From the NCBI RefSeq assembly GCF_900186535.1, contig NZ_FYDE01000003.1:310001-374000 (forward strand): DNA of 64,000 nucleotides, in the 5' to 3' direction. Each line of letters begins with the position of its first letter. Position 1 is the stretch's first letter. Below, one piece after another: positions 1 to 64,000 of the stretch. The position numbers and the translations under genes are program-made. The notes beneath the pieces are model-generated. The model made no database searches, was not told where the DNA came from, and saw only the letters and a program-made list of their open reading frames with translations. The stretch comes from Marasmitruncus massiliensis. GTDB taxonomy: Bacteria > Bacillota > Clostridia > Oscillospirales > Ruminococcaceae.

Positions 1-1
1 C

Positions 2-802
2 GAAGCACTGAAAGCCTATTTCCGGAGCCATTATGAGGAGCTGTGCGAAACCTGCCGTGAGCGCCTTGACAAAAACCCGATGCGGATTCTGGACTGCAAA
101 AATCCGGCCTGCGCGGAACTTGCCAAGGATGCGCCTGTGGTGCTGGACTATATCTGCGACGACTGCAAAACGCATTTTGAAGGGCTGAAAAAGCACCTTG
201 AAGCAATGGGAATTGCCTACCAAGTCAACCCAACCATTGTCCGCGGTCTGGACTATTACACACGCACGGTGTTTGAATTTGTTGCCACCGGAATCGGCGC
301 GCAGGGGACTGTCTGTGGCGGAGGGCGCTATGACGGGCTGATTGAGCTGCTGGGCGGTCAGCCGACCCCCTCTATCGGTTTCGCGATGGGACTTGAAAGG
401 TTATTGCTCGTCATGGAACAGTGCGGCTGCGAGTTCCCGCCGGATCAGGGCTGCACGATCTATCTCGGCAGCATGGGCGAAGCCGCCGCGCTGAAAGCGT
501 CGGAACTTTGCATGAGGCTGCGGGACGAAGGCTTTTACGCCGAGTGTGACATTGTCGGGCGCAGCGTCAAAGCGCAGATGAAATATGCGGACAAGCTGCA
601 CGCCAAATACAGCTGCATCCTCGGCGACAATGAGTTGGAAGCAGGCAAGGTGAGGGTGAAACGCATGGACAGCGGCGAAACGGAGGAAGTTTCGCTGGAA
701 GCAGACGCGTTTATCCGGTTTATTTACGCCGGGACACTGGATGAACTGACCGATGAGACCGACGGCATACTCGGTTCCATTTCGAAAATCAAAGGAGAAT
801 AA
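2..802 (+). CDS. hisS: Histidyl-tRNA synthetase, C-terminal part (5' end outside window)
   Basis: The reading frame is open from base 2 and lacks its start, so the N-terminal catalytic half lies outside the window; about 266 residues are visible. HisRS charges tRNA-His in the cytoplasm. Visible family marks are the RLDKNPMRILDCK stretch near bases 60-110, the histidine-pocket segment RGLDYYTRTVFEF, the glycine-rich GTVCGGGRYDG, and class II motif 3 as GFAMGLERLLL. The last 90 or so residues form the alpha/beta anticodon-binding domain. The stop at 800-802 is two bases before the aspS start region, so the two synthetases are clearly co-transcribed, a common Firmicute pair. Confidence 0.97.
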   Translation, partial: EALKAYFRSHYEELCETCRERLDKNPMRILDCKNPACAELAKDAPVVLDYICDDCKTHFEGLKKHLEAMGIAYQVNPTIVRGLDYYTRTVFEFVATGIGAQGTVCGGGRYDGLIELLGGQPTPSIGFAMGLERLLLVMEQCGCEFPPDQGCTIYLGSMGEAAALKASELCMRLRDEGFYAECDIVGRSVKAQMKYADKLHAKYSCILGDNELEAGKVRVKRMDSGETEEVSLEADAFIRFIYAGTLDELTDETDGILGSISKIKGE

Positions 803-807
803 AATTG

Positions 808-2598
808 ATGGACACGATGCAGGGATTAAAAAGAACGAAATATTGCGGGGAATTTACAGCGGCGGATATCGGCAGGCAGGCGGTTGCCTGCGGCTGGGTG
901 CAGAAAATCCGCGACAAGGGGATGCTGGTTTTCATTGATCTGCGTGACCGAAGCGGCATTTTGCAGCTTGCGTTTGACGACCAGACCGACGCTGCGCTGC
1001 GCGCAAAGGCGCAGACAGCGCGCTCAGAGTTTGTGCTGATGGCAAAAGGAACCGTGCGCCGCCGTGAATCCGTCAATCCGGAGCTTCCTACGGGCGAGAT
1101 TGAGCTTTATGTGGACGATCTGCGGATCCTGGCGAAAAGCCAGACCCCTCCGTTTGAGATTACCGATACCACCAATGTGAAAGAAGACCTACGGCTGAAA
1201 TACCGTTATCTTGATTTGCGCCGCGGCGAAATGCAGAACGCGCTGACGATGCGCCACAAAATCGTCAAAATCGCCCGCGACTATTATGATCAGAACGGAT
1301 TCCTGGAGATCGAAACGCCAAACCTGATTAAATCCACGCCGGAAGGCGCCCGCGACTATCTGGTTCCGTCCCGCGTCAATCCGGGCTGCTTTTACGCGCT
1401 CCCGCAGTCGCCCCAGCTTTATAAGCAATTGCTGATGCTTTCCGGCTATGACCGCTACATGCAGGTGGCGCGCTGCTTCCGCGACGAAGACCTGCGCGCG
1501 GACCGCCAGCCGGAATTTACCCAGATTGACATTGAAATGTCCTTTGTGGATGAAGAGGACGTCATGACTGTCAATGAGGGTTTCATGAAGAAAGCGTTCA
1601 AGGAAGCGCTGGGCATTGACATCAAGACCCCGTTCCTGCGCATGCCTTATGCCGAGGCAATGGAGCGTTTCGGCTCGGACAAGCCGGACACCCGCTTCGG
1701 CCTTGAACTGGTGGACCTGTCCGACCTGCTCCAAAACTGCGAATTTAAAGTCTTTCAAGGTGTACTTGCGGGCGGAAGTGTCCGCGCGATCAACGTAAAA
1801 GGCGCGGCTGACCACCTCTCCCGCAAGGAGATTGACAAGCTGGTGGAGTTTGTCAAAACCTACCGCGCGAAAGGGCTGGCCTATACCAGGCTGACTTCCG
1901 AAGGGGAATCCTCCTCCTACGAGAAGTTCCTGACCGACGCAGAAAAAACAGCCATCCGCGAGCGGATGGGCGCGCAGACCGGCGACGTACTCTTGATTGT
2001 GGCGGACAGCAAAAATCAGACGGTATTTGACAGCCTCGGCGCGCTGCGCTGCGAACTTGCCTCCAAACTGGGGCTGATTCAGAAGGATGTATTTAACTTC
2101 CTGTGGGTCACCGAATTCCCGCTGTTTGAATACAGCGAAGAGGAAGATCGGTACGTTGCGAAGCACCATCCGTTCACGCATCCCGCTCTGGAAGATCTGG
2201 ACAAGCTGGAAAGCGACCCCGGCGCCTGCCGCGCCCGTGCCTATGATATGGTCCTCAACGGCTGCGAAGTAGGCGGAGGCTCCATCCGTATCAATAATCT
2301 GCAGATGCAGGAACGCATGTTTAAAGCCTTAGGCTTTGACGAGCAGACAGCGCATGAACGGTTTGGGTTTCTGCTGGATGCCTTTCAGTTCGGCGCGCCG
2401 CCTCACGGCGGCATGGCCTATGGTCTTGACCGGCTTGTCATGCTGATGCTGCAGAAGAGTTCGATCCGCGATGTGATCGCGTTCCCGAAGGTGCAGAATG
2501 CAAGCGAGCTGATGACCCAGTGCCCGGCACCTGTGGAGGAGAAGAGTCTGAAAGAACTTTCCATCAAAGTGGATTTGCAGAAAAACGAAGAACAGTAA
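808..2598 (+). CDS. aspS: Aspartyl-tRNA synthetase
   Basis: Class II synthetase that charges tRNA-Asp; about 596 residues, the usual length of the bacterial type with a GAD insertion domain. An N-terminal OB-fold (about 1-110) precedes motif 2, FRDEDLRADRQPEFTQID (about 215-233), and motif 3, YGLDRLVMLML (about 538-548). A TTG at 805 lies just before the ATG at 808 in the same frame; both are within reach of the AAAGGAG at 791-797, and I chose the ATG. It overlaps the hisS Shine-Dalgarno context and follows hisS by a few bases. Whether it also charges tRNA-Asn cannot be told from sequence alone. Confidence 0.97.
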   Translation: MDTMQGLKRTKYCGEFTAADIGRQAVACGWVQKIRDKGMLVFIDLRDRSGILQLAFDDQTDAALRAKAQTARSEFVLMAKGTVRRRESVNPELPTGEIELYVDDLRILAKSQTPPFEITDTTNVKEDLRLKYRYLDLRRGEMQNALTMRHKIVKIARDYYDQNGFLEIETPNLIKSTPEGARDYLVPSRVNPGCFYALPQSPQLYKQLLMLSGYDRYMQVARCFRDEDLRADRQPEFTQIDIEMSFVDEEDVMTVNEGFMKKAFKEALGIDIKTPFLRMPYAEAMERFGSDKPDTRFGLELVDLSDLLQNCEFKVFQGVLAGGSVRAINVKGAADHLSRKEIDKLVEFVKTYRAKGLAYTRLTSEGESSSYEKFLTDAEKTAIRERMGAQTGDVLLIVADSKNQTVFDSLGALRCELASKLGLIQKDVFNFLWVTEFPLFEYSEEEDRYVAKHHPFTHPALEDLDKLESDPGACRARAYDMVLNGCEVGGGSIRINNLQMQERMFKALGFDEQTAHERFGFLLDAFQFGAPPHGGMAYGLDRLVMLMLQKSSIRDVIAFPKVQNASELMTQCPAPVEEKSLKELSIKVDLQKNEEQ

Positions 2599-2603
2599 CA
2601 TGT

Positions 2604-2655
2604 GGGCGAATGAAGATTGCCGTTCAGGCGGATCTTCATTCGCCCTCTTGGCTTT
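2604..2655 (+). terminator. Hairpin terminator after aspS
   Basis: A perfect 14-bp stem (2604-2617 with 2632-2645) is followed by a weak T-rich stretch. It sits six bases after the aspS stop and before the next promoter. Confidence 0.7.
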
Positions 2656-2662
2656 AGAGAGA

Positions 2663-2691
2663 TTCCAAACGGCGGACAATTGTGATATAAT
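2663..2691 (+). promoter_or_regulatory. Candidate extended -10 promoter for the 2751 gene
   Basis: TATAAT at 2686-2691 is preceded by TGA (extended -10). The -35 position (2663-2668, TTCCAA) is poor. The predicted start lies about 50 bases before the next coding sequence. Confidence 0.5.
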
Positions 2692-2750
2692 AAAAATATG
2701 CTAGTGACTTTGTGTATTGAAACAATTTTTAGCTGGAGAAAGGGAACAAC

Positions 2751-3614
2751 ATGAAACCAATGATCTGTGACAGCTGCGGGAAGCGATACGATTATGACCG
2801 TGACGAAACCTGCCCGAAATGCGGGGCTTATAATCAGCCCTACCGGCGTCCGCAGGGCGATTATAGAAGCAGAACAGAAACTTCTGCGGCATCACGGCCG
2901 GCTCAAAACACAGGTGCCCGAAAATGGAACAGCGGAAAAAAGCCCGTGTCGGGGAAAAAGGTGGCATGGATTTTTGTTCTGGTTGCGATCATAAAAATCG
3001 CGTTCGCACTGATCGGCAACTTCAGTGATGCGCAAAAGGAACGGATTTCGCCTGATTTTTCCAGTATCGGGGTCGGTATCGAGGAAACCTTATTGCAGGA
3101 GAGCGCGGATGAACAGGCGGTTGACGATGGGCAGGCACCTTTCACAGAGGACAGCGGTACGGCGGGCGATGTTTATACTCGCCGCTATTCTTCCGACAAA
3201 TTTGACTTTGAGCCTGCGGACGGCGTCCACATCGTTGTGAATGACTATGGAACGATAGAGGGCGAGCCGTTTGCGGAACTTCTGGACGACGGGGATCGGT
3301 GCGCCTATTTGGATATCACTTTCGTGGTAACAGATTATGAGCAGGCGGCGAATGCCTACGTAACGGAACCTTATATCGAAGCGGACGGGGAATATTACAA
3401 TTCTCTGCCGCCTGATGGATTATACGATGTTTCCGGCTGCACGCCGCTCGATTATACCCCGCTTGGTGAGGGGGCATATGCCGTAACGGGCCAGCTGTAT
3501 TTTGCCGTTCCGGAGGATATGGAATTGTTTGAGCTCTGTTGGGATTCCTCGGACGGCGATACGCAGTCGTTTGAGCTTCCCTTTTCTTCGACAACAGATC
3601 CGTTGAACGTATAA
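2751..3614 (+). CDS. Zinc-ribbon, single-pass membrane protein of unknown function
   Basis: 287 residues. The N-terminus carries two CxxC pairs (CDSCG and CPKCG, residues about 5-26) typical of a zinc ribbon. One hydrophobic segment follows near residues 72-93, then an acidic extracellular part of about 190 residues with beta-rich character that resembles the DUF4352-like domains found on clostridial lipoproteins and membrane proteins. The expected topology is zinc ribbon inside and C-terminal domain outside. It is 19 bases ahead of the rRNA methyltransferase gene and probably shares its transcript, but nothing shows a functional link. I do not recognise a named family with certainty. Confidence 0.75.
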   Translation: MKPMICDSCGKRYDYDRDETCPKCGAYNQPYRRPQGDYRSRTETSAASRPAQNTGARKWNSGKKPVSGKKVAWIFVLVAIIKIAFALIGNFSDAQKERISPDFSSIGVGIEETLLQESADEQAVDDGQAPFTEDSGTAGDVYTRRYSSDKFDFEPADGVHIVVNDYGTIEGEPFAELLDDGDRCAYLDITFVVTDYEQAANAYVTEPYIEADGEYYNSLPPDGLYDVSGCTPLDYTPLGEGAYAVTGQLYFAVPEDMELFELCWDSSDGDTQSFELPFSSTTDPLNV

Positions 3615-3633
3615 CAACTATTAGGAGAGTTCT

Positions 3634-4863
3634 ATGAAACAGGAACGCAATTTTGCCAGAATTACCGTGACCCGCAAGGCGGAACGGGCGATAGAAGGCG
3701 GTCATCCGTGGGTTTATGACGCGGAACTGATCAAAACGGAAGGTACCTGTGAAAACGGCGGCTTTGTGGACGTGGTGAGCATCAAGGGAAAATATCTGGG
3801 CACCGGGTTTCTCAGCGAACAATCGAAAATCCGCATCCGGCTGATTTCCCGCAACGCGAACGACAGGTTTGATGAAACATTTTTTGAGCGGCGCATCCGC
3901 TACGCCTGGGATTACCGCAAAACGGTCATGCGAGACGATATCAGCTGCTGCCGCATCATATTTGGCGAGGCGGACGCGTTCCCGGGGCTGACGGTTGACC
4001 GGTTTGGCGATATTCTTGTAACACAGACGCTGTCATTGGGAATCGAACAGCGCAAATCCATGCTTTTCCCGCTTTTGTATCGTGTTCTGCGGGAGGATGG
4101 AGAGGAAATCCGGGGTATTTATGAGCGGAACGACGTTGCCATCCGGGAGCTTGAAGGGATGGAACAGAACAGAGGATGGTTTCCGCTGCAAGGCGTTCCA
4201 GCACCTGATTCTACAAAAACCATAATTGTGGAAAACGGCATTTCTTATGCGGTCGATTTTGAAAACGGCCAGAAAACCGGTTTTTTTCTCGACCAGAAAT
4301 ATAACCGGCAGGCGGTGGCCCGGCTGGCGCGCGGCAAGCGTGTCCTCGACTGCTTTACCCATACGGGCTCTTTTGCGCTCAACGCCGCAAAGGGCGGCGC
4401 CGCCCATGTCTGCGCGGTGGATATCTCCGCGGCCGCGGTGGAACTTGCGCAGGAGAACGCCCGCCGCAACGGACTGGACGGCGTCATGAGCTTCCGCACG
4501 GCGAACGTCTTCGATTTGCTGCCGGAATTGGAGGCGCATCCGGAGGAAAAGTTCGATTTTATTATTCTGGACCCGCCCGCTTTCACCAAGAACCGGAAGA
4601 CGGTGGACAGCGCCGTCAGAGGCTACAAAGAGATCAACCTGCGGGCGATGAAGCTGCTTCCGCGCGGCGGCTATCTGGCCACCTGTTCCTGTTCGCACTT
4701 TATGACCGAAGAACTGTTTGAAAAAATGCTGAAATCCGCGGCGCGCGATGCCTGCGTGGAACTGAGACAGATTGAGGTGCGCCAGCAGGCGCCCGATCAT
4801 CCCATTCTGTGGAATGTGCCGGAAACCAACTATCTGAAATTCTATCTGTTTCAGGTCGTTTAA
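3634..4863 (+). CDS. RlmI/YwbD-like SAM-dependent 23S rRNA methyltransferase
   Basis: 409 residues. Members of this family methylate a cytosine C5 position in 23S rRNA or are close relatives of RlmI. An N-terminal PUA domain (about 1-75) is followed by a Rossmann methyltransferase fold: the SAM-binding motif I DCFTHTGSFALNAAKGGA lies near 237-255 and motif IV DPPAFTKN near 311-318. The SCSHFM segment near 350 matches the conserved Cys-containing motif of the family. AGGAG at about 3622 sets the start. It lies 19 bases after the zinc-ribbon gene and ends before a hairpin terminator. The exact target base is not evident from the sequence. Confidence 0.9.
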   Translation: MKQERNFARITVTRKAERAIEGGHPWVYDAELIKTEGTCENGGFVDVVSIKGKYLGTGFLSEQSKIRIRLISRNANDRFDETFFERRIRYAWDYRKTVMRDDISCCRIIFGEADAFPGLTVDRFGDILVTQTLSLGIEQRKSMLFPLLYRVLREDGEEIRGIYERNDVAIRELEGMEQNRGWFPLQGVPAPDSTKTIIVENGISYAVDFENGQKTGFFLDQKYNRQAVARLARGKRVLDCFTHTGSFALNAAKGGAAHVCAVDISAAAVELAQENARRNGLDGVMSFRTANVFDLLPELEAHPEEKFDFIILDPPAFTKNRKTVDSAVRGYKEINLRAMKLLPRGGYLATCSCSHFMTEELFEKMLKSAARDACVELRQIEVRQQAPDHPILWNVPETNYLKFYLFQVV

Positions 4864-4892
4864 CCGTTTACAGAACAGAAAACAGAGTACCG

Positions 4893-4930
4893 GAACCCTT
4901 GGAGGGGAAGCTTCCAAGGGTTCTATATTT
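4893..4930 (+). terminator. Hairpin terminator after the methyltransferase gene
   Basis: An 11-bp stem (4893-4903 with 4913-4923) is followed by an AT-rich run. The rest of the 4864-5056 gap is AT-rich and shows nothing else recognisable. Confidence 0.65.
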
Positions 4931-5056
4931 TCCGGCTTTCTCGCAGGGCTTTCAAAGAAAATGTGATTTTAGTTTTGAGAATACGAGAGAAAATGAGAGA
5001 AAATCAGAGAGAATAAGAGCATATAATTTCTAAATTAAATTATTTTTTAAAAAGTG

Positions 5057-5085
5057 TTGACAGGCACCCTCCAGCTCTGTATAAT
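5057..5085 (+). promoter_or_regulatory. Sigma-A promoter of rplM-rpsI
   Basis: Perfect consensus: TTGACA at 5057-5062, 17-bp spacer, TATAAT at 5080-5085. Transcription should start near 5092, giving an untranslated leader of about 110 bases. Confidence 0.9.
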
Positions 5086-5091
5086 AAGATT

Positions 5092-5200
5092 TGTTGAATC
5101 TTGACCTTGTGGTAATGCGCCTGTTTGCGCTTATTTGCGCGTTGCCGATCAACTGTTGTCAAAGATGAAGTGAGTTACTGAAATGAAATTTGGAGGAAAA
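5092..5200 (+). promoter_or_regulatory. Long rplM leader, candidate L13 autoregulatory RNA
   Basis: Between the promoter and rplM lies about 110 bases of untranslated RNA with three TTGCGC/ATGCGC copies around 5115-5145 that can pair in alternative ways. L13 leaders are known in Firmicutes. That this one binds L13 is inference from position only. Confidence 0.4.
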
Positions 5201-5203
5201 GGT

Positions 5204-5632
5204 ATGTCTACTACAATGCCGAAAGCAGCAGAAATTACCCGCAAGTGGTATATTCTCGATGCTGCTGAGAAGCCGCTTGGACGCACGGCGGCTGTTGCCG
5301 CATCAATTCTGCGCGGCAAAATCAAGCCTACTTTTGCGCCGAATGCCGATTGCGGCGATCATGTGATCATTATCAACGCCGAAAAGGCGATTCTGACCGG
5401 TAAAAAACTGGAGCAGAAGGTTTACCGTCACCACAGTGGCTGGGTTGGCGGCCTGAAGGAAATCAAGTACAGCAAGCTGATGAAGGAAAACCCGGAAAAA
5501 GCCATGATGCTTGCCGTCAAGGGAATGCTTCCGGATACCACCATCGGCCGCACCGCCCTCACCAGATGCCGCATCTTTAAGGGTGCGGAGCACACTCATG
5601 CCGCGCAGAAGCCGCAGGCATGGACACTGTAA
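5204..5632 (+). CDS. rplM: 50S ribosomal protein L13
   Basis: 142 residues from the ATG at 5204, the normal length for L13, one of the early-assembly proteins of the large subunit. I chose this start because GGAGGA at 5192-5197 is properly spaced before it. An in-frame ATG at 5183 would place the Shine-Dalgarno inside the gene and add seven unneeded residues. Family marks include KWYILDAAEKPLGR near the N-terminus and the segment around KAILTGKKLEQK. It forms a two-gene operon with rpsI, 16 bases downstream, as in most bacteria. Confidence 0.97.
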   Translation: MSTTMPKAAEITRKWYILDAAEKPLGRTAAVAASILRGKIKPTFAPNADCGDHVIIINAEKAILTGKKLEQKVYRHHSGWVGGLKEIKYSKLMKENPEKAMMLAVKGMLPDTTIGRTALTRCRIFKGAEHTHAAQKPQAWTL

Positions 5633-5648
5633 GGAAGGGGAATAAAAA

Positions 5649-6047
5649 ATGTACGAATCTAAGCCTTATTTTTACGGCACCGGCAGAAGAAAACAGTCGG
5701 TTTCCCGCGTGAGACTGTATCCGGGCACCGGCGCAATCACCATCAACGGCCGTGACATCAATGATTACTTCGGCCTTGAAACCTTAAAGCTGATTGTTCG
5801 TCAGCCCCTGAACCTGACTGACACCGTTGGTAAGTTTGACGTTGTCTGCACTGTTTCCGGCGGCGGCGTTTCCGGCCAGGCCGGCGCAATCCGCCATGGA
5901 ATTTCCCGTGCTCTGCTGCAGAACGGTGAAGAGATGAGACCGATCCTGAAAAAGGCCGGCTTCCTCACCCGTGACCCCCGTATGAAAGAACGTAAGAAAT
6001 ACGGCCTCAAAGCGGCCCGCCGTGCTCCCCAGTTCTCCAAGAGATAA
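5649..6047 (+). CDS. rpsI: 30S ribosomal protein S9
   Basis: 132 residues with the standard S9 features: [15 protein letters not shown] at the N-terminus, the [14 protein letters not shown] core, and the basic C-terminal tail ending APQFSKR, which in the ribosome reaches the P-site tRNA. It follows rplM by 16 bases and is the last gene before two hairpins. Confidence 0.98.
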
Positions 6048-6080
6048 TTTGTCCGATTGGACGTTGCTTTTGCTTTATAA

Positions 6081-6116
6081 ACACCCGGCACTGTTAGAAG
6101 TGCCGGGTGTTTTTTT
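6081..6116 (+). terminator. Strong terminator of rplM-rpsI
   Basis: A 10-bp perfect stem (6081-6090 with 6101-6110) is followed by a run of seven T. Confidence 0.93.
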
Positions 6117-6139
6117 AAATACGAAACCTGTATTTCGAG

Positions 6140-6173
6140 AAAAGCTCCCTGCATACATTTGCAGGGAGCTTTT
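6140..6173 (+). terminator. Second hairpin after rpsI
   Basis: A perfect 13-bp stem (6140-6152 with 6161-6173) ends in four T and may act as a back-up terminator. From 6174 to 6352 the sequence is AT-rich with no gene that I can see. Confidence 0.6.
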
Positions 6174-6352
6174 GGCGGAAGGTAAGACATAAAAGGTATA
6201 AAATCAAATGTACAAAAATTATATTGGAAATTTTGTAAATTTCAACAGGATTTCAAACAAACGCATTGACGAATTTTGTCTGAAGCATGAGAAAAAAAGG
6301 ATAAATTTTTGCATAAATCAGGAAAATATCGGAATCGATTGGAATATAAAAC

Positions 6353-6381
6353 TTGACAAATAATTTTCATTTGAATATAAT
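6353..6381 (+). promoter_or_regulatory. Sigma-A promoter of the 3D-domain gene
   Basis: TTGACA at 6353-6358, 17-bp spacer, TATAAT at 6376-6381, a perfect consensus. It leaves a leader of about 95 bases. Confidence 0.88.
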
Positions 6382-6482
6382 GGCAATCACTTTGCTATAA
6401 TAATCCATATGGCGAAGTATCCCTTCTAGTCAATCGTCAAAATGCCAACAGGCCGGACGAAAAACAACAAAGGAGTTTCGTA

Positions 6483-7529
6483 ATGACACAATTTTGGAAA
6501 AGGGTCCAGGCTCTTGCAACTTTTTTGCATAGCCGGACTTTTACTGTGGGCATGTTGTCCATAGTATGTGCGTTCGTGGTAGTCAGTATCACTTCCATGA
6601 CGAACGCCGTCTATGTGACACGCCCCGAGGGACGGACGCTGGATTTCTTGATGTCCAGCCAACCGGAACGCATCATGGATTCTGTCGGGTTAAGTTCTGT
6701 AAGCCCGTCAGAAGTGACAGTAGATGGCGCTTCCAGCAAATTTATTGAGATGGATGTATCGAGTCCGCGGACAGTTACTGTCAAGGCGGACGGAAAAACA
6801 GACACCTACGAGGTAGAAACCGGCAAAACGGTGGGAGACCTGCTGTATGAAAACGGCGTCTCCTACGACGGCAATGATCTGCTGACACCTTCGGCTGAGA
6901 AGCCGCTGGAGGACGGAGACGAAATTGTTTTACGGCGTGTGGACTATGAACAGCACAATGTTGACGAGATCATTCCTTATGAAACCGTGTATAAGAACAC
7001 ATCGCTTCTGAAAATTGGGCAGAACAAGTGTATCCAGGCCGGGGAAAATGGGCTCCTCCAAAAAACGTATATGCGCCGGACGGTGGATGGCGTGGAGGAG
7101 GAAGAACAGCTTCTGGGGGAACAGATTCTGGAGCAGCCGGTTAAGGAAACGATTCTGGTTGGCTCTGTCTCGCCGATATCGGATCTGGATTTTGATCTTG
7201 AACTGGATAAAGACGGAAAACCGCTGCACTATTCCAAACTGTTAACGCATCAGGCCGCAACAGGATACAGCGCGCGCAATGGTGCCAGGACGGCCAGCGG
7301 CCGCTACGCCATGACCGGGCATGTCGCGGTGAACCCCCACGAAATACCCTATGGCTCCAGGCTGTATATTGTCTCTCCGGATAACAAATTTGTATACGGC
7401 TGTGCGATTGCCGCTGACACTGGCACAGGGCTCATGGCAGATGTTGTAGATGTGGATTTGTTCTATGACACGTATGAGGAAAGTGTGCTGAATGGGCGCA
7501 GAGTCGTTGATATTTATGTGCTGGACTAG
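6483..7529 (+). CDS. YabE-like cell-wall protein: DUF348, G5 and 3D domains
   Basis: 348 residues. A short basic N-terminus and one membrane segment (about 20-42) suggest export with retention by a signal anchor. Next come a ubiquitin-like DUF348 repeat (about 95-140, with TVGDLLYENGVSYDGNDLL), a G5-type region (about 155-232), and a C-terminal 3D domain (about 256-348) with conserved aspartates in AADTGTG and DVVDVDLF. This layout is that of YabE/RpfB-related wall hydrolases, where the 3D domain is the likely lytic transglycosylase. AAAGGAG ends seven bases before the ATG. It is a single-gene unit between its own promoter and terminator. Substrate cleavage is inferred from the family. Confidence 0.88.
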   Translation: MTQFWKRVQALATFLHSRTFTVGMLSIVCAFVVVSITSMTNAVYVTRPEGRTLDFLMSSQPERIMDSVGLSSVSPSEVTVDGASSKFIEMDVSSPRTVTVKADGKTDTYEVETGKTVGDLLYENGVSYDGNDLLTPSAEKPLEDGDEIVLRRVDYEQHNVDEIIPYETVYKNTSLLKIGQNKCIQAGENGLLQKTYMRRTVDGVEEEEQLLGEQILEQPVKETILVGSVSPISDLDFDLELDKDGKPLHYSKLLTHQAATGYSARNGARTASGRYAMTGHVAVNPHEIPYGSRLYIVSPDNKFVYGCAIAADTGTGLMADVVDVDLFYDTYEESVLNGRRVVDIYVLD

Positions 7530-7535
7530 AAGGAA

Positions 7536-7566
7536 GGACGGCCGCTTCAAGCGGCCGTCCGTTTTT
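7536..7566 (+). terminator. Terminator of the 3D-domain gene
   Basis: A perfect 10-bp GC-rich stem (7536-7545 with 7551-7560) is followed by five T. Confidence 0.92.
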
Positions 7567-7597
7567 GTTAATTCAGAAAATTATTTTTCCAAATCAC

Positions 7598-7626
7598 TTG
7601 ACTCCTGTCCACGTTTATAGTATTAT
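7598..7626 (+). promoter_or_regulatory. Promoter of tRNA-Arg
   Basis: TTGACT at 7598-7603, 17-bp spacer, TATTAT at 7621-7626. It lies about 60 bases before the mature tRNA. Confidence 0.75.
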
Positions 7627-7684
7627 AGTAAGGCTGATTCAAGTCAGTGGGGTGTTGATTCATTTGACATCCGGAATATTGTGT

Positions 7685-7761
7685 GCGCCGGTAGCTCAGC
7701 TGGATAGAGTGACTGGCTACGAACCAGTAGGTCGGGGGTTCGAGTCCCTTCCGGCGCACCA
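7685..7761 (+). tRNA. tRNA-Arg (anticodon ACG), CCA encoded
   Basis: The acceptor stem GCGCCGG (7685-7691) pairs with CCGGCGC (7751-7757). The D-arm contains AGCTCAGCTGG, the anticodon loop is CTACGAA (anticodon ACG), and the T-loop is TTCGAGT. Discriminator A and an encoded CCA close the 77-base molecule. The first anticodon base A is normally deaminated to inosine, so one tRNA reads CGU, CGC and CGA. Confidence 0.97.
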
Positions 7762-7767
7762 AAAAGA

Positions 7768-7800
7768 AACAGTCGATTGCGTTGCAGTCGGCTGTTTTTT
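7768..7800 (+). terminator. Terminator of tRNA-Arg
   Basis: A 13-bp stem (7768-7780 with 7784-7796, two G-U pairs) ends in a T-run. Confidence 0.85.
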
Positions 7801-7848
7801 CTATTTCAAATCCACAAAAGCAGCCGCCGTTATTCACATAATTTTTGC

Positions 7849-7877
7849 TTGCACCGGAAAGGCTGTTGTAGTAAACT
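7849..7877 (+). promoter_or_regulatory. Candidate promoter of pyrB-pyrI
   Basis: TTGCAC at 7849-7854, 17-bp spacer, TAAACT at 7872-7877. The resulting leader is only about 30 bases, so there is no room for a PyrR-type attenuator. Confidence 0.6.
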
Positions 7878-7911
7878 AGTTTAGAATAAATTTGGTATGG
7901 GGGGATTTCGT

Positions 7912-8829
7912 TTGAGACATCTGATTGAACCGATGGACCTGTCTTCACAGGAGACTGACGAACTGTTGGATCTTGCGGGGGCAATTATGGAAGACCCCGC
8001 AAAATACGCGCATAAATGTGACGGGAAGAAACTGGCGACGCTGTTCTTTGAACCCAGCACCCGTACACGCCTGAGCTTTGAGGCGGCTATGCTGGAACTG
8101 GGCGGCAGCGTGCTGGGGTTTTCGTCTGCCAGTTCTTCTTCCGCGGCGAAGGGCGAAAGCGTGTCGGATACGGTGCGGACCGTTTCCTGCTATGCGGATA
8201 TTATCGCCATGCGCCATCCAAAGGAGGGTGCAGCCAAGGTGGCGTCTCTGAAATCGGGTGTGCCGATTATCAACGCGGGCGATGGAGGCCACCAGCATCC
8301 GACACAGACACTGACCGACCTTTTGACCATCCGCTCCCTGAAAGGGACGCTGGACAACCTGACGATCGGGCTTTGCGGCGACCTGATGTTCGGACGGACG
8401 GTGCACTCGCTTATCCGAGCTTTGCTGCGCCGTACCAATATCCGCTTTGTGCTGATTTCCCCCAACGAACTGCGGGTGCCCGATTACATCCGTGAGGAAC
8501 TCAAAACGAACCGCTTCGAGTTTGCCGAAGTGGACCGGCTGGAAAAAGTAATCGGCGAGCTGGATATCCTGTATATGACCCGTGTGCAGAGGGAACGCTT
8601 TTTCAATGAGGAGGACTATGTCCGCCTGCGTGACAGCTATATTCTGGACAAGGCAAAAATGGATCTGGCGAAGCCCGATATGATTGTGCTCCATCCGCTG
8701 CCTCGCGTGAACGAAATTGCCGTGGAAGTGGATGACGACCCGCGCGCATGCTATTTTAAGCAGGTGCTGTACGGAAAGTTTGTGCGTGAAGCGCTGATTT
8801 TGAACTTGCTGGGGGTGGAATCATGCTGA
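7912..8829 (+). CDS. pyrB: Aspartate carbamoyltransferase, catalytic subunit
   Basis: Joins carbamoyl phosphate and aspartate, the committed step of pyrimidine synthesis. The carbamoyl-phosphate motif FEPSTRTR lies near residues 45-52 and HPTQTLTDL near 129-137. I start at TTG 7912 because the G-run at 7899-7904 sits at Shine-Dalgarno distance and the product then begins [11 protein letters not shown], like other PyrB proteins. An ATG at 7897 would add five residues and swallow that site. It overlaps pyrI by seven bases, so the catalytic and regulatory chains are made together and should form an allosteric holoenzyme. Confidence 0.95.
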
Positions 8830-9251
8830 ATGTTGACAGTGTGGAAAGAGGGCTTGTAATCGACCACATCCAGGCCGGGAAGAGCATGGACATTTACAGA
8901 ATCCTCGAACTGGACAAGCTGGACTGCAGCGTGGCAATTATTAAAAATGCCCGGAGCAAAAAGAGCGGGAAAAAGGACATCATAAAAATTGAAGACAAAA
9001 TTGATATTGATTTGGATGTCCTTGGCTTTATTGACCCGAATATCACAGTCAATATTATTGACGGCGGCAAAATCATTCAAAAGAAAAAGCTGACTCTGCC
9101 TGACACGGTGACAAACGTTGCATTCTGCAAAAATCCCCGCTGTATTACCGCTGTTGAGCAGGAACTGCCCCATGTCTTTAAACTGGTAGACCGTTCAAAG
9201 GTTACCTACCGCTGTATCTACTGCGAACAGGAATATGATTCCAAAAAATAA
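8823..9251 (+). CDS. pyrI: Aspartate carbamoyltransferase, regulatory subunit
   Basis: 142 residues. PyrI binds nucleotide effectors through its N-terminal domain and docks onto PyrB through a C-terminal zinc domain. The four zinc ligands are Cys102, Cys107, Cys131 and Cys134 (CKNPRC and CIYC). The ATG lies inside the end of pyrB. The presence of PyrI predicts allosteric control by nucleotides, unlike the unregulated Bacillus enzyme. The cyclophilin gene follows 11 bases later. Confidence 0.96.
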
Positions 9252-9262
9252 GGAGGACGCAC

Positions 9263-9739
9263 ATGATTACCATCGAAATGGAAAATGGCAAGCAGATCAA
9301 GCTGGAGCTTTATCCGGACATTGCGCCGGCCACTGTCGAAAATTTTATCAAACTTGTTAAAGAGGGCTTTTATGACGGCCTGATTTTTCACCGCGTTATC
9401 CCCGGGTTTATGATTCAGGGCGGATGCCCGGAAGGAACCGGCATGGGAGGCCCCGGCTATACCATTAAAGGGGAGTTTTCTTCCAACGGGGTAACAAACA
9501 ATCTCAAGCACGCCCGCGGCGTGATCTCGATGGCGCGCGCCATGGACCCGAATTCCGCCGGTTCCCAGTTTTTTATTATGCACCAGGACGCACCGCATCT
9601 CGACGGGCAGTATGCCGCGTTCGGCAAGGTTGTGGAGGGCATGGATGTCGTGGATGAAATTGCGTCTGTCCCTACAGATTACAGCGACCGTCCGCGTGCG
9701 GATCAGAAGATGGTGAAAGTAACGCATACGGAAGACTGA
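9263..9739 (+). CDS. Cyclophilin-type peptidyl-prolyl isomerase
   Basis: 158 residues, a minimal cytoplasmic cyclophilin without a signal peptide. Catalytic-site segments FHRVIPGFMIQGG (about 51-63), SAGSQFFI (about 97-104) and the HLDGQYAAFGKV loop (about 112-123) are all present. These enzymes speed cis-trans isomerisation at proline. AAGGAGG at about 9250 sets the start. It is the last gene of the pyrB-pyrI unit, which ends at a shared terminator; the link to pyrimidine synthesis is probably only transcriptional. Confidence 0.95.
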   Translation: MITIEMENGKQIKLELYPDIAPATVENFIKLVKEGFYDGLIFHRVIPGFMIQGGCPEGTGMGGPGYTIKGEFSSNGVTNNLKHARGVISMARAMDPNSAGSQFFIMHQDAPHLDGQYAAFGKVVEGMDVVDEIASVPTDYSDRPRADQKMVKVTHTED

Positions 9740-9742
9740 TGA

Positions 9743-9771
9743 AAAAGCCGGCCATTCTGGCCGGCTTTTTT
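9743..9771 (+). terminator. Terminator between cyclophilin and ypeB, usable on both strands
   Basis: An 11-bp stem (9743-9753 with 9759-9769) flanked by A- and T-runs, placed between convergent genes. Confidence 0.92.
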
Positions 9772-9782
9772 GACTGCATATC

Positions 9783-11117
9783 CTATTTGGTTAGCGTACC
9801 GCTTGGTGTCTGCACCAGCAAAAAGATCTGTTCTTCTATACCGGTGTACGCATTGACATAAACAAGAATTTTCTGGTCCTTGTCTGATTGGGTTAAAAAT
9901 TCATAGGTGAGCACTTCGTTTTTTCCGCTGGTGGGGATCAATGCGATCTTTTGGGAAAGAATCTTCAGGTTGGGGTTCACAGATCTTGCGGCATCTTCCG
10001 CCGTGATAGACGGGGGATCAAAGGTGCGCTCCCGGTGATTGGTGATATAACCGCGCGCGTCAAAGAATACGATGCTGCCGTCGTCAAGCGCAACGCCTAC
10101 TTTGATCAGGTCGGTATAAAGGATGACATTGTCCTTGGCGGCGGCATAGTTGATGGTGCAGATGCCGTCGGCAATTTCATAATAGGTGGTGCGCATGTCG
10201 TAAATCCCCAGGTTTTCCAGATAGCGGTCTGCGAAGGAGAACATGGAGTCATGATTCAGCCGCTGTTCACCGACATCGCGGGAGTTGATCATATAGGTGA
10301 TCAGTCCGCCGGATTTTGTGGCGCCCACAGCTACATTGTTCCCGTTGAACGTATAGGACGGCATATTGGAGTTTTCGTCATCACTGCGAGTCAGTTCCCC
10401 GACCGACAGGCCGGCGGCTTTTGCGGCTGCGGCCTGCGCATCCTCGGGGGATACCGTCGGCAGACCCCGGGTAAGACGCGGCTTCTGGTTCAGCAGGTGA
10501 TCGGAAAACGGACCGTCATAGATCAGTGTGGGATATCCTGTCATGGACTGTTCGAGATCCTGAAAACCGTCAATCAGGCCGGGGCTCTGTTCCGCCACGC
10601 CAGTGCGCAGGGCGGAGACGCGGATATCATTGTTGATGATCTGCTGCTGCACATTGTCAATGTAGTCTTTCAGTTTAGACGCATATTGCTGCAGGGCTTC
10701 CGCATTTTTCGTCTCCTCGTCCGTGAGCACACCTCCGGCTGCGACCTTTTTGGAGAGGTTCATAGCGTAGTCGCCCACCTGCGAGAGGAACTTATAGGTG
10801 TTTTCCATATTAAGGTCACTTACGGGGAGGGTGGAAAGCGCCGACTTGGCTCCTCCGCTTTCTTTCCAGATGCGGGCGGAAAGCAGGGCGAGCTGGTTGG
10901 AAGTACCCACATACTGCCCCTTGTCCAGATCGACGGTCAGATTCGTCAGATAGCTTGAAAGCTCGCCGAGGGAGCGGGTATAGGAATTTTCGATCTGAAG
11001 CCGGTAGTCTTTGGCAATCGCGTTTTGCCGGATGGCATAACCCGCGCAAAGGAGGAGAGCGGCGGCGGAGTAACTGATCGTCCTGACCAAAGCGCGTTTG
11101 GAAATTTTTATATTCAT
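9783..11117 (-). CDS. ypeB: Spore germination protein YpeB
   Basis: 444 residues. YpeB is made in the forespore and keeps the cortex-lytic enzyme SleB stable; its PepSY domains are cleaved during germination. Here a membrane segment (about 13-30) is followed by a helical part with NSYTRSLGELSSYLTNL and IWKESGGAKSALSTLP, both typical of YpeB, and then PepSY-like repeats to the C-terminus. It is strong evidence that the organism forms spores. The usual partner sleB is not adjacent: the plus-strand nifS homologue lies on one side and the cyclophilin on the other. GGAGG in the minus-strand leader supports the start. Confidence 0.93.
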   Translation of the reverse strand: MNIKISKRALVRTISYSAAALLLCAGYAIRQNAIAKDYRLQIENSYTRSLGELSSYLTNLTVDLDKGQYVGTSNQLALLSARIWKESGGAKSALSTLPVSDLNMENTYKFLSQVGDYAMNLSKKVAAGGVLTDEETKNAEALQQYASKLKDYIDNVQQQIINNDIRVSALRTGVAEQSPGLIDGFQDLEQSMTGYPTLIYDGPFSDHLLNQKPRLTRGLPTVSPEDAQAAAAKAAGLSVGELTRSDDENSNMPSYTFNGNNVAVGATKSGGLITYMINSRDVGEQRLNHDSMFSFADRYLENLGIYDMRTTYYEIADGICTINYAAAKDNVILYTDLIKVGVALDDGSIVFFDARGYITNHRERTFDPPSITAEDAARSVNPNLKILSQKIALIPTSGKNEVLTYEFLTQSDKDQKILVYVNAYTGIEEQIFLLVQTPSGTLTK

Positions 11118-11199
11118 AATAAAACCTCCATGAAATGGTATGGTATAGGAGTAGTTTGTGAAATAAACTTTAAAATATTATGAATACACCGGCGTAAAG

Positions 11200-11228
11200 T
11201 TGAAAAAGATTGTCTGAAGTTGTATAAT
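11200..11228 (+). promoter_or_regulatory. Promoter of the nifS-thiI unit
   Basis: TTGAAA at 11200-11205, 17-bp spacer, TATAAT at 11223-11228. Confidence 0.75.
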
Positions 11229-11280
11229 TATTTTAATATTGGGACTTTAGGCGGTCATATTTGGATAGGAGAACGGAAAA

Positions 11281-12423
11281 ATGGAGCAGCAAATCGCATA
11301 TCTGGACAATGCGGCCACAACCCGCGTCAGTGAGGAAGCGGCGCAGGCGGCAATGAGAATGATGCGGGAGTGCTTCGGAAATCCTTCTTCACTCCATGCG
11401 ATGGGGGTTGCCTCTGCGCGCGAGCTGAATGCGGCGCGGGAAGCGGTCGCTTCCCTGATGGGCTGTCAAAGCGAGTGTGTCTATTTCACATCGGGCGGGA
11501 GCGAATCCAATAACCTGGCTGTTTTTGGAGCGGCGAACGCAAAAGCCCGCAGGGGCCGGGAGATTGTCACGACTGCCGCGGAACATTCCTCCGTTGCCTG
11601 CGCGATGAAGCGGCTGGAAGAGACCGGCTGGACGGTAACGCGTATCAAACCGGACAGCTCCGGCAATATTGATCCGCGCGCTGTTGCGGATGCCGTTACC
11701 GATCAGACTGCGCTGGTCAGCATGATGATGGTGAACAACGAGACCGGCGCTGTTTTCCCTGCGGAGCAGGCGGCAAAATTAATCCGTGCCAAAAACCCGC
11801 AGACGCTGATCCACTGCGACGGCGTGCAGGCGTTTGGGAAGCTGCCGCTTCGGGTTTCGCGTATGGAGATTGACCTGATGAGCGTCAGCGGACACAAAAT
11901 CTGTGCGCCGAAAGGCTCAGGCGCGCTCTATATCAGGCGCGGTGTCCGGATTCTGCCGCTCATTTACGGCGGCGGACAGGAGCGCGGACTGCGTTCCGGA
12001 ACGGAAAACCTGCCCATGATCACGGCTTTGGGAACCGCGTGCGGCGCGCTGGAAGGGCAAGTACAGGAGTATTATCAACACGCGGCTGCGCTGAAAACGC
12101 GCCTTTTGGAAAAACTGTCGGAAATCGACGGTATATGCATCAATTCACCCGAAAACAGTTCACCTTATCTATGCAGCTTCTCGGTTCCCGGTTACCGCTC
12201 GGAAACGATGCTGCATTTCCTGGAAAGCCGAGGCGTTTACGTCTCCAGCGGTTCCGCCTGCTCAAAGGGGGCCGCAAGCCCTGTTTTAACCGCGATGGGC
12301 CTGCCTGTACCGGTGATTGACAGCGCGCTGCGCGTCAGTACCATCTATGATACCGCTGAGGCAGAGATTGACCGGCTCGTGGAAGCGCTGAAAGCCGGAA
12401 TCGCGGCGCTGGCACACAGGTAA
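11281..12423 (+). CDS. Cysteine desulfurase (NifS/IscS family), likely sulfur donor for ThiI
   Basis: 380 residues, PLP-dependent. The enzyme takes sulfur from cysteine as a persulfide. The PLP lysine is Lys206 in SVSGHKICAPKG, and the persulfide cysteine is Cys327 in SSGSACSKG. The early YLDNAATTRV is the family N-terminus. thiI starts 34 bases downstream; in Firmicutes a dedicated desulfurase (NifZ-type) paired with thiI feeds sulfur to tRNA 4-thiouridine and thiamine synthesis. That role fits here, but a general Fe-S function cannot be excluded. Confidence 0.93.
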   Translation: MEQQIAYLDNAATTRVSEEAAQAAMRMMRECFGNPSSLHAMGVASARELNAAREAVASLMGCQSECVYFTSGGSESNNLAVFGAANAKARRGREIVTTAAEHSSVACAMKRLEETGWTVTRIKPDSSGNIDPRAVADAVTDQTALVSMMMVNNETGAVFPAEQAAKLIRAKNPQTLIHCDGVQAFGKLPLRVSRMEIDLMSVSGHKICAPKGSGALYIRRGVRILPLIYGGGQERGLRSGTENLPMITALGTACGALEGQVQEYYQHAAALKTRLLEKLSEIDGICINSPENSSPYLCSFSVPGYRSETMLHFLESRGVYVSSGSACSKGAASPVLTAMGLPVPVIDSALRVSTIYDTAEAEIDRLVEALKAGIAALAHR

Positions 12424-12457
12424 AGATTCAACAACTTCAATAGAAATGGTGGAAAAC

Positions 12458-13627
12458 ATGAAAGAACTGATTTTGCTCAAAAGCGGCGAAATGGCGCTCA
12501 AGGGGCTGAACCGCTCCTACTTTGAGGATACCCTCATCCGAAACTGCCGCCGCCGTCTGGAAAGCCTCGGTAAATTCCACATTTATAAATCTCAGTCGAC
12601 CATTTATGTGGAACCTCAGAGTGAGGAAATTGACCTTGATGAAGCAGTGGACAGGCTGGGCCGTGTATTCGGGATTGCGGCCCTGACGCGCGCGGCGATT
12701 GTGGACAAGGATTTTAACGATATCAAAGCAAAAGCGCCCGGGTATCTGGCAGCATGGCTGGACACCGCCAACACCTTTAAGGTGGAGGCGAAGCGCTCCG
12801 ACAAGACGTTCCCGATGAAATCCCCGGAGCTCTGTCTGGAGCTGGGAGCTGTTTTGCTTGATGCATTCCCTCACCTGACCGTGAATGTGCATGAGCCGGA
12901 TGTGACTGTCTATGTGGAAATCCGCGAGAAGGCGGCTTACCTGCATGTGGACCAGATGCGGGGGGCCGGCGGTCTGCCGGTTGGAACTTCGGGAAGCGCG
13001 ACGCTGCTGATTTCCGGCGGGATTGACAGCCCCGTAGCGGGCTATATGATGGCAAAACGCGGCCTGCAGATCATGGCCGTGCATTTTGTGAGCCCTCCGT
13101 ATACCAGCGAGCATGCGCTGGAAAAGGTGAAAACCCTCTGCAAAAAGCTGACACCTTACTGCGGGCACATCCGGCTCGCGGTGGTGCCGTTTACGGAGAT
13201 ACAGGTCGCCATCCGGGATCAATGCCCGGAAGATGTGTTTACAGTCATCATGCGGCGCTGTATGATGAAACTCGCCGAGCGGGTGGCGGCCGATAACGAA
13301 TGCGGTGCGCTGATTACCGGAGAGAGCGTGGCGCAGGTGGCCAGCCAGACGATTTCCGCAATTGCCTGTACCGACGTAGCCTGCCGGATGCCGGTGCTGC
13401 GTCCGGTAATCGGGATGGATAAAGACGAAATCGTAAAGATAGCGTATAAGATTGATACGTTTGAGACCTCCATTTTGCCATATGAGGATTGCTGCACGGT
13501 CTTTACCCCGAGGCATCCGAAAACCAAGCCGAAGCTTGCATACGTGGAGGAGGCGGAATCCAAACTGGACAGCGAAGCCCTGATGCAGAGGGCATACGAG
13601 AAGATCGAATATTTCGTGATTGGCTGA
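12458..13627 (+). CDS. thiI: tRNA 4-thiouridine synthetase ThiI
   Basis: 389 residues. ThiI adenylates U8 of tRNA and inserts sulfur; it can also pass sulfur to thiazole synthesis. An N-terminal ferredoxin-like/THUMP region (about 1-165) precedes the PP-loop ATP site SGGIDSPVA (about 186-194). There is no C-terminal rhodanese domain, as in many Firmicutes, so sulfur must come directly from the desulfurase encoded just upstream. I prefer the ATG at 12458 (MKELILLKSGEMALKG) over the ATG at 12446, because the GGTGGA at 12448-12453 then acts as Shine-Dalgarno. Confidence 0.95.
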   Translation: MKELILLKSGEMALKGLNRSYFEDTLIRNCRRRLESLGKFHIYKSQSTIYVEPQSEEIDLDEAVDRLGRVFGIAALTRAAIVDKDFNDIKAKAPGYLAAWLDTANTFKVEAKRSDKTFPMKSPELCLELGAVLLDAFPHLTVNVHEPDVTVYVEIREKAAYLHVDQMRGAGGLPVGTSGSATLLISGGIDSPVAGYMMAKRGLQIMAVHFVSPPYTSEHALEKVKTLCKKLTPYCGHIRLAVVPFTEIQVAIRDQCPEDVFTVIMRRCMMKLAERVAADNECGALITGESVAQVASQTISAIACTDVACRMPVLRPVIGMDKDEIVKIAYKIDTFETSILPYEDCCTVFTPRHPKTKPKLAYVEEAESKLDSEALMQRAYEKIEYFVIG

Positions 13628-13654
13628 TCCGGGTGAGAAGAGGAGGTGCGACGG

Positions 13655-16600
13655 GTGGTTTCGGAAATCATTGGAGTCGGTGAAGCGCTCGCCACAGGCG
13701 GGGCGCTGGCCGAAAACGCACAGCTCGCAGCCAGGGAACTGGAAGCGTTTGGCATCACTGTAAAAGGGCAGACCGCGGTCGGCTCTGATGTCCGTCGGCT
13801 GAAATCCGCTATTGCGCAGGCGCTGGGCCGAAGCGACGTGGTAATTTTAATGGGTGGAATGGGCGCCGGTCCGGACGGAATTACCAAAAAAATAGTGTGC
13901 GAGGGGCTGGGACGCCGGCTTGTGCTGCATGAGGACAGCCTGCGGCGGATTCGGGAAGCATACCAGCGCGCTGGGCGGCAGATGCCCCAACAGGTGAAAC
14001 AGCTGGCGATGCTGCCGGAGAAATCCATTGTTTTTCCGGGGGTTCGGGGAATTACCCCCGGCTGTGCGCTCTCGGCGGGCAGCCAGTATATGATCCTTCT
14101 GCCCGAAAGGCCGGAAGAGTTTCTGCCGATGTTTCAAAGAAGCGTCATTCCTTATCTCGCGAAGTTTACGCAGGCCGCCGTTGCGTCACATACTGTCAAC
14201 GTAGTAGGTATGGGGGCGGAGGCGGTCAGGCAAAAGCTGGGAGAACTTCTGAAATCGGAAAATCCTGCGATTACCGTCGAGCCAAAGCCGGGCGAGTTGC
14301 AGGTTCGTGTGACGACCAGAGCGAATTCAAAGCAGGAAGCGGCCGCTTTGAGCGCACCGGTGGTTGACGGAATACAGAAGCAGCTGGGCGGGGCAATCTA
14401 CGGAATTGATGCGAAAAATCTGCAGAGCGTGGCTGTGGCGGCGCTGCTGGAACGCGGGCTTTCCGTTTCGGTAGCGGAGGCGTGCACGGGGGGCATGCTT
14501 TCGGAACTGCTCAATTCAGTTCCCGGCGCCGATAAAATTTTCCGGTATGCCGTATCGGCCGCATCCCCCCGGGTGAAGGAAGAATCGCTGCGGGTTCCGG
14601 CAAAAATGCTCAAAAAGTTCGGTTCGGTAAGCGCGCAGGTCGCGGCTGCGATGGCGGCCGGCGCGATGGCGCAGGGCAAATCCGAAATCGGCATTGCCAT
14701 AACGGGGAACGCCGGGGGGAAAGGCGAAGACGATAAACATACCGGGACCGTTTACATAGCGCTTTGTAATCAACAGGACGTCTGGGTAAGCAGGATAAGG
14801 CTTCCCAAGAGCACTGACCGGGCTTTGATTCGGCATACAGCCTGCATGGCCGCGATGAATCTGGCCCGTAAATACGCTGCGGCGCTGCCCGCACAGCTGG
14901 CGGGGTCAAATCCGTTAAAGGAAGCCGCCGCCGGGAAAATATCCAATATTTTAGAGGAAGATCTGAATCAAGGCTCAAATAAAGGCGGAAAACGCCCGTG
15001 GTATGCGGTTATTTTTCCGGTAAAGGGTGACGATATGAAATCAATCGTTCAAAAAACCATTCTGATTATAGCCGTGCTGGTATTTCTGGCGTCCGCGGGC
15101 TATTTGGTCTCTTTTTATGTACAGGCTGAAAGCAATAAGAAAATGACTGCGGGTCTTGCGGAAATGTATGGGGAAGCGCCGTCGGAAGAAGATCTGAAAA
15201 AGCTGGAGGAGTCCGGCGGATATCCATCCGATTATCAGAATAAATTTTTAAGTCTTTATGCCATCAACAGCGATGTCGCGGGCTGGCTCCAGATTGAAGA
15301 CACACAGGTCAACTATCCGGTTGTGCACTATACGGACAACGATTATTACCTGCGCCGGGATTTTTACCGAAATAATAACAAGCATGGTATCCCATGGCTG
15401 GAAGCGAATAACACGCTCAATCCTCAAAGCGACAACTACGTCGTATATGGGCATAATATGACCGACGGCCAGATGTTTGGCGAGTTGATGAAGTACAAGC
15501 CCAGCGGAGAAGGGCTTGAATATCTCAAAAACCATGCAATCATTTCGTTTGATGATGTTTACCGCGATAATGACTATAAGATTTTCTCGGTCTTTATCAC
15601 AAATGCCAAGGAAGCTTACGGCGAAATTTTCTATTACAACACGATGCTTAACCTGCAGGACGACGCAGATTTTAACGCGTTTGTGGATGGGGTAAAAGCG
15701 CGTTCCTATTACACTTCGGATGTGGATATCCAAAAAGGGGATCAATTCCTGACGCTTTCCACCTGCTCTTATGAGTTCGGAGCGATATCCGACGATGCGG
15801 ATGTGCGTACGGTGATTGTCGCGCGCAGGGTCCGTGATGGAGAAAAAGCGGATGCCAGCGGCATTACATATGCTTACAACCCGGACCCCCTGCTTCCGCC
15901 CGGATTTGTGGAGGGCCAGAAGCAGAAGGCAATCGCCGCCTCCAAGGCGGCTTCTGAAGCCGCCGCATCGCAGGCGGCGGCAAGCGGCAGCGCTGTTGCC
16001 GGGGCGTCCTCCAGCAAGAGTTCTTCCGTTGTTGTGTCCAGTTCAGCTGCAGGAAACCTGAGCGGGGTGGAGACTGAGGCGGCGCAGAAAGCCGCAAGGG
16101 CGCAGCAGGCGCAGAGTGACGCGGAAAAAGCGCTGAGAAACGCCAAGAGCAGTTACAATAACGCAAGGGATGCGGGCACACAGTCGAGGGCGCAGACGTA
16201 TGCCAACGAAGCGAAGGGATATGCTGATACCGCAAGGGAGGCATATTATAAAGCCTCGGATCTGGTGGACGAATTACAGGAAGTCTATGAGGAATATCCA
16301 TCGCAGACAACGGAGAAGGCTTATCACACTGCTTTGGACGCAATGAATGCGGCCGAGGCGGCATGGGAAGACGCGAAGTCATATGCCGCTGATGCACAGT
16401 CGGCCGCTGATGATCTGAAGCCGGTTTCTTCGAGCAGTGCGCCATCTTCAAGCAATAAACCTTCTTCAAACAGTGTGCCTTCTTCAAACAGTGAACCATC
16501 TTCAAATAGCGAGCCATCTTCAAACAGCGAGCCATCTTCAAACAGCGAACCGTCTTCAAACAGCGAACCGTCTTCAAACAGTGAGCCATCTTCAAATAGC

Positions 16601-17551
16601 GAGTCGAACCCTCCAAGCAGTTCAAATGAAGAAATCACTAACGACGATTTAAATAATAACGCTGGTGGGGAAGGTGCCGGAGAATCTTCAGACGGCGATG
16701 CAGATGATGCAGGCGGAGCCACTCAAATGAGTGCGGTTTTGAGAAGCGGGTCAGCAACCGAAGTGCTTGCCGCGTCGGTCAGCGGGAATGAGAAGCTCAC
16801 GATTATTGCCGGAGGGAAAAAACTGACGGGAAAAGCCTCTTCCCTGGTAGCCAAAGTTGTCATGAACGAAATGGGAACAGGATTTGAAAAAGAGGCAATC
16901 AAGGCGCAGGCGGTTGCTGCCTACACCTTTATCAAGCAACAGAACAAATCCGGCGTTACCCCCTATTTCGGGATCAAAACGCCCACCGCCGATCTGCAGA
17001 AAACGGTGAATTCGGTGATCGGCAAGGCGGTTTATTATCAAAGCAACCTCGCGTTTACCCCGTTTTATGCGACCAGTGCGGGGGTGACCATTTCCAGTAA
17101 GGATGTATGGGGCGGAAGTTATCCATATCTGGTGTCGGTAGACAGCGAAATTGATGAACAGGCGAAAAATTACAAGCAGAGCGTTTCGTTTGATGCCGAT
17201 ACTGTTGCCGAAAAAGTAGAGGATAAACTGGATATTGACCTGTATGATTACAGCGATGACCCAGCCGATTGGTTCAGCATTAAGAGCCATACAGAAGGCG
17301 GGCGCTATGTTAAGACCGTCCGGGTGGGTGATAAGACCACAACGGGCCGCATCCTGCGTGAACAGGTTTTCGGTTTGCGTTCGGCCGCTTTTGACATTAA
17401 TTACAGGAATGGAAAGTTTACCTTTACCACTTATGGATACGGGCATGGTGTCGGCATGAGCCAAACGGGCGCAAACCTGTATGCTTCGCTGGAGGATTGG
17501 AATTACGTGGATATCCTGACCCACTATTATCCGGGCTGCAAGGTAAAATAG
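13655..17551 (+). CDS. Fusion protein: CinA-like domains, membrane anchor, class B sortase, coiled coil, Ser-rich repeat, SpoIID/LytB domain
   Basis: One uninterrupted frame of 1298 residues. Residues 1-170 resemble the CinA N-terminal domain, but GGLGPTxDD appears as GGMGAGPDG (67-75). Residues about 262-425 resemble the CinA C-terminal amidase, but AESCTGG reads AEACTGG, with Ala276 replacing the Ser. A membrane segment (about 468-489) follows an in-frame Met461. The sortase region (about 500-730) has His600, Cys704 in TLSTC and Arg718, so it looks active. Then come an Ala-rich coiled coil (about 805-925), eight six-residue repeats (936-983), and a SpoIID/LytB domain (about 1050-1298) with Glu1072 in VVMNEMG and GHGVGMSQTGA. 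AGGAGG at 13641-13646 supports the GTG start at 13655. Such a combination is unfamiliar to me. Confidence 0.85.
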   Translation: MVSEIIGVGEALATGGALAENAQLAARELEAFGITVKGQTAVGSDVRRLKSAIAQALGRSDVVILMGGMGAGPDGITKKIVCEGLGRRLVLHEDSLRRIREAYQRAGRQMPQQVKQLAMLPEKSIVFPGVRGITPGCALSAGSQYMILLPERPEEFLPMFQRSVIPYLAKFTQAAVASHTVNVVGMGAEAVRQKLGELLKSENPAITVEPKPGELQVRVTTRANSKQEAAALSAPVVDGIQKQLGGAIYGIDAKNLQSVAVAALLERGLSVSVAEACTGGMLSELLNSVPGADKIFRYAVSAASPRVKEESLRVPAKMLKKFGSVSAQVAAAMAAGAMAQGKSEIGIAITGNAGGKGEDDKHTGTVYIALCNQQDVWVSRIRLPKSTDRALIRHTACMAAMNLARKYAAALPAQLAGSNPLKEAAAGKISNILEEDLNQGSNKGGKRPWYAVIFPVKGDDMKSIVQKTILIIAVLVFLASAGYLVSFYVQAESNKKMTAGLAEMYGEAPSEEDLKKLEESGGYPSDYQNKFLSLYAINSDVAGWLQIEDTQVNYPVVHYTDNDYYLRRDFYRNNNKHGIPWLEANNTLNPQSDNYVVYGHNMTDGQMFGELMKYKPSGEGLEYLKNHAIISFDDVYRDNDYKIFSVFITNAKEAYGEIFYYNTMLNLQDDADFNAFVDGVKARSYYTSDVDIQKGDQFLTLSTCSYEFGAISDDADVRTVIVARRVRDGEKADASGITYAYNPDPLLPPGFVEGQKQKAIAASKAASEAAASQAAASGSAVAGASSSKSSSVVVSSSAAGNLSGVETEAAQKAARAQQAQSDAEKALRNAKSSYNNARDAGTQSRAQTYANEAKGYADTAREAYYKASDLVDELQEVYEEYPSQTTEKAYHTALDAMNAAEAAWEDAKSYAADAQSAADDLKPVSSSSAPSSSNKPSSNSVPSSNSEPSSNSEPSSNSEPSSNSEPSSNSEPSSNSEPSSNSESNPPSSSNEEITNDDLNNNAGGEGAGESSDGDADDAGGATQMSAVLRSGSATEVLAASVSGNEKLTIIAGGKKLTGKASSLVAKVVMNEMGTGFEKEAIKAQAVAAYTFIKQQNKSGVTPYFGIKTPTADLQKTVNSVIGKAVYYQSNLAFTPFYATSAGVTISSKDVWGGSYPYLVSVDSEIDEQAKNYKQSVSFDADTVAEKVEDKLDIDLYDYSDDPADWFSIKSHTEGGRYVKTVRVGDKTTTGRILREQVFGLRSAAFDINYRNGKFTFTTYGYGHGVGMSQTGANLYASLEDWNYVDILTHYYPGCKVK
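16460..16603 (+). repeat. Eight tandem 18-bp coding repeats (Pro-Ser-Ser-Asn-Ser-Glu)
   Basis: Eight consecutive 18-bp units encode PSSNSE (the first unit ends in Val). Third-position changes between units show some age. It forms the spacer between the coiled coil and the SpoIID domain and may vary in copy number between strains. Confidence 0.93.
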
Positions 17552-17691
17552 TGTGAAAATGATTTGGTGATTTTGCCGTGGAGTTTTATCTCGTATGATA
17601 AGTTTTAAAAGTGGGAAATCATTTCCAGGTATATTTTTCATAAAAATTGTCATTTTTACAAATTTACCACTCCCCAAACGGTTAGAACTGT

Positions 17692-17699
17692 GCTATAAT
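17692..17699 (+). promoter_or_regulatory. Extended -10 promoter of the second sortase gene
   Basis: TATAAT at 17694-17699 with TGC directly before it (extended -10). The -35 position (about 17671-17676) is poor, which is usual for this promoter type. The 17552-17763 gap is otherwise AT-rich and featureless. Confidence 0.6.
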
Positions 17700-17763
17700 A
17701 ATACCTGTTTATTACAGTCGTTTGTTTTTACAATGGCTTAATGAGAGGGTTTGAATTGGATTT

Positions 17764-18801
17764 ATGAAAGCAATTTTACGCGGGCTTTATTTCTTTTTTT
17801 CAGGCATCAAAACAACCTGCAGCGAACTTTGCGAGTGGTATACGACAAACAGGAGTATTCCGCGATTTATGCGTAACAAGGCCTCTCTGGCGGTCATTGT
17901 GGTAGCCATTATTGCCGGAGGCTGGGGACTGGTTGCCGCGGTAACAAGCGGGAGCGGCATCGAACGTCACTCGCTCTCCGACTCTTCCGCGAAAGAGAGT
18001 TCCTCAGAGGCGCAGGAACCGGACAAAGATCAGCAGGAGCCATCCTCATCCGAAGAGGCGCCGTCTGAACAGCCGGCTATCGATGCAATTGCCGGGGCAA
18101 CCCGTTTTGAACCGGTAACTGCCGAACAGATGTATAAAGTGCTGGATGACCGTGCGAAAAAATACAAAGAAAATAACAAGTCCGATGTTTTCACACCGCC
18201 GCCTGCGGGCGATATTGCCGCCTGGAAAAAGATCAACAGCGATGTGGTCGGCTGGATTACAGTTTCCAACACAAATATCAATTATCCGGTGGTAATTGGT
18301 GCGAATACGGCCTATTATACCAGCCGGGGCTATTATAAGGAAGCCAGCAGAAACGGCGTGATCTGGTTGGACTCCGATACAAAATTCGGGACTAACGGAG
18401 CGATCACCTCTCAAAATGCTGTCATCTATGGACATAACTGGACGAATTGCTGGCGGCCTGTGCGTATCGGCAATCCGAACGATGTGATGCTTGCGCAGCT
18501 GGCTGCTTATGACAATGCCGAATTTGCAGCGGCGAATCCCTATATCCGGTTGGCGACCTCCGACGGGGACCATCTGTATGAGATTTTCACAGTGTTTTAT
18601 ACCGACCTGAGCTTTGGCTATAACTATGCGGATGGAAGCCGGGTACCCGGCATCATCTCCAAAGCGAAGGGCCTGAGCATTCACAAGTTTAATGTCCCGG
18701 TTTCCAGTACGGATAAGATTATCACCTTGTCTACCTGTACCCGTATTCTCGGACCGGGAGACAATCAGCGGTTTGTCGTAATGGCAAAGAAGATTTCTTA
18801 G
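17764..18801 (+). CDS. Class B sortase
   Basis: 345 residues. Sortases are membrane-held cysteine transpeptidases that attach proteins to the wall or pilus. A membrane segment (about 41-60) is followed by a Ser/Glu-rich stretch (about 65-105) and the catalytic beta-barrel. His224 in YGHN, Cys325 in TLSTC and Arg336 form the expected triad, so it should be active. It lies 212 bases after the fusion gene that carries another class B sortase, with its own promoter and terminator. No protein in the window ends with a recognisable sorting signal, so its substrate is unknown. Confidence 0.92.
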   Translation: MKAILRGLYFFFSGIKTTCSELCEWYTTNRSIPRFMRNKASLAVIVVAIIAGGWGLVAAVTSGSGIERHSLSDSSAKESSSEAQEPDKDQQEPSSSEEAPSEQPAIDAIAGATRFEPVTAEQMYKVLDDRAKKYKENNKSDVFTPPPAGDIAAWKKINSDVVGWITVSNTNINYPVVIGANTAYYTSRGYYKEASRNGVIWLDSDTKFGTNGAITSQNAVIYGHNWTNCWRPVRIGNPNDVMLAQLAAYDNAEFAAANPYIRLATSDGDHLYEIFTVFYTDLSFGYNYADGSRVPGIISKAKGLSIHKFNVPVSSTDKIITLSTCTRILGPGDNQRFVVMAKKIS

Positions 18802-18806
18802 TTCTG

Positions 18807-18836
18807 AAAAGCGGCTGCCCGTGCAGCCGCTTTTTT
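18807..18836 (+). terminator. Terminator of the sortase gene
   Basis: A 12-bp stem (18807-18818 with 18823-18834) with a T-run. Confidence 0.92.
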
Positions 18837-18869
18837 ACCACTTATGACCGGGGGAGGAATCCTTTTTTT

Positions 18870-19454
18870 ATGAAAGATTTGATATTTGCGCTGATGCGTC
18901 CGTTTATAACCGCATGGGCGCTTCTGCGGTTTGGCTCCATCTGGGGGGCCAAGGAACACCTGCGAAAAGGGGGACGTCACAAACTGCTGGAGCTGGCCTA
19001 CGGACATTATTTTATGCGAAGAGGCAGTTTTGTGGGGATTACCAGTGAATTGGCGGGGATGCCCTGTTTTCCTCATGGCATGCAGGGTATCTTTATTTCA
19101 AACAATGCAAAGCTGGGAAAAGATGTCGTCATTTTTCAGCAGGTGACCATTGGCTCCAATACGCTTTCGGACAGCAGTCATCTAGGCAGTCCGACAATTG
19201 GAAACCGTGTCTATATCGGCGCGGGAGCCAAAATTATTGGTGGCATTACAATTGGCGACAACTGCCGAATTGGCGCGAACGCGGTGGTATATGAGGATAT
19301 GCCGCCCAATTCTGTGGCTGTGTGCGCGCCCACCCGGATCATTCAGAAGGATGATTTGGATAATACCTACTATACGACGATCGGCAAAACGGAGTATTAT
19401 TTTCAGGACGGTTCGTTACATAAAGTGGAAGACGAAAAGAAAAGACGGACATAG
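18870..19454 (+). CDS. Left-handed beta-helix acetyltransferase (serine acetyltransferase-like)
   Basis: 194 residues. The middle part has hexapeptide-repeat character (isoleucine or valine every sixth residue, for example IGNRVYIGAGAKIIGGITIGDN), as in CysE and related O-acetyltransferases. The HGMQGIFIS and VTIGSN segments are also found in CysE-like enzymes, where a His acts as base. It lacks the helical N-terminal domain of true CysE, so an acetyltransferase for a sugar or wall component is equally possible. It is a single gene between two terminators; its stop lies inside the downstream hairpin. Confidence 0.8.
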   Translation: MKDLIFALMRPFITAWALLRFGSIWGAKEHLRKGGRHKLLELAYGHYFMRRGSFVGITSELAGMPCFPHGMQGIFISNNAKLGKDVVIFQQVTIGSNTLSDSSHLGSPTIGNRVYIGAGAKIIGGITIGDNCRIGANAVVYEDMPPNSVAVCAPTRIIQKDDLDNTYYTTIGKTEYYFQDGSLHKVEDEKKRRT

Positions 19455-19469
19455 TCCGTCTTTTCTTTT
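19435..19469 (+). terminator. Shared terminator between acetyltransferase and spoIIQ-like gene
   Basis: A 15-bp stem (19435-19449 with 19455-19469), A-rich on one side and T-rich on the other, so it can serve both convergent genes. It overlaps the last codons of the acetyltransferase. Confidence 0.88.
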
Positions 19470-19473
19470 TGCT

Positions 19474-20244
19474 TTAGATTTTGCCCATTGTTTTAAGCGG
19501 GTCAATCCATTTGCCGTCAGCGGATTTCATTGCAAAGTGCAGGTGCGAATCAAGCAAAATTTCGCTTGGAATCTCGCCTATTTTGCCGATGTTCTGGCTG
19601 ACTTTCACATTGTCGCCCACTTTAACGGAGACATCTTTGGTAAGTCCGCAATAAATCGATGTAACGCCGGTATCATGCTTGATTTCCACCGTCACGCCCA
19701 TCAGCGGGTCGTCATTGACTGCTGTTACCTTTCCGTCGTTAACAGCTTTGACCGCGGTACCCTGTTCGGCTTTGATATCAATGCCGTCATGTGTGCGCCA
19801 TTCTTTCAGCGTATTGTTTTTCACAAGTTCGCCGTTGCTGTAAGCCCCGAAGATTTCACCGGTGACCGGCATAACGTAGGACGACGGAGGCAATTGCTGC
19901 CGCGCAGCGGCCTCGGTGGAGCGCGGTTCGGACTTGGATGAGGCTTCGGATGACGACGAAGGCGCCGTAGACGAGGAGGAGGAACTGGGGGACGGCGCTT
20001 TTACGCCGCTTTGCGCCTTTCCAGCTTCCTCCAAATCGGGGAAACCGTAGGTTGGTTCCTGCGAAGCGGCGGGTTCCTGCTCGACGATCGTACTATTGTT
20101 TCCATCAATACGGGCAATGGTCTTGTCAACCGCGACCCATGCCGCGGTACCGGCTCCGATCACGCAAACTGCCAACGCTACATAAAAGCCTCTGCCTGCT
20201 AGAAATTTACTGAATTTGTTTTTTGGATTATAAGAATCATTCAT
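19474..20244 (-). CDS. spoIIQ: SpoIIQ-like LytM (M23) forespore protein
   Basis: 256 residues: a membrane segment (about 20-38), a Ser-rich linker (about 82-107) and a LytM domain. SpoIIQ sits in the forespore membrane and joins SpoIIIAH of the mother cell to bridge the two cells. The DDPLMGVTVEIKHDTGVTSI stretch and the following KVGDNVKVSQ closely resemble SpoIIQ. Unlike the Bacillus protein, the zinc ligands are intact: His152 and Asp156 in HDGID, and His236 in HLH, so it may be an active endopeptidase as reported for other clostridia. An ordinary M23 wall hydrolase is the alternative. The gene lies near, but is not next to, the SpoIID-domain fusion. Confidence 0.8.
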   Translation of the reverse strand: MNDSYNPKNKFSKFLAGRGFYVALAVCVIGAGTAAWVAVDKTIARIDGNNSTIVEQEPAASQEPTYGFPDLEEAGKAQSGVKAPSPSSSSSSTAPSSSSEASSKSEPRSTEAAARQQLPPSSYVMPVTGEIFGAYSNGELVKNNTLKEWRTHDGIDIKAEQGTAVKAVNDGKVTAVNDDPLMGVTVEIKHDTGVTSIYCGLTKDVSVKVGDNVKVSQNIGKIGEIPSEILLDSHLHFAMKSADGKWIDPLKTMGKI

Positions 20245-20266
20245 ATTGTGGTTACACCTCCAACGT

Positions 20267-20296
20267 TATTTTGGTCGCTTGCCGAATGGTTTATAC
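20267..20296 (-). promoter_or_regulatory. Candidate forespore (sigma-F/sigma-G type) promoter of spoIIQ
   Basis: On the minus strand GTATA (20292-20296) is followed after 18 bases by CAAAATA (20267-20273), close to the GYATR-N18-CATNNTA pattern of sigma-G. No sigma-A promoter is evident here. Confidence 0.45.
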
Positions 20297-20360
20297 GGTG
20301 CCAAGAATTTCTTTTAAGCGTGTTTTTGTTTTTTGTCTGATCAAACAGAATGTAAACGGA

Positions 20361-20720
20361 TTACTTTTTTTGCTTGAATTCCCTCACTCCGATGATTAAA
20401 AGCATGATGCCGAACAGTTTGGAAAGCAGTTCGCTGCCAAGCCGTTCTCCCAGCCAAACTCCAAACAGTACAGCGGGCAGGCCGGACAGAATGCAGAAAG
20501 CGGCAGCTTTCCAGGTAATCAGATGGTTACGGCTGTGAAGGATGATGGACAGGACGGCGATCGGCAGAAAAAACAGCAAATTGATACCTTGTGCCTCCAG
20601 CTGCTCATATCCGCCGTAGACCCGCAGATAGAGCAGCAGAACTGCGCCGGCCCCCATGCCTAATGACCCGAGAACCCCGCTGATCAGAGATACAGCGGCT
20701 ATGACCAGCATATGGTTCAT
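20361..20720 (-). CDS. TauE/SafE (TSUP) family half-size membrane protein, second of a pair
   Basis: 119 residues, four predicted membrane helices. TSUP proteins move sulfite, sulfonates or other small organic anions; full-length members have two such halves in one chain. This one has the family GxxGSLGMGAGAVLLL-type glycine motif near its N-terminus (about 14-29). Its ATG overlaps the stop of the upstream half by four bases, so the two are translationally coupled and probably form a heteromeric transporter. The substrate is not predictable. It has its own start and is not simply a frameshifted C-terminal half. Confidence 0.85.
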   Translation of the reverse strand: MNHMLVIAAVSLISGVLGSLGMGAGAVLLLYLRVYGGYEQLEAQGINLLFFLPIAVLSIILHSRNHLITWKAAAFCILSGLPAVLFGVWLGERLGSELLSKLFGIMLLIIGVREFKQKK

Positions 20721-21064
20721 GTGAGCAGCCGAACGGCCGAGTAAAGGACAATGACGCCGAAAATCCTGTGCAGCCAGACTTTTTTAATCTTTGTCAAAAG
20801 CTTGCTGCCGATGACCGCACCCACAAGCCCAAGCGGGAGATAAGGAAGGGCGCTTGCCAGCCTGATATGCCCGATGGAAAGATAAAGGATGCTGCTGACA
20901 ATTGAGAGCGGCAGGATCACAGCGATCGAGGTGGCATGCGCGCGTTCGGCAGGAAGCCCGCAGTGGCCGAGCATCGGGACGACAACCATCCCGCCGCCCG
21001 CGCCGAAGAGCCCGTTCAGGATGCCCGCAATTGCTCCGGTGAGTACAAATTTGAGTTTTTCCAT
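20717..21064 (-). CDS. TauE/SafE (TSUP) family half-size membrane protein, first of a pair
   Basis: 115 residues, four predicted membrane helices. The N-terminal LTGAIAGILNGLFGAGGGMV carries the glycine-rich motif typical of TSUP proteins. It is the upstream member of a pair, overlapping its partner by four bases. Both copies share the motif, as expected if each corresponds to one half of a full-length exporter. It is preceded by the upp terminator, so its transcript starts separately. Substrate unknown. Confidence 0.85.
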   Translation of the reverse strand: MEKLKFVLTGAIAGILNGLFGAGGGMVVVPMLGHCGLPAERAHATSIAVILPLSIVSSILYLSIGHIRLASALPYLPLGLVGAVIGSKLLTKIKKVWLHRIFGVIVLYSAVRLLT

Positions 21065-21087
21065 TTCATTCCCCCTTTGTCTGAACG

Positions 21088-21130
21088 CAAAAAAAGAAGC
21101 TGTTTGAAATTAGCATTCCAAACAGCTTCT
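21088..21130 (-). terminator. Terminator of the rodA-upp run
   Basis: On the minus strand a perfect 12-bp stem (21119-21130 with 21095-21106) is followed by seven T. Confidence 0.93.
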
Positions 21131-21201
21131 GTCTTTATTCGATGAATTCTTTCCCTGCGATTCTTTTTAGAAAAAGGAGCTATATAATCAATCGCAAAAC
21201 G

Positions 21202-21837
21202 TTATTTTGTACCAAAAATGCGGTCGCCCGCATCGCCAAGGCCGGGAACAATGTATTTGTTTTCATTCAAGTGGTCATCCAGCGCGCCGCAATAGATCTG
21301 CACTTCCGGATGGGCATCGCTTAAAGCCTTCAGCCCTTCAGGGGCGGCAATGATGCACATGAACTTGATGTTGGTCGAACAATTATGTTTTTTCAGCTGG
21401 TTGATGGCGTCAATGGCGGAACCGCCGGTTGCCAGCATCGGGTCGAGCACAATGATATCGCGCTCCTGAATATCGGCGGGCAGCTTGCAGTAATATTCCA
21501 CAGGCTCATGGGTGGCCGGATCACGGTACATACCGATATGGCCGATCTTTGCGGCGGGAACAAGCTCCAGCATACCGTCCACCATGCCAAGCCCTGCCCG
21601 GAGAATCGGCACAAAAGCAACCTTGCGTCCAGAGATGACACTTGCCTTTGCAATGCAGATAGGCGTCTCGATCTCCACCTCTTTGGTGGGCATATCGCGG
21701 GTCGCCTCATAACACATCAGCATGGCGATCTCATTGATCAGTTCGCGGAATTCCTTGGAACCGGTATTTTTATCACGCAGAAGGGTGATCTTGTGTTTGA
21801 TCAGCGGGTGATCCATAATGAACGGTTTTGTTGACAT
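21202..21837 (-). CDS. upp: Uracil phosphoribosyltransferase
   Basis: 211 residues, normal for Upp. It converts uracil and PRPP to UMP in pyrimidine salvage. The PRPP-binding loop [11 protein letters not shown] is at 131-141, and the uracil-site region near the C-terminus ends with [17 protein letters not shown]. It is the last gene of the minus-strand run starting with rodA, directly before a strong terminator and about 30 bases after rpiB. Confidence 0.97.
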
Positions 21838-21866
21838 AACGATATCCCCTTACATTCATTTGATTG

Positions 21867-22304
21867 TCATTTATTTTCAAGCGCGGAAATTTTATCGATG
21901 CGCCTCTGATGGCGTCCGCCCTCAAACTCCGTATGCAGGAACGCGTCTACAAGCTCGATCGCAAGTCCCGCGCCGACCACGCGCCCACCCATGCAGAGCG
22001 CATTCGCGTTGTTATGCAGGCGGGTATATTTGGCACTGAAATAATCTGAGCAACAGGCGGCCCGGATTCCCTTGATTTTGTTGGCCGCCATCGAGATGCC
22101 GATCCCGGTGCCGCAGAAGAGCAACGCCTGATCACACTCGCCCGAAACAACGGCTTTGCAGGCCGGAGCAGCCATATCGGGGTAGTCGCAGGACTGTCCG
22201 TCATAGCTTCCAAAATCTTTATATGCGATTTTATTTTCGTCGAGCCATGCCCTGACTTCCTCTTTCAGCGCATAGCCTCCATGATCCGCAGCTAAAGCTA
22301 TCAT
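21867..22304 (-). CDS. rpiB: Ribose 5-phosphate isomerase B
   Basis: 145 residues. It interconverts ribulose 5-phosphate and ribose 5-phosphate and so supplies PRPP and nucleotides. The N-terminal AADHGGYALK and the active-site FCGTGIGISMAANK (Cys64) are typical of RpiB. Its ATG shares one base with the tsaB stop (TAATG), so the genes are translationally coupled. Placement beside upp is metabolically sensible, since both serve PRPP-linked metabolism. Confidence 0.96.
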   Translation of the reverse strand: MIALAADHGGYALKEEVRAWLDENKIAYKDFGSYDGQSCDYPDMAAPACKAVVSGECDQALLFCGTGIGISMAANKIKGIRAACCSDYFSAKYTRLHNNANALCMGGRVVGAGLAIELVDAFLHTEFEGGRHQRRIDKISALENK

Positions 22305-23014
22305 TATTTTCCATCTCCTGAAATTTTTTGTTTTGCAAGCAGTTCCCGCTCCGCCTGGGGCAGTCTCAGATAGGCCGGTACCAGCGCAGACGGCTCCACG
22401 GCATTTGCAATGTCGGGCAAAGCGGCAAGCGCAACAGAAGACGCGCGCACAAATTGCAGCGCGGGTGAAGCCAACCGGATACCGGGAACACGCTCTTTCA
22501 TGCTATTATAACACAGTTTTGCCCCGTCTCCAACTAAAAAAACAGGCTCGCCGGCATTTTTCAGCCATTTTTCCAATTGTGCGATGGGAATCGCGCTGTC
22601 TTTTTCCAATCGGGTTAACTGATTTCCGTTCCAGCGGAACAATGCGGTATAGACCTGCGAACAGCGTGCGTCCAGCACAGGAGCCACCACACAATCCACA
22701 CCGCGGTATTGATATGCAAGCGCTTCCAAGGTGGATACGCCGATACACCGCCGCCCAAGCGCGTGCGCCATACCTTTTACAGCGGAAAGCCCGATACGCA
22801 GACCTGTAAAAGACCCGGGGCCGTCCGTGACGGCAAACAGATCAACCGCCTCGAGCGGAATCCGTGTCTGGCTGAGCAGGCTTTGCACCATTGGCATAAT
22901 CGTCTGGGAATGCGTCAGCTTTACATTTGCAAAGCATTCTCCGAGGACAACATCCTCCTCTAACAGCGCACAGCTTGCTGAAAGAGATGAAGTATCCATC
23001 GCAAGTATCTTCAA
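22304..23014 (-). CDS. tsaB: tRNA t6A synthesis protein TsaB
   Basis: 236 residues with an ASKHA-like fold. TsaB is the non-catalytic scaffold that pairs with TsaD (and TsaE) to place threonylcarbamoyl on A37 of ANN-decoding tRNAs. Marks are MDTSSLSASCALLEE at the start, THSQTIMPMV near 35-44, and the DGPGSFTGLRIGLSAVKG segment (about 64-81). It overlaps tsaE by four bases (ATGA). tsaD is not in the window. mtaB, which acts on t6A to make ms2t6A, is found at 56-57 kb. Confidence 0.94.
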   Translation of the reverse strand: MKILAMDTSSLSASCALLEEDVVLGECFANVKLTHSQTIMPMVQSLLSQTRIPLEAVDLFAVTDGPGSFTGLRIGLSAVKGMAHALGRRCIGVSTLEALAYQYRGVDCVVAPVLDARCSQVYTALFRWNGNQLTRLEKDSAIPIAQLEKWLKNAGEPVFLVGDGAKLCYNSMKERVPGIRLASPALQFVRASSVALAALPDIANAVEPSALVPAYLRLPQAERELLAKQKISGDGK

Positions 23015-23439
23015 AACCGTTCATCCCCTTCTATCCTGATGTCGCGTGTATCTTCGCCGGTTGGCGAAATTGTTAATAGGATGGTGTGCTCCGGCAAAGC
23101 GGATGTAATATTTTCGCTCCATTCGATGAACAGGACTCCGTCTTGCCCGAGGTAGTCAAAGAACCCCGTCGAATAGAGCTCATCGAAATCCGAGACCCGG
23201 TACATATCAAAATGGTAAAGCGCGAGTTCGCCGCGCGTATATTCATGCACGAGCGCAAAAGTAGGGCTGGATACGTCGTCGGCAAGGCCAAGTCCGCGCG
23301 CCAGCCCGCGCGCAAACGCGGTTTTGCCCGCGCCCATTCCGCCCCGGCAGGCAATCACGTCACCCGCCCGCAGCTTTTGCGCAATCCGGGCTGCGAACGC
23401 CTCTGTTTGTGCTGTGGAATGACTGGTAAACTGTATCAC
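23011..23439 (-). CDS. tsaE: tRNA t6A synthesis ATPase TsaE
   Basis: 142 residues. TsaE is the small ATPase that regulates the TsaB-TsaD complex during t6A synthesis. Walker A is GGMGAGKT at 33-40, and the family segments SPTFALVHEY and LYHFDMYR follow. The end overlaps tsaB by four bases, so the two are co-translated. Upstream, fhs ends 33 bases away on the same strand. Confidence 0.94.
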   Translation of the reverse strand: MIQFTSHSTAQTEAFAARIAQKLRAGDVIACRGGMGAGKTAFARGLARGLGLADDVSSPTFALVHEYTRGELALYHFDMYRVSDFDELYSTGFFDYLGQDGVLFIEWSENITSALPEHTILLTISPTGEDTRDIRIEGDERF

Positions 23440-23472
23440 AATTTCATCCTCTCATCCTGACCAAACAACTCA

Positions 23473-25140
23473 TTAGAACAGGCCGGAGATATGACCGTCG
23501 CCGTCCACATCAATGTGATAAGCGGCGGGGTCTTTCGGCAGGCCCGGCATGGTCATAATATCACCGGTCAGCGCGACAATGAACCCTGCGCCGGCAGACA
23601 GGCGGATGTCTTTTACATGAATGGTAAAACCTGTGGGGCGTCCCAACTTTGTGGGATCGTCGGACAGGGAATATTGTGTCTTTGCCATACAGACAGGCAG
23701 GCCGGCTTTGCCGAGCCTTTCAATTTCCTGTATCATCTTTTCGGCGGAAACGGTATAACTGACATCCGCCGCGCCGTAAATTTCTTTGGCGATGCGGGAG
23801 ATTTTCTCCCTGACCGGCAGTTCCGTGTCATAGAGCGGGCGAAAATCGGAAGTGTCCTCGCATGCCTCTACAACAGCTTTCGCCAGTTCGATTCCGCCGT
23901 CTCCGCCTTTTGCAAAGACTTCCGATAGGGCAAACCGGCAGCCGGTGCGTGCGCAGAACCGGGAAAGCGTCTCAATTTCCTCGTCGCTGTCGCCGCCGAA
24001 CCGGTTGATGGCAACGACTACCGGAACACCGTATTTTTGCATGTTTTCCACATGCGCCTCCAAGTTGACCAGCCCTCTTTTCAGGGCTTCCACATTCGGA
24101 ATGCCCGTTTCGGCCTTGGGGACGCCGCCGTTATATTTCAGCGCGCGCATGGTGGCGACCAGCACAATGGCGGAAGGCGCAATTCCCGCGATGCGGCATT
24201 TGATGTCCAGGAACTTTTCGGCGCCGAGATCGGAGCCGAAGCCCGCCTCCGTAATCGTGTAATCGGCCAGCTTGAGCGCCAGCTTGGTGGCGCGGATGGA
24301 GTTGCAGCCATGCGCGATATTGGCAAACGGCCCGCCATGCATCAGAGCGGGCGTATTTTCCAGCGTCTGCACCAGATTAGGCTTGATTGCGTCTTTTAAA
24401 AGAGCTGCCATTGCGCCCTGCGCCTGCAGGTCACGCGCGTAGACAGGGGTATTACTAAAAGTATAAGCAACCAGAATATCTCCCAAACGTTTTTTCAGGT
24501 CATCCAGATCAGCCGCGAGGCAGAGAATTGCCATCACTTCAGAGGCGACGGTGATCATAAAATGGTCTTCCCGCGGCATACCGTTGATTTTTCCGCCAAG
24601 CCCGACGATGACGTTGCGCATCGCGCGGTCGTTCATATCCAGACAGCGGGTGAACAAAATACGGCGCGGGTCGATTCCCAATAGGTTGCCCTGCTGGAGA
24701 TGGTTATCCAAAATGGCGCAGAGGAGATTGTTTGCCGAGGTAATCGCGTGCATATCACCGGTAAAATGCAGGTTGATATCCTCCATTGGCACCACCTGCG
24801 CATATCCGCCGCCAGCCGCGCCGCCCTTGATGCCGAATACGGGGCCGAGGGACGGTTCGCGCAGCGCGATCACAGCGCGCTTCCCAATTTTCGCCATCGC
24901 TTCGCCGAGCCCTACCGTTGTGGTGGTTTTTCCCTCGCCGGCCGGCGTGGGGTTGATGGCGGTAACGAGAACCAGTTTCCCGTCAGGGCGGCTGTTCAGC
25001 CGCGAATAGACTGCCTCCGAGAGCTTCGCCTTATATCTGCCGTATGGCTCCAGTTCCTCGGGCAAAATCCCCAGACGGTCCGCAATCTCGCCGATTGGGA
25101 GCATCTGCGCGGACTGTGCAATTTCGATATCACTTAGCAT
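23473..25140 (-). CDS. fhs: Formate-tetrahydrofolate ligase
   Basis: 555 residues, the family's usual length. The enzyme uses ATP to make 10-formyl-THF from formate, feeding purine synthesis and, in acetogens, the methyl branch of the Wood-Ljungdahl pathway. The nucleotide site is [10 protein letters not shown] at 65-74. The segment [21 protein letters not shown]-like glycine loop near 95-115 and the C-terminal [11 protein letters not shown] are family marks. It lies 17 bases after rodA. I see no THF riboswitch, and too little room for one. Acetogenesis cannot be claimed from this gene alone. Confidence 0.97.
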
Positions 25141-25157
25141 TCATGAAACCCTCCATT

Positions 25158-26297
25158 TTATTCGCTGAATAGATTTTTGGTGGTATGCATATGTACAGAC
25201 AGTGCCAGGCCGATGCTCATATAGGTTGAAAGCACCGAGGTACCTCCGTTGGAAACGAGCGGAAGCGTAATGCCGATGACCGGAAGCAGGGAAAGGCACA
25301 TGCCGATATTGATAATCGCCTGCACAGACACCATCGCAAAAATGCCGACGCAGATCAGGCGGCCCTCCATATCCTGCGAATGCTGTGCGCAGGACAGCAG
25401 TCTGGTGCACAGCAGGATCAGGATCACGATGACCGCAAGGCAGCCCACAAACCCCAGAGATTCGCCGATAAACGCAAAAATGAAGTCGTTATGCGCTTCG
25501 GGAACCGGCGTATGCGTGTCCACAAAGATTCCCTTGCCCCACACCTGTCCGGACCCGATTGCAAGCTTGGCCTGATATTGCTGGTAATAATCTCCCAGCT
25601 TGTCCTGCATTTCCGGCCGGAAAAGAATCCGGATGCGCTGCTTCTGGTCCGAATTCAGGATGAAGAACCAGACAGCGGGAGCAATGACTACCAGAGAGCC
25701 GACAGCAGACGCGATATATTTCCAGTCCAGCCCCGCCGCAAACACCATACAGATGAAAATGCCGGCAAATACAATCGCGGTACCGTCATCTCCCTGAAAA
25801 TGAATCAGAAGTACCGGCACCGCCCCATGGGCACAGACTGCCAGAAGGGTCTGGGGACGGTTGAGCTGATCGTGCACGATGGAAAGATGGTAGGCCAAAA
25901 TTAAAATAAACGAAATCTTTAAAAATTCTGTAGGCTGAACGGTGATGCTGGTGCCGGGAAGATAGAACCAGGATTTGTCGTTCTGGCGCATCGCGGTGCC
26001 ATGCCCGATAAAGAAGGTCAGCACAACCAGAAAATATGCGGCCGGAACATGCAATTTCCAGAGTTTGGTAAGCGTATGGTAATCAAATTTAGACAAAATG
26101 AGTGCCGCGACACAGCCAATGCCGGTAGCGGCAAACTGAATGAGCACCTTGCGGGGCCCAACTTTGCTGATCAGTTCTGAATAGGAAATGCCGGCCAGCA
26201 TCACCAGGCCGATTCCGGAAAGCACAAGACAAAGCGTCCAGAGCCAAAGGTCGGTCTGACGCAGATAGACATAAACGGCGTGGAATAGCTTTTTCAT
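25158..26297 (-). CDS. rodA: RodA/FtsW/SpoVE-family peptidoglycan glycosyltransferase
   Basis: 379 residues from the ATG at 26297, which has GGGAGA at proper distance; an upstream in-frame start would add 15 residues with no ribosome site. About ten membrane helices. SEDS proteins polymerise lipid II with a partner class B PBP. The conserved loop PEAHNDFIFAFIGESLG contains the Asp thought to be catalytic, and the C-terminal PLVSNGGTSVLSTYMSIG is the family signature. The cytosolic and loop lengths fit RodA better than FtsW, but FtsW or SpoVE remain possible. It is the first gene of a run reaching upp. Confidence 0.9.
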   Translation of the reverse strand: MKKLFHAVYVYLRQTDLWLWTLCLVLSGIGLVMLAGISYSELISKVGPRKVLIQFAATGIGCVAALILSKFDYHTLTKLWKLHVPAAYFLVVLTFFIGHGTAMRQNDKSWFYLPGTSITVQPTEFLKISFILILAYHLSIVHDQLNRPQTLLAVCAHGAVPVLLIHFQGDDGTAIVFAGIFICMVFAAGLDWKYIASAVGSLVVIAPAVWFFILNSDQKQRIRILFRPEMQDKLGDYYQQYQAKLAIGSGQVWGKGIFVDTHTPVPEAHNDFIFAFIGESLGFVGCLAVIVILILLCTRLLSCAQHSQDMEGRLICVGIFAMVSVQAIINIGMCLSLLPVIGITLPLVSNGGTSVLSTYMSIGLALSVHMHTTKNLFSE

Positions 26298-26369
26298 ACA
26301 GTTCTCCCAAAAATAGCCAGCTAATTTCAGCAGAGACGTCAATAAACGTCAATGCGGATGTGCATCCCT

Positions 26370-26398
26370 ATTATATCGGAAAAGGGAGGCTCATTCAA
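26370..26398 (-). promoter_or_regulatory. Sigma-A promoter of the rodA-fhs-tsaE-tsaB-rpiB-upp run
   Basis: On the minus strand TTGAAT (26393-26398), 17-bp spacer, TATAAT (26370-26375). Confidence 0.8.
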
Positions 26399-26447
26399 GG
26401 GAAAACACCGAAAGCCGTAAAAAAATGCCCGCGAAGCGCGGACATTC

Positions 26448-26486
26448 CAAAAAATTGCTTCGGCGGAGGATTCCGCCGAAGCAATT
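26448..26486 (-). terminator. Terminator of ppdK
   Basis: On the minus strand a 15-bp perfect stem (26472-26486 with 26453-26467) runs into a T-tract. Confidence 0.92.
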
Positions 26487-26513
26487 TGAATAAAAATCTA
26501 TAGAAGGAAGCGG

Positions 26514-29141
<2,628 letters not shown>

Positions 29142-29228
29142 TTTGATCTACCTCCAATTTTTTGTTAACTGTTTGCAACTGGCATCCGGTTCCAAGCAGA
29201 TGCCGCAACATGGAGTTAACTACCAAAT

Positions 29229-29257
29229 ATTATAGCAAACAAGTACATGCTTTTCTA
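29229..29257 (-). promoter_or_regulatory. Promoter of ppdK with structured leader
   Basis: On the minus strand TATAAT (29229-29234) has TGC directly before it (extended -10), with TAGAAA (29252-29257) at the -35. The leader of about 85 bases can fold into a GC-rich hairpin around 29185-29205. Confidence 0.65.
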
Positions 29258-29309
29258 GCACTTCTGTAAATTAATTTTGGTATAATTTTCAATTTCCATA
29301 CAGCTTCAC

Positions 29310-29338
29310 TTGCAAACACGGCAAAAAATTGACATAAT
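29310..29338 (+). promoter_or_regulatory. Candidate promoter of glmU-pth-mfd
   Basis: TTGCAA at 29310-29315, 17-bp spacer, CATAAT at 29333-29338. A second TTGACA at 29329 has no good -10 at 17 bases. Confidence 0.55.
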
Positions 29339-29378
29339 ATAGAGTGACAGACAAATTATCAGAAAAGGGGCGGAGCCT

Positions 29379-30773
29379 TTGACAACAGGGGACAGACGCC
29401 GTTTCGCGGTGATTCTTGCCGCGGGCGACGGGAAACGCATGAAATCCGACCGGCCCAAGGTTCTTTGCGAGGTGCTTTTCAAGCCGATGATCCGCTGGGT
29501 GGAGGATGCCTGCCGCGCTGCGGGCGTGGAGGAGATCTGCATTGTGGAAGGCGATCAGAGCGAACTGCTCCGGCAGGCGGTTTCGCCGGCATGTACCTTT
29601 TACCGGCAGGCACAGCGCAGGGGCACGGGGCATGCCGTCCGGATGGCGGCCGAGGCGCTTGCCGGAGGCGGCGACGTGGTGGTGCTCAATGGAGATTCGC
29701 CGTTCATAGACGCACAAACGATCAATGCCGCCTACCGGCAGCACAGGGAAGAACAAAACGCTGTTACCGTCGTAACGGCGCATATCGCCGCGCCTTTTGG
29801 GTACGGCCGGATTCTGCGCGACAGCGCAGGCGCGGTGACGGGCATTGTTGAGGAAAAGGACGCGGACACGGAACAAAAAAGAATTACTGAAATCAATTCG
29901 GGCGCCTATTGGTTTGACGCCGTATTTCTTGCGGGTGCTTTGGAGCGGATTACAGCCAATAATGCGCAGGGTGAATATTATCTGACCGATGTGCTGGGCA
30001 TCGCACTGACGGACGGCCTGCGTGCGGGAGGTTACACCGCGCCGGACAGTAACGTTACGCTGGGAGCCAATGACCGCAGGGCGCTGAAAACATTGAATGA
30101 AATTGCCCGCCAGAGGGAGATTGACCGTCATCTGGACGAGGGCGTGGATATCCCCTGCGACGACGGGGTTGTGATCGGCAAAGGGGTTACAATCGGGCAC
30201 GACACCCTGATTCTGCCGGGCACCATTCTGCTGGGCAATACCAAAATCGGCGCTCACTGCGTCATCGGCCCGAATTCTTATTTAGTGGATTCCACCGTCG
30301 GTAACGGCACCCGTGTAAACGCCAGCTATATGACAAACGCTTTTGTGGGCGAAAACAGTACCATCGGCCCGTTTGCGCAGATGCGGCCGAACACCAGTCT
30401 GGGCAACGGCGTGAAGATCGGAGACTTTGTGGAGATCAAAAATTCCACGATCGGGGATAAAACCTCCGTTGCGCATCTGACCTACATCGGCGACAGCGAT
30501 GTGGGAAGCCAGTGCAACTTCGGCTGCGGCGTGGTGACCGCTAATTATGATGGCTGTCATAAATACCGCACAGTCATCGGCGACCGGGCGTTTATCGGGT
30601 GCAACACGAATATTATCCCTCCGGTCCAAATTGGGGAGGGAGCCTATACCGCTGCCGGAACCACCGTGGATGAGGATGTGCCCGCGGGCGCGCTCGCCAT
30701 CGGCCGGGTCCGCCAGCAGGTCAGGGAAGAATGGGCCGCGAAAAATATCAATTTTAAAGGCGGAAAAAAGTGA
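29379..30773 (+). CDS. glmU: Bifunctional GlmU: GlcN-1-P acetyltransferase / GlcNAc-1-P uridyltransferase
   Basis: 464 residues, full length. It makes UDP-GlcNAc for peptidoglycan and other wall polymers. The uridyltransferase part (about 1-230) starts with LAAGDGKRMKSDRPKVL; the family motif usually has Thr where this has Lys (GxGTRM). The C-terminal part (about 250-464) is a left-handed beta-helix with many hexapeptides and the acetyl-CoA site. The start is TTG at 29379, with GGCGGA about eight bases upstream; no better in-frame start is present. It heads a plus-strand run with pth and mfd. Confidence 0.95.
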   Translation: MTTGDRRRFAVILAAGDGKRMKSDRPKVLCEVLFKPMIRWVEDACRAAGVEEICIVEGDQSELLRQAVSPACTFYRQAQRRGTGHAVRMAAEALAGGGDVVVLNGDSPFIDAQTINAAYRQHREEQNAVTVVTAHIAAPFGYGRILRDSAGAVTGIVEEKDADTEQKRITEINSGAYWFDAVFLAGALERITANNAQGEYYLTDVLGIALTDGLRAGGYTAPDSNVTLGANDRRALKTLNEIARQREIDRHLDEGVDIPCDDGVVIGKGVTIGHDTLILPGTILLGNTKIGAHCVIGPNSYLVDSTVGNGTRVNASYMTNAFVGENSTIGPFAQMRPNTSLGNGVKIGDFVEIKNSTIGDKTSVAHLTYIGDSDVGSQCNFGCGVVTANYDGCHKYRTVIGDRAFIGCNTNIIPPVQIGEGAYTAAGTTVDEDVPAGALAIGRVRQQVREEWAAKNINFKGGKK

Positions 30774-30830
30774 GACCGGCAAATTTCGGTTCTTACTGCA
30801 TACATCAAAGAATAAGATCAAAAATACCAG

Positions 30831-30866
30831 ACAAAGACGGGGTATATTCTATATCCCGTCCTTTGT
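30831..30866 (+). other. Hairpin between glmU and pth
   Basis: A near-perfect inverted repeat (arms ACAAAGACGGG and CCCGTCCTTTGT) in the 111-base gap. There is no T-run, so processing or partial termination is more likely than a true terminator. Confidence 0.5.
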
Positions 30867-30884
30867 TGCGGGGAGAGAGACCAT

Positions 30885-31499
30885 ATGTTTTCTTTGTTTC
30901 ATTCCAAATCTGCCGCGTCCGCACCCACCGGCCCGGTAGAATTCATCATTGCCGGCCTTGGAAATCCGGGGCGTGAGTATGAAAATACCCGGCACAATGC
31001 CGGCTTTTTGGCGGTGGACACGCTTGCGGAAAAGCTGGGCGTTAAAATTGACCGCCTGAAATTCAAATCTCTTTGCGCGGACGCCATGATCGGCCCCCAC
31101 CGCGTATTGTTGATGAAGCCGTCCACTTTTATGAACAATTCCGGCGAAGCTGTCCGCGAGGCGATGCAGTTCCACAAGGTTCCGGCAGAACAAGTATTAG
31201 TCCTGTTCGACGACGTCAGCCTGGATGTTGGGCGGGTGCGCATCCGCAGGCAGGGCAGCGACGGCGGACATAACGGCATCAAAAGCATCATTTATCTGAC
31301 CGGAAAGGATACATTTCCCCGTATCAAGCTCGGCGTGGGGAAGAAGCCGCACCCGGATTACGATCTTGCGGCGTGGGTGCTCGGAAAGTTTCGCAAAGAG
31401 GACACCGAAACGCTGGACCGCATGTTTGAGGCAGCTTCCGATGCCGCGGTCATGATTGTCGAGGGCAAGACCGACCAGGCCATGAACCGGTACAACTAA
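30885..31499 (+). CDS. pth: Peptidyl-tRNA hydrolase
   Basis: 204 residues. Pth frees tRNA from peptidyl-tRNAs that drop off the ribosome. The catalytic region is GLGNPGREYENTRHNAGF (about 24-41) with the catalytic His, followed by KPSTFMNNSGEAV and the DDVSLDVGRVRIRRQGSDGG-like loop with its Asp. The first 17 residues before the core are an extension not seen in most Pth proteins. I keep the start at 30885 because GGGGAGAG precedes it. glmU-pth-mfd is a common clostridial order. Confidence 0.96.
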   Translation: MFSLFHSKSAASAPTGPVEFIIAGLGNPGREYENTRHNAGFLAVDTLAEKLGVKIDRLKFKSLCADAMIGPHRVLLMKPSTFMNNSGEAVREAMQFHKVPAEQVLVLFDDVSLDVGRVRIRRQGSDGGHNGIKSIIYLTGKDTFPRIKLGVGKKPHPDYDLAAWVLGKFRKEDTETLDRMFEAASDAAVMIVEGKTDQAMNRYN

Positions 31500-31530
31500 C
31501 TTACACATTGGCTGCAGAAAGGAAAACCGC

Positions 31531-34500
31531 ATGGAGGGAATAGAACAGCTTCTGACAGGATTACCCGAGTTTCGGCGTATCATGGAAGCGGTGGAAAGAC
31601 AGGAGACTCCTGTTTTGGCAACGGGGCTTTCCGGCGTGCATAAAGCGCATGTGATTGTTTCCATCACACGGTTGCTTGAAAAACGGGGTCTGGTGCTGGT
31701 GCAGGACGAGGCGAACGCCATGCGTATCTGTGAAGACATCAATATTATGGCGGGTGAAGGGACGGCGGTTTTGTTCCCGTCCAGAGAGCCGACGTTCCAT
31801 GAAGTGGAGGGCGTATCCAGAGAATACGAACATGCCCGGCTGAATGTGCTGGGGAGGCTTGTGTCAGGCAGCGTCAAGATTGTGGTGGCATCCGCAGCGG
31901 CGGCGCTGCAGTATACCATGCCGCCCGCCGTCCTTTCCGCGCGAACGCGCACCCTGAAGGCCGGGGAATCTTATGACATGGCTGAACTTGTCAGCTTTCT
32001 GGTTGGTGCGGGCTATACCAGATGCGACCAGGTGGACGGCGTGTGCCAGTTTGCGCAGCGCGGCGGGATTCTGGATTTTTTCCCGCCCCATATGCCCAAT
32101 CCCTTCCGCGTGGAATTCTGGGGGGACGAAATTGATACGATTTCCACTTTTAAGCTCGACACCCAGCGCCGCGAGGACACGGTAAAGTCCGTTGCGATCA
32201 CGCCGGCGGCCGAGGTTGTTGCAGACAGCCCGCAAAAGCTGGTGAAGCTGCTCCGGGCGGCGATGGCGTCCCTTCGCGGAACGCAGGGGAAATTGGCAAA
32301 AGAAAAGCTGACGGCGGAGATTGAAAAAATAGAAGGCGGCGTCATGCCGCAGAGCCTCGACCGGTGGATGCCGCTGCTTTATCCGCAGCCGGCGCTCGTT
32401 TTTGACTATCTGCCGGACGGCGTATTCTATCTCTGTGACGCGGGGAACTGCCGTGAAGCGCTGAAAGCCGTCCAGGTGCAAAGCAGCGAGGATATCAAAC
32501 TGCTGCTCGAGGAAGGCATCCTGTTTAAAGGCTGTGACCGGTTTGCCGGGGATTTTGTGGATTTGCAGTCCCGGGCTGCGAAAACCAGCACTGTCCTGCT
32601 GGATACCTTTGCCCGATCGGTGGGGGATATCCCGCTGCGCGATATGGTGAATATCAATGCTGTCCAGCTTTCCTCGTGGAGCGGGGAATTCTCCCTCCTG
32701 CTCGAAGATATCCGCGCCTATCTGCAAAACGGGTACTGCGTGGTGGTGTTCGCGGGAACAAAGCGCAGCGCGTCCGCAATTGTCGAAGACCTGCGCAAGG
32801 AACAGATCAATGCCGCGGAAAGCGATAAAATAGGGGAACGCCTGTCCGGCGCGGTCTATGTCATCGGAAGCAGCATGAGTGCGGGCATGGAATATCCCGC
32901 GCTCAAACTTGCGCTGATTTCACAGGCAAGGACGGTCACTCAGAGTGCCAAGCGCAGGCCAAGGCCCAAAGAGGGTAAAAAACTCCGGGACATCAGCGAT
33001 CTTGTCCCGGGGGATTATGTCGTTCATGTGGCGCACGGGATCGGCGTGTTTGAGGGAATTGTCAAGCGCGATATCCAGGGGGTTACGAAAGATTATATCC
33101 GCATCCGGTATGCGGGCACCGATACGCTGTTTGTGCCGGTCACCCAGCTGGATCTGGTCAGCAAATATATCGGGGTGCGCGAGGATACCTCGGTAAGGCT
33201 CAATAAGCTGAATTCCGTCGAATGGCAAAAAACGCGCCAGCGGGTCCGCAAAGCCGTGGAGGATATGGCGAAGGAACTCACCCAGCTGTATGCCAAACGC
33301 ATGCAGGTCAAAGGCTATGCGTTTTCGCCTGATACCGACTGGCAGAATGACTTTGAACGCCGGTTCGCCTATGACGAGACAGACGACCAGCTTCGCTGTA
33401 TTGAGGAAATCAAGGCGGATATGGAACGCGAGATCCCCATGGACAGGCTGCTCTGCGGCGACGTGGGCTTCGGAAAGACCGAAGTGGCGGTGCGCGCGGC
33501 GTTCAAATGCGTGATGGACGGCAAGCAGTGCGCGATTCTTGTGCCCACTACGATTCTTGCATGGCAGCATTACCAGACCATCCGCAAGCGGATGGAGGGG
33601 TTTCCGGTCAAGGTAGACCTGCTGTCCCGCTTTCGTTCACCGAAGGAGCAGAAGCAGGTGCTGGATGAGCTGCGCCGCGGGGAAATCGATATCGTGATCG
33701 GAACCCACCGGCTGGTGCAGAACGATGTGAAATTTAAGGATATCGGGCTTTGCGTCATCGATGAGGAGCAGCGGTTCGGCGTACGGCATAAGGAAAAGTT
33801 TAAGGAAATGCGCGCCACTGTGGACGTGCTTACCCTGTCCGCCACGCCGATTCCGCGCACGCTGAATATGGCGATGAGCGGAATCCGCGACATGTCGGTG
33901 ATTGAAGAAGCGCCGCAGGACCGGCACCCTGTCCAGACCTATGTGCTGGAGCACGATTGGGGCGTGATCGCGCAGGCGCTGGAGCGCGAGCTGCGGCGCG
34001 GCGGGCAGGCGTTTTACCTGTATAACCGTGTGGAAAGCATTGACAACTGCGCGTATAAAATCAAACAGTTGCTGCCCGATGCGCGGATTGTAACCGCCCA
34101 CGGGAAAATGACGGAGGAGCAGCTTTCCCGCGTCTGGCAGCAGCTGCTGGATTATGAGGTGGATATCCTCGTCTGCACCACGATCATTGAAACGGGCGTT
34201 GATGTCCCGAACTGCAATACGTTGATTATTGAGGACGCGGACCATATGGGGCTTTCCCAGCTTTATCAGCTGCGCGGGCGGGTCGGGCGCTCCAACAGGA
34301 GGGCGTTTGCCTATCTGACGTTTAAAAAGGATAAGCAGCTTTCCGATATTGCCACCAAGCGCCTTGCCGCTATCCGGGAGTTTACCTCCTTTGGTTCCGG
34401 CTTCCGCATTGCGATGCGCGACCTTGAAATACGCGGCGCGGGCAATATCCTCGGTTCCCAGCAGCACGGGCATATGGAAGCGGTCGGCTACGACATGTAT

Positions 34501-34998
34501 CTCAAAATGCTGTCGGAGGCGGTCGCCGAGCAGCGCGGCGAAGCAACTGAAAAACCGGCGGCTGAATGTATGGTGGATGTGCGCGTGGGCGCTCATATAC
34601 CGGAAGATTATATTGACAATCTGGCGCAGCGCATCGATATCTATAAAAAAATCGCGGCGATTCAGAATCAGGATGACGCGATGGATCTGACAGACGAACT
34701 GATCGACCGTTTCGGGGAGCCGCCCGAAGCGGTCAAAGGGCTTGTGGATGTGGCGCTGGTGCGCAATACGGCTTCGCTGATGGGCATTGCGGAAATTTCC
34801 CAGCGGGGGGACAGCGTTCTGCTGTATCCTGAGACCATGGATATGGTGCGCGCAGGCAACCTTGCGGTTAAGCTGCGCGGACGCGTTATGGTGAGCGCCG
34901 GCGCGCGGCCTTATATTTCTGTCAAAATCCCGAAGGATACGGAGCCTCTCGCAACCATACGCGAAGCGCTCGCGGCCATGGGCGGAGCCGCTTCATAA
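31531..34998 (+). CDS. mfd: Transcription-repair coupling factor Mfd
   Basis: 1155 residues, full length. Mfd pushes stalled RNA polymerase off DNA lesions and recruits UvrA. The N-terminal UvrB-like modules (about 1-400) are followed by the RNA-polymerase-interacting CarD-like domain near 485-565 (PGDYVVHVAHGIGVFEG). The translocase has Walker A GDVGFGKTEVA (about 644-654), the box II DEEQRFG (about 744-750) and motif VI QLRGRVGRS. The C-terminal domain ends the protein. AGAAAGG precedes the ATG. It follows pth by 31 bases. Confidence 0.98.
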   Translation: MEGIEQLLTGLPEFRRIMEAVERQETPVLATGLSGVHKAHVIVSITRLLEKRGLVLVQDEANAMRICEDINIMAGEGTAVLFPSREPTFHEVEGVSREYEHARLNVLGRLVSGSVKIVVASAAAALQYTMPPAVLSARTRTLKAGESYDMAELVSFLVGAGYTRCDQVDGVCQFAQRGGILDFFPPHMPNPFRVEFWGDEIDTISTFKLDTQRREDTVKSVAITPAAEVVADSPQKLVKLLRAAMASLRGTQGKLAKEKLTAEIEKIEGGVMPQSLDRWMPLLYPQPALVFDYLPDGVFYLCDAGNCREALKAVQVQSSEDIKLLLEEGILFKGCDRFAGDFVDLQSRAAKTSTVLLDTFARSVGDIPLRDMVNINAVQLSSWSGEFSLLLEDIRAYLQNGYCVVVFAGTKRSASAIVEDLRKEQINAAESDKIGERLSGAVYVIGSSMSAGMEYPALKLALISQARTVTQSAKRRPRPKEGKKLRDISDLVPGDYVVHVAHGIGVFEGIVKRDIQGVTKDYIRIRYAGTDTLFVPVTQLDLVSKYIGVREDTSVRLNKLNSVEWQKTRQRVRKAVEDMAKELTQLYAKRMQVKGYAFSPDTDWQNDFERRFAYDETDDQLRCIEEIKADMEREIPMDRLLCGDVGFGKTEVAVRAAFKCVMDGKQCAILVPTTILAWQHYQTIRKRMEGFPVKVDLLSRFRSPKEQKQVLDELRRGEIDIVIGTHRLVQNDVKFKDIGLCVIDEEQRFGVRHKEKFKEMRATVDVLTLSATPIPRTLNMAMSGIRDMSVIEEAPQDRHPVQTYVLEHDWGVIAQALERELRRGGQAFYLYNRVESIDNCAYKIKQLLPDARIVTAHGKMTEEQLSRVWQQLLDYEVDILVCTTIIETGVDVPNCNTLIIEDADHMGLSQLYQLRGRVGRSNRRAFAYLTFKKDKQLSDIATKRLAAIREFTSFGSGFRIAMRDLEIRGAGNILGSQQHGHMEAVGYDMYLKMLSEAVAEQRGEATEKPAAECMVDVRVGAHIPEDYIDNLAQRIDIYKKIAAIQNQDDAMDLTDELIDRFGEPPEAVKGLVDVALVRNTASLMGIAEISQRGDSVLLYPETMDMVRAGNLAVKLRGRVMVSAGARPYISVKIPKDTEPLATIREALAAMGGAAS

Positions 34999-35031
34999 AA
35001 GCCTGTGGACGTGATTGTTTACAATTTCTTA

Positions 35032-35060
35032 TGGACTTTTTTCAAAAGAGGTTGTATAAT
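35032..35060 (+). promoter_or_regulatory. Promoter of the PrsA-like lipoprotein gene
   Basis: TGGACT at 35032-35037, 17-bp spacer, TATAAT at 35055-35060. Confidence 0.75.
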
Positions 35061-35101
35061 ATTCAAGTATGTTAATTACCCCTTACAGGAGGACGATAAA
35101 G

Positions 35102-36139
35102 ATGGGTTTTGCGAAAAAGTCTCTGTCCGCGGTTCTTGCCTTGGTAATGACTGCCGGTCTTGGCGCGTGCACAGTAGGCGGCGGCACCTCATGGGTTGCC
35201 AAATCCGGTGACATGACAGTTCCCGCCGGAGTTTATATCGGAGGACTGATGAACGCATACTATACGGAAACCGCAAAAGTTGCGCAGGATGTGAAAAATC
35301 CGCTGAAGGAGCAGGTGGACGGCGTGTCCGTTTCCCAGAAGATCTCCGAGGAAGCGAAAAAATCGCTCGGCCAATATCTTGCTGTTGAGAAGAAATTCGA
35401 CGAAATGGGCCTGAGCCTGGATGAAGCCACCGGTACAGCGGTCTCCCAGAATGTGGAGTCCTACTGGCAGTACATCGGCGAGTCCTATCAGGAGAACGGG
35501 ATTTCGAAGGAGTCTTATGCAGAACTGTTTACGAACGACGCCAAAAAATCCCAGATATTCATGGCAATTTACGGGGAAGGCGGAAGTGAGGAAGTCCCCG
35601 AGGCGGAACTGAAAGAGAAATTTGCCAACGACTTTGCGAAGATCATTATGATTCCGATCAACTTCAGTTCCTCGGAAGATCCGGCCCAAAAGGAAGAGGA
35701 TACCAAAAAGGCCCGCGAACTCATCGATAAATATGAGAAGCTTGCCAAAGACGGCGGGAATATGGAGGACCTTGCTTTTGAGGCCCGCAAGGAGGTTGCC
35801 AGCGACCCGTCATCTGTCACCAAGCCGGAGCCCGGTACTTCGTACACCTTTGTCAGCCGCGACCAGTCTTCTTACGAGGAACAGGTGACCGAGGCGATCT
35901 TCAATGCAAAAATCGGCGAACCGACCCGTGTGGAAACCGAAAGCAGCATCTATCTGTTTGTCCGGTATGATGTCACCGAGAACGAGGCCGATTTCACCTC
36001 CCGTAAATCCACGCTGATTTCTCTGCTGAGAAACGATGCGTTTAACAGCAAACTGGATGAGTGGGCAAATGCGCTGGCGGACGTTACCTATAACGAGGAT
36101 GCGCTCAAGCGGTATACCCCTGAAAAGCTGAAAATCTGA
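35102..36139 (+). CDS. PrsA/SurA-like lipoprotein (foldase-related)
   Basis: 345 residues. The signal peptide ends in a lipobox, GLGAC, with lipidation at Cys23, so the protein should sit on the outer face of the membrane. The rest has the helical N-domain of SurA/PrsA chaperones, with long charged helices (about 60-215). A parvulin-type isomerase core is not obvious, though residues about 230-330 could be a divergent one. I chose the ATG at 35102 because AGGAGG lies at 35086-35091; an ATG at 35069 would put it inside the gene. mfd followed by such a gene is common in clostridia. Confidence 0.85.
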   Translation: MGFAKKSLSAVLALVMTAGLGACTVGGGTSWVAKSGDMTVPAGVYIGGLMNAYYTETAKVAQDVKNPLKEQVDGVSVSQKISEEAKKSLGQYLAVEKKFDEMGLSLDEATGTAVSQNVESYWQYIGESYQENGISKESYAELFTNDAKKSQIFMAIYGEGGSEEVPEAELKEKFANDFAKIIMIPINFSSSEDPAQKEEDTKKARELIDKYEKLAKDGGNMEDLAFEARKEVASDPSSVTKPEPGTSYTFVSRDQSSYEEQVTEAIFNAKIGEPTRVETESSIYLFVRYDVTENEADFTSRKSTLISLLRNDAFNSKLDEWANALADVTYNEDALKRYTPEKLKI

Positions 36140-36161
36140 CCTGACGCAGGAAAAACAAAAT

Positions 36162-36200
36162 AAAACTCCCCGGAAGACGCCGTCTTCCGGGGAGTTTTTC
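36162..36200 (+). terminator. Terminator between convergent genes at 36.2 kb
   Basis: An 18-bp perfect stem (36162-36179 with 36181-36198) with A- and T-rich ends, usable from both sides. Confidence 0.92.
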
Positions 36201-36235
36201 CGTATCTCAGGCCGCGCCTTGACCGGACAGCCTTT

Positions 36236-36748
36236 CTATTTCGATATTGGAATATAAGAAGAGGCCTTCGGAGGCGTCTTTCCTTTTTTCACCGCGTGAT
36301 AGTAGGCGTAGGTCATCACCGGCAGATCGGAAAGCCGCCTTGCCTCAACCGTTTCCCCGACAAACAGCAGGTGTGTGTCAAGGTCAAGCCGATCAATTAC
36401 CTTGCAGGAAAACAGAGCCGCCGCCGACTGGGTGGGGTAGCAGATGCCGTTGCTGTCGGTGTCAAACGGAATGTTCGCGTATTTCTCCATGCCGCGTCCT
36501 TCCCGGAACCCGAACAGGCCGATCATCTGCATGGTAGCGTCCTCCGTGAGCGGGACGGCGTTGAATACGCCGGATTTTTCAATCAACTCGGCGGTAAGAT
36601 TCTGCTTATGGACTGCCACCGATACTTTTGGCGGTTCCGCGGTAACCTGCGTGACGGTATTGACGATACAGCCGTTTTGCTTTCCGTCAAAAACAGAGCT
36701 GACGACATAAAGGCCATAAGACATTGTAAAAAAAGCCTGTAAATCCAT
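36236..36748 (-). CDS. Flavin reductase-like FMN-binding protein
   Basis: 170 residues. The protein matches the flavin reductase-like fold seen in flavoredoxin and in the N-terminal part of high-molecular-weight rubredoxins; these bind FMN and pass electrons. Marks are the SYGLYVVSSVFDGKQNGCIVNTVTQVT opening and KVSVAVHKQNLTAELIEKSG (about 43-62). A rubredoxin part is absent, so this is the stand-alone type. The next minus-strand gene upstream is the homocysteine methyltransferase homologue. Physiological partner unknown. Confidence 0.88.
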   Translation of the reverse strand: MDLQAFFTMSYGLYVVSSVFDGKQNGCIVNTVTQVTAEPPKVSVAVHKQNLTAELIEKSGVFNAVPLTEDATMQMIGLFGFREGRGMEKYANIPFDTDSNGICYPTQSAAALFSCKVIDRLDLDTHLLFVGETVEARRLSDLPVMTYAYYHAVKKGKTPPKASSYIPISK

Positions 36749-36825
36749 TTAGCTGTCCTCTCTTTCAATCGCCGCACATTGCCGTCCAAAGATGGTCCGT
36801 GGCGGGCTGTCCGGGTCCCGCGGCG

Positions 36826-38040
36826 TCACATGACGATAGCGCCGTAGCGGGAAGCAATTTCTTCAAGCAGATCGTGGCTCAGTTCACAGGAGGTGGAGAC
36901 AACCAGTGCCTTTCCATGATAATGCAGCAACGCGTTTTCCAGTGCTTCCACCGATTCCGATTCAAACGCCACCGGCTTATCGACCATGTGTGCGTTCAGG
37001 GAAAACCGGTAGCCGTCGTCCGGTGTATCAAGGTGGACCAGAACCGCGTCACAGCTCTGGCCGGATACCTCCAGCAGGGCGTCGGCCATATCCACTTCGC
37101 AGAAAATCGGCTCTGAATACTCCAAATCGTCATTCAGATAATAAACGCTGCGGGCGGCGGCGATAATTTTGTAATCGGCGGGAGGGATGTGTACACAGTC
37201 GATGTCAAAACTGTCCAGCATATGCCGCAGGGCGGAGATATAGTCCGGGTCGGTTCCGCAGCACCCTCCGATGATGGAGACGCCCCGCCGCAGCAAAGCG
37301 GCACAGCGGTCGCTGAACTGGACCGGTGTCAGAGCGGGATTGCCCGCATTGGGTTTCGCAATCAGCGGGATTTTTGCATAAGGCGCGATACGCTCAAAAA
37401 TCGGAATCATGTCATCCGGGCCTTCCGAACAGTTCATGCCGAAAGCGGTGATCCCCATGTCCTGCAGGACAACCAGCGAGGCAAGAATATCGTCACCCCA
37501 CATGGTGCGGCCCTCCTTGTCGACGGTCATCGTCAGAAAGACCGGCAGGCCTGTCTGTCTTGCCGCAACCACTGCCGCGCGGCATTCCGCAAGCGAACTC
37601 ATCGTTTCGACCACGAGCAGGTCCACGCCCGCTTCCGCAAGGGCGGAGGCCTGCTCGGCGTAGATGCCGACGATATGGACAAACTCCGTGTCACCGAACG
37701 GCTCGCACATCAGCCCGGTGGTGGACATGTCGCCCGCGATTTTGACATCGCGGGCGGCGAGGCTCTCCCTGACGATACCCACGATTTTTCCGTTCAGTTC
37801 CGCTGCCTGCTCGCTGAGGCCGTACATTTTCAGGTTGCCGGCATTGGCGAGAAAGGTGGGGGCATAGACAATGTCACTGCCCGCGTCGGCGTAGCGGCAA
37901 ACTACATCGCGGACGATCCCGGGGTGTTCGCCGGCCCATTGTTCCACACAGATCCCGGAAGGCATCCCTGCTTTCATGTACTCGGTGCCTGTCGCGCCGT
38001 CTAAAAGCAGCGGCAGTCGTAATCGGCCTGTTTCGTTCAT
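36826..38040 (-). CDS. Homocysteine S-methyltransferase-family protein with unknown C-terminal domain
   Basis: 404 residues. Residues about 1-285 form the homocysteine-binding TIM barrel of the MetH/BHMT family, with zinc ligands Cys204 (GMNCSEG), Cys260 and Cys261 (GGCCGT). The N-terminal LLLDGATGTEYMKAG is typical. MetH has folate, cobalamin and activation domains after this; here only about 120 residues of unrecognised sequence follow (about 286-404). It may act with separate corrinoid partners, as in split clostridial MetH systems, or use another methyl donor. No such partner is in the window; metY at 49 kb makes homocysteine. Confidence 0.85.
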   Translation of the reverse strand: MNETGRLRLPLLLDGATGTEYMKAGMPSGICVEQWAGEHPGIVRDVVCRYADAGSDIVYAPTFLANAGNLKMYGLSEQAAELNGKIVGIVRESLAARDVKIAGDMSTTGLMCEPFGDTEFVHIVGIYAEQASALAEAGVDLLVVETMSSLAECRAAVVAARQTGLPVFLTMTVDKEGRTMWGDDILASLVVLQDMGITAFGMNCSEGPDDMIPIFERIAPYAKIPLIAKPNAGNPALTPVQFSDRCAALLRRGVSIIGGCCGTDPDYISALRHMLDSFDIDCVHIPPADYKIIAAARSVYYLNDDLEYSEPIFCEVDMADALLEVSGQSCDAVLVHLDTPDDGYRFSLNAHMVDKPVAFESESVEALENALLHYHGKALVVSTSCELSHDLLEEIASRYGAIVM

Positions 38041-38088
38041 GCTAATGACACCAATCCTTTTCTTTATGTTATGATTTGAAAATACCAG

Positions 38089-39807
38089 TCACATGGATTC
38101 CGGAACCGAGATTTTCAGCAGCGTCAAAACGTTGTGCAGGACGGCTTTTGTCGCGAGGCACAGGTTCATTCTGGCCTGCATCAGCGGTTCCGCCTCGCCT
38201 TTGATGCGGCAGGAATCGTAATATTTGTGGAATCCGGTCGCGATTTCAACCGCATATTTGGTCAGTCTCGCGGGATCATAATTCCGCGCGGCGTCGATAA
38301 TCTCCTGCGGGAACCGCGCGAGGGTGCGCGCCAGCTCGATTTCGGCGGAGGAGTTCATCGAACACAGTTCTTCCTCTGTGCAGGGACGCGGCCGGATGCC
38401 GGCTTCCTCCTGCTTGCGCAGCAGCGTGCAGATGCGCGCGTGGGCGTACTGCACATAATAAACCGGATTCTGGGAGGATTGCTCCACCGCCAGGTCAAGG
38501 TCAAAATCAAGCGTGGAATTCGGTTCGCGCATGTTGAAGAAGAACCGCGCGGCGTCCACCGGCACGTCTTCGAGCAGGTCGGTCAGCGAAATCGCCTTCC
38601 CGGTGCGTTTTGACATTTTGTAGGGCTGTCCGTCCTTCATCAGGCGCACAAGCTGCATCAGGACAATATCCAGCTTGCTTCCGTCGAGACCAATGGCGTC
38701 CATGGCGCCCTTGAGACGGGCGACATGGCCATGGTGGTCGGCGCCCCATACATTGATGACACGGTCGAATCCGCGCACCGCGAATTTATTATAATGATAG
38801 GCGATATCCGCCGCGAAATAGGTCGGGAAACCGTTGGCGCGAACCAGAACCTCGTCCTTCTCACCGCCGTTTTCGGTTGCCTTATACCACAGCGCGCCTT
38901 CCTTTTCATAGGTCATGCCGCGTTCGGTCAGTTTGTGAATTGCCTCGTCCACCGCGCCATTGTGCAGCGTGCTTTCGGGGAACCAGACATCATACTGGAT
39001 GCGGTAGCTGGCAAGGTCCGTTTTCAGCTTTTCAATGTTTCTGGGCATGGCAAACTCCACCAGCGCCTTTTTGCGGGCTTCGCCGTCCGCGTTCAGATAG
39101 CTGTCGCCGTGAAGTCCGGCAAATTCACGCGCACGCTCCAGAATATCCGCGCCGTGATAACCGTCCTCGGGAAATTCCACGGCGTCCTCGCCCAGATAGA
39201 TCTGCAGATAGCGCGCCTCCAGCGATTTTCCGAACTTTTCCACCTGATTGCCGGCGTCGTTGATGTAGAATTCACGGGTTACCGCATGGCCCGACCAGTC
39301 AAGCACCGCCGCCAGGCAGTCGCCGATTGCGCCGCCGCGGGCGTTCCCCATGTGCATCGGGCCGGTGGGGTTCGCGGAGACAAATTCCACCTGCACCTTC
39401 TCACCGTGGCCGTAGTCGGTGCGGCCGTAGGAATCGCCCTCTTCCAGAATGGAGCGGACCACGCCCGCAAACCATTTGGCGGAGAGGAAAAAGTTGATGA
39501 ATCCGGGGCCCGCGATTTCCACGCGGTCAAAAGCGGTGCCGTCCAGACGCAGGTTTGCGCAGAGGGCTTCCGCCACTTTTCTGGGGGCGCAGCGGAAAGC
39601 GCGCGCGGAAACCATCGCGGCGTTGGTCGCAAAGTCGCCGTGGCTGGTATCGGCGGGGATTTCCACCACGAAAGAGGGAAGTCCGCCGCATTCCGGCAGC
39701 ACGCCGGAAGCAACGGACTGCTCAAGCGCCGCGGTTACAAGGGCGGCAATCGAATTTTTAGCTTCAGAAACGGGGTTCGTCATGCGTTTACACATCCTAT
39801 TATTCAT
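38089..39807 (-). CDS. argS: Arginyl-tRNA synthetase
   Basis: 572 residues from the ATG at 39807. Class I synthetase for tRNA-Arg. An N-terminal tRNA-binding domain (about 1-120) is followed by the HIGH-type motif in NPTGPMHMGNARGG (His152) and the KMSK-type YKMSKRTG; the C-terminal DALR helical bundle ends in ISVPESM. Several in-frame starts exist: I prefer 39807 (MNNRM), preceded by CGGAAAG, but the ATG at 39783 is also plausible. The frame runs on upstream into the DUF1934 gene, which ends at 39845. No T-box leader fits in the short gap. It charges the tRNA-Arg species found at 7.7 kb. Confidence 0.96.
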   Translation of the reverse strand: MNNRMCKRMTNPVSEAKNSIAALVTAALEQSVASGVLPECGGLPSFVVEIPADTSHGDFATNAAMVSARAFRCAPRKVAEALCANLRLDGTAFDRVEIAGPGFINFFLSAKWFAGVVRSILEEGDSYGRTDYGHGEKVQVEFVSANPTGPMHMGNARGGAIGDCLAAVLDWSGHAVTREFYINDAGNQVEKFGKSLEARYLQIYLGEDAVEFPEDGYHGADILERAREFAGLHGDSYLNADGEARKKALVEFAMPRNIEKLKTDLASYRIQYDVWFPESTLHNGAVDEAIHKLTERGMTYEKEGALWYKATENGGEKDEVLVRANGFPTYFAADIAYHYNKFAVRGFDRVINVWGADHHGHVARLKGAMDAIGLDGSKLDIVLMQLVRLMKDGQPYKMSKRTGKAISLTDLLEDVPVDAARFFFNMREPNSTLDFDLDLAVEQSSQNPVYYVQYAHARICTLLRKQEEAGIRPRPCTEEELCSMNSSAEIELARTLARFPQEIIDAARNYDPARLTKYAVEIATGFHKYYDSCRIKGEAEPLMQARMNLCLATKAVLHNVLTLLKISVPESM

Positions 39808-39844
39808 TCTTGATTCTTTCCGAGCGGATAAACGACTGTGTCCA

Positions 39845-40276
39845 TTATGACTGGGGCTGCTCCCGCACATTCACATAAACGGAATTTTCACTCGCGAGCA
39901 GGGTGTTGACATCCAGCGAATACGCAAACTCAAGCTGGCCGCCGTGTTCCCCCAGCGTGGAAACCACGCGGTCACCTGAAACACCGATCATCATCGGGCC
40001 GTAGCCGGTATCATAATGGCATTGGTGGCGGACACCGCGCTCCACGATCAGCTGGCTTTTTGAACTGCCGGTGCGCTGCAGGGTGACACGGTCGCTGTCC
40101 TCCACCTTGAGAACTGTGCGGGTGCCTTCAAAACCGGTGGCCTCGGATTCGTCATAAGCGATGTAATAATGCCCGTTGCGCTTATAATAAGAGCCGGTAG
40201 TAAAAAGCTCCACCTGGTCTTCGTCCCCATCCTGTTTATAGACACCCTTAATTTCTATTAAAACGTCTTTTTTCAT
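39845..40276 (-). CDS. DUF1934 (YwiB-like) beta-barrel protein
   Basis: 143 residues from MKKDVLIEIKGVY, the normal start and length for DUF1934; AAAGGA precedes it. The family forms a calycin-like beta-barrel of unknown function. Segments such as DQVELFTTGSYYKRNGHYYI and YEESEAT-like YDESEATGFEGT are characteristic. It lies directly before argS, the same order as ywiB-argS in Bacillus, and after murI. The conserved pairing hints at a translation- or arginine-linked role, but nothing is established. Confidence 0.88.
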   Translation of the reverse strand: MKKDVLIEIKGVYKQDGDEDQVELFTTGSYYKRNGHYYIAYDESEATGFEGTRTVLKVEDSDRVTLQRTGSSKSQLIVERGVRHQCHYDTGYGPMMIGVSGDRVVSTLGEHGGQLEFAYSLDVNTLLASENSVYVNVREQPQS

Positions 40277-40362
40277 TCTGTTCAATCCTTTGTTTATTTC
40301 GCCTTGTGCATGAACCCCAAGGAGTTCATTATGTAAGCATTTCCAAATCGGGCCCAAATCAG

Positions 40363-41172
40363 TCAGAAGGAATCTATGTCAATCTGTTCCACTTCCCCCT
40401 GAATGTCCCCGCCAAGGAAGATGGCTGCGGTATCGGAAAACAGTTCGGGAGAATCGGAAACATAGTATTCACAGCTTCCTTCTCCTTCCCGCAGTATGCC
40501 GCTGCTTGTCAGGAAATTCTGCGCCCACTTTGCAACCTCTCTGCCCGGATCAATCAGCGTCACTTTGTAATCCAGCACCTGATTGATGATATCGTAGATA
40601 ATCGGATAATGGGTGCAGCCCAGAATCAGCGTGTCCACGTTCGATTCAATCATCGGTTCCAGATATAGTTTTGCAACTTTCAGCGTGATTTCGTTGTCCG
40701 GCTGGATAAATCCGTTTTCCACAAGCGGCACGAACAGGGGGCACGCGTTGCCGAACACTCTGGCTTCGGGACGGATGGCTCTGATTGCGCGCCCGTAGGC
40801 TCCCGACCGCACTGTGGCGGTGGTACCGATCACGCCGATCTGCCCCGTGGAGGAAGCCGCGCAGGCCGCCTGCGCGGAAGGAAGCACGACCCCGGAAAAC
40901 GGAAGGCCGATACTGTTTTGCATTTCGGGCGTCATCATGGAGCTGACAGTCCCACAGGCGGCAATTACCAGCTTCACGTCATGACTGAGCAGCAGGCGAA
41001 TATCCTGCATGGCATACTTTCGGATGGTTTCCCGGCCCCGGTTTCCGTACGGGACCCGGCCGTTGTCACCAAAATAAATGATGTGCTCGTTCGGCAGCAG
41101 ACGCCGAAGCTCCTTTACGGTAGTAAGCCCCCCTAATCCCGAGTCAAAAATACCGATGGCCCGATTGTCCAT
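40363..41172 (-). CDS. murI: Glutamate racemase
   Basis: 269 residues. It converts L- to D-glutamate for peptidoglycan. The two catalytic cysteines are Cys73 (AACGTVSS) and Cys186 (LGCTHYP), with Asp10 in IFDSGLGGLT. In most MurI proteins the first motif is ACNTA; here Gly follows the Cys where Asn normally contacts the substrate. The rest of the family pattern is intact, including PYGNRG. It lies in a wall-related run, 42 bases after ddl. I regard it as functional, with an unusual active-site variant. Confidence 0.94.
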   Translation of the reverse strand: MDNRAIGIFDSGLGGLTTVKELRRLLPNEHIIYFGDNGRVPYGNRGRETIRKYAMQDIRLLLSHDVKLVIAACGTVSSMMTPEMQNSIGLPFSGVVLPSAQAACAASSTGQIGVIGTTATVRSGAYGRAIRAIRPEARVFGNACPLFVPLVENGFIQPDNEITLKVAKLYLEPMIESNVDTLILGCTHYPIIYDIINQVLDYKVTLIDPGREVAKWAQNFLTSSGILREGEGSCEYYVSDSPELFSDTAAIFLGGDIQGEVEQIDIDSF

Positions 41173-41214
41173 GCATGCTGCCTCCTTTCAGTTTTTAGTT
41201 CCGGCCTGTAACTA

Positions 41215-42285
41215 TCAGGCGCCGGCTTTTTCCAAAGCCAGCCGCAGCAGACGGTCGATTAGTTCGGGATACAAGATTCCGGCGGCTTCGAACAGTTTGG
41301 GATACATCGAAATAGAAGTGAAGCCGGGGATCGTGTTGATTTCGTTGACAATGACCCCGCCGTTGTGCAGGGCAAAGAAGTCAACACGGGAAAGTCCTGT
41401 GCATCCCATGACAGCAAACGCGCGGCAGGCCGTATGCCTGATTTTTTCGGAAACGGCTTCCGGAATCCGTGCGGGGATGTATAAATCTGTGGAATTATCG
41501 AGATATTTTCCCTCATAGTCATAAAATTCATGATGGGGAACGATTTCTCCGACAACGGACGGGATGCAGTCCTGATAATTGCCGAGAACGGCGCACTCAA
41601 CCTCGTCGCCCGAAATGGCGGTTTCAACAAGCACCTTGCGGTCGTACCGAAAGGCGGTTACCAGCGCCTGATAAAGCGCGTCCTTGTCCTTTGCCTTGCT
41701 TACCCCCACGGAAGATCCCGTGTTGGCCGGCTTGATGAAGAGGGGATATCCCAGTTTTTTCGCGAGCAGAGGCTCGATTTCTGAAAACCGTTCAAGCTCC
41801 GGACGGGTAATCGCGGCCCACGGGGCCGTCTTGATCCCGGCCGCTTCCAGCAGGATATGGGTCGTTTCCTTGTCCATGCAGGTTGAGGACGCCAGCACGC
41901 CGCATCCCACATAAGGAAGCCCCGCGAGCTCCAGCAGACCCTGTATGGTACCGTCCTCTCCATGCTCACCGTGCAGAACAGGGAATACCACGTCAACCCG
42001 CAGGTTTTCCACACCGCCGGATGTCAGCCGCTGAATGCCCCCCACCGAACGGTCGGGGGAGAGAATCGCAGGGGCGATGCAGCCGCTTTCGAGCCACTTA
42101 TTCTGCTGAATCAGGTCAATGTCCCCGGTATATTCATACCAGCGGCCGTCCTTTGTGATGCCGAGCATGACCACATCATAACGGTCGCGGGGGATGTTGC
42201 GCAGTACGGAAGCTGCGGAGATAAGAGACACTTCATACTCGCTGGAGACGGAGCCGAAAACGACCGCCACCGTTTTTTTATCCAA
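41215..42285 (-). CDS. ddl: D-alanine-D-alanine ligase
   Basis: 356 residues, ATP-grasp. It joins two D-Ala for the peptidoglycan precursor. Marks are VVFGSVSSEYEVSLISA, VVFPVLHGEHGEDGTIQG, IKPANTGSSVGVSKA and NEINTIPGFTSISMYPKL. The omega-loop keeps the Tyr of FYDYEGKY, which fits D-Ala-D-Ala rather than D-Ala-D-Lac products; a resistance-type ligase is therefore unlikely. The start codon is TTG at 42285 with GAGG eight bases upstream. It is the first gene of the ddl-murI-DUF1934-argS run. Confidence 0.95.
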   Translation of the reverse strand: MDKKTVAVVFGSVSSEYEVSLISAASVLRNIPRDRYDVVMLGITKDGRWYEYTGDIDLIQQNKWLESGCIAPAILSPDRSVGGIQRLTSGGVENLRVDVVFPVLHGEHGEDGTIQGLLELAGLPYVGCGVLASSTCMDKETTHILLEAAGIKTAPWAAITRPELERFSEIEPLLAKKLGYPLFIKPANTGSSVGVSKAKDKDALYQALVTAFRYDRKVLVETAISGDEVECAVLGNYQDCIPSVVGEIVPHHEFYDYEGKYLDNSTDLYIPARIPEAVSEKIRHTACRAFAVMGCTGLSRVDFFALHNGGVIVNEINTIPGFTSISMYPKLFEAAGILYPELIDRLLRLALEKAGA

Positions 42286-42360
42286 AACACATACCTCATT
42301 TCAGCCGTTCCTCAGAGAGGGGCGGTACTTCTAATCATAATATATAATATTTCAATTTAT

Positions 42361-42389
42361 ATTCTAGCATATCTTCACATAGTACGCAA
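42361..42389 (-). promoter_or_regulatory. Promoter of the ddl-murI run
   Basis: On the minus strand TTGCGT (42384-42389), 17-bp spacer, TAGAAT (42361-42366) with TGC directly before it. The 42390-42562 stretch between the divergent promoters is AT-rich and shows nothing else. Confidence 0.6.
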
Positions 42390-42562
42390 TTGAAATATGG
42401 ATAAGATTATGGACAAAATAGAACGGTTTGCTATGAAATACGACAAGAATATGCTATCATAGAAAGCAGCTAAGAAAGCGATAAAAGATGTCATTTTTGT
42501 TATTTCGGCCGAATTGCAGAAAAATAACCGAAAAAAGTCTGCAAACATCGGTAGATAGGGGC

Positions 42563-42591
42563 TTGACGAGCCCTTTGGGTTATGATACAAT
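42563..42591 (+). promoter_or_regulatory. Promoter of rpmG-secE-nusG
   Basis: TTGACG at 42563-42568, 17-bp spacer, TACAAT at 42586-42591 with TGA before it (extended -10). The leader is about 95 bases. Confidence 0.8.
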
Positions 42592-42690
42592 AGTGATACC
42601 TCTAAAAGGGTTATTTTTTTATGTCCAAAAACAAAGCGTTTCCTTTCACGAGGGAGGCAAAAAATTCCGGTATAATCAGGAGGTGCCGAA

Positions 42691-42840
42691 ATGAGAGTAA
42701 AAATTACTCTAGCATGCACAGAGTGCAAACAGCGCAATTACAACACCATGAAAAACAAGAAGAATGATCCCGACAGGCTTGAGATGAACAAATACTGCAA
42801 GTTCTGCCGGAAGCATACCCTTCACAAAGAAACAAAGTAA
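42691..42840 (+). CDS. rpmG: 50S ribosomal protein L33
   Basis: 49 residues. The four zinc-ligand cysteines are present in CTEC and CKFC, so this is the zinc-binding (C+) form. The product starts [12 protein letters not shown] and ends HTLHKETK, as expected for L33. AGGAGG at 42679-42684 fits the ATG at 42691. It precedes secE by 21 bases; rpmG-secE-nusG is the standard bacterial order. Confidence 0.96.
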
Positions 42841-42861
42841 GCATGAAAGGCGGGTCTTGAC

Positions 42862-43086
42862 ATGGCAGATAATGCAGTTTCGAAAAAACCCGGTTTCATC
42901 GCAAAAGCAAAACGCTTCTTTCGGGACGTAAAGGGCGAGTTCAAAAAGATTGTCTGGCCCGGCAAAAGCCAAATTATCAATAACACCATTATTGTCTTGG
43001 TCGTGATTGTGATTTCCGGAATATTTGTCGGCGGTTTCGACATTCTCGTTTCTTACTTGGTCAAACTGCTCCTCAGCCTGCTGTAA
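42862..43086 (+). CDS. secE: Preprotein translocase subunit SecE
   Basis: 74 residues with an amphipathic stretch, FFRDVKGEFKKIVWPGKSQI (about 19-38), and a single membrane helix near 43-66, the minimal form found in Gram-positive bacteria. SecE clamps the two halves of SecY in the plasma membrane. It lies between rpmG and nusG as in most bacterial genomes. Confidence 0.95.
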   Translation: MADNAVSKKPGFIAKAKRFFRDVKGEFKKIVWPGKSQIINNTIIVLVVIVISGIFVGGFDILVSYLVKLLLSLL

Positions 43087-43132
43087 GAATGGGCTTTGGA
43101 AAGAACGAATCTTTTGAGTGGGAGGAACGCGA

Positions 43133-43654
43133 ATGGCTGACGCAATGAGATGGTATGTGGTGCACACCTATTCCGGGTATGAGAATAAGGTTGCTTCCGA
43201 CATTGAAAAAGCGGTAGAAAACCGCAAGCTCCACGATTTGTTTGCTGAGGTGAAAGTCCCCACTCAAACGGTTACGGAGATTAAGGACAACAAAAAACGC
43301 GAGGTTGAACGCAAAATTTTCCCGGGCTATGTGCTTGTGAAGATGATTATGACCGACGACAGCTGGTATGTTGTCCGCAACATCCGCGGCGTCACGGGCT
43401 TTGTAGGCCCGGGCTCCAAGCCGGTTCCCCTGACAGAAGAGGAAGTGGAACGGCTGGGGGTTGAGGTTAAGAATATTGAGGTCAATTTCGCGGCGGGCGA
43501 TTCGGTCAAGGTGGCGGACGGCTACCTTGAGGGCTTCATCGGTGTGGTTGATGAGATCGACCTGCAGAACGGAGTCGTCAGGGTCACCGTTTCCATGATG
43601 GGTAAGGACGTGCCTGTCGAGCTTGAACTGGATCAGATCGAACCGCTGGAATAA
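43133..43654 (+). CDS. nusG: Transcription factor NusG
   Basis: 173 residues from the ATG at 43133; GGAGGA at 43120-43125 is well placed, so the in-frame GTG at 43118 is not needed. NusG binds RNA polymerase and couples it to Rho or the ribosome. The NGN domain (WYVVHTYSGYENKVASDIE, about 7-25) is followed by the RNA-polymerase-binding GYVLVKM region and a C-terminal KOW domain (VKVADGYLEGFIGVVDEID, about 124-142). It is third in the rpmG-secE-nusG run and precedes a structured leader for rplK. Confidence 0.97.
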   Translation: MADAMRWYVVHTYSGYENKVASDIEKAVENRKLHDLFAEVKVPTQTVTEIKDNKKREVERKIFPGYVLVKMIMTDDSWYVVRNIRGVTGFVGPGSKPVPLTEEEVERLGVEVKNIEVNFAAGDSVKVADGYLEGFIGVVDEIDLQNGVVRVTVSMMGKDVPVELELDQIEPLE

Positions 43655-43681
43655 TCCGCGGTCGGATGCCGCCTTTGTGCA

Positions 43682-43753
43682 GCCTGTGTTTCGGCACGGG
43701 CTCTTTAGAGGATGCCGGTGTAAATCCGGCGATATGAGCCGGTGTGAACCGGC
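43682..43753 (+). other. Three small hairpins between nusG and rplK
   Basis: Stems at 43682-43701, 43714-43730 and 43738-43753. The last two are near copies (GCCGG loops). They lie directly before the L1-like site and may insulate it or limit read-through. Confidence 0.55.
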
Positions 43754-43755
43754 TT

Positions 43756-43794
43756 GTGGGAGGAACAAAATTTATTTGTTCCGAAATGAACCAC
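43756..43794 (+). promoter_or_regulatory. L1-binding site mimic before rplK
   Basis: The RNA GUGGGAGGAAC...GAAAUGAACCAC has an outer GUGG/CCAC stem, an inner eight-base stem (GGAACAAA with UUUGUUCC), and unpaired G/A-rich strands. This copies the L1-stalk base of 23S rRNA (GUGGGAGG...UUGAAAUACCAC). L1 represses its own operon in other bacteria by binding such a copy; here that is inference. Confidence 0.7.
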
Positions 43795-43815
43795 TAATTT
43801 TGGAGGTGCTTTAAA

Positions 43816-44241
43816 ATGGCTCAAAAGGTAGTCGGCTTTATTAAGCTGCAGATTCCGGCAGGCAAAGCAACGCCTGCACCGCCGGTTGGTCCTGCTTTAG
43901 GTCAGCATGGCGTAAACATCATGGCTTTTACAAAGGATTTTAACGAGCGCACAAAAAACGAAGTTGGCATGATCATCCCGGTTGTCATCACCGTGTATGC
44001 CGACCGTTCCTTCAGCTTTATTACCAAAACGCCGCCCGCGGCTGTTTTGATTAAGAAAGCGATTAACCTGCAGAGCGGTTCCGGTGTGCCCAACAAGACC
44101 AAGGTTGGCAAGATTACCAGGGAACAGCTGCAGAAAATTGCGGAGCTGAAAATGCCCGACCTCAACGCTGCAAATGTTGAGACAGCAATCAGCATGATCG
44201 CAGGCACCTGCCGCAGCATGGGCGTTGAAGTAGCAGACTAA
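43816..44241 (+). CDS. rplK: 50S ribosomal protein L11
   Basis: 141 residues, normal for L11. It forms the stalk base with the GTPase-centre rRNA and is the thiostrepton site. The N-terminal [31 protein letters not shown]-like region includes the proline pair near 22-23, and the C-terminal domain contains [17 protein letters not shown] at 43802-43808 fits the ATG. It follows nusG and an L1-like RNA element and precedes rplA. Confidence 0.98.
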
Positions 44242-44249
44242 GCTCCCGG

Positions 44250-44277
44250 GTGGGAGGAAAAATCCGCTAATGACCAC
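44250..44277 (+). promoter_or_regulatory. Second, smaller L1-binding site mimic before rplA
   Basis: GUGGGAGGA...UCC...AAUGACCAC repeats the pattern seen before rplK: a GUGG/CCAC outer stem, a three-base inner stem and the same unpaired strands. It ends four bases before the rplA Shine-Dalgarno, so L1 binding could block ribosomes. Confidence 0.6.
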
Positions 44278-44297
44278 TCTAAGGAGGAAAAGAATAG

Positions 44298-44990
44298 ATG
44301 AAACATGGTAAGAAATATTCTGACAGTGCGAAACTGATCGAACGTCAGAAGCTGTATGATACGCCGGAGGCCTTGGATCTTTGCACCAAGACCGGCAAAG
44401 CTAAATTTGATGAAACGATAGAAGTTCATGTCCGCCTGGGCGTTGACTCCCGTCACGCGGATCAGCAGGTCCGCGGCGCCGTGGTTCTTCCGAACGGAAC
44501 CGGTAAAAAAGTCCGCGTGGCTGTTTTTGCCAAGGGCGACAAGGTGCAGGATGCCCTGAATGCCGGCGCCGATTTTGTTGGCGCTGAAGACCTGATGGAG
44601 CGTATCCAGAAGGAAGGCTTCATGGATTTCGACGTCGTAATCGCTTCGCCTGACATGATGGGCGTTGTGGGCCGTCTGGGTAAAATCCTCGGACCCCGCG
44701 GCCTGATGCCGAACCCGAAAGCCGGTACTGTTACTCCGGATGTCGGCAAGGCTGTCATCGACGCGAAAGCCGGTAAGATCGAATACCGTCTTGACAAAAC
44801 CAACATCATCCACTGCCCGATCGGCAAGGTTTCCTTTGGAACGGAAAAGCTTCAGCAGAACTTCGATACCCTGCTGTCTGCTATCGTAAAAGCGAAGCCG
44901 GCTGCGGCCAAAGGCCAGTATGTGAAGTCCTGTGTGGTTGCAACTACTATGGGCCCCGGCATCAAGATCAATCCCGGACGTTTCCAGTAA
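44298..44990 (+). CDS. rplA: 50S ribosomal protein L1
   Basis: 230 residues. L1 forms the mobile stalk that guides deacylated tRNA out of the E site and, in many bacteria, represses rplK-rplA translation. The signature [21 protein letters not shown]-like region lies near 120-140. AAGGAGG sits about 10 bases before the ATG. It ends the rpmG-to-rplA transcript, at a GC-rich hairpin. Confidence 0.98.
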
Positions 44991-44997
44991 GCTGATT

Positions 44998-45029
44998 GCA
45001 GGGCGCGGGCCGGCGGCCCCCGCCCTGCT
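44998..45029 (+). terminator. GC-rich hairpin after rplA
   Basis: A long GC stem (arms GCAGGGCGCGGGCC and GGCCCCCGCCCTGC, one bulge) with only a weak T-rich tail, just before the rplJ promoter. Confidence 0.65.
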
Positions 45030-45041
45030 TCTCAATGCCTA

Positions 45042-45070
45042 TTGACAAGTGATTGTTGATATGTTAAACT
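45042..45070 (+). promoter_or_regulatory. Promoter of rplJ-rplL
   Basis: TTGACA at 45042-45047, 17-bp spacer, TAAACT at 45065-45070. Confidence 0.82.
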
Positions 45071-45077
45071 ATATAAG

Positions 45078-45208
45078 CTGTCCTGAGACAGCAGGTGTCG
45101 TAAGACATAAAGGTTTTTAACCTGCCTGCCGAGGAGAGGCGTTTCAAATATGCGTATTACGCTGTTTTGTTCTGCTTTTTCCGCGGTAGTGCGGAAAAGG
45201 CTTTTTTT
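45078..45208 (+). ncRNA. Ribosomal L10 leader with attenuator hairpin
   Basis: The 5' leader of rplJ has the L10-leader pattern, including GCTGTCCTGAGACAGCAGGTG and the kink-turn-like CTGCCGAGG near 45125. It ends in an 11-bp hairpin (45174-45184 with 45191-45201) plus seven T. L10 (as the L10-L12 complex) binds such leaders to lower its own expression. Confidence 0.8.
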
Positions 45209-45241
45209 GTATATTTTTGACTTGACTTGGAGGTGAATCAT

Positions 45242-45760
45242 ATGCCAAGCGAAAAGATTTTATCACAGAAAAAAGAAACGGTTGCTGAGCTGACTTCCAA
45301 GCTGAAGAACGCGGCTGCAGGCGTTGTGGTGGACTACAAGGGAATTACCGTCGCTAATGACACGAAGCTTCGTAAAGAGCTCAGAGAAGCCGGCGTCGAT
45401 TATGCGGTTGTAAAAAACACAATGCTCCGTTTCGCTGCGAAAGAAGTCGGATATGAGGCGCTCAATGATGTCCTCGAGGGCACCACTGCGCTGGCCATCA
45501 GCGATGGTGATCAGATTGCCGCCGCAAAAATCCTGACGAAATACGCAGAAGACAGCAAAGGCAAGTTCGTTGTCAAAGCCGGATTTGTCGATGGCGGCGT
45601 GATCGACGCAGCCAAGGTTGCCGAACTGGGCAAACTCCCCAACAGAGAAGGTCTGCTTTCCATGCTGTGCAGCGCGCTGCAGGGCAACATCAGAGGCCTT
45701 GCTGTTGCACTCAATGCAGTTGCCGAAAAGAACGGTGAAGGCGCTCCTGCTGCCGAATAA
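45242..45760 (+). CDS. rplJ: 50S ribosomal protein L10
   Basis: 172 residues from the ATG at 45242, which has GGAGGTG at 45229-45235. A GTG-free longer frame from 45227 would include that site. L10 anchors the L12 dimers of the factor-binding stalk through its C-terminal helix. Segments such as VVDYKGITVANDTKLRKELREAG-like (about 31-53) and YAVVKNTMLR are typical. It pairs with rplL 50 bases downstream and is probably autoregulated through the leader upstream. Confidence 0.97.
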   Translation: MPSEKILSQKKETVAELTSKLKNAAAGVVVDYKGITVANDTKLRKELREAGVDYAVVKNTMLRFAAKEVGYEALNDVLEGTTALAISDGDQIAAAKILTKYAEDSKGKFVVKAGFVDGGVIDAAKVAELGKLPNREGLLSMLCSALQGNIRGLAVALNAVAEKNGEGAPAAE

Positions 45761-45810
45761 ATTTTGTGCAGCAACAAATTTGAAAACAAGATTATAGGAG
45801 GTAAACTATC

Positions 45811-46188
45811 ATGGCTTCTGAGAAAATTTTGAAGTTTGTAGAAGATATTAAAACCCTCACTGTCCTCGAGCTCAACGAGCTTGTCAAGGCGATTGAGGAA
45901 GAGTTCGGCGTTTCCGCCGCTGCTCCGGTAATGGTTGCTGGCGGTGCCGCTGCTGCCGCTCCCGCTGCTGAGGAGAAAACCGAATTTGACGTAATCCTGG
46001 CAAATGCCGGCGGTTCCAAGATGGGCGTTATCAAGATCGTCAAAGAGATCACCGGTCTGGGCCTGAAAGAGGCTAAGGATCTGGTTGACAATGCTCCTAA
46101 GCCGGTCAAGGAAGGCATTTCCAAGGCTGATGCTGATGAACTGAAGAAGAAGCTGGAAGAAGCCGGCGCTACCGTCGAAGTCAAATAA
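45811..46188 (+). CDS. rplL: 50S ribosomal protein L7/L12
   Basis: 125 residues: N-terminal dimerisation helix pair (about 1-32), an Ala-rich hinge (about 38-55), and the factor-binding C-terminal domain with KIGVIK-type [20 protein letters not shown] (about 71-90). It recruits translation GTPases to the ribosome. AGGAGG fits the ATG. It is the last gene before a long perfect hairpin. Confidence 0.98.
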
Positions 46189-46190
46189 TG

Positions 46191-46240
46191 ACTGCATATA
46201 AAAAAGACCGTCCATCCGGACGGTCTTTTTTATATGCAGT
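46191..46240 (+). terminator. Long shared terminator between rplL and the DUF4349 gene
   Basis: A perfect inverted repeat with 23-bp arms and a four-base loop, with A6 and T6 tracts inside the arms, so it works in both directions. Confidence 0.94.
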
Positions 46241-46250
46241 TATCTGGTCT

Positions 46251-47282
46251 TTATTTTGTTTCTTCGTCCTTCGACAGAGGTTCCGCTGCTGGATTATCCA
46301 TAGCATTTCCGAGCTTTCTGTTTCGGCGCGCGGAAATGCCGGCCATACCCTTATAGAGAATCAGCAGAATTACCGCGATGACGATTCCCCAGAACAGAAG
46401 CGCCGGAATAACTTCAACGACAAACAGGACAACGCCCTGCACAGAATTGGTTACGTGGGAAATTGATCTGGAAAAAGTGGCGGAGAGCCGGTCGGCAAAG
46501 CTTTTGGGCGTGTTGACAGGCTGGTTATATTCACCGACCTCCTGTAAGTACAGATTCAGGTAAGAATAAGTAACCTGGCTGTCCATCCGCTTTAAGGAGG
46601 CAGTCAGCGACTCGATTTGATACCGCACGTCGGACAGAGCCTTTTCCAGCGTTACGACATCCTCCAGTTTCTCCGCTTTTCCGAGGATATCCAGCAGCCG
46701 CTCCTCCTGTACTTTCAGCACATCCAGATGGGCCTGCGAGTCATAGTAGGTATCGGTGATATCGTCGGTGGAATCATTGCGGGAAACAATGTTGCATAGC
46801 TCTCCGACCGAAGAGGTCACCTCATCCAGCTTATCGGCGGGAATCCTTGCGCGTATTTCCGCACTGCGGGAGTAATAGGTATCCCGATTGTTCAGGCTCC
46901 GCCCGTTGGTGCTTTGCCCTTCCACATAGCCGCCGGCGGATTCCACGAGTTGAACCAGCTTTGAAAGTGCGGTGTCGAATTCTTTCGTTTCGAGAGAGAG
47001 CTCGCTGCGCTTGACAATTTTGCGTTCGGAAGGAGCGGCCGGCGCCGATTCGGCTGTACTTTGCAGTTTCATAGCCCCGTTATCTTGTGCGGCGCTTTCT
47101 GCGCTCATGGCCGCGTCGGCAAGGGCTCCGTATTCCATCTGGGGGGAAGCGGCAATTTCCGCGGGGGCTGCTATCGACCGGGCAGCGGAAGTGCTGGACT
47201 TCGCAGCGCCGCAGCCGGTCAGGACGATGGAAAAGGCAGCGGCAATTGCCAATATGGTTTGAATATTCGATTTATGATGCAT
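46251..47282 (-). CDS. DUF4349 lipoprotein
   Basis: 343 residues. The signal peptide ends in the lipobox LTGC (Cys24). A Ser/Ala-rich linker leads into a DUF4349 domain (about 85-315) with a long helical coiled segment (QEERLLDILGKAEKLEDVVTLEKALSDVRYQIESL-like) and a membrane helix near 290-312, followed by a basic tail. The protein would thus be held at the membrane at both ends. Members in other bacteria are thought to act in the envelope, but the function is not known. It is a single gene, convergent with rplL. Confidence 0.85.
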   Translation of the reverse strand: MHHKSNIQTILAIAAAFSIVLTGCGAAKSSTSAARSIAAPAEIAASPQMEYGALADAAMSAESAAQDNGAMKLQSTAESAPAAPSERKIVKRSELSLETKEFDTALSKLVQLVESAGGYVEGQSTNGRSLNNRDTYYSRSAEIRARIPADKLDEVTSSVGELCNIVSRNDSTDDITDTYYDSQAHLDVLKVQEERLLDILGKAEKLEDVVTLEKALSDVRYQIESLTASLKRMDSQVTYSYLNLYLQEVGEYNQPVNTPKSFADRLSATFSRSISHVTNSVQGVVLFVVEVIPALLFWGIVIAVILLILYKGMAGISARRNRKLGNAMDNPAAEPLSKDEETK

Positions 47283-47358
47283 GTAAGGTCCTCCTTTTTT
47301 GCTGTCTTTCCTCTTCTAGGTGCGAAATCAGGCAACATTTACTGCATCCCTATCAAAT

Positions 47359-47397
47359 AAATCCAGGGGCGTCTCATAAAAAAACGCTCCTGGATTT
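47359..47397 (-). terminator. Terminator of the upstream carboxypeptidase gene
   Basis: On the minus strand a 14-bp stem (47384-47397 with 47359-47372, one G-U) followed by a T-rich run. Confidence 0.7.
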
Positions 47398-47408
47398 TTC
47401 TGTAACCG

Positions 47409-48896
47409 TCAGCGTCTCGTGGGCGGGCGCTTTCTGCGCATCCGATAGCGGCGGCGGTTGCGATTGCGGATAATCATCAGAACCATATAAAGGATCAGGA
47501 TCACAATTACAAAGGAGAGCACAAATTTAAACAGGAATGTGCTGAGGAAAGACTTCACGACATCCGCGTAATAAAGCGCGGAACTGCGCTCCACCGACTG
47601 GGCGGCCAGCAGGTTTACGCGGCCGACTTCCTCACCGTTGAGCATGAGCTTGACATATCCGACTTCATCCCCTTTTGTCACAGGCGCGTCAATGTTCTCC
47701 GGAATTTCCACAAGTTTCTGCAGGCTGTCCTCCGTAACCTCGTTTGCGACCAGGGAAGCAAATTTGCCGCCTGCCAAAAGCTTGATGTGGTCGACGTCCC
47801 ATGAGAGGCGGACAGGAACTTCAGCCACCTCATCGCCTACATCCATCAGCGTTTTTACCGTGAAATTTTCAAAAGCCCAGTTGTAAAGATTGCGCGTATC
47901 AAGAAAAGCGAGATTATTTTCAAATCTCAGGCCATCCTCCCGCTCCTGCGGGGCGCCGATGCATACCGTCAGGTAAGTATAACCGTTGCGGGTGCAAGTG
48001 GAAATAAAATTGCGGATTCCGCCGCCTCCGACATCCGAATCAGGCAGGGAACCGGTTTTAACCCCCTTGATACCCTCATAATAATATTCGTTGCCGACCT
48101 GCTGCATGTAGTTGATCGACGACCAGGTAACTCCATTCGGGTGCTTTTCCGTCGGCGGGCAGTCGTAATACAGAGCTGTAACGAGTTCTGCAAAGATGGG
48201 GTTCTTCATGGCATATTCGGTAATCAGGGCCAGATCATAGGCGGTGGAATAATTATCCTCGTCATGCAGGCCTGTTGTATTGCTGAAATGGGTATTTTTT
48301 GCGCCGATCTCCTTTGCTTTCTGATTCATCTTTTCGATAAAAACGTCAATGTCGCCTTTCCCTACGTAAGCCCCCACCATCATGGCTGCTTCGTTGGCGG
48401 ACTGGAGCATCATCGCGTAGAGAAGCTGATGGATGGTAAAGGTTTCGCCCATCCGGATATCCCCAAGCGAGACGCCGCCCAGATTGTAGAGATAGGTCTG
48501 AATATCTGCGCTCAGGGAGGTGGTTTCCTTGTCAATATCCCCCACTTCCTCCAAAGCGACGATGCAGGTCATAATCTTGGTCAGCGAGGCGGGCCAGATA
48601 CGTTCCTGCGCATTTTTTTCAAATAAAACGGTGCCGGAGTCCAGATTTACCATATAAGCGGCGTGGGAATAAACATTGTCTGCGGTGGGCACCTTGGAAG
48701 AAGAGGCAGGTTGCTCTGCGTCGGAGGAAGGCGAAGAAGATTCCCCGGAGGAAGATGATGCCGATGAGGATGAACTTTCCGAAGAAGACGCGGATGACGA
48801 AGACTGAGAGGCAGAACTGCTGGGCGCTGCCAGCAGGGGGCAGGAAAGTGATGTCAAAAGTATCACGAGCGTCATAAAAAACGCGGTTTTTTTCAT
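47409..48896 (-). CDS. D-alanyl-D-alanine carboxypeptidase (DacF/PBP5 type) with Ser-rich linker
   Basis: About 495 residues from the MKKTAFFMTL start with a clear signal peptide; an in-frame ATG at 48908 is an alternative. It trims the terminal D-Ala of peptidoglycan stems. Active-site motifs are intact: SLTK (Ser104, Lys107), SAN (165-167) and KTG (279-281). A nearly pure Ser/Ala/Glu stretch (about 26-68) between signal and catalytic domain is unusual. A C-terminal membrane helix and a very basic tail (RNRNRRRYRMRRKR) hold the enzyme in the membrane. A second such gene lies at 57.9 kb. Confidence 0.92.
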   Translation of the reverse strand: MKKTAFFMTLVILLTSLSCPLLAAPSSSASQSSSSASSSESSSSSASSSSGESSSPSSDAEQPASSSKVPTADNVYSHAAYMVNLDSGTVLFEKNAQERIWPASLTKIMTCIVALEEVGDIDKETTSLSADIQTYLYNLGGVSLGDIRMGETFTIHQLLYAMMLQSANEAAMMVGAYVGKGDIDVFIEKMNQKAKEIGAKNTHFSNTTGLHDEDNYSTAYDLALITEYAMKNPIFAELVTALYYDCPPTEKHPNGVTWSSINYMQQVGNEYYYEGIKGVKTGSLPDSDVGGGGIRNFISTCTRNGYTYLTVCIGAPQEREDGLRFENNLAFLDTRNLYNWAFENFTVKTLMDVGDEVAEVPVRLSWDVDHIKLLAGGKFASLVANEVTEDSLQKLVEIPENIDAPVTKGDEVGYVKLMLNGEEVGRVNLLAAQSVERSSALYYADVVKSFLSTFLFKFVLSFVIVILILYMVLMIIRNRNRRRYRMRRKRPPTRR

Positions 48897-49013
48897 AGCA
48901 TAATCCATTTCTCCGCTGCCGTTGCGGTGAATCCCATATGCCGCGGCGGAATTTAGCAATGGGAACAAAACAGAAAACAGCATGCAATTTACCGTTCCGG
49001 CGAGGAATTCTAA

Positions 49014-49042
49014 TTGCAGTGCCAGGAAAAATGTGATAAAAT
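49014..49042 (+). promoter_or_regulatory. Candidate promoter of metY
   Basis: TTGCAG at 49014-49019, 17-bp spacer, TAAAAT at 49037-49042 with TGA before it. The leader of about 100 bases shows no S-box or T-box that I recognise. Confidence 0.55.
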
Positions 49043-49149
49043 AAAATCCGTACATTTAGTAGATTAGCCACATTTATTCTAAGTATACCAAAAAAAGGCG
49101 AAAAAGAAAAGATCAAAATATGGCATTTTATAGAGCAGGAGGGAAATCT

Positions 49150-50448
49150 ATGTTGGATTATGCCGACAAACAGCTTGGATTCGACACGCTAATGGTACAT
49201 GCCGGTACACAGCCCGACCCGGAAACTCATTCGGTCACCTTTCCTATTTATCAAACTACTGCATATACATTTAATGATACGCAGCATGCCAAGGAGCTTT
49301 TTGAACTGAAGGTGCCGGGGAACATCTATACCAGACTGAGCAACCCCACGGTGGACGCGCTGGAACGTCGTGTGGCGGCACTGGACGGAGGCGTGGGCGC
49401 GCTGGCCATGTCGTCCGGCCATGCTGTAATGTTCAATGCTTTCCTGAACCTCGCGGGTGCAGGGGATGAGATCGTTTCCTCGATCTGCATCTATGGCGGC
49501 GCCATCAACATGATGGGCGTGACGCTGGGACGCATTGGCATTAAGACCATTTTTGTGGACCCGGACGATCTGAATGCATGGGAAAAGGCTGTAACCGACC
49601 GTACAAAAGCGTTTTTCGTGGAAGGAATCGGTAATCCGAATGCCAATGTCGCGGATATTTCCGCCATCGCGGAAATTGCCCGCCGCCACGGTATCCCGTT
49701 GATTGTCGATTCGACTTTTACCACCCCTTACCTGCTCAAGCCGATCGCGTTCGGTGCCGATTATGTGGTGCATTCCGCGACGAAGTTCCTCGGGGGGCAT
49801 GGCACCTCCATGTGCGGCATCATCACCGATGCCGGGACATTCAAATTTAAAGGGAACCCCCGCTTCCCGCTCTATAATGAACCGGACGTCAGCTATCATG
49901 GCGTTATATTTGCCGACTGCCCCGGCAACACCGGCTTTATCACCCGGCTGCGCACAATGATGCTGCGCGATCTGGGCGCCTGCTGCTCACCTTTTAACGC
50001 ATTCCTTGTCCTGCAGGGCGTGGAGACGCTTTCCCTGCGTATGCAGCGCCATTCCGACAATGCGCTTGCCATTGCGCAGTATCTCAGCGATCATCCGCAG
50101 GTATCATTTGTTCACTATCCCGGGCTTGCCGGCGACAAATATCACGCGCTTGCGCAGAAATATCTGCCCAGCGGAGCCGGCGGCGTGTTTACCTTTGGGC
50201 TGAAAGGCGGCCGGGAAGCCGGCGCGAAATTCATTGATTCGCTGAAATTGTTCAGCCATGTGGCAAATGTAGGCGACGTCCGCTCGCTGGTGATCCACCC
50301 CGCCACAACCACACACAGCCAGCTTTCCGACGAGCAGCTTGTGGAAAGCGGCATCTCGCCGGAGACGATCCGCCTCTCGATTGGCATTGAAAATGCCGAA
50401 GATCTGATTGCGGACCTGCGGCAGGCAATTGAAGCCGCCTCCCGGTAA
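49150..50448 (+). CDS. metY: O-acetylhomoserine sulfhydrylase (aminocarboxypropyltransferase)
   Basis: 432 residues from the ATG at 49150, preceded by AGGAGGG. A PLP enzyme of the Cys/Met group that makes homocysteine from O-acetylhomoserine and sulfide. The PLP lysine is Lys212 in HSATKFLGGHGT. The N-terminal GFDTLMVHAGTQPDPETHSVT is typical of MetY, and the length fits MetY rather than the shorter MetB/MetC. The product could feed the homocysteine methyltransferase homologue at 36.8-38.0 kb. It is a single gene. Confidence 0.95.
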   Translation: MLDYADKQLGFDTLMVHAGTQPDPETHSVTFPIYQTTAYTFNDTQHAKELFELKVPGNIYTRLSNPTVDALERRVAALDGGVGALAMSSGHAVMFNAFLNLAGAGDEIVSSICIYGGAINMMGVTLGRIGIKTIFVDPDDLNAWEKAVTDRTKAFFVEGIGNPNANVADISAIAEIARRHGIPLIVDSTFTTPYLLKPIAFGADYVVHSATKFLGGHGTSMCGIITDAGTFKFKGNPRFPLYNEPDVSYHGVIFADCPGNTGFITRLRTMMLRDLGACCSPFNAFLVLQGVETLSLRMQRHSDNALAIAQYLSDHPQVSFVHYPGLAGDKYHALAQKYLPSGAGGVFTFGLKGGREAGAKFIDSLKLFSHVANVGDVRSLVIHPATTTHSQLSDEQLVESGISPETIRLSIGIENAEDLIADLRQAIEAASR

Positions 50449-50561
50449 GGACGCAGTGGATCGTAGTCGGAACCGTTTTATCGTATCGTAACAAGATGCC
50501 TCAGAATCCAACCTGCTGAAATGTTGGCGGGTGCCGAGTTTATGGATTAGGAGAGAAGCCT

Positions 50562-51239
50562 ATGATTTATGTGACAGGGGATACCCACGCGGACATCGAG
50601 CGGTTTAAGACCCGCGCGGTAAAGCGGCTGAAAAAAAATGACACGCTGATCGTCTGCGGAGATTTCGGCTTTGTCTGGGACGGCTCCAAAGAAGAAAAAA
50701 AGCTGCTGCAATGGCTTGGAAAGCGCCGTTACCATCTGCTGTTTCTGGAAGGCACCCATGACAATCTCGACCTGCTCGGCGAGTATCCGGCTGAGGAATT
50801 CTGCGGAGGCAGGGCGCGTCATATCAGCGGACGGTGCTATCAGCTGCTGCGCGGCGAAATTTATACCATCGAAAGCGACAATATTTTCGTTTTCGGGGGC
50901 GGCGAAAGCTTCGATACCGATACGCGGCAGGAAGGGAAAACCTGGTGGGTCGGGGAACTCCCCACAAAAGAGGAACTCGATTACGCGCGCGAAAACCTTG
51001 CCAAACACGGGAATGTGGTGGATTATATCGTCACGCACTCCCCCTCCTCCGGTGTCAGCAGTTTCTTGAATATGGACAGTACGCATACAAACCAGCTTGC
51101 CGCGTTTCTCGATGAGATTACAAAAACGGTAAGGTTCAAGCACTGGTTTTTTGGAAGCTGCCATCTGGATAAAGTGATTCCGCCGCGCTATCATGCCGTA
51201 TATCAGGACATTCTCCCGCTTAGGAAGCAGCTTTCCTGA
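50562..51239 (+). CDS. Calcineurin-like metallophosphoesterase
   Basis: 225 residues. The two-metal site is recognisable: GDTHAD (6-11), CGDFG (about 32-36), GTHD in place of GNHD (about 64-67), VTHSP (about 160-164) and GSCHLD in place of GHTH (about 199-204). No signal peptide, so it should be cytoplasmic. The substrate could be a nucleotide or a phosphoprotein; the sequence does not tell. It starts after AGGAGAG about 10 bases upstream. The gap to metY (50449-50561) shows no clear terminator. Confidence 0.88.
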   Translation: MIYVTGDTHADIERFKTRAVKRLKKNDTLIVCGDFGFVWDGSKEEKKLLQWLGKRRYHLLFLEGTHDNLDLLGEYPAEEFCGGRARHISGRCYQLLRGEIYTIESDNIFVFGGGESFDTDTRQEGKTWWVGELPTKEELDYARENLAKHGNVVDYIVTHSPSSGVSSFLNMDSTHTNQLAAFLDEITKTVRFKHWFFGSCHLDKVIPPRYHAVYQDILPLRKQLS

Positions 51240-51300
51240 TGAATTCCGATGTCTCAGATATATAAAATGCAATTTTTCTTGCAAGATTTTGCTACATGTC

Positions 51301-51329
51301 TTGACAATGCCGCCATTTTGAGATATCAT
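51301..51329 (+). promoter_or_regulatory. Sigma-A promoter of an orphan small RNA
   Basis: Perfect TTGACA at 51301-51306, 17-bp spacer, TATCAT at 51324-51329. No plus-strand gene follows. The -10 overlaps an ATGCC/GGGCAT inverted repeat. Confidence 0.75.
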
Positions 51330-51335
51330 GCCTGA

Positions 51336-51419
51336 AGGGCATCGGTTATGCCTCTCTCTGGTTTTAGGGAAGCGGCCGGAGGACGAACCTCTCCTGTTTT
51401 TAGACAGGAGGGGTTTTTT
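51336..51419 (+). ncRNA. Candidate orphan small RNA, about 84 nt
   Basis: Between a clear promoter and a clear terminator lies about 84 bases without a reading frame. It can form a small 5' hairpin (GGCAT with ATGCC, loop CGGTT, near 51338-51352), a middle G-rich part containing GAGGACGAACCTC, and the terminator hairpin (51388-51397 with 51404-51413) with six T. The only gene downstream, the VTT protein, is on the other strand. I do not recognise it as a known riboswitch, SRP or 6S RNA. Confidence 0.6.
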
Positions 51420-51425
51420 ATATGC

Positions 51426-52127
51426 TTATTGCCTTTTCAGCCGTTTCATCCATGCAAAAATCTGCCTGCTGAAAAACATGCACAGAACTCCGAGTGCTCC
51501 CGAAATACAGAACACGACGACTGCGCTGATGTAGTTTCCTTCCATGATCGCGTCGCTGGCAAAGGTTGCGCAGAGGACAGAAGGAATCCGTGCGGTCAGG
51601 GTGAGCAGAAGGTATCTGCGCAGCGACAGAGGAGTCAAAGCTGCAAGATAGGTGAGCACGTCTTTCGGCATGGCAGGAAGCAGATATAAGAGGAAAACAA
51701 TCCGGTCCAGCCGGCTGTGATGATACAGAAACTGAAGTCTATGCTGCTTTTGCAGAGGGAAAAACCGATCGACCAACGGCTGCCCAAACTTTTTGACAGC
51801 GGCAAAGACAAAAGCGCTTCCGGCAAGAATACCCGCCATGCAGAGAAGCAGGCCGCCAAGCGTACCGTATGTGATGCCTGCACAAACCTGAATCGGCAGC
51901 GCGGGAATAATGCCCGAAATCACCTGAAGCGCCTGAATGGCGAACAACGCCGCTGCACCCCAGATGCCAAAAGCGTTCAGCCTTTCCCGGAAAGCAGCCA
52001 TCTTCTCCGGCTGCATCAGACTCATTATAGCGGGATAAAACTTCCATATCAGCCAGCCGATGACCCCGATACCAAAAACGAGTGCGGCCGCTGTCAGCAG
52101 CATCCCTATTTTTCGTCTGCCTGTCAT
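51426..52127 (-). CDS. TVP38/TMEM64 (VTT-domain) membrane protein
   Basis: 233 residues from the ATG at 52127, which has AGGAGG at eight bases; an in-frame GTG nine bases upstream is too close to that site. About five or six membrane helices. The VTT core includes IPALPIQVCAGITYGTLGG and the LPAMPKDVLTYLAALTPLS segment, typical of the DedA-related family. Recent work links related proteins to lipid scrambling or lipid-carrier recycling; for this branch the role is open. It lies between the small-RNA candidate and purL. Confidence 0.9.
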   Translation of the reverse strand: MTGRRKIGMLLTAAALVFGIGVIGWLIWKFYPAIMSLMQPEKMAAFRERLNAFGIWGAAALFAIQALQVISGIIPALPIQVCAGITYGTLGGLLLCMAGILAGSAFVFAAVKKFGQPLVDRFFPLQKQHRLQFLYHHSRLDRIVFLLYLLPAMPKDVLTYLAALTPLSLRRYLLLTLTARIPSVLCATFASDAIMEGNYISAVVVFCISGALGVLCMFFSRQIFAWMKRLKRQ

Positions 52128-52167
52128 TGGCTGCACCTCCTTGCAACAGTTATAGTGTTCCTGAAAC

Positions 52168-52207
52168 TACAGCAGCTATGACAGATGTGTCTGCCATAGC
52201 TGCTGTA
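52168..52207 (-). terminator. Hairpin after purL
   Basis: A 17-bp stem (52191-52207 with 52168-52184, one wobble) lies between the purL stop and the VTT gene. The T-run is weak on the minus strand. Confidence 0.6.
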
Positions 52208-52246
52208 ATATTCATCGCTGCCTGTCTGTAAATTCGAAAGACAATA

Positions 52247-55200
52247 TTATTTTATGAAGTAATCGACCGCTCCGCCAAACAGGTTTTGGAATTTGCAGCC
52301 TTCCACATTCTGATAAAGATCGGGCGCGGTGCGCTCCGAATGGCCCATCTTGCCCAATACCCGCCCGTCCGGGCTGGTAATGCCTTCAATCGCATCAAAC
52401 GAGTTGTTGGGATTAAAGCGGATGTCAAGCGACGGCTGACCGTCCAGGTCAACATACTGCGTCGCAATCTGCCCGTTGTCGGCAAGCTGCCGGATCAGAG
52501 CCTCAGGAGCGACAAACCGTCCTTCTCCGTGGGAAATCGCGACGGTGTGAATCTCGCCTGGCCGCATGTTCATCAGCCACGGAGACTTGTTAGAAGCGAT
52601 CCGGGTGCGAACCAGCATGCTCTGGTGCCGCCCGATGGTGTTGAAGGTCAGTGTGGCGCAGGTTTCATCCATATCGCGGATTTCGCCGTATGGCACCAGC
52701 CCCAGCTTGATCAGGGCCTGAAACCCGTTGCAGATGCCGCACATCAGTCCGTCCCGGTTCCTGAGCAGTTCATGTACCTCGTCCCGGATGCGCGGGTTAC
52801 GCAGGAACGCCGTGATGAATTTTCCGGAGCCGTCCGGTTCATCACCGCCGGAAAAGCCGCCCGGAAGGGCGATGATCTGGCTGCCTTGAATACTTCTGGC
52901 GAAAGCATCAACGCTTTCCCGGATGTCCGAAGCGGTCAGGTTTCGCACCACAAAAATTTCCGGTTCCGCCCCCGCAAGCCGGAAAGCGCGCGCGGTATCA
53001 TATTCGCAGTTGGTGCCGGGGAAAACCGGGATCAGCACGCGCGGCTTCGCAATTTTCATGCCCGATGTCAGTTTAGCCGAATTTGCATGGCTGTATACGG
53101 GAACATCCTTTTTTTCCGGTTTCAGCAGATAGGGGAACACCTTTTGCAGCTTCTTTTCCCAGCGCTCCTGCACTTCCTCCAGCGGGATCGAGTCGAACCC
53201 GTATTTCACCGCGTAGGAGGACGAGACGGTGCCGATGCAGGGAAGGCCGGGGAGTTCCTCCTTTGCTTCAAGCAGGAACCCGCCGTAAATCGGGTCAAAC
53301 AGGGCGGTATCGTCAAAGGTGGCGGAAAAGTCAAATCCAAGGCGGTTGCCGAGACACATCTTCGTGATGCCTTCGCAGACGCCGCCGTAACCCAGCGTCC
53401 ACGCCGCGGCAACCTTGCCTTCGGCAGTCAGCGATTCGACAAGGCGGAACACGTGTTTGACGCTCTCAAAATCCGGGAGCCGGTTTTCGTTGAAGCCGGG
53501 GGTCACCAGATAGACCTTATGCCCGGCCTGTTTAAACTCGGTGGAAACAATCTGACCGGTATGCGCGACTGAGACCGCGAACGAGACCAGCGTGGGCGGA
53601 ACGTCTAGGTCTTCAAAACTGCCGCTCATGGAATCCTTGCCGCCGATGGAGCCGATTCCAAGTGAAAGCTGCGCTTCCAGCGCGCCCAGCAGGGCGGCCA
53701 TCGGCTTGCCCCAGCGTTTTGGGTCGTTTTTGGTGCGCTCGAAATATTCCTGAAAGGTCAGCCAGCATTTCCGGCTGCTGCCGCCCGCCGCGACTACTTT
53801 CGCGACCGATTCAATGACCGCGTTCATGGCGCCATGATATGGGCTGCACTGGGAGAGATCGGGGTTGAACCCCCAGCCCATCAGGGACGCGGTCGTGGTC
53901 TCGCCGCCAAGGACGGGAATCTTCGCGGCCATCGCCTGCGCGGGGGACAGCTGTGTCTTACCGCCGAACGGCATCAGGACGGTGCCCGCGCCGATGGTGC
54001 TGTCAAACCGTTCCACAAGGCCTTTCTGGGAGCAGACGTTGAGGCCTTCCATGACGGCCAGCCATTTCTCGCGCAGCGTTTTTTCGGGATGACTGCGCAC
54101 AAAGTGGCGCGGTGCCTCAATTTCAACATCGGTATGCTTAACGGCTCCGTTGGAATTCAGGAAACTGCGGGATAAATCCACAATCCGCTTTCCGTTCCAG
54201 TTCATCACCAGACGAGGGGTTTCGGTTACCTTCGCGACGACGGTGGCTTCCAGATTTTCCTTATGGGCATAAGCAATAAAGCGGTCTGCGTTTTCCGGGG
54301 ATACAACCACCGCCATGCGCTCCTGTGATTCGGAGATCGCAAGTTCGGTGCCGTCCAGCCCGTCATATTTCTTCGGCACGGCGTCCAGATTGATCTCCAG
54401 CCCGTCGGCAAGCTCCCCGATGGCGACGGAAACGCCGCCCGCGCCGAAGTCGTTGCAGCGCTTGATGAGCCGGGTCACCTCACCGTTCCGGAACAGCCGC
54501 TGGAGCTTGCGTTCGATGGGCGCGTTGCCCTTCTGGACTTCCGCACCGCAGGATTCCAGGGATTCCAGCGTATGGGATTTTGAGGAACCGGTCGCACCGC
54601 CGCAGCCGTCGCGGCCGGTGCGGCCGCCGAGCAGGACGACAATATCGCCTGGGTCTGGGCATTCGCGCACGACATGGTCCGCCGGGGTTGCGCCGATGAC
54701 CGCGCCGATTTCCATGCGCTTTGCCGCGTAGCCGGGGTGATACACCTCCGCCACATGTCCGGTCGCCAGACCGATCTGGTTGCCGTAGGAGCTGTAGCCT
54801 GCCGCGGCGGTCGTTACGATTTTGCGCTGTGGCAGCTTGCCCGCAAGCGTCTGGGAGAGCGGTACCGTCGGGTCGGCCGCGCCGGTGACGCGCATCGCCT
54901 GATAAACATAGCTGCGCCCGGAAAGCGGATCGCGGATCGCGCCGCCGAGGCAGGTGGCCGCACCGCCGAACGGTTCTATTTCAGTCGGATGGTTGTGTGT
55001 TTCGTTTTTAAACATCAGAAGCCAGTCTTCGTCATGTCCGTCCACATCCACGGTAATTTTCACCGAGCAGGCGTTGATCTCTTCGCTTTCGTCTAGATCG
55101 GGGAGCATTCCTTCCGCTTTCAGCGCCTTTGCCCCGATGACGGCGAGGTCCATCAGCGTCATCGGCTTGTCCTTGCCCTTGTAGAGGCCCGCGCGCAGAG

Positions 55201-55960
55201 CGAGGTATTTCTGGTAAGTGTCCCGGATATAAGGGGTTTCGATCCGGACATTTTCAAGATTGGTCAAAAAAGTGGTGTGGCGGCAATGGTCGGACCAGTA
55301 GGTATCGATCATGCGGATTTCGGTGATCGTCGGGTCCCGGCGTTCCTCCTCACGGAAGTAGCGCTGGCAGAAAGCGATGTCGTCGGTATCCATGGCAAGC
55401 CCGCAGCGGCGGACAAAATCCGAAAGCCCGTCCTCATCCAGCGCCGTGAACCCGACGAGCGTCTCCACTTCGGTCGGAATCTCGTAGCGGGTGTCGAGTG
55501 TAACGGGCTTTTCCAAAGACGCAAGCCGGCTTTCCACCGGGTTGACGAGGTAATGCTTAATGGTGTCGAGCGTTTCAGGGGAAATGCCGCCGCTGAGCAC
55601 AAAAATGCGTGCGGTGCGGACGACCGGCTGCTCCTTGGCGGTGGAGAGGGAAATGCACTGCGCACAGGAATCGGCACGCTGATCAAACTGACCGGGCAGG
55701 TATTCCACAGCGAATACCTTTTCGCCGGGGCCGAACTCGGGAAACTCGTCATAGGTGACGTCCACCTGAGGCTCGGAAAAGATCGTATGCCGGGCGTTTT
55801 CAAAATCCAACGGGTCGATGTGCTCCACATCGTAGCGGTTGATCATGCGCACGCCGGAAACACAGTCCAGCATCAGCGCGGTCCGCAGATCGCTGAGGAC
55901 ACCGGACGCCTCCACCGCGAACTCCGGCTTTTTCTCCACATAAATACGATAAACGCTCAA
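52247..55960 (-). CDS. purL: Phosphoribosylformylglycinamidine synthase, large single-chain form
   Basis: 1237 residues: synthase and glutaminase in one chain, unlike the split PurS-PurL-PurQ of Bacillus. It converts FGAR, glutamine and ATP to FGAM in purine synthesis. The synthase part has GGRTGRDGCGGATGSSKSH-like phosphate loops and the DKDSM-type GGKDSMSG. The C-terminal class I glutaminase has its nucleophile Cys1077 in CGICNG and SHGEG near the His. The start is TTG at 55960 with GAGG eight bases upstream. It follows mtaB by 58 bases on the same strand with no terminator between, so the two are probably co-transcribed. No other pur gene is present. Confidence 0.97.
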   Translation of the reverse strand: MSVYRIYVEKKPEFAVEASGVLSDLRTALMLDCVSGVRMINRYDVEHIDPLDFENARHTIFSEPQVDVTYDEFPEFGPGEKVFAVEYLPGQFDQRADSCAQCISLSTAKEQPVVRTARIFVLSGGISPETLDTIKHYLVNPVESRLASLEKPVTLDTRYEIPTEVETLVGFTALDEDGLSDFVRRCGLAMDTDDIAFCQRYFREEERRDPTITEIRMIDTYWSDHCRHTTFLTNLENVRIETPYIRDTYQKYLALRAGLYKGKDKPMTLMDLAVIGAKALKAEGMLPDLDESEEINACSVKITVDVDGHDEDWLLMFKNETHNHPTEIEPFGGAATCLGGAIRDPLSGRSYVYQAMRVTGAADPTVPLSQTLAGKLPQRKIVTTAAAGYSSYGNQIGLATGHVAEVYHPGYAAKRMEIGAVIGATPADHVVRECPDPGDIVVLLGGRTGRDGCGGATGSSKSHTLESLESCGAEVQKGNAPIERKLQRLFRNGEVTRLIKRCNDFGAGGVSVAIGELADGLEINLDAVPKKYDGLDGTELAISESQERMAVVVSPENADRFIAYAHKENLEATVVAKVTETPRLVMNWNGKRIVDLSRSFLNSNGAVKHTDVEIEAPRHFVRSHPEKTLREKWLAVMEGLNVCSQKGLVERFDSTIGAGTVLMPFGGKTQLSPAQAMAAKIPVLGGETTTASLMGWGFNPDLSQCSPYHGAMNAVIESVAKVVAAGGSSRKCWLTFQEYFERTKNDPKRWGKPMAALLGALEAQLSLGIGSIGGKDSMSGSFEDLDVPPTLVSFAVSVAHTGQIVSTEFKQAGHKVYLVTPGFNENRLPDFESVKHVFRLVESLTAEGKVAAAWTLGYGGVCEGITKMCLGNRLGFDFSATFDDTALFDPIYGGFLLEAKEELPGLPCIGTVSSSYAVKYGFDSIPLEEVQERWEKKLQKVFPYLLKPEKKDVPVYSHANSAKLTSGMKIAKPRVLIPVFPGTNCEYDTARAFRLAGAEPEIFVVRNLTASDIRESVDAFARSIQGSQIIALPGGFSGGDEPDGSGKFITAFLRNPRIRDEVHELLRNRDGLMCGICNGFQALIKLGLVPYGEIRDMDETCATLTFNTIGRHQSMLVRTRIASNKSPWLMNMRPGEIHTVAISHGEGRFVAPEALIRQLADNGQIATQYVDLDGQPSLDIRFNPNNSFDAIEGITSPDGRVLGKMGHSERTAPDLYQNVEGCKFQNLFGGAVDYFIK

Positions 55961-56018
55961 TCTAACGACCTCTTTCTCTATGAGTTTAGGTATAGCGGCT
56001 TATAATTATCTTAAAAGC

Positions 56019-57308
56019 TCAGGCCAGTGAGCCTGTGCAGAAGTCGGATTCCGCCCCGCTGATTTGTACCGGGCGAATGGTACCGCGCAAATCCTCGCCG
56101 GAACGGACATGAACCGGCGTGTAATTTTCCGAGTAGCCCTCGTAGATGCCGTCCGTCACATGGCTTTCAAACAGGACGGACATGGCGCGCCCCACCTGCT
56201 TTTGCAGGAAATCCGCACGGGTGCGTTCGGTCAGTTCAATCATGCGGGTACTGCGGCTTGCCTTTTCCGCTTTTGATACCTGCTGCGACAGGACGGCGGC
56301 GCGTGTGCCGGGGCGCTGGGAATAGGCGAACACATGCACCTTTGCAAAAGCGATCTTTTCCGCAAACGCCAGTGAACGGGAAAACTCCTCTTCGTCCTCG
56401 CCGGGGAAACCGACCATGATGTCGGTGGTAATCGCGCAGTGATCAAAATGGCGGCGCAGGCTTTCTGTAATCCGGGTATATTCGGCGGTGTCGTAATGTC
56501 GGTTCATCCGCTTTAAAGTTTCGTCGCAGCCGCTTTGCAGGGAAAGATGAAACTGCGGGCACATCTGCGGCAGCGCCGCCATGCGTTCAATATCTTCGTC
56601 GGTCAGCAGTTCCGGCTCCAGGGAACCGAGCCGTACGCGTTGAATGCCTTTTGTCCGGCAGGCGAGCTCCACGGCGTCTATGAGGCGCAGACCCAGTTCC
56701 TTGCCGTAGCAGGAAAGGTTGATGCCCACCAGAACCACTTCCTGATAACCTGAGGCCGCCAAGCCGCGCAGTTCTTCGAAGAGCTCGTCCATCGGCTTGG
56801 AGCGGACCGGGCCGCGCGCGGTCGGTATAATGCAGTAGGAGCAGTAGCGTTCACAGCCATCCTCAATTTTCACAAACGCGCGGGTGCGTTCCGCAAAGCC
56901 GGCAGCGGCCATCCGTTCGAATGTTTCGCCCTTCTCATGGGGGCGGATATCGATGATCCTCTCGTCCGTCGCAAGGCAGCGGGATACCACCTTTACAAGC
57001 TCCGCGCGCCCGCGCGCGCCCATAATGATGTCCGCTTCGGGCAGCTTTTCGGCGGCGTCGGGGAAGGCCTGCGGAAAACAGCCGGTCAGCGCGACTTTCG
57101 CCGCCGGATTCTGCGATTTGAAGTGGCGCAGCATCTGGCGGGTCTTTTTGTCGCCGGTGGCGGTAACGGTACAGGAATTGATCACGTAGATATCGGCTGT
57201 TTCGTCCGGTGCGACGATATCATAGCCGTCTGCGGCAAAAAGCTGGGACAAAACTTCGGTTTCATATTGATTCACCTTGCATCCCAGTGTATAAAAAGCA
57301 ATTCTCAT
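56019..57308 (-). CDS. mtaB: tRNA t6A37 methylthiotransferase MtaB
   Basis: 429 residues from the ATG at 57308, with GGAG upstream. MtaB is a radical-SAM enzyme that turns t6A37 of tRNA into ms2t6A. The N-terminal cluster ligands are Cys10 (LGCKVNQYE), Cys46 (NSCTVT) and Cys77 (TGCFPQ); the radical-SAM cluster is Cys152, Cys156 and Cys159 (CERYCSYC). A C-terminal TRAM domain follows. TsaB and TsaE, which help make its t6A substrate, are encoded at 22-23 kb. It shares a transcript with purL. Confidence 0.95.
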   Translation of the reverse strand: MRIAFYTLGCKVNQYETEVLSQLFAADGYDIVAPDETADIYVINSCTVTATGDKKTRQMLRHFKSQNPAAKVALTGCFPQAFPDAAEKLPEADIIMGARGRAELVKVVSRCLATDERIIDIRPHEKGETFERMAAAGFAERTRAFVKIEDGCERYCSYCIIPTARGPVRSKPMDELFEELRGLAASGYQEVVLVGINLSCYGKELGLRLIDAVELACRTKGIQRVRLGSLEPELLTDEDIERMAALPQMCPQFHLSLQSGCDETLKRMNRHYDTAEYTRITESLRRHFDHCAITTDIMVGFPGEDEEEFSRSLAFAEKIAFAKVHVFAYSQRPGTRAAVLSQQVSKAEKASRSTRMIELTERTRADFLQKQVGRAMSVLFESHVTDGIYEGYSENYTPVHVRSGEDLRGTIRPVQISGAESDFCTGSLA

Positions 57309-57399
57309 TGTATACTCCATCCAAATAAGATTCAACATCTATATTAATAATGCACAAACAAGATGGCAAAATTTTCGTATTCTACAGATAACTACACAT

Positions 57400-57428
57400 A
57401 TTATAATGAATTTTAGAAACAATTACAA
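57400..57428 (-). promoter_or_regulatory. Promoter of mtaB-purL
   Basis: On the minus strand TTGTAA (57423-57428), 17-bp spacer, TATAAT (57400-57405). Its -35 is only eight bases from the -35 of the divergent HPr-like gene. Confidence 0.75.
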
Positions 57429-57435
57429 TTAGCAG

Positions 57436-57464
57436 TTGACTTAAAGAAACCGCACTGTTATATT
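57436..57464 (+). promoter_or_regulatory. Promoter of the HPr-like gene
   Basis: TTGACT at 57436-57441, 17-bp spacer, TATATT at 57459-57464. Confidence 0.75.
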
Positions 57465-57521
57465 GTATTTGTAGTTAAAACATAAATAAGTAATATCTCT
57501 GGAATTTAAGGAGGCAACATG

Positions 57522-57755
57522 ATGAAATCTACAGTAATTAAGCTTGATACCATCAACGATGTGAAGAATTTTGTGAATACTGTTTCCAAGTACGACTTTG
57601 ACGTGGATTTGGTTTCCGGAAGATATGCGGTCGATGCAAAATCGATTATGGGCATTTTTTCGCTTGATCTGGCAAAACCCATTAAGGTTGAGATCTATTC
57701 CGACAACTGCCAGCAGTTTTTGGATGAGATCAAGGGCTTTGTTCAGGAAGCTTAA
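57522..57755 (+). CDS. HPr-like protein lacking the catalytic histidine
   Basis: 77 residues, the size and fold pattern of the PTS phosphocarrier HPr. The second half matches well: AKSIMGIFSLDL contains a Ser (Ser41) at the place of the regulatory Ser46. The GLHARP motif with His15 is missing; the region reads DTINDVKNF instead. It therefore cannot carry PTS phosphate in the usual way. Like Crh of Bacillus it might act as a regulator through Ser41, but binding to CcpA is not shown by the sequence. AGGAGG is seven bases before the second of two ATGs, which I chose. It has its own promoter and terminator. Confidence 0.85.
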   Translation: MKSTVIKLDTINDVKNFVNTVSKYDFDVDLVSGRYAVDAKSIMGIFSLDLAKPIKVEIYSDNCQQFLDEIKGFVQEA

Positions 57756-57764
57756 TACAGTTGC

Positions 57765-57796
57765 AAAAAGCGCAGCTCAGGAGCTGCGCTTTTTTT
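57765..57796 (+). terminator. Terminator of the HPr-like gene
   Basis: A perfect 14-bp stem (57765-57778 with 57781-57794) ending in seven T. Confidence 0.93.
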
Positions 57797-57893
57797 GCGC
57801 CGGCTGCTGCGGCTGATTTTGCCCTGGCGTGCCGACATGTTTTGTCCTATCCATGCATACACATGTACTATTCTGATGGGAGAGGTGTACGCA

Positions 57894-59069
57894 ATGGGAA
57901 AACGGTTGGCGGCGGCTTTGACCGCGGCGCTTGTGCTTTGCGCGGGCGGCGTGCCGGCTTTGGCGGAGGATGTAGCGGACATAACCGCTTTGGAAACAGC
58001 AGCAAAGGTCGACGACAGCTTTCCGGCGAAATCGGCAATTTTGATCGAACAGGAAACCGGCCGGGTGCTGTTTGAGAAAAACGCGGATGAACAACTCCCG
58101 CCCGCGTCTATTACCAAGATCATGACCCTTTTACTGACAATGGAAGCGCTGGACAGCGGAAGAATTACACTGGACGATATGGTTACCTGCTCGGAGCACG
58201 CGCAGTCGATGGGCGGCAGCCAGATCTGGTTTGAAGAAGGGGAACAGCTTTCGGTGGACGATCTTCTGAAGGCTACGGCAATTTCCAGCGCGAACGACGC
58301 CTCAGTTGCGCTGGGCGAATATCTGGCGGGCAGCGAGGATGCGTTTGTTGAACAGATGAACGAGAGGGCTCGTCAGCTGGGAATGACAAATACCATTTTC
58401 GTAAACGCGTCGGGGCTTGATGCCGAGGGGCATCTGACTACGGCGCGTGATATCGCCACGATGAGCCGCGAGCTTCTGAACCACCCGCTGATTACGAATT
58501 ATTCCAGCGTCTGGATCAGTGAACTCCGGGACGGCAAGACCCAATTGGTGAACACCAACAAGCTGGTGCGGTTTTATGACGGCTGTACCGGGCTGAAAAC
58601 AGGGACGACAAACGGTGCCGGGAGCTGCCTGGCCGCAAGCGCCACCCGGAAAGGGATGTCGCTGGTTGCCGTGACTCTTGGCAGCGCCACCTCCGCAGAC
58701 CGGTTTTCCGCCGCACGGGGGCTATTGGACTACGGCTTCTCAAATTATGCCCGCGTGGAACTGCCGGCGCTGGAAAATCTCGCTCCGGTGAAAGTAAAAG
58801 GCGGTGTGGAACAGCAGGTAGAGGTTGTCTGCGAGCCGCCCAAGGCAGTGATTGTCCGCAGTGCCGACAAAGACAAAATTGAACAGGAAGCCAAGATTTT
58901 GCCGGATGTGGAGGCACCGGTGGAAGAAGGGCAGGTGCTTGGAAAGGTGGTCGTACATGTGGGAGACGAGACAATCTGTGAATATCAGCTGCTGGCCGCG
59001 CTCCCTGTGGCAAAGATGACCTTTTTCAAGGCATTCGGAAAGCTGTTTAATAACCTGATCAGTATGTGA
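57894..59069 (+). CDS. D-alanyl-D-alanine carboxypeptidase (DacF/PBP5 type)
   Basis: 391 residues from the ATG at 57894, which follows GAGAGG and opens a signal peptide ending near PALAED. Active-site motifs are SITK (Ser72, Lys75), SAN (132-134) and KTG (235-237), so it should trim D-Ala from stem peptides. A PBP5-like beta-rich C-terminal domain (about 285-365) precedes an amphipathic or membrane tail (MTFFKAFGKLFNNLISM). It is shorter and lacks the Ser-rich linker of the paralogue at 47.4-48.9 kb. One of the two could be the sporulation-specific DacF; the sequence does not decide. Confidence 0.93.
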   Translation: MGKRLAAALTAALVLCAGGVPALAEDVADITALETAAKVDDSFPAKSAILIEQETGRVLFEKNADEQLPPASITKIMTLLLTMEALDSGRITLDDMVTCSEHAQSMGGSQIWFEEGEQLSVDDLLKATAISSANDASVALGEYLAGSEDAFVEQMNERARQLGMTNTIFVNASGLDAEGHLTTARDIATMSRELLNHPLITNYSSVWISELRDGKTQLVNTNKLVRFYDGCTGLKTGTTNGAGSCLAASATRKGMSLVAVTLGSATSADRFSAARGLLDYGFSNYARVELPALENLAPVKVKGGVEQQVEVVCEPPKAVIVRSADKDKIEQEAKILPDVEAPVEEGQVLGKVVVHVGDETICEYQLLAALPVAKMTFFKAFGKLFNNLISM

Positions 59070-59075
59070 CAAAAG

Positions 59076-59110
59076 ACTATCCCGGGCTTTATGGCCGGGA
59101 TAGTTTCCTT
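59076..59110 (+). terminator. Terminator of the carboxypeptidase gene
   Basis: A 10-bp perfect stem (59076-59085 with 59095-59104) and a short T-rich tail. Confidence 0.8.
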
Positions 59111-59274
59111 CCTGTAAGAATTTCGACAATTCTTAGCAGAATTGCTATGGAAATTTCATATTGTTGACTTGAAATGGAAGAACAAATAAGGTAAAATGTG
59201 TGTAAGAAACAGTTCCTCCGCACAGGTTTGGCTTGTGCGTTTTGTACAATAACCTAGAGGAAGGAAGAGACAAA

Positions 59275-60612
59275 ATGGGAATGAAGCTGAATATCAGGCA
59301 TGTGAAAAATTTTATTGCAGAGCACGAGCTGGAAGCAATCGCGCCGCAGGTAAAAGCCGCGCATCGGGTGCTGACTGAAAAAACCGGGCTCGGCAATGAT
59401 TTTCTGGGCTGGCTGACGCTCCCGCAGGACTATGACAGGGAAGAATTTGCCCGTATCAAGGCGGCCGCGCAAAAAATCCGCTCAGACAGCGATGTGCTTC
59501 TCGTGATCGGGATCGGCGGCTCTTATCTGGGCGCGAGGGCGGCGCTGGAGCTGCTCAAATCCCCGTTCTATAACAGCATGAAAAAGGATACCCCCGAAAT
59601 CTACTTTGTCGGCAACAGCATCAGCCCCGACTATCTGAATACCATGATTGGGCTGTGCGAAGGCAAACGGGTTTCGGTGAATGTGATATCAAAGTCAGGC
59701 ACAACCACCGAGCCGGCGCTGGCATTCCGCGTTTTCCGCGAAATGCTCGAACAGCGCTATGGAAAGGAGGGCGCTAAGGAACGCATCTACGCGACCACAG
59801 ACCGTTCACGCGGCACGCTGAAGGAACTTTCCGACAGGGAAGGGTATCAGACCTTTGTCATTGCGGATGATGTGGGCGGACGCTATTCGGTTCTTACCGC
59901 GGTTGGTCTGCTGACCATGGCTGTCGCAGGAATCGATATTGACGCCGTCATGACGGGCGCGCGGCAGGCAATGGAGGATTTTTCGGGTGATGACCTGTTT
60001 TCCAATGACTGCTACAAATATGCTGCCTGCCGCAATATCCTTTACCGCAAGGGCAAGCAGATTGAACTGCTGGTAAGCTATGAACCCGCGTTTGCCATGA
60101 TGAACGAATGGTTCAAGCAGCTGTTCGGCGAAAGCGAGGGCAAGGACCACAAAGGGCTTTTCCCGGCATCCGTGGTGTTCTCCACCGATTTGCATTCCAT
60201 GGGGCAGTATATTCAGGAAGGCAGCCGGACCCTGTTTGAGACGGTCGTGGATATTGGAAAACCACAAAAGGATTTCTTTGTAAAAGATGACCCCGAAAAT
60301 CTGGATGGACTCAATTTTCTGTCCAATCAGGAAATGTCCATCGTAAACCGGAAAGCAATGCAGGGAACTGTTCTCGCGCATACAGAGGGCGGCGTCCCCA
60401 ACCTGATTCTGGAGATTCCGGAAATCAACGCATTTGAGTTTGGCTATATGGTTTATTTCTTTGAAAAAGCCTGTGCTGTCAGCGGCTATCTGCTTGGTGT
60501 CAATCCGTTTAACCAGCCGGGTGTGGAAAACTATAAGAAAAACATGTTTGCTTTGCTTGGCAAACCGGGTTATGAAGCCCGCAGAGCTGAGCTGGAAGCC
60601 GGGCTGAAGTGA
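59275..60612 (+). CDS. pgi: Glucose-6-phosphate isomerase
   Basis: 445 residues, the short Gram-positive type. It interconverts glucose 6-phosphate and fructose 6-phosphate. Family marks are [15 protein letters not shown] (about 83-97), [15 protein letters not shown] (about 140-154), the [13 protein letters not shown] signature (about 201-213) and the C-terminal [13 protein letters not shown]. The start at 59275 has AGGAAGGA before it; upstream in-frame codons lack such a site. A weak TTGACT lies at 59164 without a good -10. The P-loop gene follows 50 bases later. Confidence 0.97.
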
Positions 60613-60662
60613 GCTGGAAAGAAGTCCATACTATAAATAAATTGATATTGGAGGAATTTCAC

Positions 60663-61073
60663 ATGATTAAATTAATCGTCGGCAACAAAGGCTCGGGCAA
60701 AACCAAAACCTTGATCAATATGGTGAACGAGGCGGCCAAGACTTCAAAGGGCAACGTCGTTTGCGTGGAAAAGGGAAATACCCTGACCTTTGATGTGAGC
60801 CATCAGGCGCGCCTGATCGATATTGACACCTATGGCGTTTCCGGTTTTGACGCGTTCTACGGCTTCTTCTGCGGCCTGTTTGCCGGCAACTATGATATTA
60901 CGGAAGTATTTGTCGATGCTACCTTTAAGATCGGCGGCAAAGACTATCTGGCGTTTGCCATTATGGTGGAAAAGCTTGCAAAGCTGCTGGATGACAATGG
61001 GGCGACCATGACCTTTACGGTTTCCTGCGGCAAGGACGACCTGCCTGAGCGGATTCACCAGTACATTATCTGA
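60663..61073 (+). CDS. Small P-loop protein of unknown function
   Basis: 136 residues. A Walker A motif, GNKGSGKT (7-14), opens the protein. A possible Walker B is ITEVFVDATF (about 79-88). Homologues are widespread in related clostridia and sometimes carry the misleading name twitching motility protein PilT; no pilus gene is near and the protein has no PIN or PilT features. A nucleotide-binding function is likely, its role unknown. GGAGGA precedes the ATG at 60663. It is transcribed after pgi and ends at a strong terminator. Confidence 0.8.
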   Translation: MIKLIVGNKGSGKTKTLINMVNEAAKTSKGNVVCVEKGNTLTFDVSHQARLIDIDTYGVSGFDAFYGFFCGLFAGNYDITEVFVDATFKIGGKDYLAFAIMVEKLAKLLDDNGATMTFTVSCGKDDLPERIHQYII

Positions 61074-61129
61074 TGGAGCGCTGCTGCCCGTGTTCCCGGC
61101 TGAAAGAATACCGGAACCGCGCAGATATA

Positions 61130-61166
61130 AAAGGAAATGCCCGCGTCAGGCGGGCATTTCCTTTTG
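61130..61166 (+). terminator. Terminator of pgi and the P-loop gene
   Basis: A perfect 15-bp stem (61130-61144 with 61150-61164) ending in T. Confidence 0.9.
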
Positions 61167-61242
61167 CCGGTACTATGAAAAAAGAAATTCCTTAGATTGT
61201 TTAAAAGTTTGATAGTTCGGGCACCTTTTCATGAGAGGATGC

Positions 61243-61271
61243 TTGACAAGCAGGGCTAAACCGACTATAAT
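61243..61271 (+). promoter_or_regulatory. Sigma-A promoter of DUF177-rpmF
   Basis: Perfect consensus: TTGACA at 61243-61248, 17-bp spacer, TATAAT at 61266-61271. The leader is about 80 bases. Confidence 0.9.
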
Positions 61272-61355
61272 AATCTGCGTGACATTTGTGAGGGGGGCAC
61301 TGCGCCCCGACTTGCTGATGTGAGCCCCTGCGCGAGACCGAACGGAGGAAACCGC

Positions 61356-61853
61356 ATGATCATTGACCTTTCCAAACTGTTTGACAACGAGGGCGAATCA
61401 GCCGGAATTGCCTGTGCGCTTGATTTGGGCAATGTTGCCCGATGGGGAAGGAAACTGTTCGACGGGCCGGTGAAAGTGACCGGCCGGGCGGAAAACCGTG
61501 CCGGAATCGTTAGCGTAAGCTATGCGGCAGACTTTATCCTCGATGTGGTGTGCGATCGGTGTCTTACGTCGCTTGCCCGTCCATGGCGGATGGAGTTTTC
61601 ACACATCATGGTTTTATCCCTGAACCGTGAGGACAACGATGAGTTTATAGTAATACCGGACGGACGGCTTGATTTGGCAGAGCTTGTTTCCTCCGATATT
61701 CTCCTCGAACTCCCCACTTCGATTTTGTGTGACGAAGGCTGCAAGGGGCTGTGTCCTGTCTGCGGCAAAAACCTGAACAACGGCGACTGCGGCTGTAAGC
61801 GCAAGCCACGTGACCCGCGGCTCGATAAGCTTCGGGAACTGCTGCAGGAATAA
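61356..61853 (+). CDS. DUF177 (YceD-like) protein
   Basis: 165 residues from the ATG at 61356, with GGAGG eight to nine bases upstream. YceD-family proteins are linked to 23S rRNA levels and large-subunit assembly; their gene almost always precedes rpmF, as here. Conserved cysteines occur in CDRC (about 65-68) and in the C-terminal CDEGCKGLCPVCGKNLNNGD, which probably bind zinc. The segment LDLAELVSSDILLELP is a family mark. A single hairpin-free gap of 73 bases leads to rpmF. Confidence 0.9.
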   Translation: MIIDLSKLFDNEGESAGIACALDLGNVARWGRKLFDGPVKVTGRAENRAGIVSVSYAADFILDVVCDRCLTSLARPWRMEFSHIMVLSLNREDNDEFIVIPDGRLDLAELVSSDILLELPTSILCDEGCKGLCPVCGKNLNNGDCGCKRKPRDPRLDKLRELLQE

Positions 61854-61926
61854 CGGCAAAAAGTGGTGCCTGTGCGCAGGCACAGGCAATCCTGTTATAT
61901 TATTGATTTGAAGGGGGTGCCATAAA

Positions 61927-62109
61927 ATGGCAGTACCAAAGAGAAAGAGTTCCAAAGCGCGCAAGAACAAAAGGCGTTCCAACGTCTGGAAGCTGGATGC
62001 CCCTGCATTTTCAAAATGCACACACTGCGGAGAGCTGAAGGCTCCTCATCAGGTTTGCGGAAACTGCGGTTACTACAAAGACAAAGAAGTAATCAAGGTC
62101 GAGGCCTAA
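61927..62109 (+). CDS. rpmF: 50S ribosomal protein L32
   Basis: 60 residues. It starts MAVPKRKSSKARKNKRR, the standard basic N-terminus of L32, and has a zinc ribbon with CTHCGE and CGNCG. This is the zinc-binding form, in line with the zinc form of L33 at 42.7 kb. GGGGGTG precedes the ATG. It ends its unit before a strong hairpin. Confidence 0.97.
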   Translation: MAVPKRKSSKARKNKRRSNVWKLDAPAFSKCTHCGELKAPHQVCGNCGYYKDKEVIKVEA

Positions 62110-62123
62110 TCCATAGTGAGTTC

Positions 62124-62161
62124 AACGGAGGTGGAAGGTTTTCCGCCTCCGTTTTCTTTTT
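62124..62161 (+). terminator. Terminator of DUF177-rpmF
   Basis: A 13-bp stem (62124-62136 with 62141-62153, one G-U) and a T-rich tail. Confidence 0.9.
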
Positions 62162-62194
62162 CCTGTGGGTTGCAATTCGAATGGGAGAAAAACA

Positions 62195-63496
62195 ATGCCA
62201 GTTCTGATTCAGTCGGTGGAGCCGGGTTCCCATGCGGACCGCGCGGGGATTCTCGCGGGGGATGTTCTGGTCGCCATTGATGAAAGTGAGATTAACGACG
62301 TGCTGGATTACCGGTTTTATGTGACCAGCCGGAAAATTGCGCTGCACCTGCTTCGTTCGGGTGCGCCTTTTTCTGCATCCCTGCAAAAGGGAGAATACGA
62401 AGATATCGGGCTGGAGTTTGAAACTTATTTGATGGATAAACAGCATGCGTGCAAAAATAAATGCGTGTTCTGCTTTGTGGACCAGATGCCGAAGGGAATG
62501 CGCAAATCCCTGTATTTCAAAGACGACGACAGCAGGATGTCGTTTCTATTCGGCAACTATATTACGCTTACCAACTTGACGGATGCGGATATCGACCGTA
62601 TTATAAAGATGAAGATTTCTCCGGTGAATATCTCGGTGCATACAACCGACCCGGCGCTGCGCGTCAAAATGATGAAAAATCCGGCGGCCGCGGACAGCCT
62701 TCGTTTTATAGAAAGACTGTGTGAAGCGGGCATTCAGGTCAACAGTCAATTGGTGCTGTGCCCGGGGCTGAATGACGGCCCTGCGCTGGAGCGCACCCTG
62801 AGGGACCTAGGCGCGCTGTATCCCAACCTGCAGAGCATCGCATGCGTTCCTGTGGGGCTCACCCGTTACCGGGAGAATCTTCCGGCGTTACAGCCGTATG
62901 ATCGGGAACGCGCCGCGCGGACAATTGAGATCATCCATCGGTTTGCTGAAGAAATGCTGGAAAAACACGGCGAGCGTGTGGCATATCCTTCCGATGAATT
63001 TTTCCTGAAAGCGAAGCGGCCGCTGCCGCCGCCGAAGTATTACGGGAGATTTGATCAGTTGGAGGATGGTGTCGGCGTTCTGGCGCTTCTGGAAAGCGAG
63101 TTTATGGACGCGATGGAGCAAGACGACGGTTCCGATGCCCGCGCCGACTTGACAGTTCTCACCGGCACAGCGGCATATCCGACGCTTCAGGCTCTTGCCG
63201 GACGCGCCATGTCTAAAAAACCGGAGCTGAAAATTGAAGTGCATGCGATTGTAAACCGGTTTTTCGGGGAATCTATTAATGTGGCCGGTCTTATCACCGG
63301 GCAGGATATCGTCGCGCAGATGAAAGGCAGACGGATTGGCAGTCAGGTGCTTCTCCCGTCGGTTATGCTGCGGCGCGAGCGGGACAAATTTTTGGACGAC
63401 ATGACGGTGGAACAGCTGGAAGCCGCGCTCGGCGCGCCTGTGAAACCGGTGGACAACGACGGCTGGCAGCTTTATGATGCCATGACCGGCAGATGA
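62195..63496 (+). CDS. DUF512 protein: PDZ plus radical-SAM-like domains
   Basis: 433 residues from the ATG at 62195, which has GGGAG seven bases upstream. A PDZ-like N-terminus ([19 protein letters not shown]) precedes a radical-SAM-type cluster, Cys86, Cys90 and Cys93 (CKNKCVFC), and the DUF512 domain (about 300-425). The enzyme's reaction is not known. The gene lies 19 bases before der, a strongly conserved order in clostridia, which suggests a ribosome- or GTPase-linked role, though this is only context. Confidence 0.92.
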
Positions 63497-63515
63497 GAAA
63501 GATGGAGGAAACAGG

Positions 63516-64000
63516 ATGTCCAAACCATTGATCGCCATAGTGGGGCGTCCCAATGTGGGAAAATCGACCCTGTTTAATAAACTGGTGGGCGCGCGTGTGT
63601 CCATTGTGCAGGATACCCCCGGCGTAACACGCGACCGGATTTATTATGAGTGCGAGTGGCGGAGCAAATCCGTTATGCTGGTGGATACGGGCGGTATTGA
63701 GCCCCATTCAACCGATACGATTCTGTCACAGATGCGGCGTCAGGCGCAGCTTGCGATTGAACGCGCCGATGTCATTATTTTTGTGGTCGACCTGCAGACC
63801 GGCGTGACCGCCACCGATCAGGACGTTGCCGTCATGCTGCAAAAAAGCGGCAAGCCGGTTGTGCTCTGTGTCAATAAGTGCGACCAGCTGGGAGAACCCC
63901 GGCCCGAATTCTATGAGTTTTATAATCTGGGATTAGGCGACCCGGTTGCGGTGTCCTCGGTTCACGGGCACGGTACCGGCGACCTGCTGGACGCCTGCTA
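63516..64000 (+). CDS. der: Ribosome-assembly GTPase Der, N-terminal part (3' end outside window)
   Basis: 161 complete codons are visible before the window ends. Der (EngA) has two GTPase domains and helps build the 50S subunit. The first domain shows G1 as GRPNVGKST (10-18), the switch region DTPGVTRDR, and G3 as DTGG. G4 appears as NKCD, a slight variant of NKxD. GGAGG is about 11 bases before the ATG. It follows the DUF512 gene closely and is surely co-transcribed with it. Confidence 0.96.

Follow-up and report, generated by a model that had tools for sequence, protein, structure and literature searches.

At positions 13646–17551 of the 64,000-nucleotide stretch of Marasmitruncus massiliensis DNA analyzed here (the window), one gene unites a CinA-like protein, a class B sortase and a SpoIID/LytB domain, which raises the questions of whether such a fusion is real, how it arose and what its CinA half does. 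The gene (forward strand, as are all features given below) is a continuous frame without a stop and encodes 1301 amino acids from a GTG at 13646; an alternative GTG at 13655 gives 1298 amino acids, and we read it as the better-placed start behind the Shine-Dalgarno (SD)-like GAGGAGG at 13640–13646. All five Pfam matches exceed their curated cut-offs (MoCF_biosynth, residues 7–172; CinA_KH, 181–253; CinA/PncC, 258–410; Sortase, 548–729; SpoIID, 1067–1101), as do the NCBIfam models TIGR03064 (class B sortase), TIGR02669 (SpoIID_LytB) and TIGR00199 (PncC_domain). The domain order is CinA (COG1058, KH and PncC), transmembrane segment, class B sortase, helical spacer, Ser-rich repeat and SpoIID/LytB. 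The open reading frame list and both model libraries bear out the initial annotation, which had placed CinA-like, sortase B and SpoIID/LytB domains in one open frame; the Ser-rich repeat it named is present as well, and so is a long helical stretch, as judged from sequence and structure prediction.

An assembly error or a missed stop or frameshift is a negligible explanation, in favor of which we found no point. Corresponding continuous frames occur in independent assemblies, including the complete chromosome of A. colihominis DSM 17241 (CP102255.1), and the fusion is therefore no sequencing artefact. The CinA–sortase frame recurs in 10/10 other genomes of the genus that we compared and in 32 other genus codes, and dN/dS across the joint is low in close pairs (0.115 and 0.105). 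Eight of these ten genomes carry SpoIID in the same frame; in G201 and G204 it is encoded by another gene. On the question raised initially, whether several genomes share the fusion, we find the CinA–sortase fusion in at least 47 of 197 sampled genomes of the family. A search at E ≤ 1e-55 of 391 genomes drawn from the class gave none outside the order; some of those genomes belonged to the order itself, and divergent fusions can escape the threshold and the first-look filter. The CinA–sortase–SpoIID fusion in gut clostridia is thus real and widespread. The initial annotation had also named separate cinA and sortase genes in close relatives, with a stop near base 15000, as evidence against the fusion; relatives in which the two genes are separate exist (L146, L150, L105, L160 and L081), but they represent the parts before joining, for some possibly after splitting, and do not point to a missed stop in this gene.

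Related genomes document the making of a multidomain protein with unusual completeness: separate genes, partial fusions of one side or the other and the complete fusion are all still to be seen. At locus L146 (genome G361), the three parts are separate neighboring genes, arranged cinA, srtB, spoIID as in the fusion, and an SD-like sequence precedes both srtB and spoIID. Locus L081 has cinA followed by a sortase–SpoIID fusion, while in loci L084, L086, L090, L094, L102, L112, L113 and L180 a CinA–sortase fusion has spoIID as its next gene; in the window and other loci all three parts are fused. The juxtamembrane motif FPVKGD (15014–15031) marks the joint, because FPWKGD sits near the N-terminus of the unfused G361 sortase; [KR]GD precedes the transmembrane segment in 29 of 55 fused genes. 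The setting is shared, too. A thiI gene (12446–13627, Pfam) lies directly upstream in the window and in 56/60 related loci, preceded by a gene at 11281–12423 (from the open reading frame list, read by eye) whose product we take to be a cysteine-desulfurase-like protein and which has a homologue in 50/60 loci. Of 44 loci with a stand-alone cinA, 17 have thiI in front of it (16 of 43 distinct places); the 44 include 22 second-copy loci (L011, L088 and L126–L145), and thiI precedes cinA in none of these. Family f4 may have acquired its fusion independently or shared it with the rest: its sortase groups with other sortases in the tree, and a single clade with the remaining fusions was rejected (p 1e-6) as long as unlinked sortases that nest among the linked ones were kept, but we set this result aside because a single clade was not rejected once they were left out (p-AU 0.13).

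The CinA half retains its architecture and has lost catalytic residues. The COG1058/MoCF pyrophosphatase-like domain (13664–14161), the KH domain (14186–14404; E187 of Thermus thermophilus, Tt, is replaced by Ala) and the PncC-like domain (14417–14875), all placed by Pfam and residue alignment, follow the CinA order. Alignment to 4ct8 reveals that the metal-binding acids Tt E12/D45/D76 are A/S/G, while the ribose-binding E156 is kept. At the PncC positions S269/Y296/K301/R377 the protein reads A/A/K/R, so that the catalytic S269 and the phosphate-binding Y296 are lost, with T340 also kept; the PncC_domain subfamily model nevertheless passes. The full CinA models match below their cut-offs (PRK00549, 311.9 versus 379 bits; TIGR00200, 230 versus 243.15), which fits a degenerate CinA. 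Single Ala replacements at At E21/D54/D85, which we equate with Tt E12/D45/D76, are described as killing COG1058 activity (PMC3680494), and those at At S31 or Y58 as killing PncC activity (PMC5384747). The CinA half of the window protein is apparently dead as an enzyme. It is nonetheless predicted to fold: a model of residues 1–760 has a mean pLDDT of 88.4, and Foldseek matches it to TtCinA (7.5e-35) and sortase B (1.3e-19).

The window genome carries a separate, intact CinA elsewhere, and this pairing recurs among the sampled genomes. After one duplicate was dropped from 57 rows, all seven scored residues are present in 11 of 56 fused proteins, and a search at E ≤ 1e-12 gave no further CinA in any of these 11 genomes. 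The remaining 45 fused copies come from 42 genomes, of which 36 have a full second CinA, three a PncC part and three (G033, G032 and G026) none. The second copies that were examined keep 10/10 residues in 21 of 21 cases, and the seven scored residues are likewise present in each of the 49 separate CinA rows, including L061. Across the genomes sampled, an intact fused enzyme thus occurs only where a second copy was not found and a broken one, bar 3/42 genomes, only where one was found, a natural experiment on pseudoenzymes. The link is hardly phylogenetically independent: starred branches provide two independent pairs (on average, 1.8 agree with it, 0 contradict it and 0.2 are undecided), and all branches together provide seven, of unstated direction.

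Beyond the CinA half, hydropathy indicates a single transmembrane segment (15059–15115) flanked by positive residues on the CinA side, suggesting an N-in topology with the CinA half in the cytosol and sortase and SpoIID outside. The class B sortase domain (15287–15832; Pfam, NCBIfam and alignment) has the triad His603 (15452), Cys707 (15764) and Arg721 (15806), which is kept in 50/57 fused rows; six fused sortases have lost triad residues. The domain is predicted to attach proteins to peptidoglycan. For substrates, the sorting-signal model TIGR03063 has no match above cut-off in the genome and one below (E 0.86); scanning the window itself yielded a single weak match, probably a chance one since it lies in the frame opposite a 555-aa ORF (23473–25140). 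The genome encodes further sortases, among them a separate gene at 17764–18801 just downstream (Pfam above cut-off, class B model below), a similar gene being present in 20/60 related loci. The fused sortase is followed by a spacer of predicted long helices (15902–16414), a Ser-rich, disordered repeat with pLDDT below 50 (16442–16777) and the SpoIID/LytB domain (16853–17545; NCBIfam, alignment and Foldseek). Here, Glu1075 (16868) occupies, in the alignment, the position of the conserved SpoIID catalytic Glu, Glu and His are kept in 32/32 rows, and the predicted structure matches 5i1t (1.1e-17). The sporulation equivalog TIGR02870 scores 149.8 against a cut-off of 234.75 bits, and another SpoIID-type match elsewhere in the genome would be the better candidate for the sporulation protein.

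What, then, might the CinA half do? The initial annotation had envisaged a transmembrane device that couples a signal in the cytosol to wall anchoring or wall cleavage. Its layout stands, as one polypeptide with a CinA-type half that is probably cytosolic, a transmembrane segment and two wall-active domains; signaling by CinA as an enzyme fails for the window protein because both active sites have lost residues and an intact CinA exists elsewhere. We thus regard a working enzyme inside coupled to the wall outside as very improbable, although the 11 relatives with all seven scored residues, as well as six CinA–sortase fusions in other families (L147, L148, L155, L157, L159 and L161) with all ten, speak for it. 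Hardly better are the chances of two products, a CinA-like protein and a sortase–SpoIID protein translated from an internal start ahead of the transmembrane segment. In the window, an SD-like duplex of moderate strength (-7.3 kcal/mol) does accompany an ATG at 15035, but an ATG is present in this stretch in only 18 of 55 fused genes, their mean best duplex is -3.25 versus -3.06 at 963 control ATGs, and 3/18 reach -7 or lower versus 10.4% of controls. We rejected the internal start as not conserved across the fused genes.

Two further readings are unlikely to a lesser degree. In the one we rate slightly higher, the CinA half is a slowly decaying N-terminal passenger, retained since the start signals of the gene precede it. 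This agrees with the lost catalytic residues, with the absence of detectable PncC and KH domains in several relatives, where the module is thus partly dispensable, and with loci L093/L186 (G091), where about 220 unrecognized residues behind thiI and before the transmembrane segment of a sortase–SpoIID protein may be the end state. Two more distant decayed pairs also have higher CinA-part dN/dS (0.167 and 0.227). However, the two closest decayed pairs give 0.112 and 0.064, within the range of three pairs of fused intact copies (0.079–0.106) broadly taken, and the predicted fold is of high confidence. The separate CinA of the same two genome pairs gives 0.051 and 0.038 for the domains only (0.139 and 0.043 with the stretches upstream of them), so that the fused part is about twofold higher; the decayed module is still under purifying selection. 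The other reading, a sensor whose pseudo-CinA binds a pyridine or adenine nucleotide and thereby alters sortase or SpoIID activity outside, draws on the same fold and selection and on the ligand contacts that stay, E156 in 0.87 of 31 decayed copies and, in the window protein, also K301, T340 and R377. Yet other contacts are among those most often lost (Y296 0.23, R377 0.23, S286 0.13 and A343 0.13), the loss of a detectable PncC domain in relatives counts against it, and a single transmembrane helix would seem to offer no obvious signal route.

We consider it reasonably probable that a cinA–srtB–spoIID row behind thiI was joined step by step into this protein and that the decayed CinA now acts as the cytosolic scaffold of a wall-active protein. 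CinA would probably have been fused while it was the only CinA of the cell; where the genome has a second cinA, the copy in the fusion may then have lost its catalytic residues but kept its fold, and it is still under purifying selection. CinA proteins are dimers, and the scaffold could keep the wall-active part paired and in place. Outside, the sortase on its single N-in helix would attach proteins to peptidoglycan, while SpoIID/LytB, kept off the membrane by the helical and Ser-rich spacers, is predicted to cleave denuded glycan strands in that same place. The protein joins a class B sortase to a wall-lytic domain of the SpoIID type and to a module in the cytosol, a combination that can be tested for joint anchoring and local wall opening. 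More speculatively, and with a modest chance of being right, some clostridia have tied their sole CinA permanently to an extracellular sortase, and in others a second cinA has freed it to become a dedicated pseudoenzyme through which sortase and wall-lytic activity are controlled from the cytosol; if true, a housekeeping NAD-recycling enzyme has been captured by a wall-anchoring protein.

To our knowledge, class B sortases are short, single-domain, N-anchored proteins; the window protein differs from these in having more than 450 residues before the transmembrane segment and about 550 after the sortase. It resembles class B sortases such as those of B. anthracis (2oqw) and C. difficile (SrtB, PMC5118464) in its TIGR03064 match, His/Cys/Arg triad and Foldseek score. 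Within our searches of open-licence PMC, titles and abstract starts name no CinA–sortase–SpoIID, CinA–sortase or sortase–SpoIID fusion. T. thermophilus CinA (4ct8) is described as a soluble bifunctional enzyme (PMC4246079); the window protein shares its COG1058–KH–PncC order and, by prediction, its fold, but has lost residues of both active sites and has a transmembrane segment, a sortase and SpoIID appended. Finally, the C-terminal domain has the predicted SpoIID/LytB fold of C. difficile and B. anthracis SpoIID (5i1t and 4rwr) and the catalytic Glu given as E101 for C. difficile (PMC6221140), and, unlike either, is fused to a sortase.

The window gene (13646-17551, + strand) comprises 1301 codons without a stop, along which the Pfam domains MoCF_biosynth, CinA_KH, CinA, Sortase and SpoIID follow one another, each above cut-off, confirming the single continuous CinA-sortase-SpoIID frame read in the initial annotation. 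NCBIfam assigns the middle to the class B sortases and the end to SpoIID/LytB; in the CinA part, the PncC_domain model scores above its cut-off and the full CinA models below theirs. AlphaFold2 modelled residues 1-760 with a mean pLDDT of 88.4 and a pTM of 0.54, leaving domain placement unsure, and Foldseek matched this model to Thermus thermophilus CinA (TtCinA; 7.5e-35) and to sortase B (1.3e-19). Residues 752-1301 (mean pLDDT 75.6) are predicted to be helical in part, with a Ser-rich stretch that is disordered and a SpoIID fold that matches 5i1t (1.1e-17). A short near-perfect repeat at 16434-16620 encodes PSSNSE units, whose number may differ among strains. The genome (3.76 Mb, 5 contigs) also carries a separate CinA, 33% identical, and elsewhere another SpoIID-type match and further sortases.

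As to whether other genomes share the fusion, a single uninterrupted frame spans the CinA and sortase parts in 10 of 10 other genus genomes searched, with SpoIID in the same frame in eight; in G201 and G204 the SpoIID part lies in a second gene on another contig. In that gene (L184:222-3269 and L185:5658-8738, respectively) a CinA-like half is joined directly to SpoIID, and no sortase domain was detected between them. With the joint region as query, at least 133 of 197 family genomes match, mostly by the sortase alone, and at least 47 of the 197 (the window's included; 33 genus codes) carry the CinA-sortase fusion. Sixty stretches picked from the family and genus searches, together with loci L001, L002, L003, L005 and the window, yielded 57 frames joining COG1058 to sortase, which, as L002 duplicates L066, represent 56 fused proteins from 53 genomes. 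Across 295 genomes of the order, CinA-sortase fusions were also seen in families f4, f9, f15 and f24, and a PncC-sortase fusion in f23; none was found outside the order at E <= 1e-55 among 391 genomes drawn from the class. Since the sortase domain of the f4 fusion groups with other sortases, an independent second fusion is possible there. In four f4 loci (L122, L155, L157, L159) a second sortase comes after the fusion. A CinA match and a sortase match share one 876-aa frame at G303:C4 57990-60494 and L196, likely a further fusion, in family f24.

Aligned to TtCinA (4ct8), the window protein has the metal-triad residues E12, D45 and D76 replaced by A, S and G, and both S269 and Y296 by A, while K301, T340, R377 and E156 are kept. 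Excerpts of the published work report that Ala at At E21, D54 or D85 abolishes pyrophosphatase activity (PMC3680494), and that S31A or Y58A abolishes deamidase activity (PMC5384747). Because single Ala changes at these replaced positions suffice, we strongly infer that both activities have been lost. The initial annotation's idea of a transmembrane device linking a cytosolic signal to wall anchoring or cleavage is thus partly supported: for the domain combination in one protein, but not for a catalytically equipped CinA. All seven scored residues (E12, D45, D76, S269, Y296, K301, R377) are present in 11 of the 56 fused proteins, from 11 genomes. In 66 intact CinAs, 56 alignment columns hardly vary, and their median retention in 31 decayed ones is 0.55; several Gly/Pro/Ala positions and E156 rank near the top, D76 (0.39), S269 (0.45) and K301 (0.61) nearer the middle, and E12 (0.06), D45 (0.13), Y296 (0.23) and R377 (0.23) near the bottom, although the criterion for a decayed row, absence of one or more of the seven catalytic residues, biases those columns downwards.

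Decay of the fused copy mostly goes along with a second CinA. When the separate CinA of the window genome served as query (E <= 1e-12), only the fused copy was found in the 11 genomes with an intact one, a missed second copy being possible in the incomplete G023 (78%), G187 (83%), G186 and G001 (both 84%). None of these 11 intact copies has SpoIID in the same frame. The other 45 fused proteins come from 42 genomes, 36 of which have a separate full-length CinA and three a separate PncC part (G022, G061 and G154, the last match spanning two stop codons); no second copy was found at this threshold in G033, whose fused CinA keeps the four scored PncC residues, G032 (91% complete) or G026 (87%). 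By protein, the association of an intact fused CinA with absence of a second copy has a Fisher p of 2.4e-9, inflated by shared ancestry. The starred branches of the sortase tree contain only two independent pairs, of which 1.8 on average show the association and none contradicts it; all branches contain seven pairs. The second copies read (L011, L126-L145) keep 10/10 residues in 21 of 21 cases. The same holds for a further six fused copies, from other families, whose genomes gave one match each (E <= 1e-90; the order search scored no more than three candidates per genome).

Gene order suggests where the fusion came from. In G361 (L146), cinA, srtB and a SpoIID gene follow one another as three separate genes, the latter two each preceded by an SD-like stretch, and the unfused sortase starts with a stretch containing FPWKGD; among fused genes, [KR]GD precedes the membrane helix in 29/55 and KGD in 24/55 (FPVKGD in the window). 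Elsewhere, cinA adjoins an unfused sortase (L105, L150, L160) or a sortase-SpoIID fusion (L081), or CinA-sortase has SpoIID as the next gene (L084, L086, L090, L094, L102, L112, L113). Of 60 linked loci, 56 have the gene thiI upstream on that strand. Among 44 stand-alone CinA loci, at least 17 have it upstream as well (16 of 43 places, L060 and L123 being one), a lower bound because some stretches are short; within the flanks read, none of the 17 belongs to the 22 second-copy loci (L011, L088, L126-L145). In a quick tree of 97 CinA rows, approximate given the long branches of decayed rows, a 97* branch splits 42 stand-alone rows from the sortase-linked side, where seven separate CinAs also sit: five are sortase neighbours (L081, L105, L146, L150, L160), and two (L153, L169) have no sortase within the flank read. 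On the simplest reading, the fused gene would represent the original cinA linked to thiI, with the separate copy a later addition by transfer or duplication. Also behind thiI, a PncC domain alone is fused to sortase in G226 (L158/L182) or is a separate gene adjoining it in G015 (L188), and in G091 (L186:9066-11690) a sortase-SpoIID protein has ~220 unrecognised residues ahead of the membrane helix, possibly a fully decayed CinA. Of the 60 linked loci, 22 carry upstream a homologue of the window gene at 9783-11117 (- strand), which we take to resemble the spore germination protein YpeB.

As to the wall-active halves, 50 of the 57 rows, including the window, keep the sortase His-Cys-Arg triad; six have lost residues of it and one is cut by a contig end. 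L110:7118-9814 (G186) mirrors the window, with CinA residues intact and the sortase His and Cys lost (replaced by N and D); in the sister L104 the triad is complete. All 32 SpoIID rows retain the Glu and the His, and an excerpt of PMC6221140 reports C. difficile SpoIID E101A to be inactive. A profile search of the window genome found no sorting-signal protein above cut-off.

Most likely, the protein would anchor surface proteins at sites of wall opening by its own lytic domain, the pseudo-CinA acting as a cytosolic holder or scaffold, probably dimeric since TtCinA is a dimer (PMC4246079, excerpt). It is also possible that the CinA half is a relic, or that the pseudo-CinA protein senses nucleotides. 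Nei-Gojobori estimates (eight pairs) gave dN/dS values for the CinA part of 0.112 and 0.064 in the close decayed pairs L003/L048 and L124/L125, against 0.051 and 0.038 for the separate CinAs of the same genome pairs, so constraint on the apparently dead module is relaxed about twofold in close pairs, yet real. In these two pairs, values were 0.017 and 0.069 for the sortase and 0.071 and 0.043 for SpoIID; the CinA part gave 0.106, 0.080 and 0.079 in fused intact pairs, 0.167 and 0.227 in more distant decayed pairs, and 0.132 for window/L001, where dS is saturated.

In our searches of the open-licence PMC literature, we found no description of the CinA-sortase-SpoIID combination, of its origin from a gene row or of the fate of its CinA; the component parts are already known.
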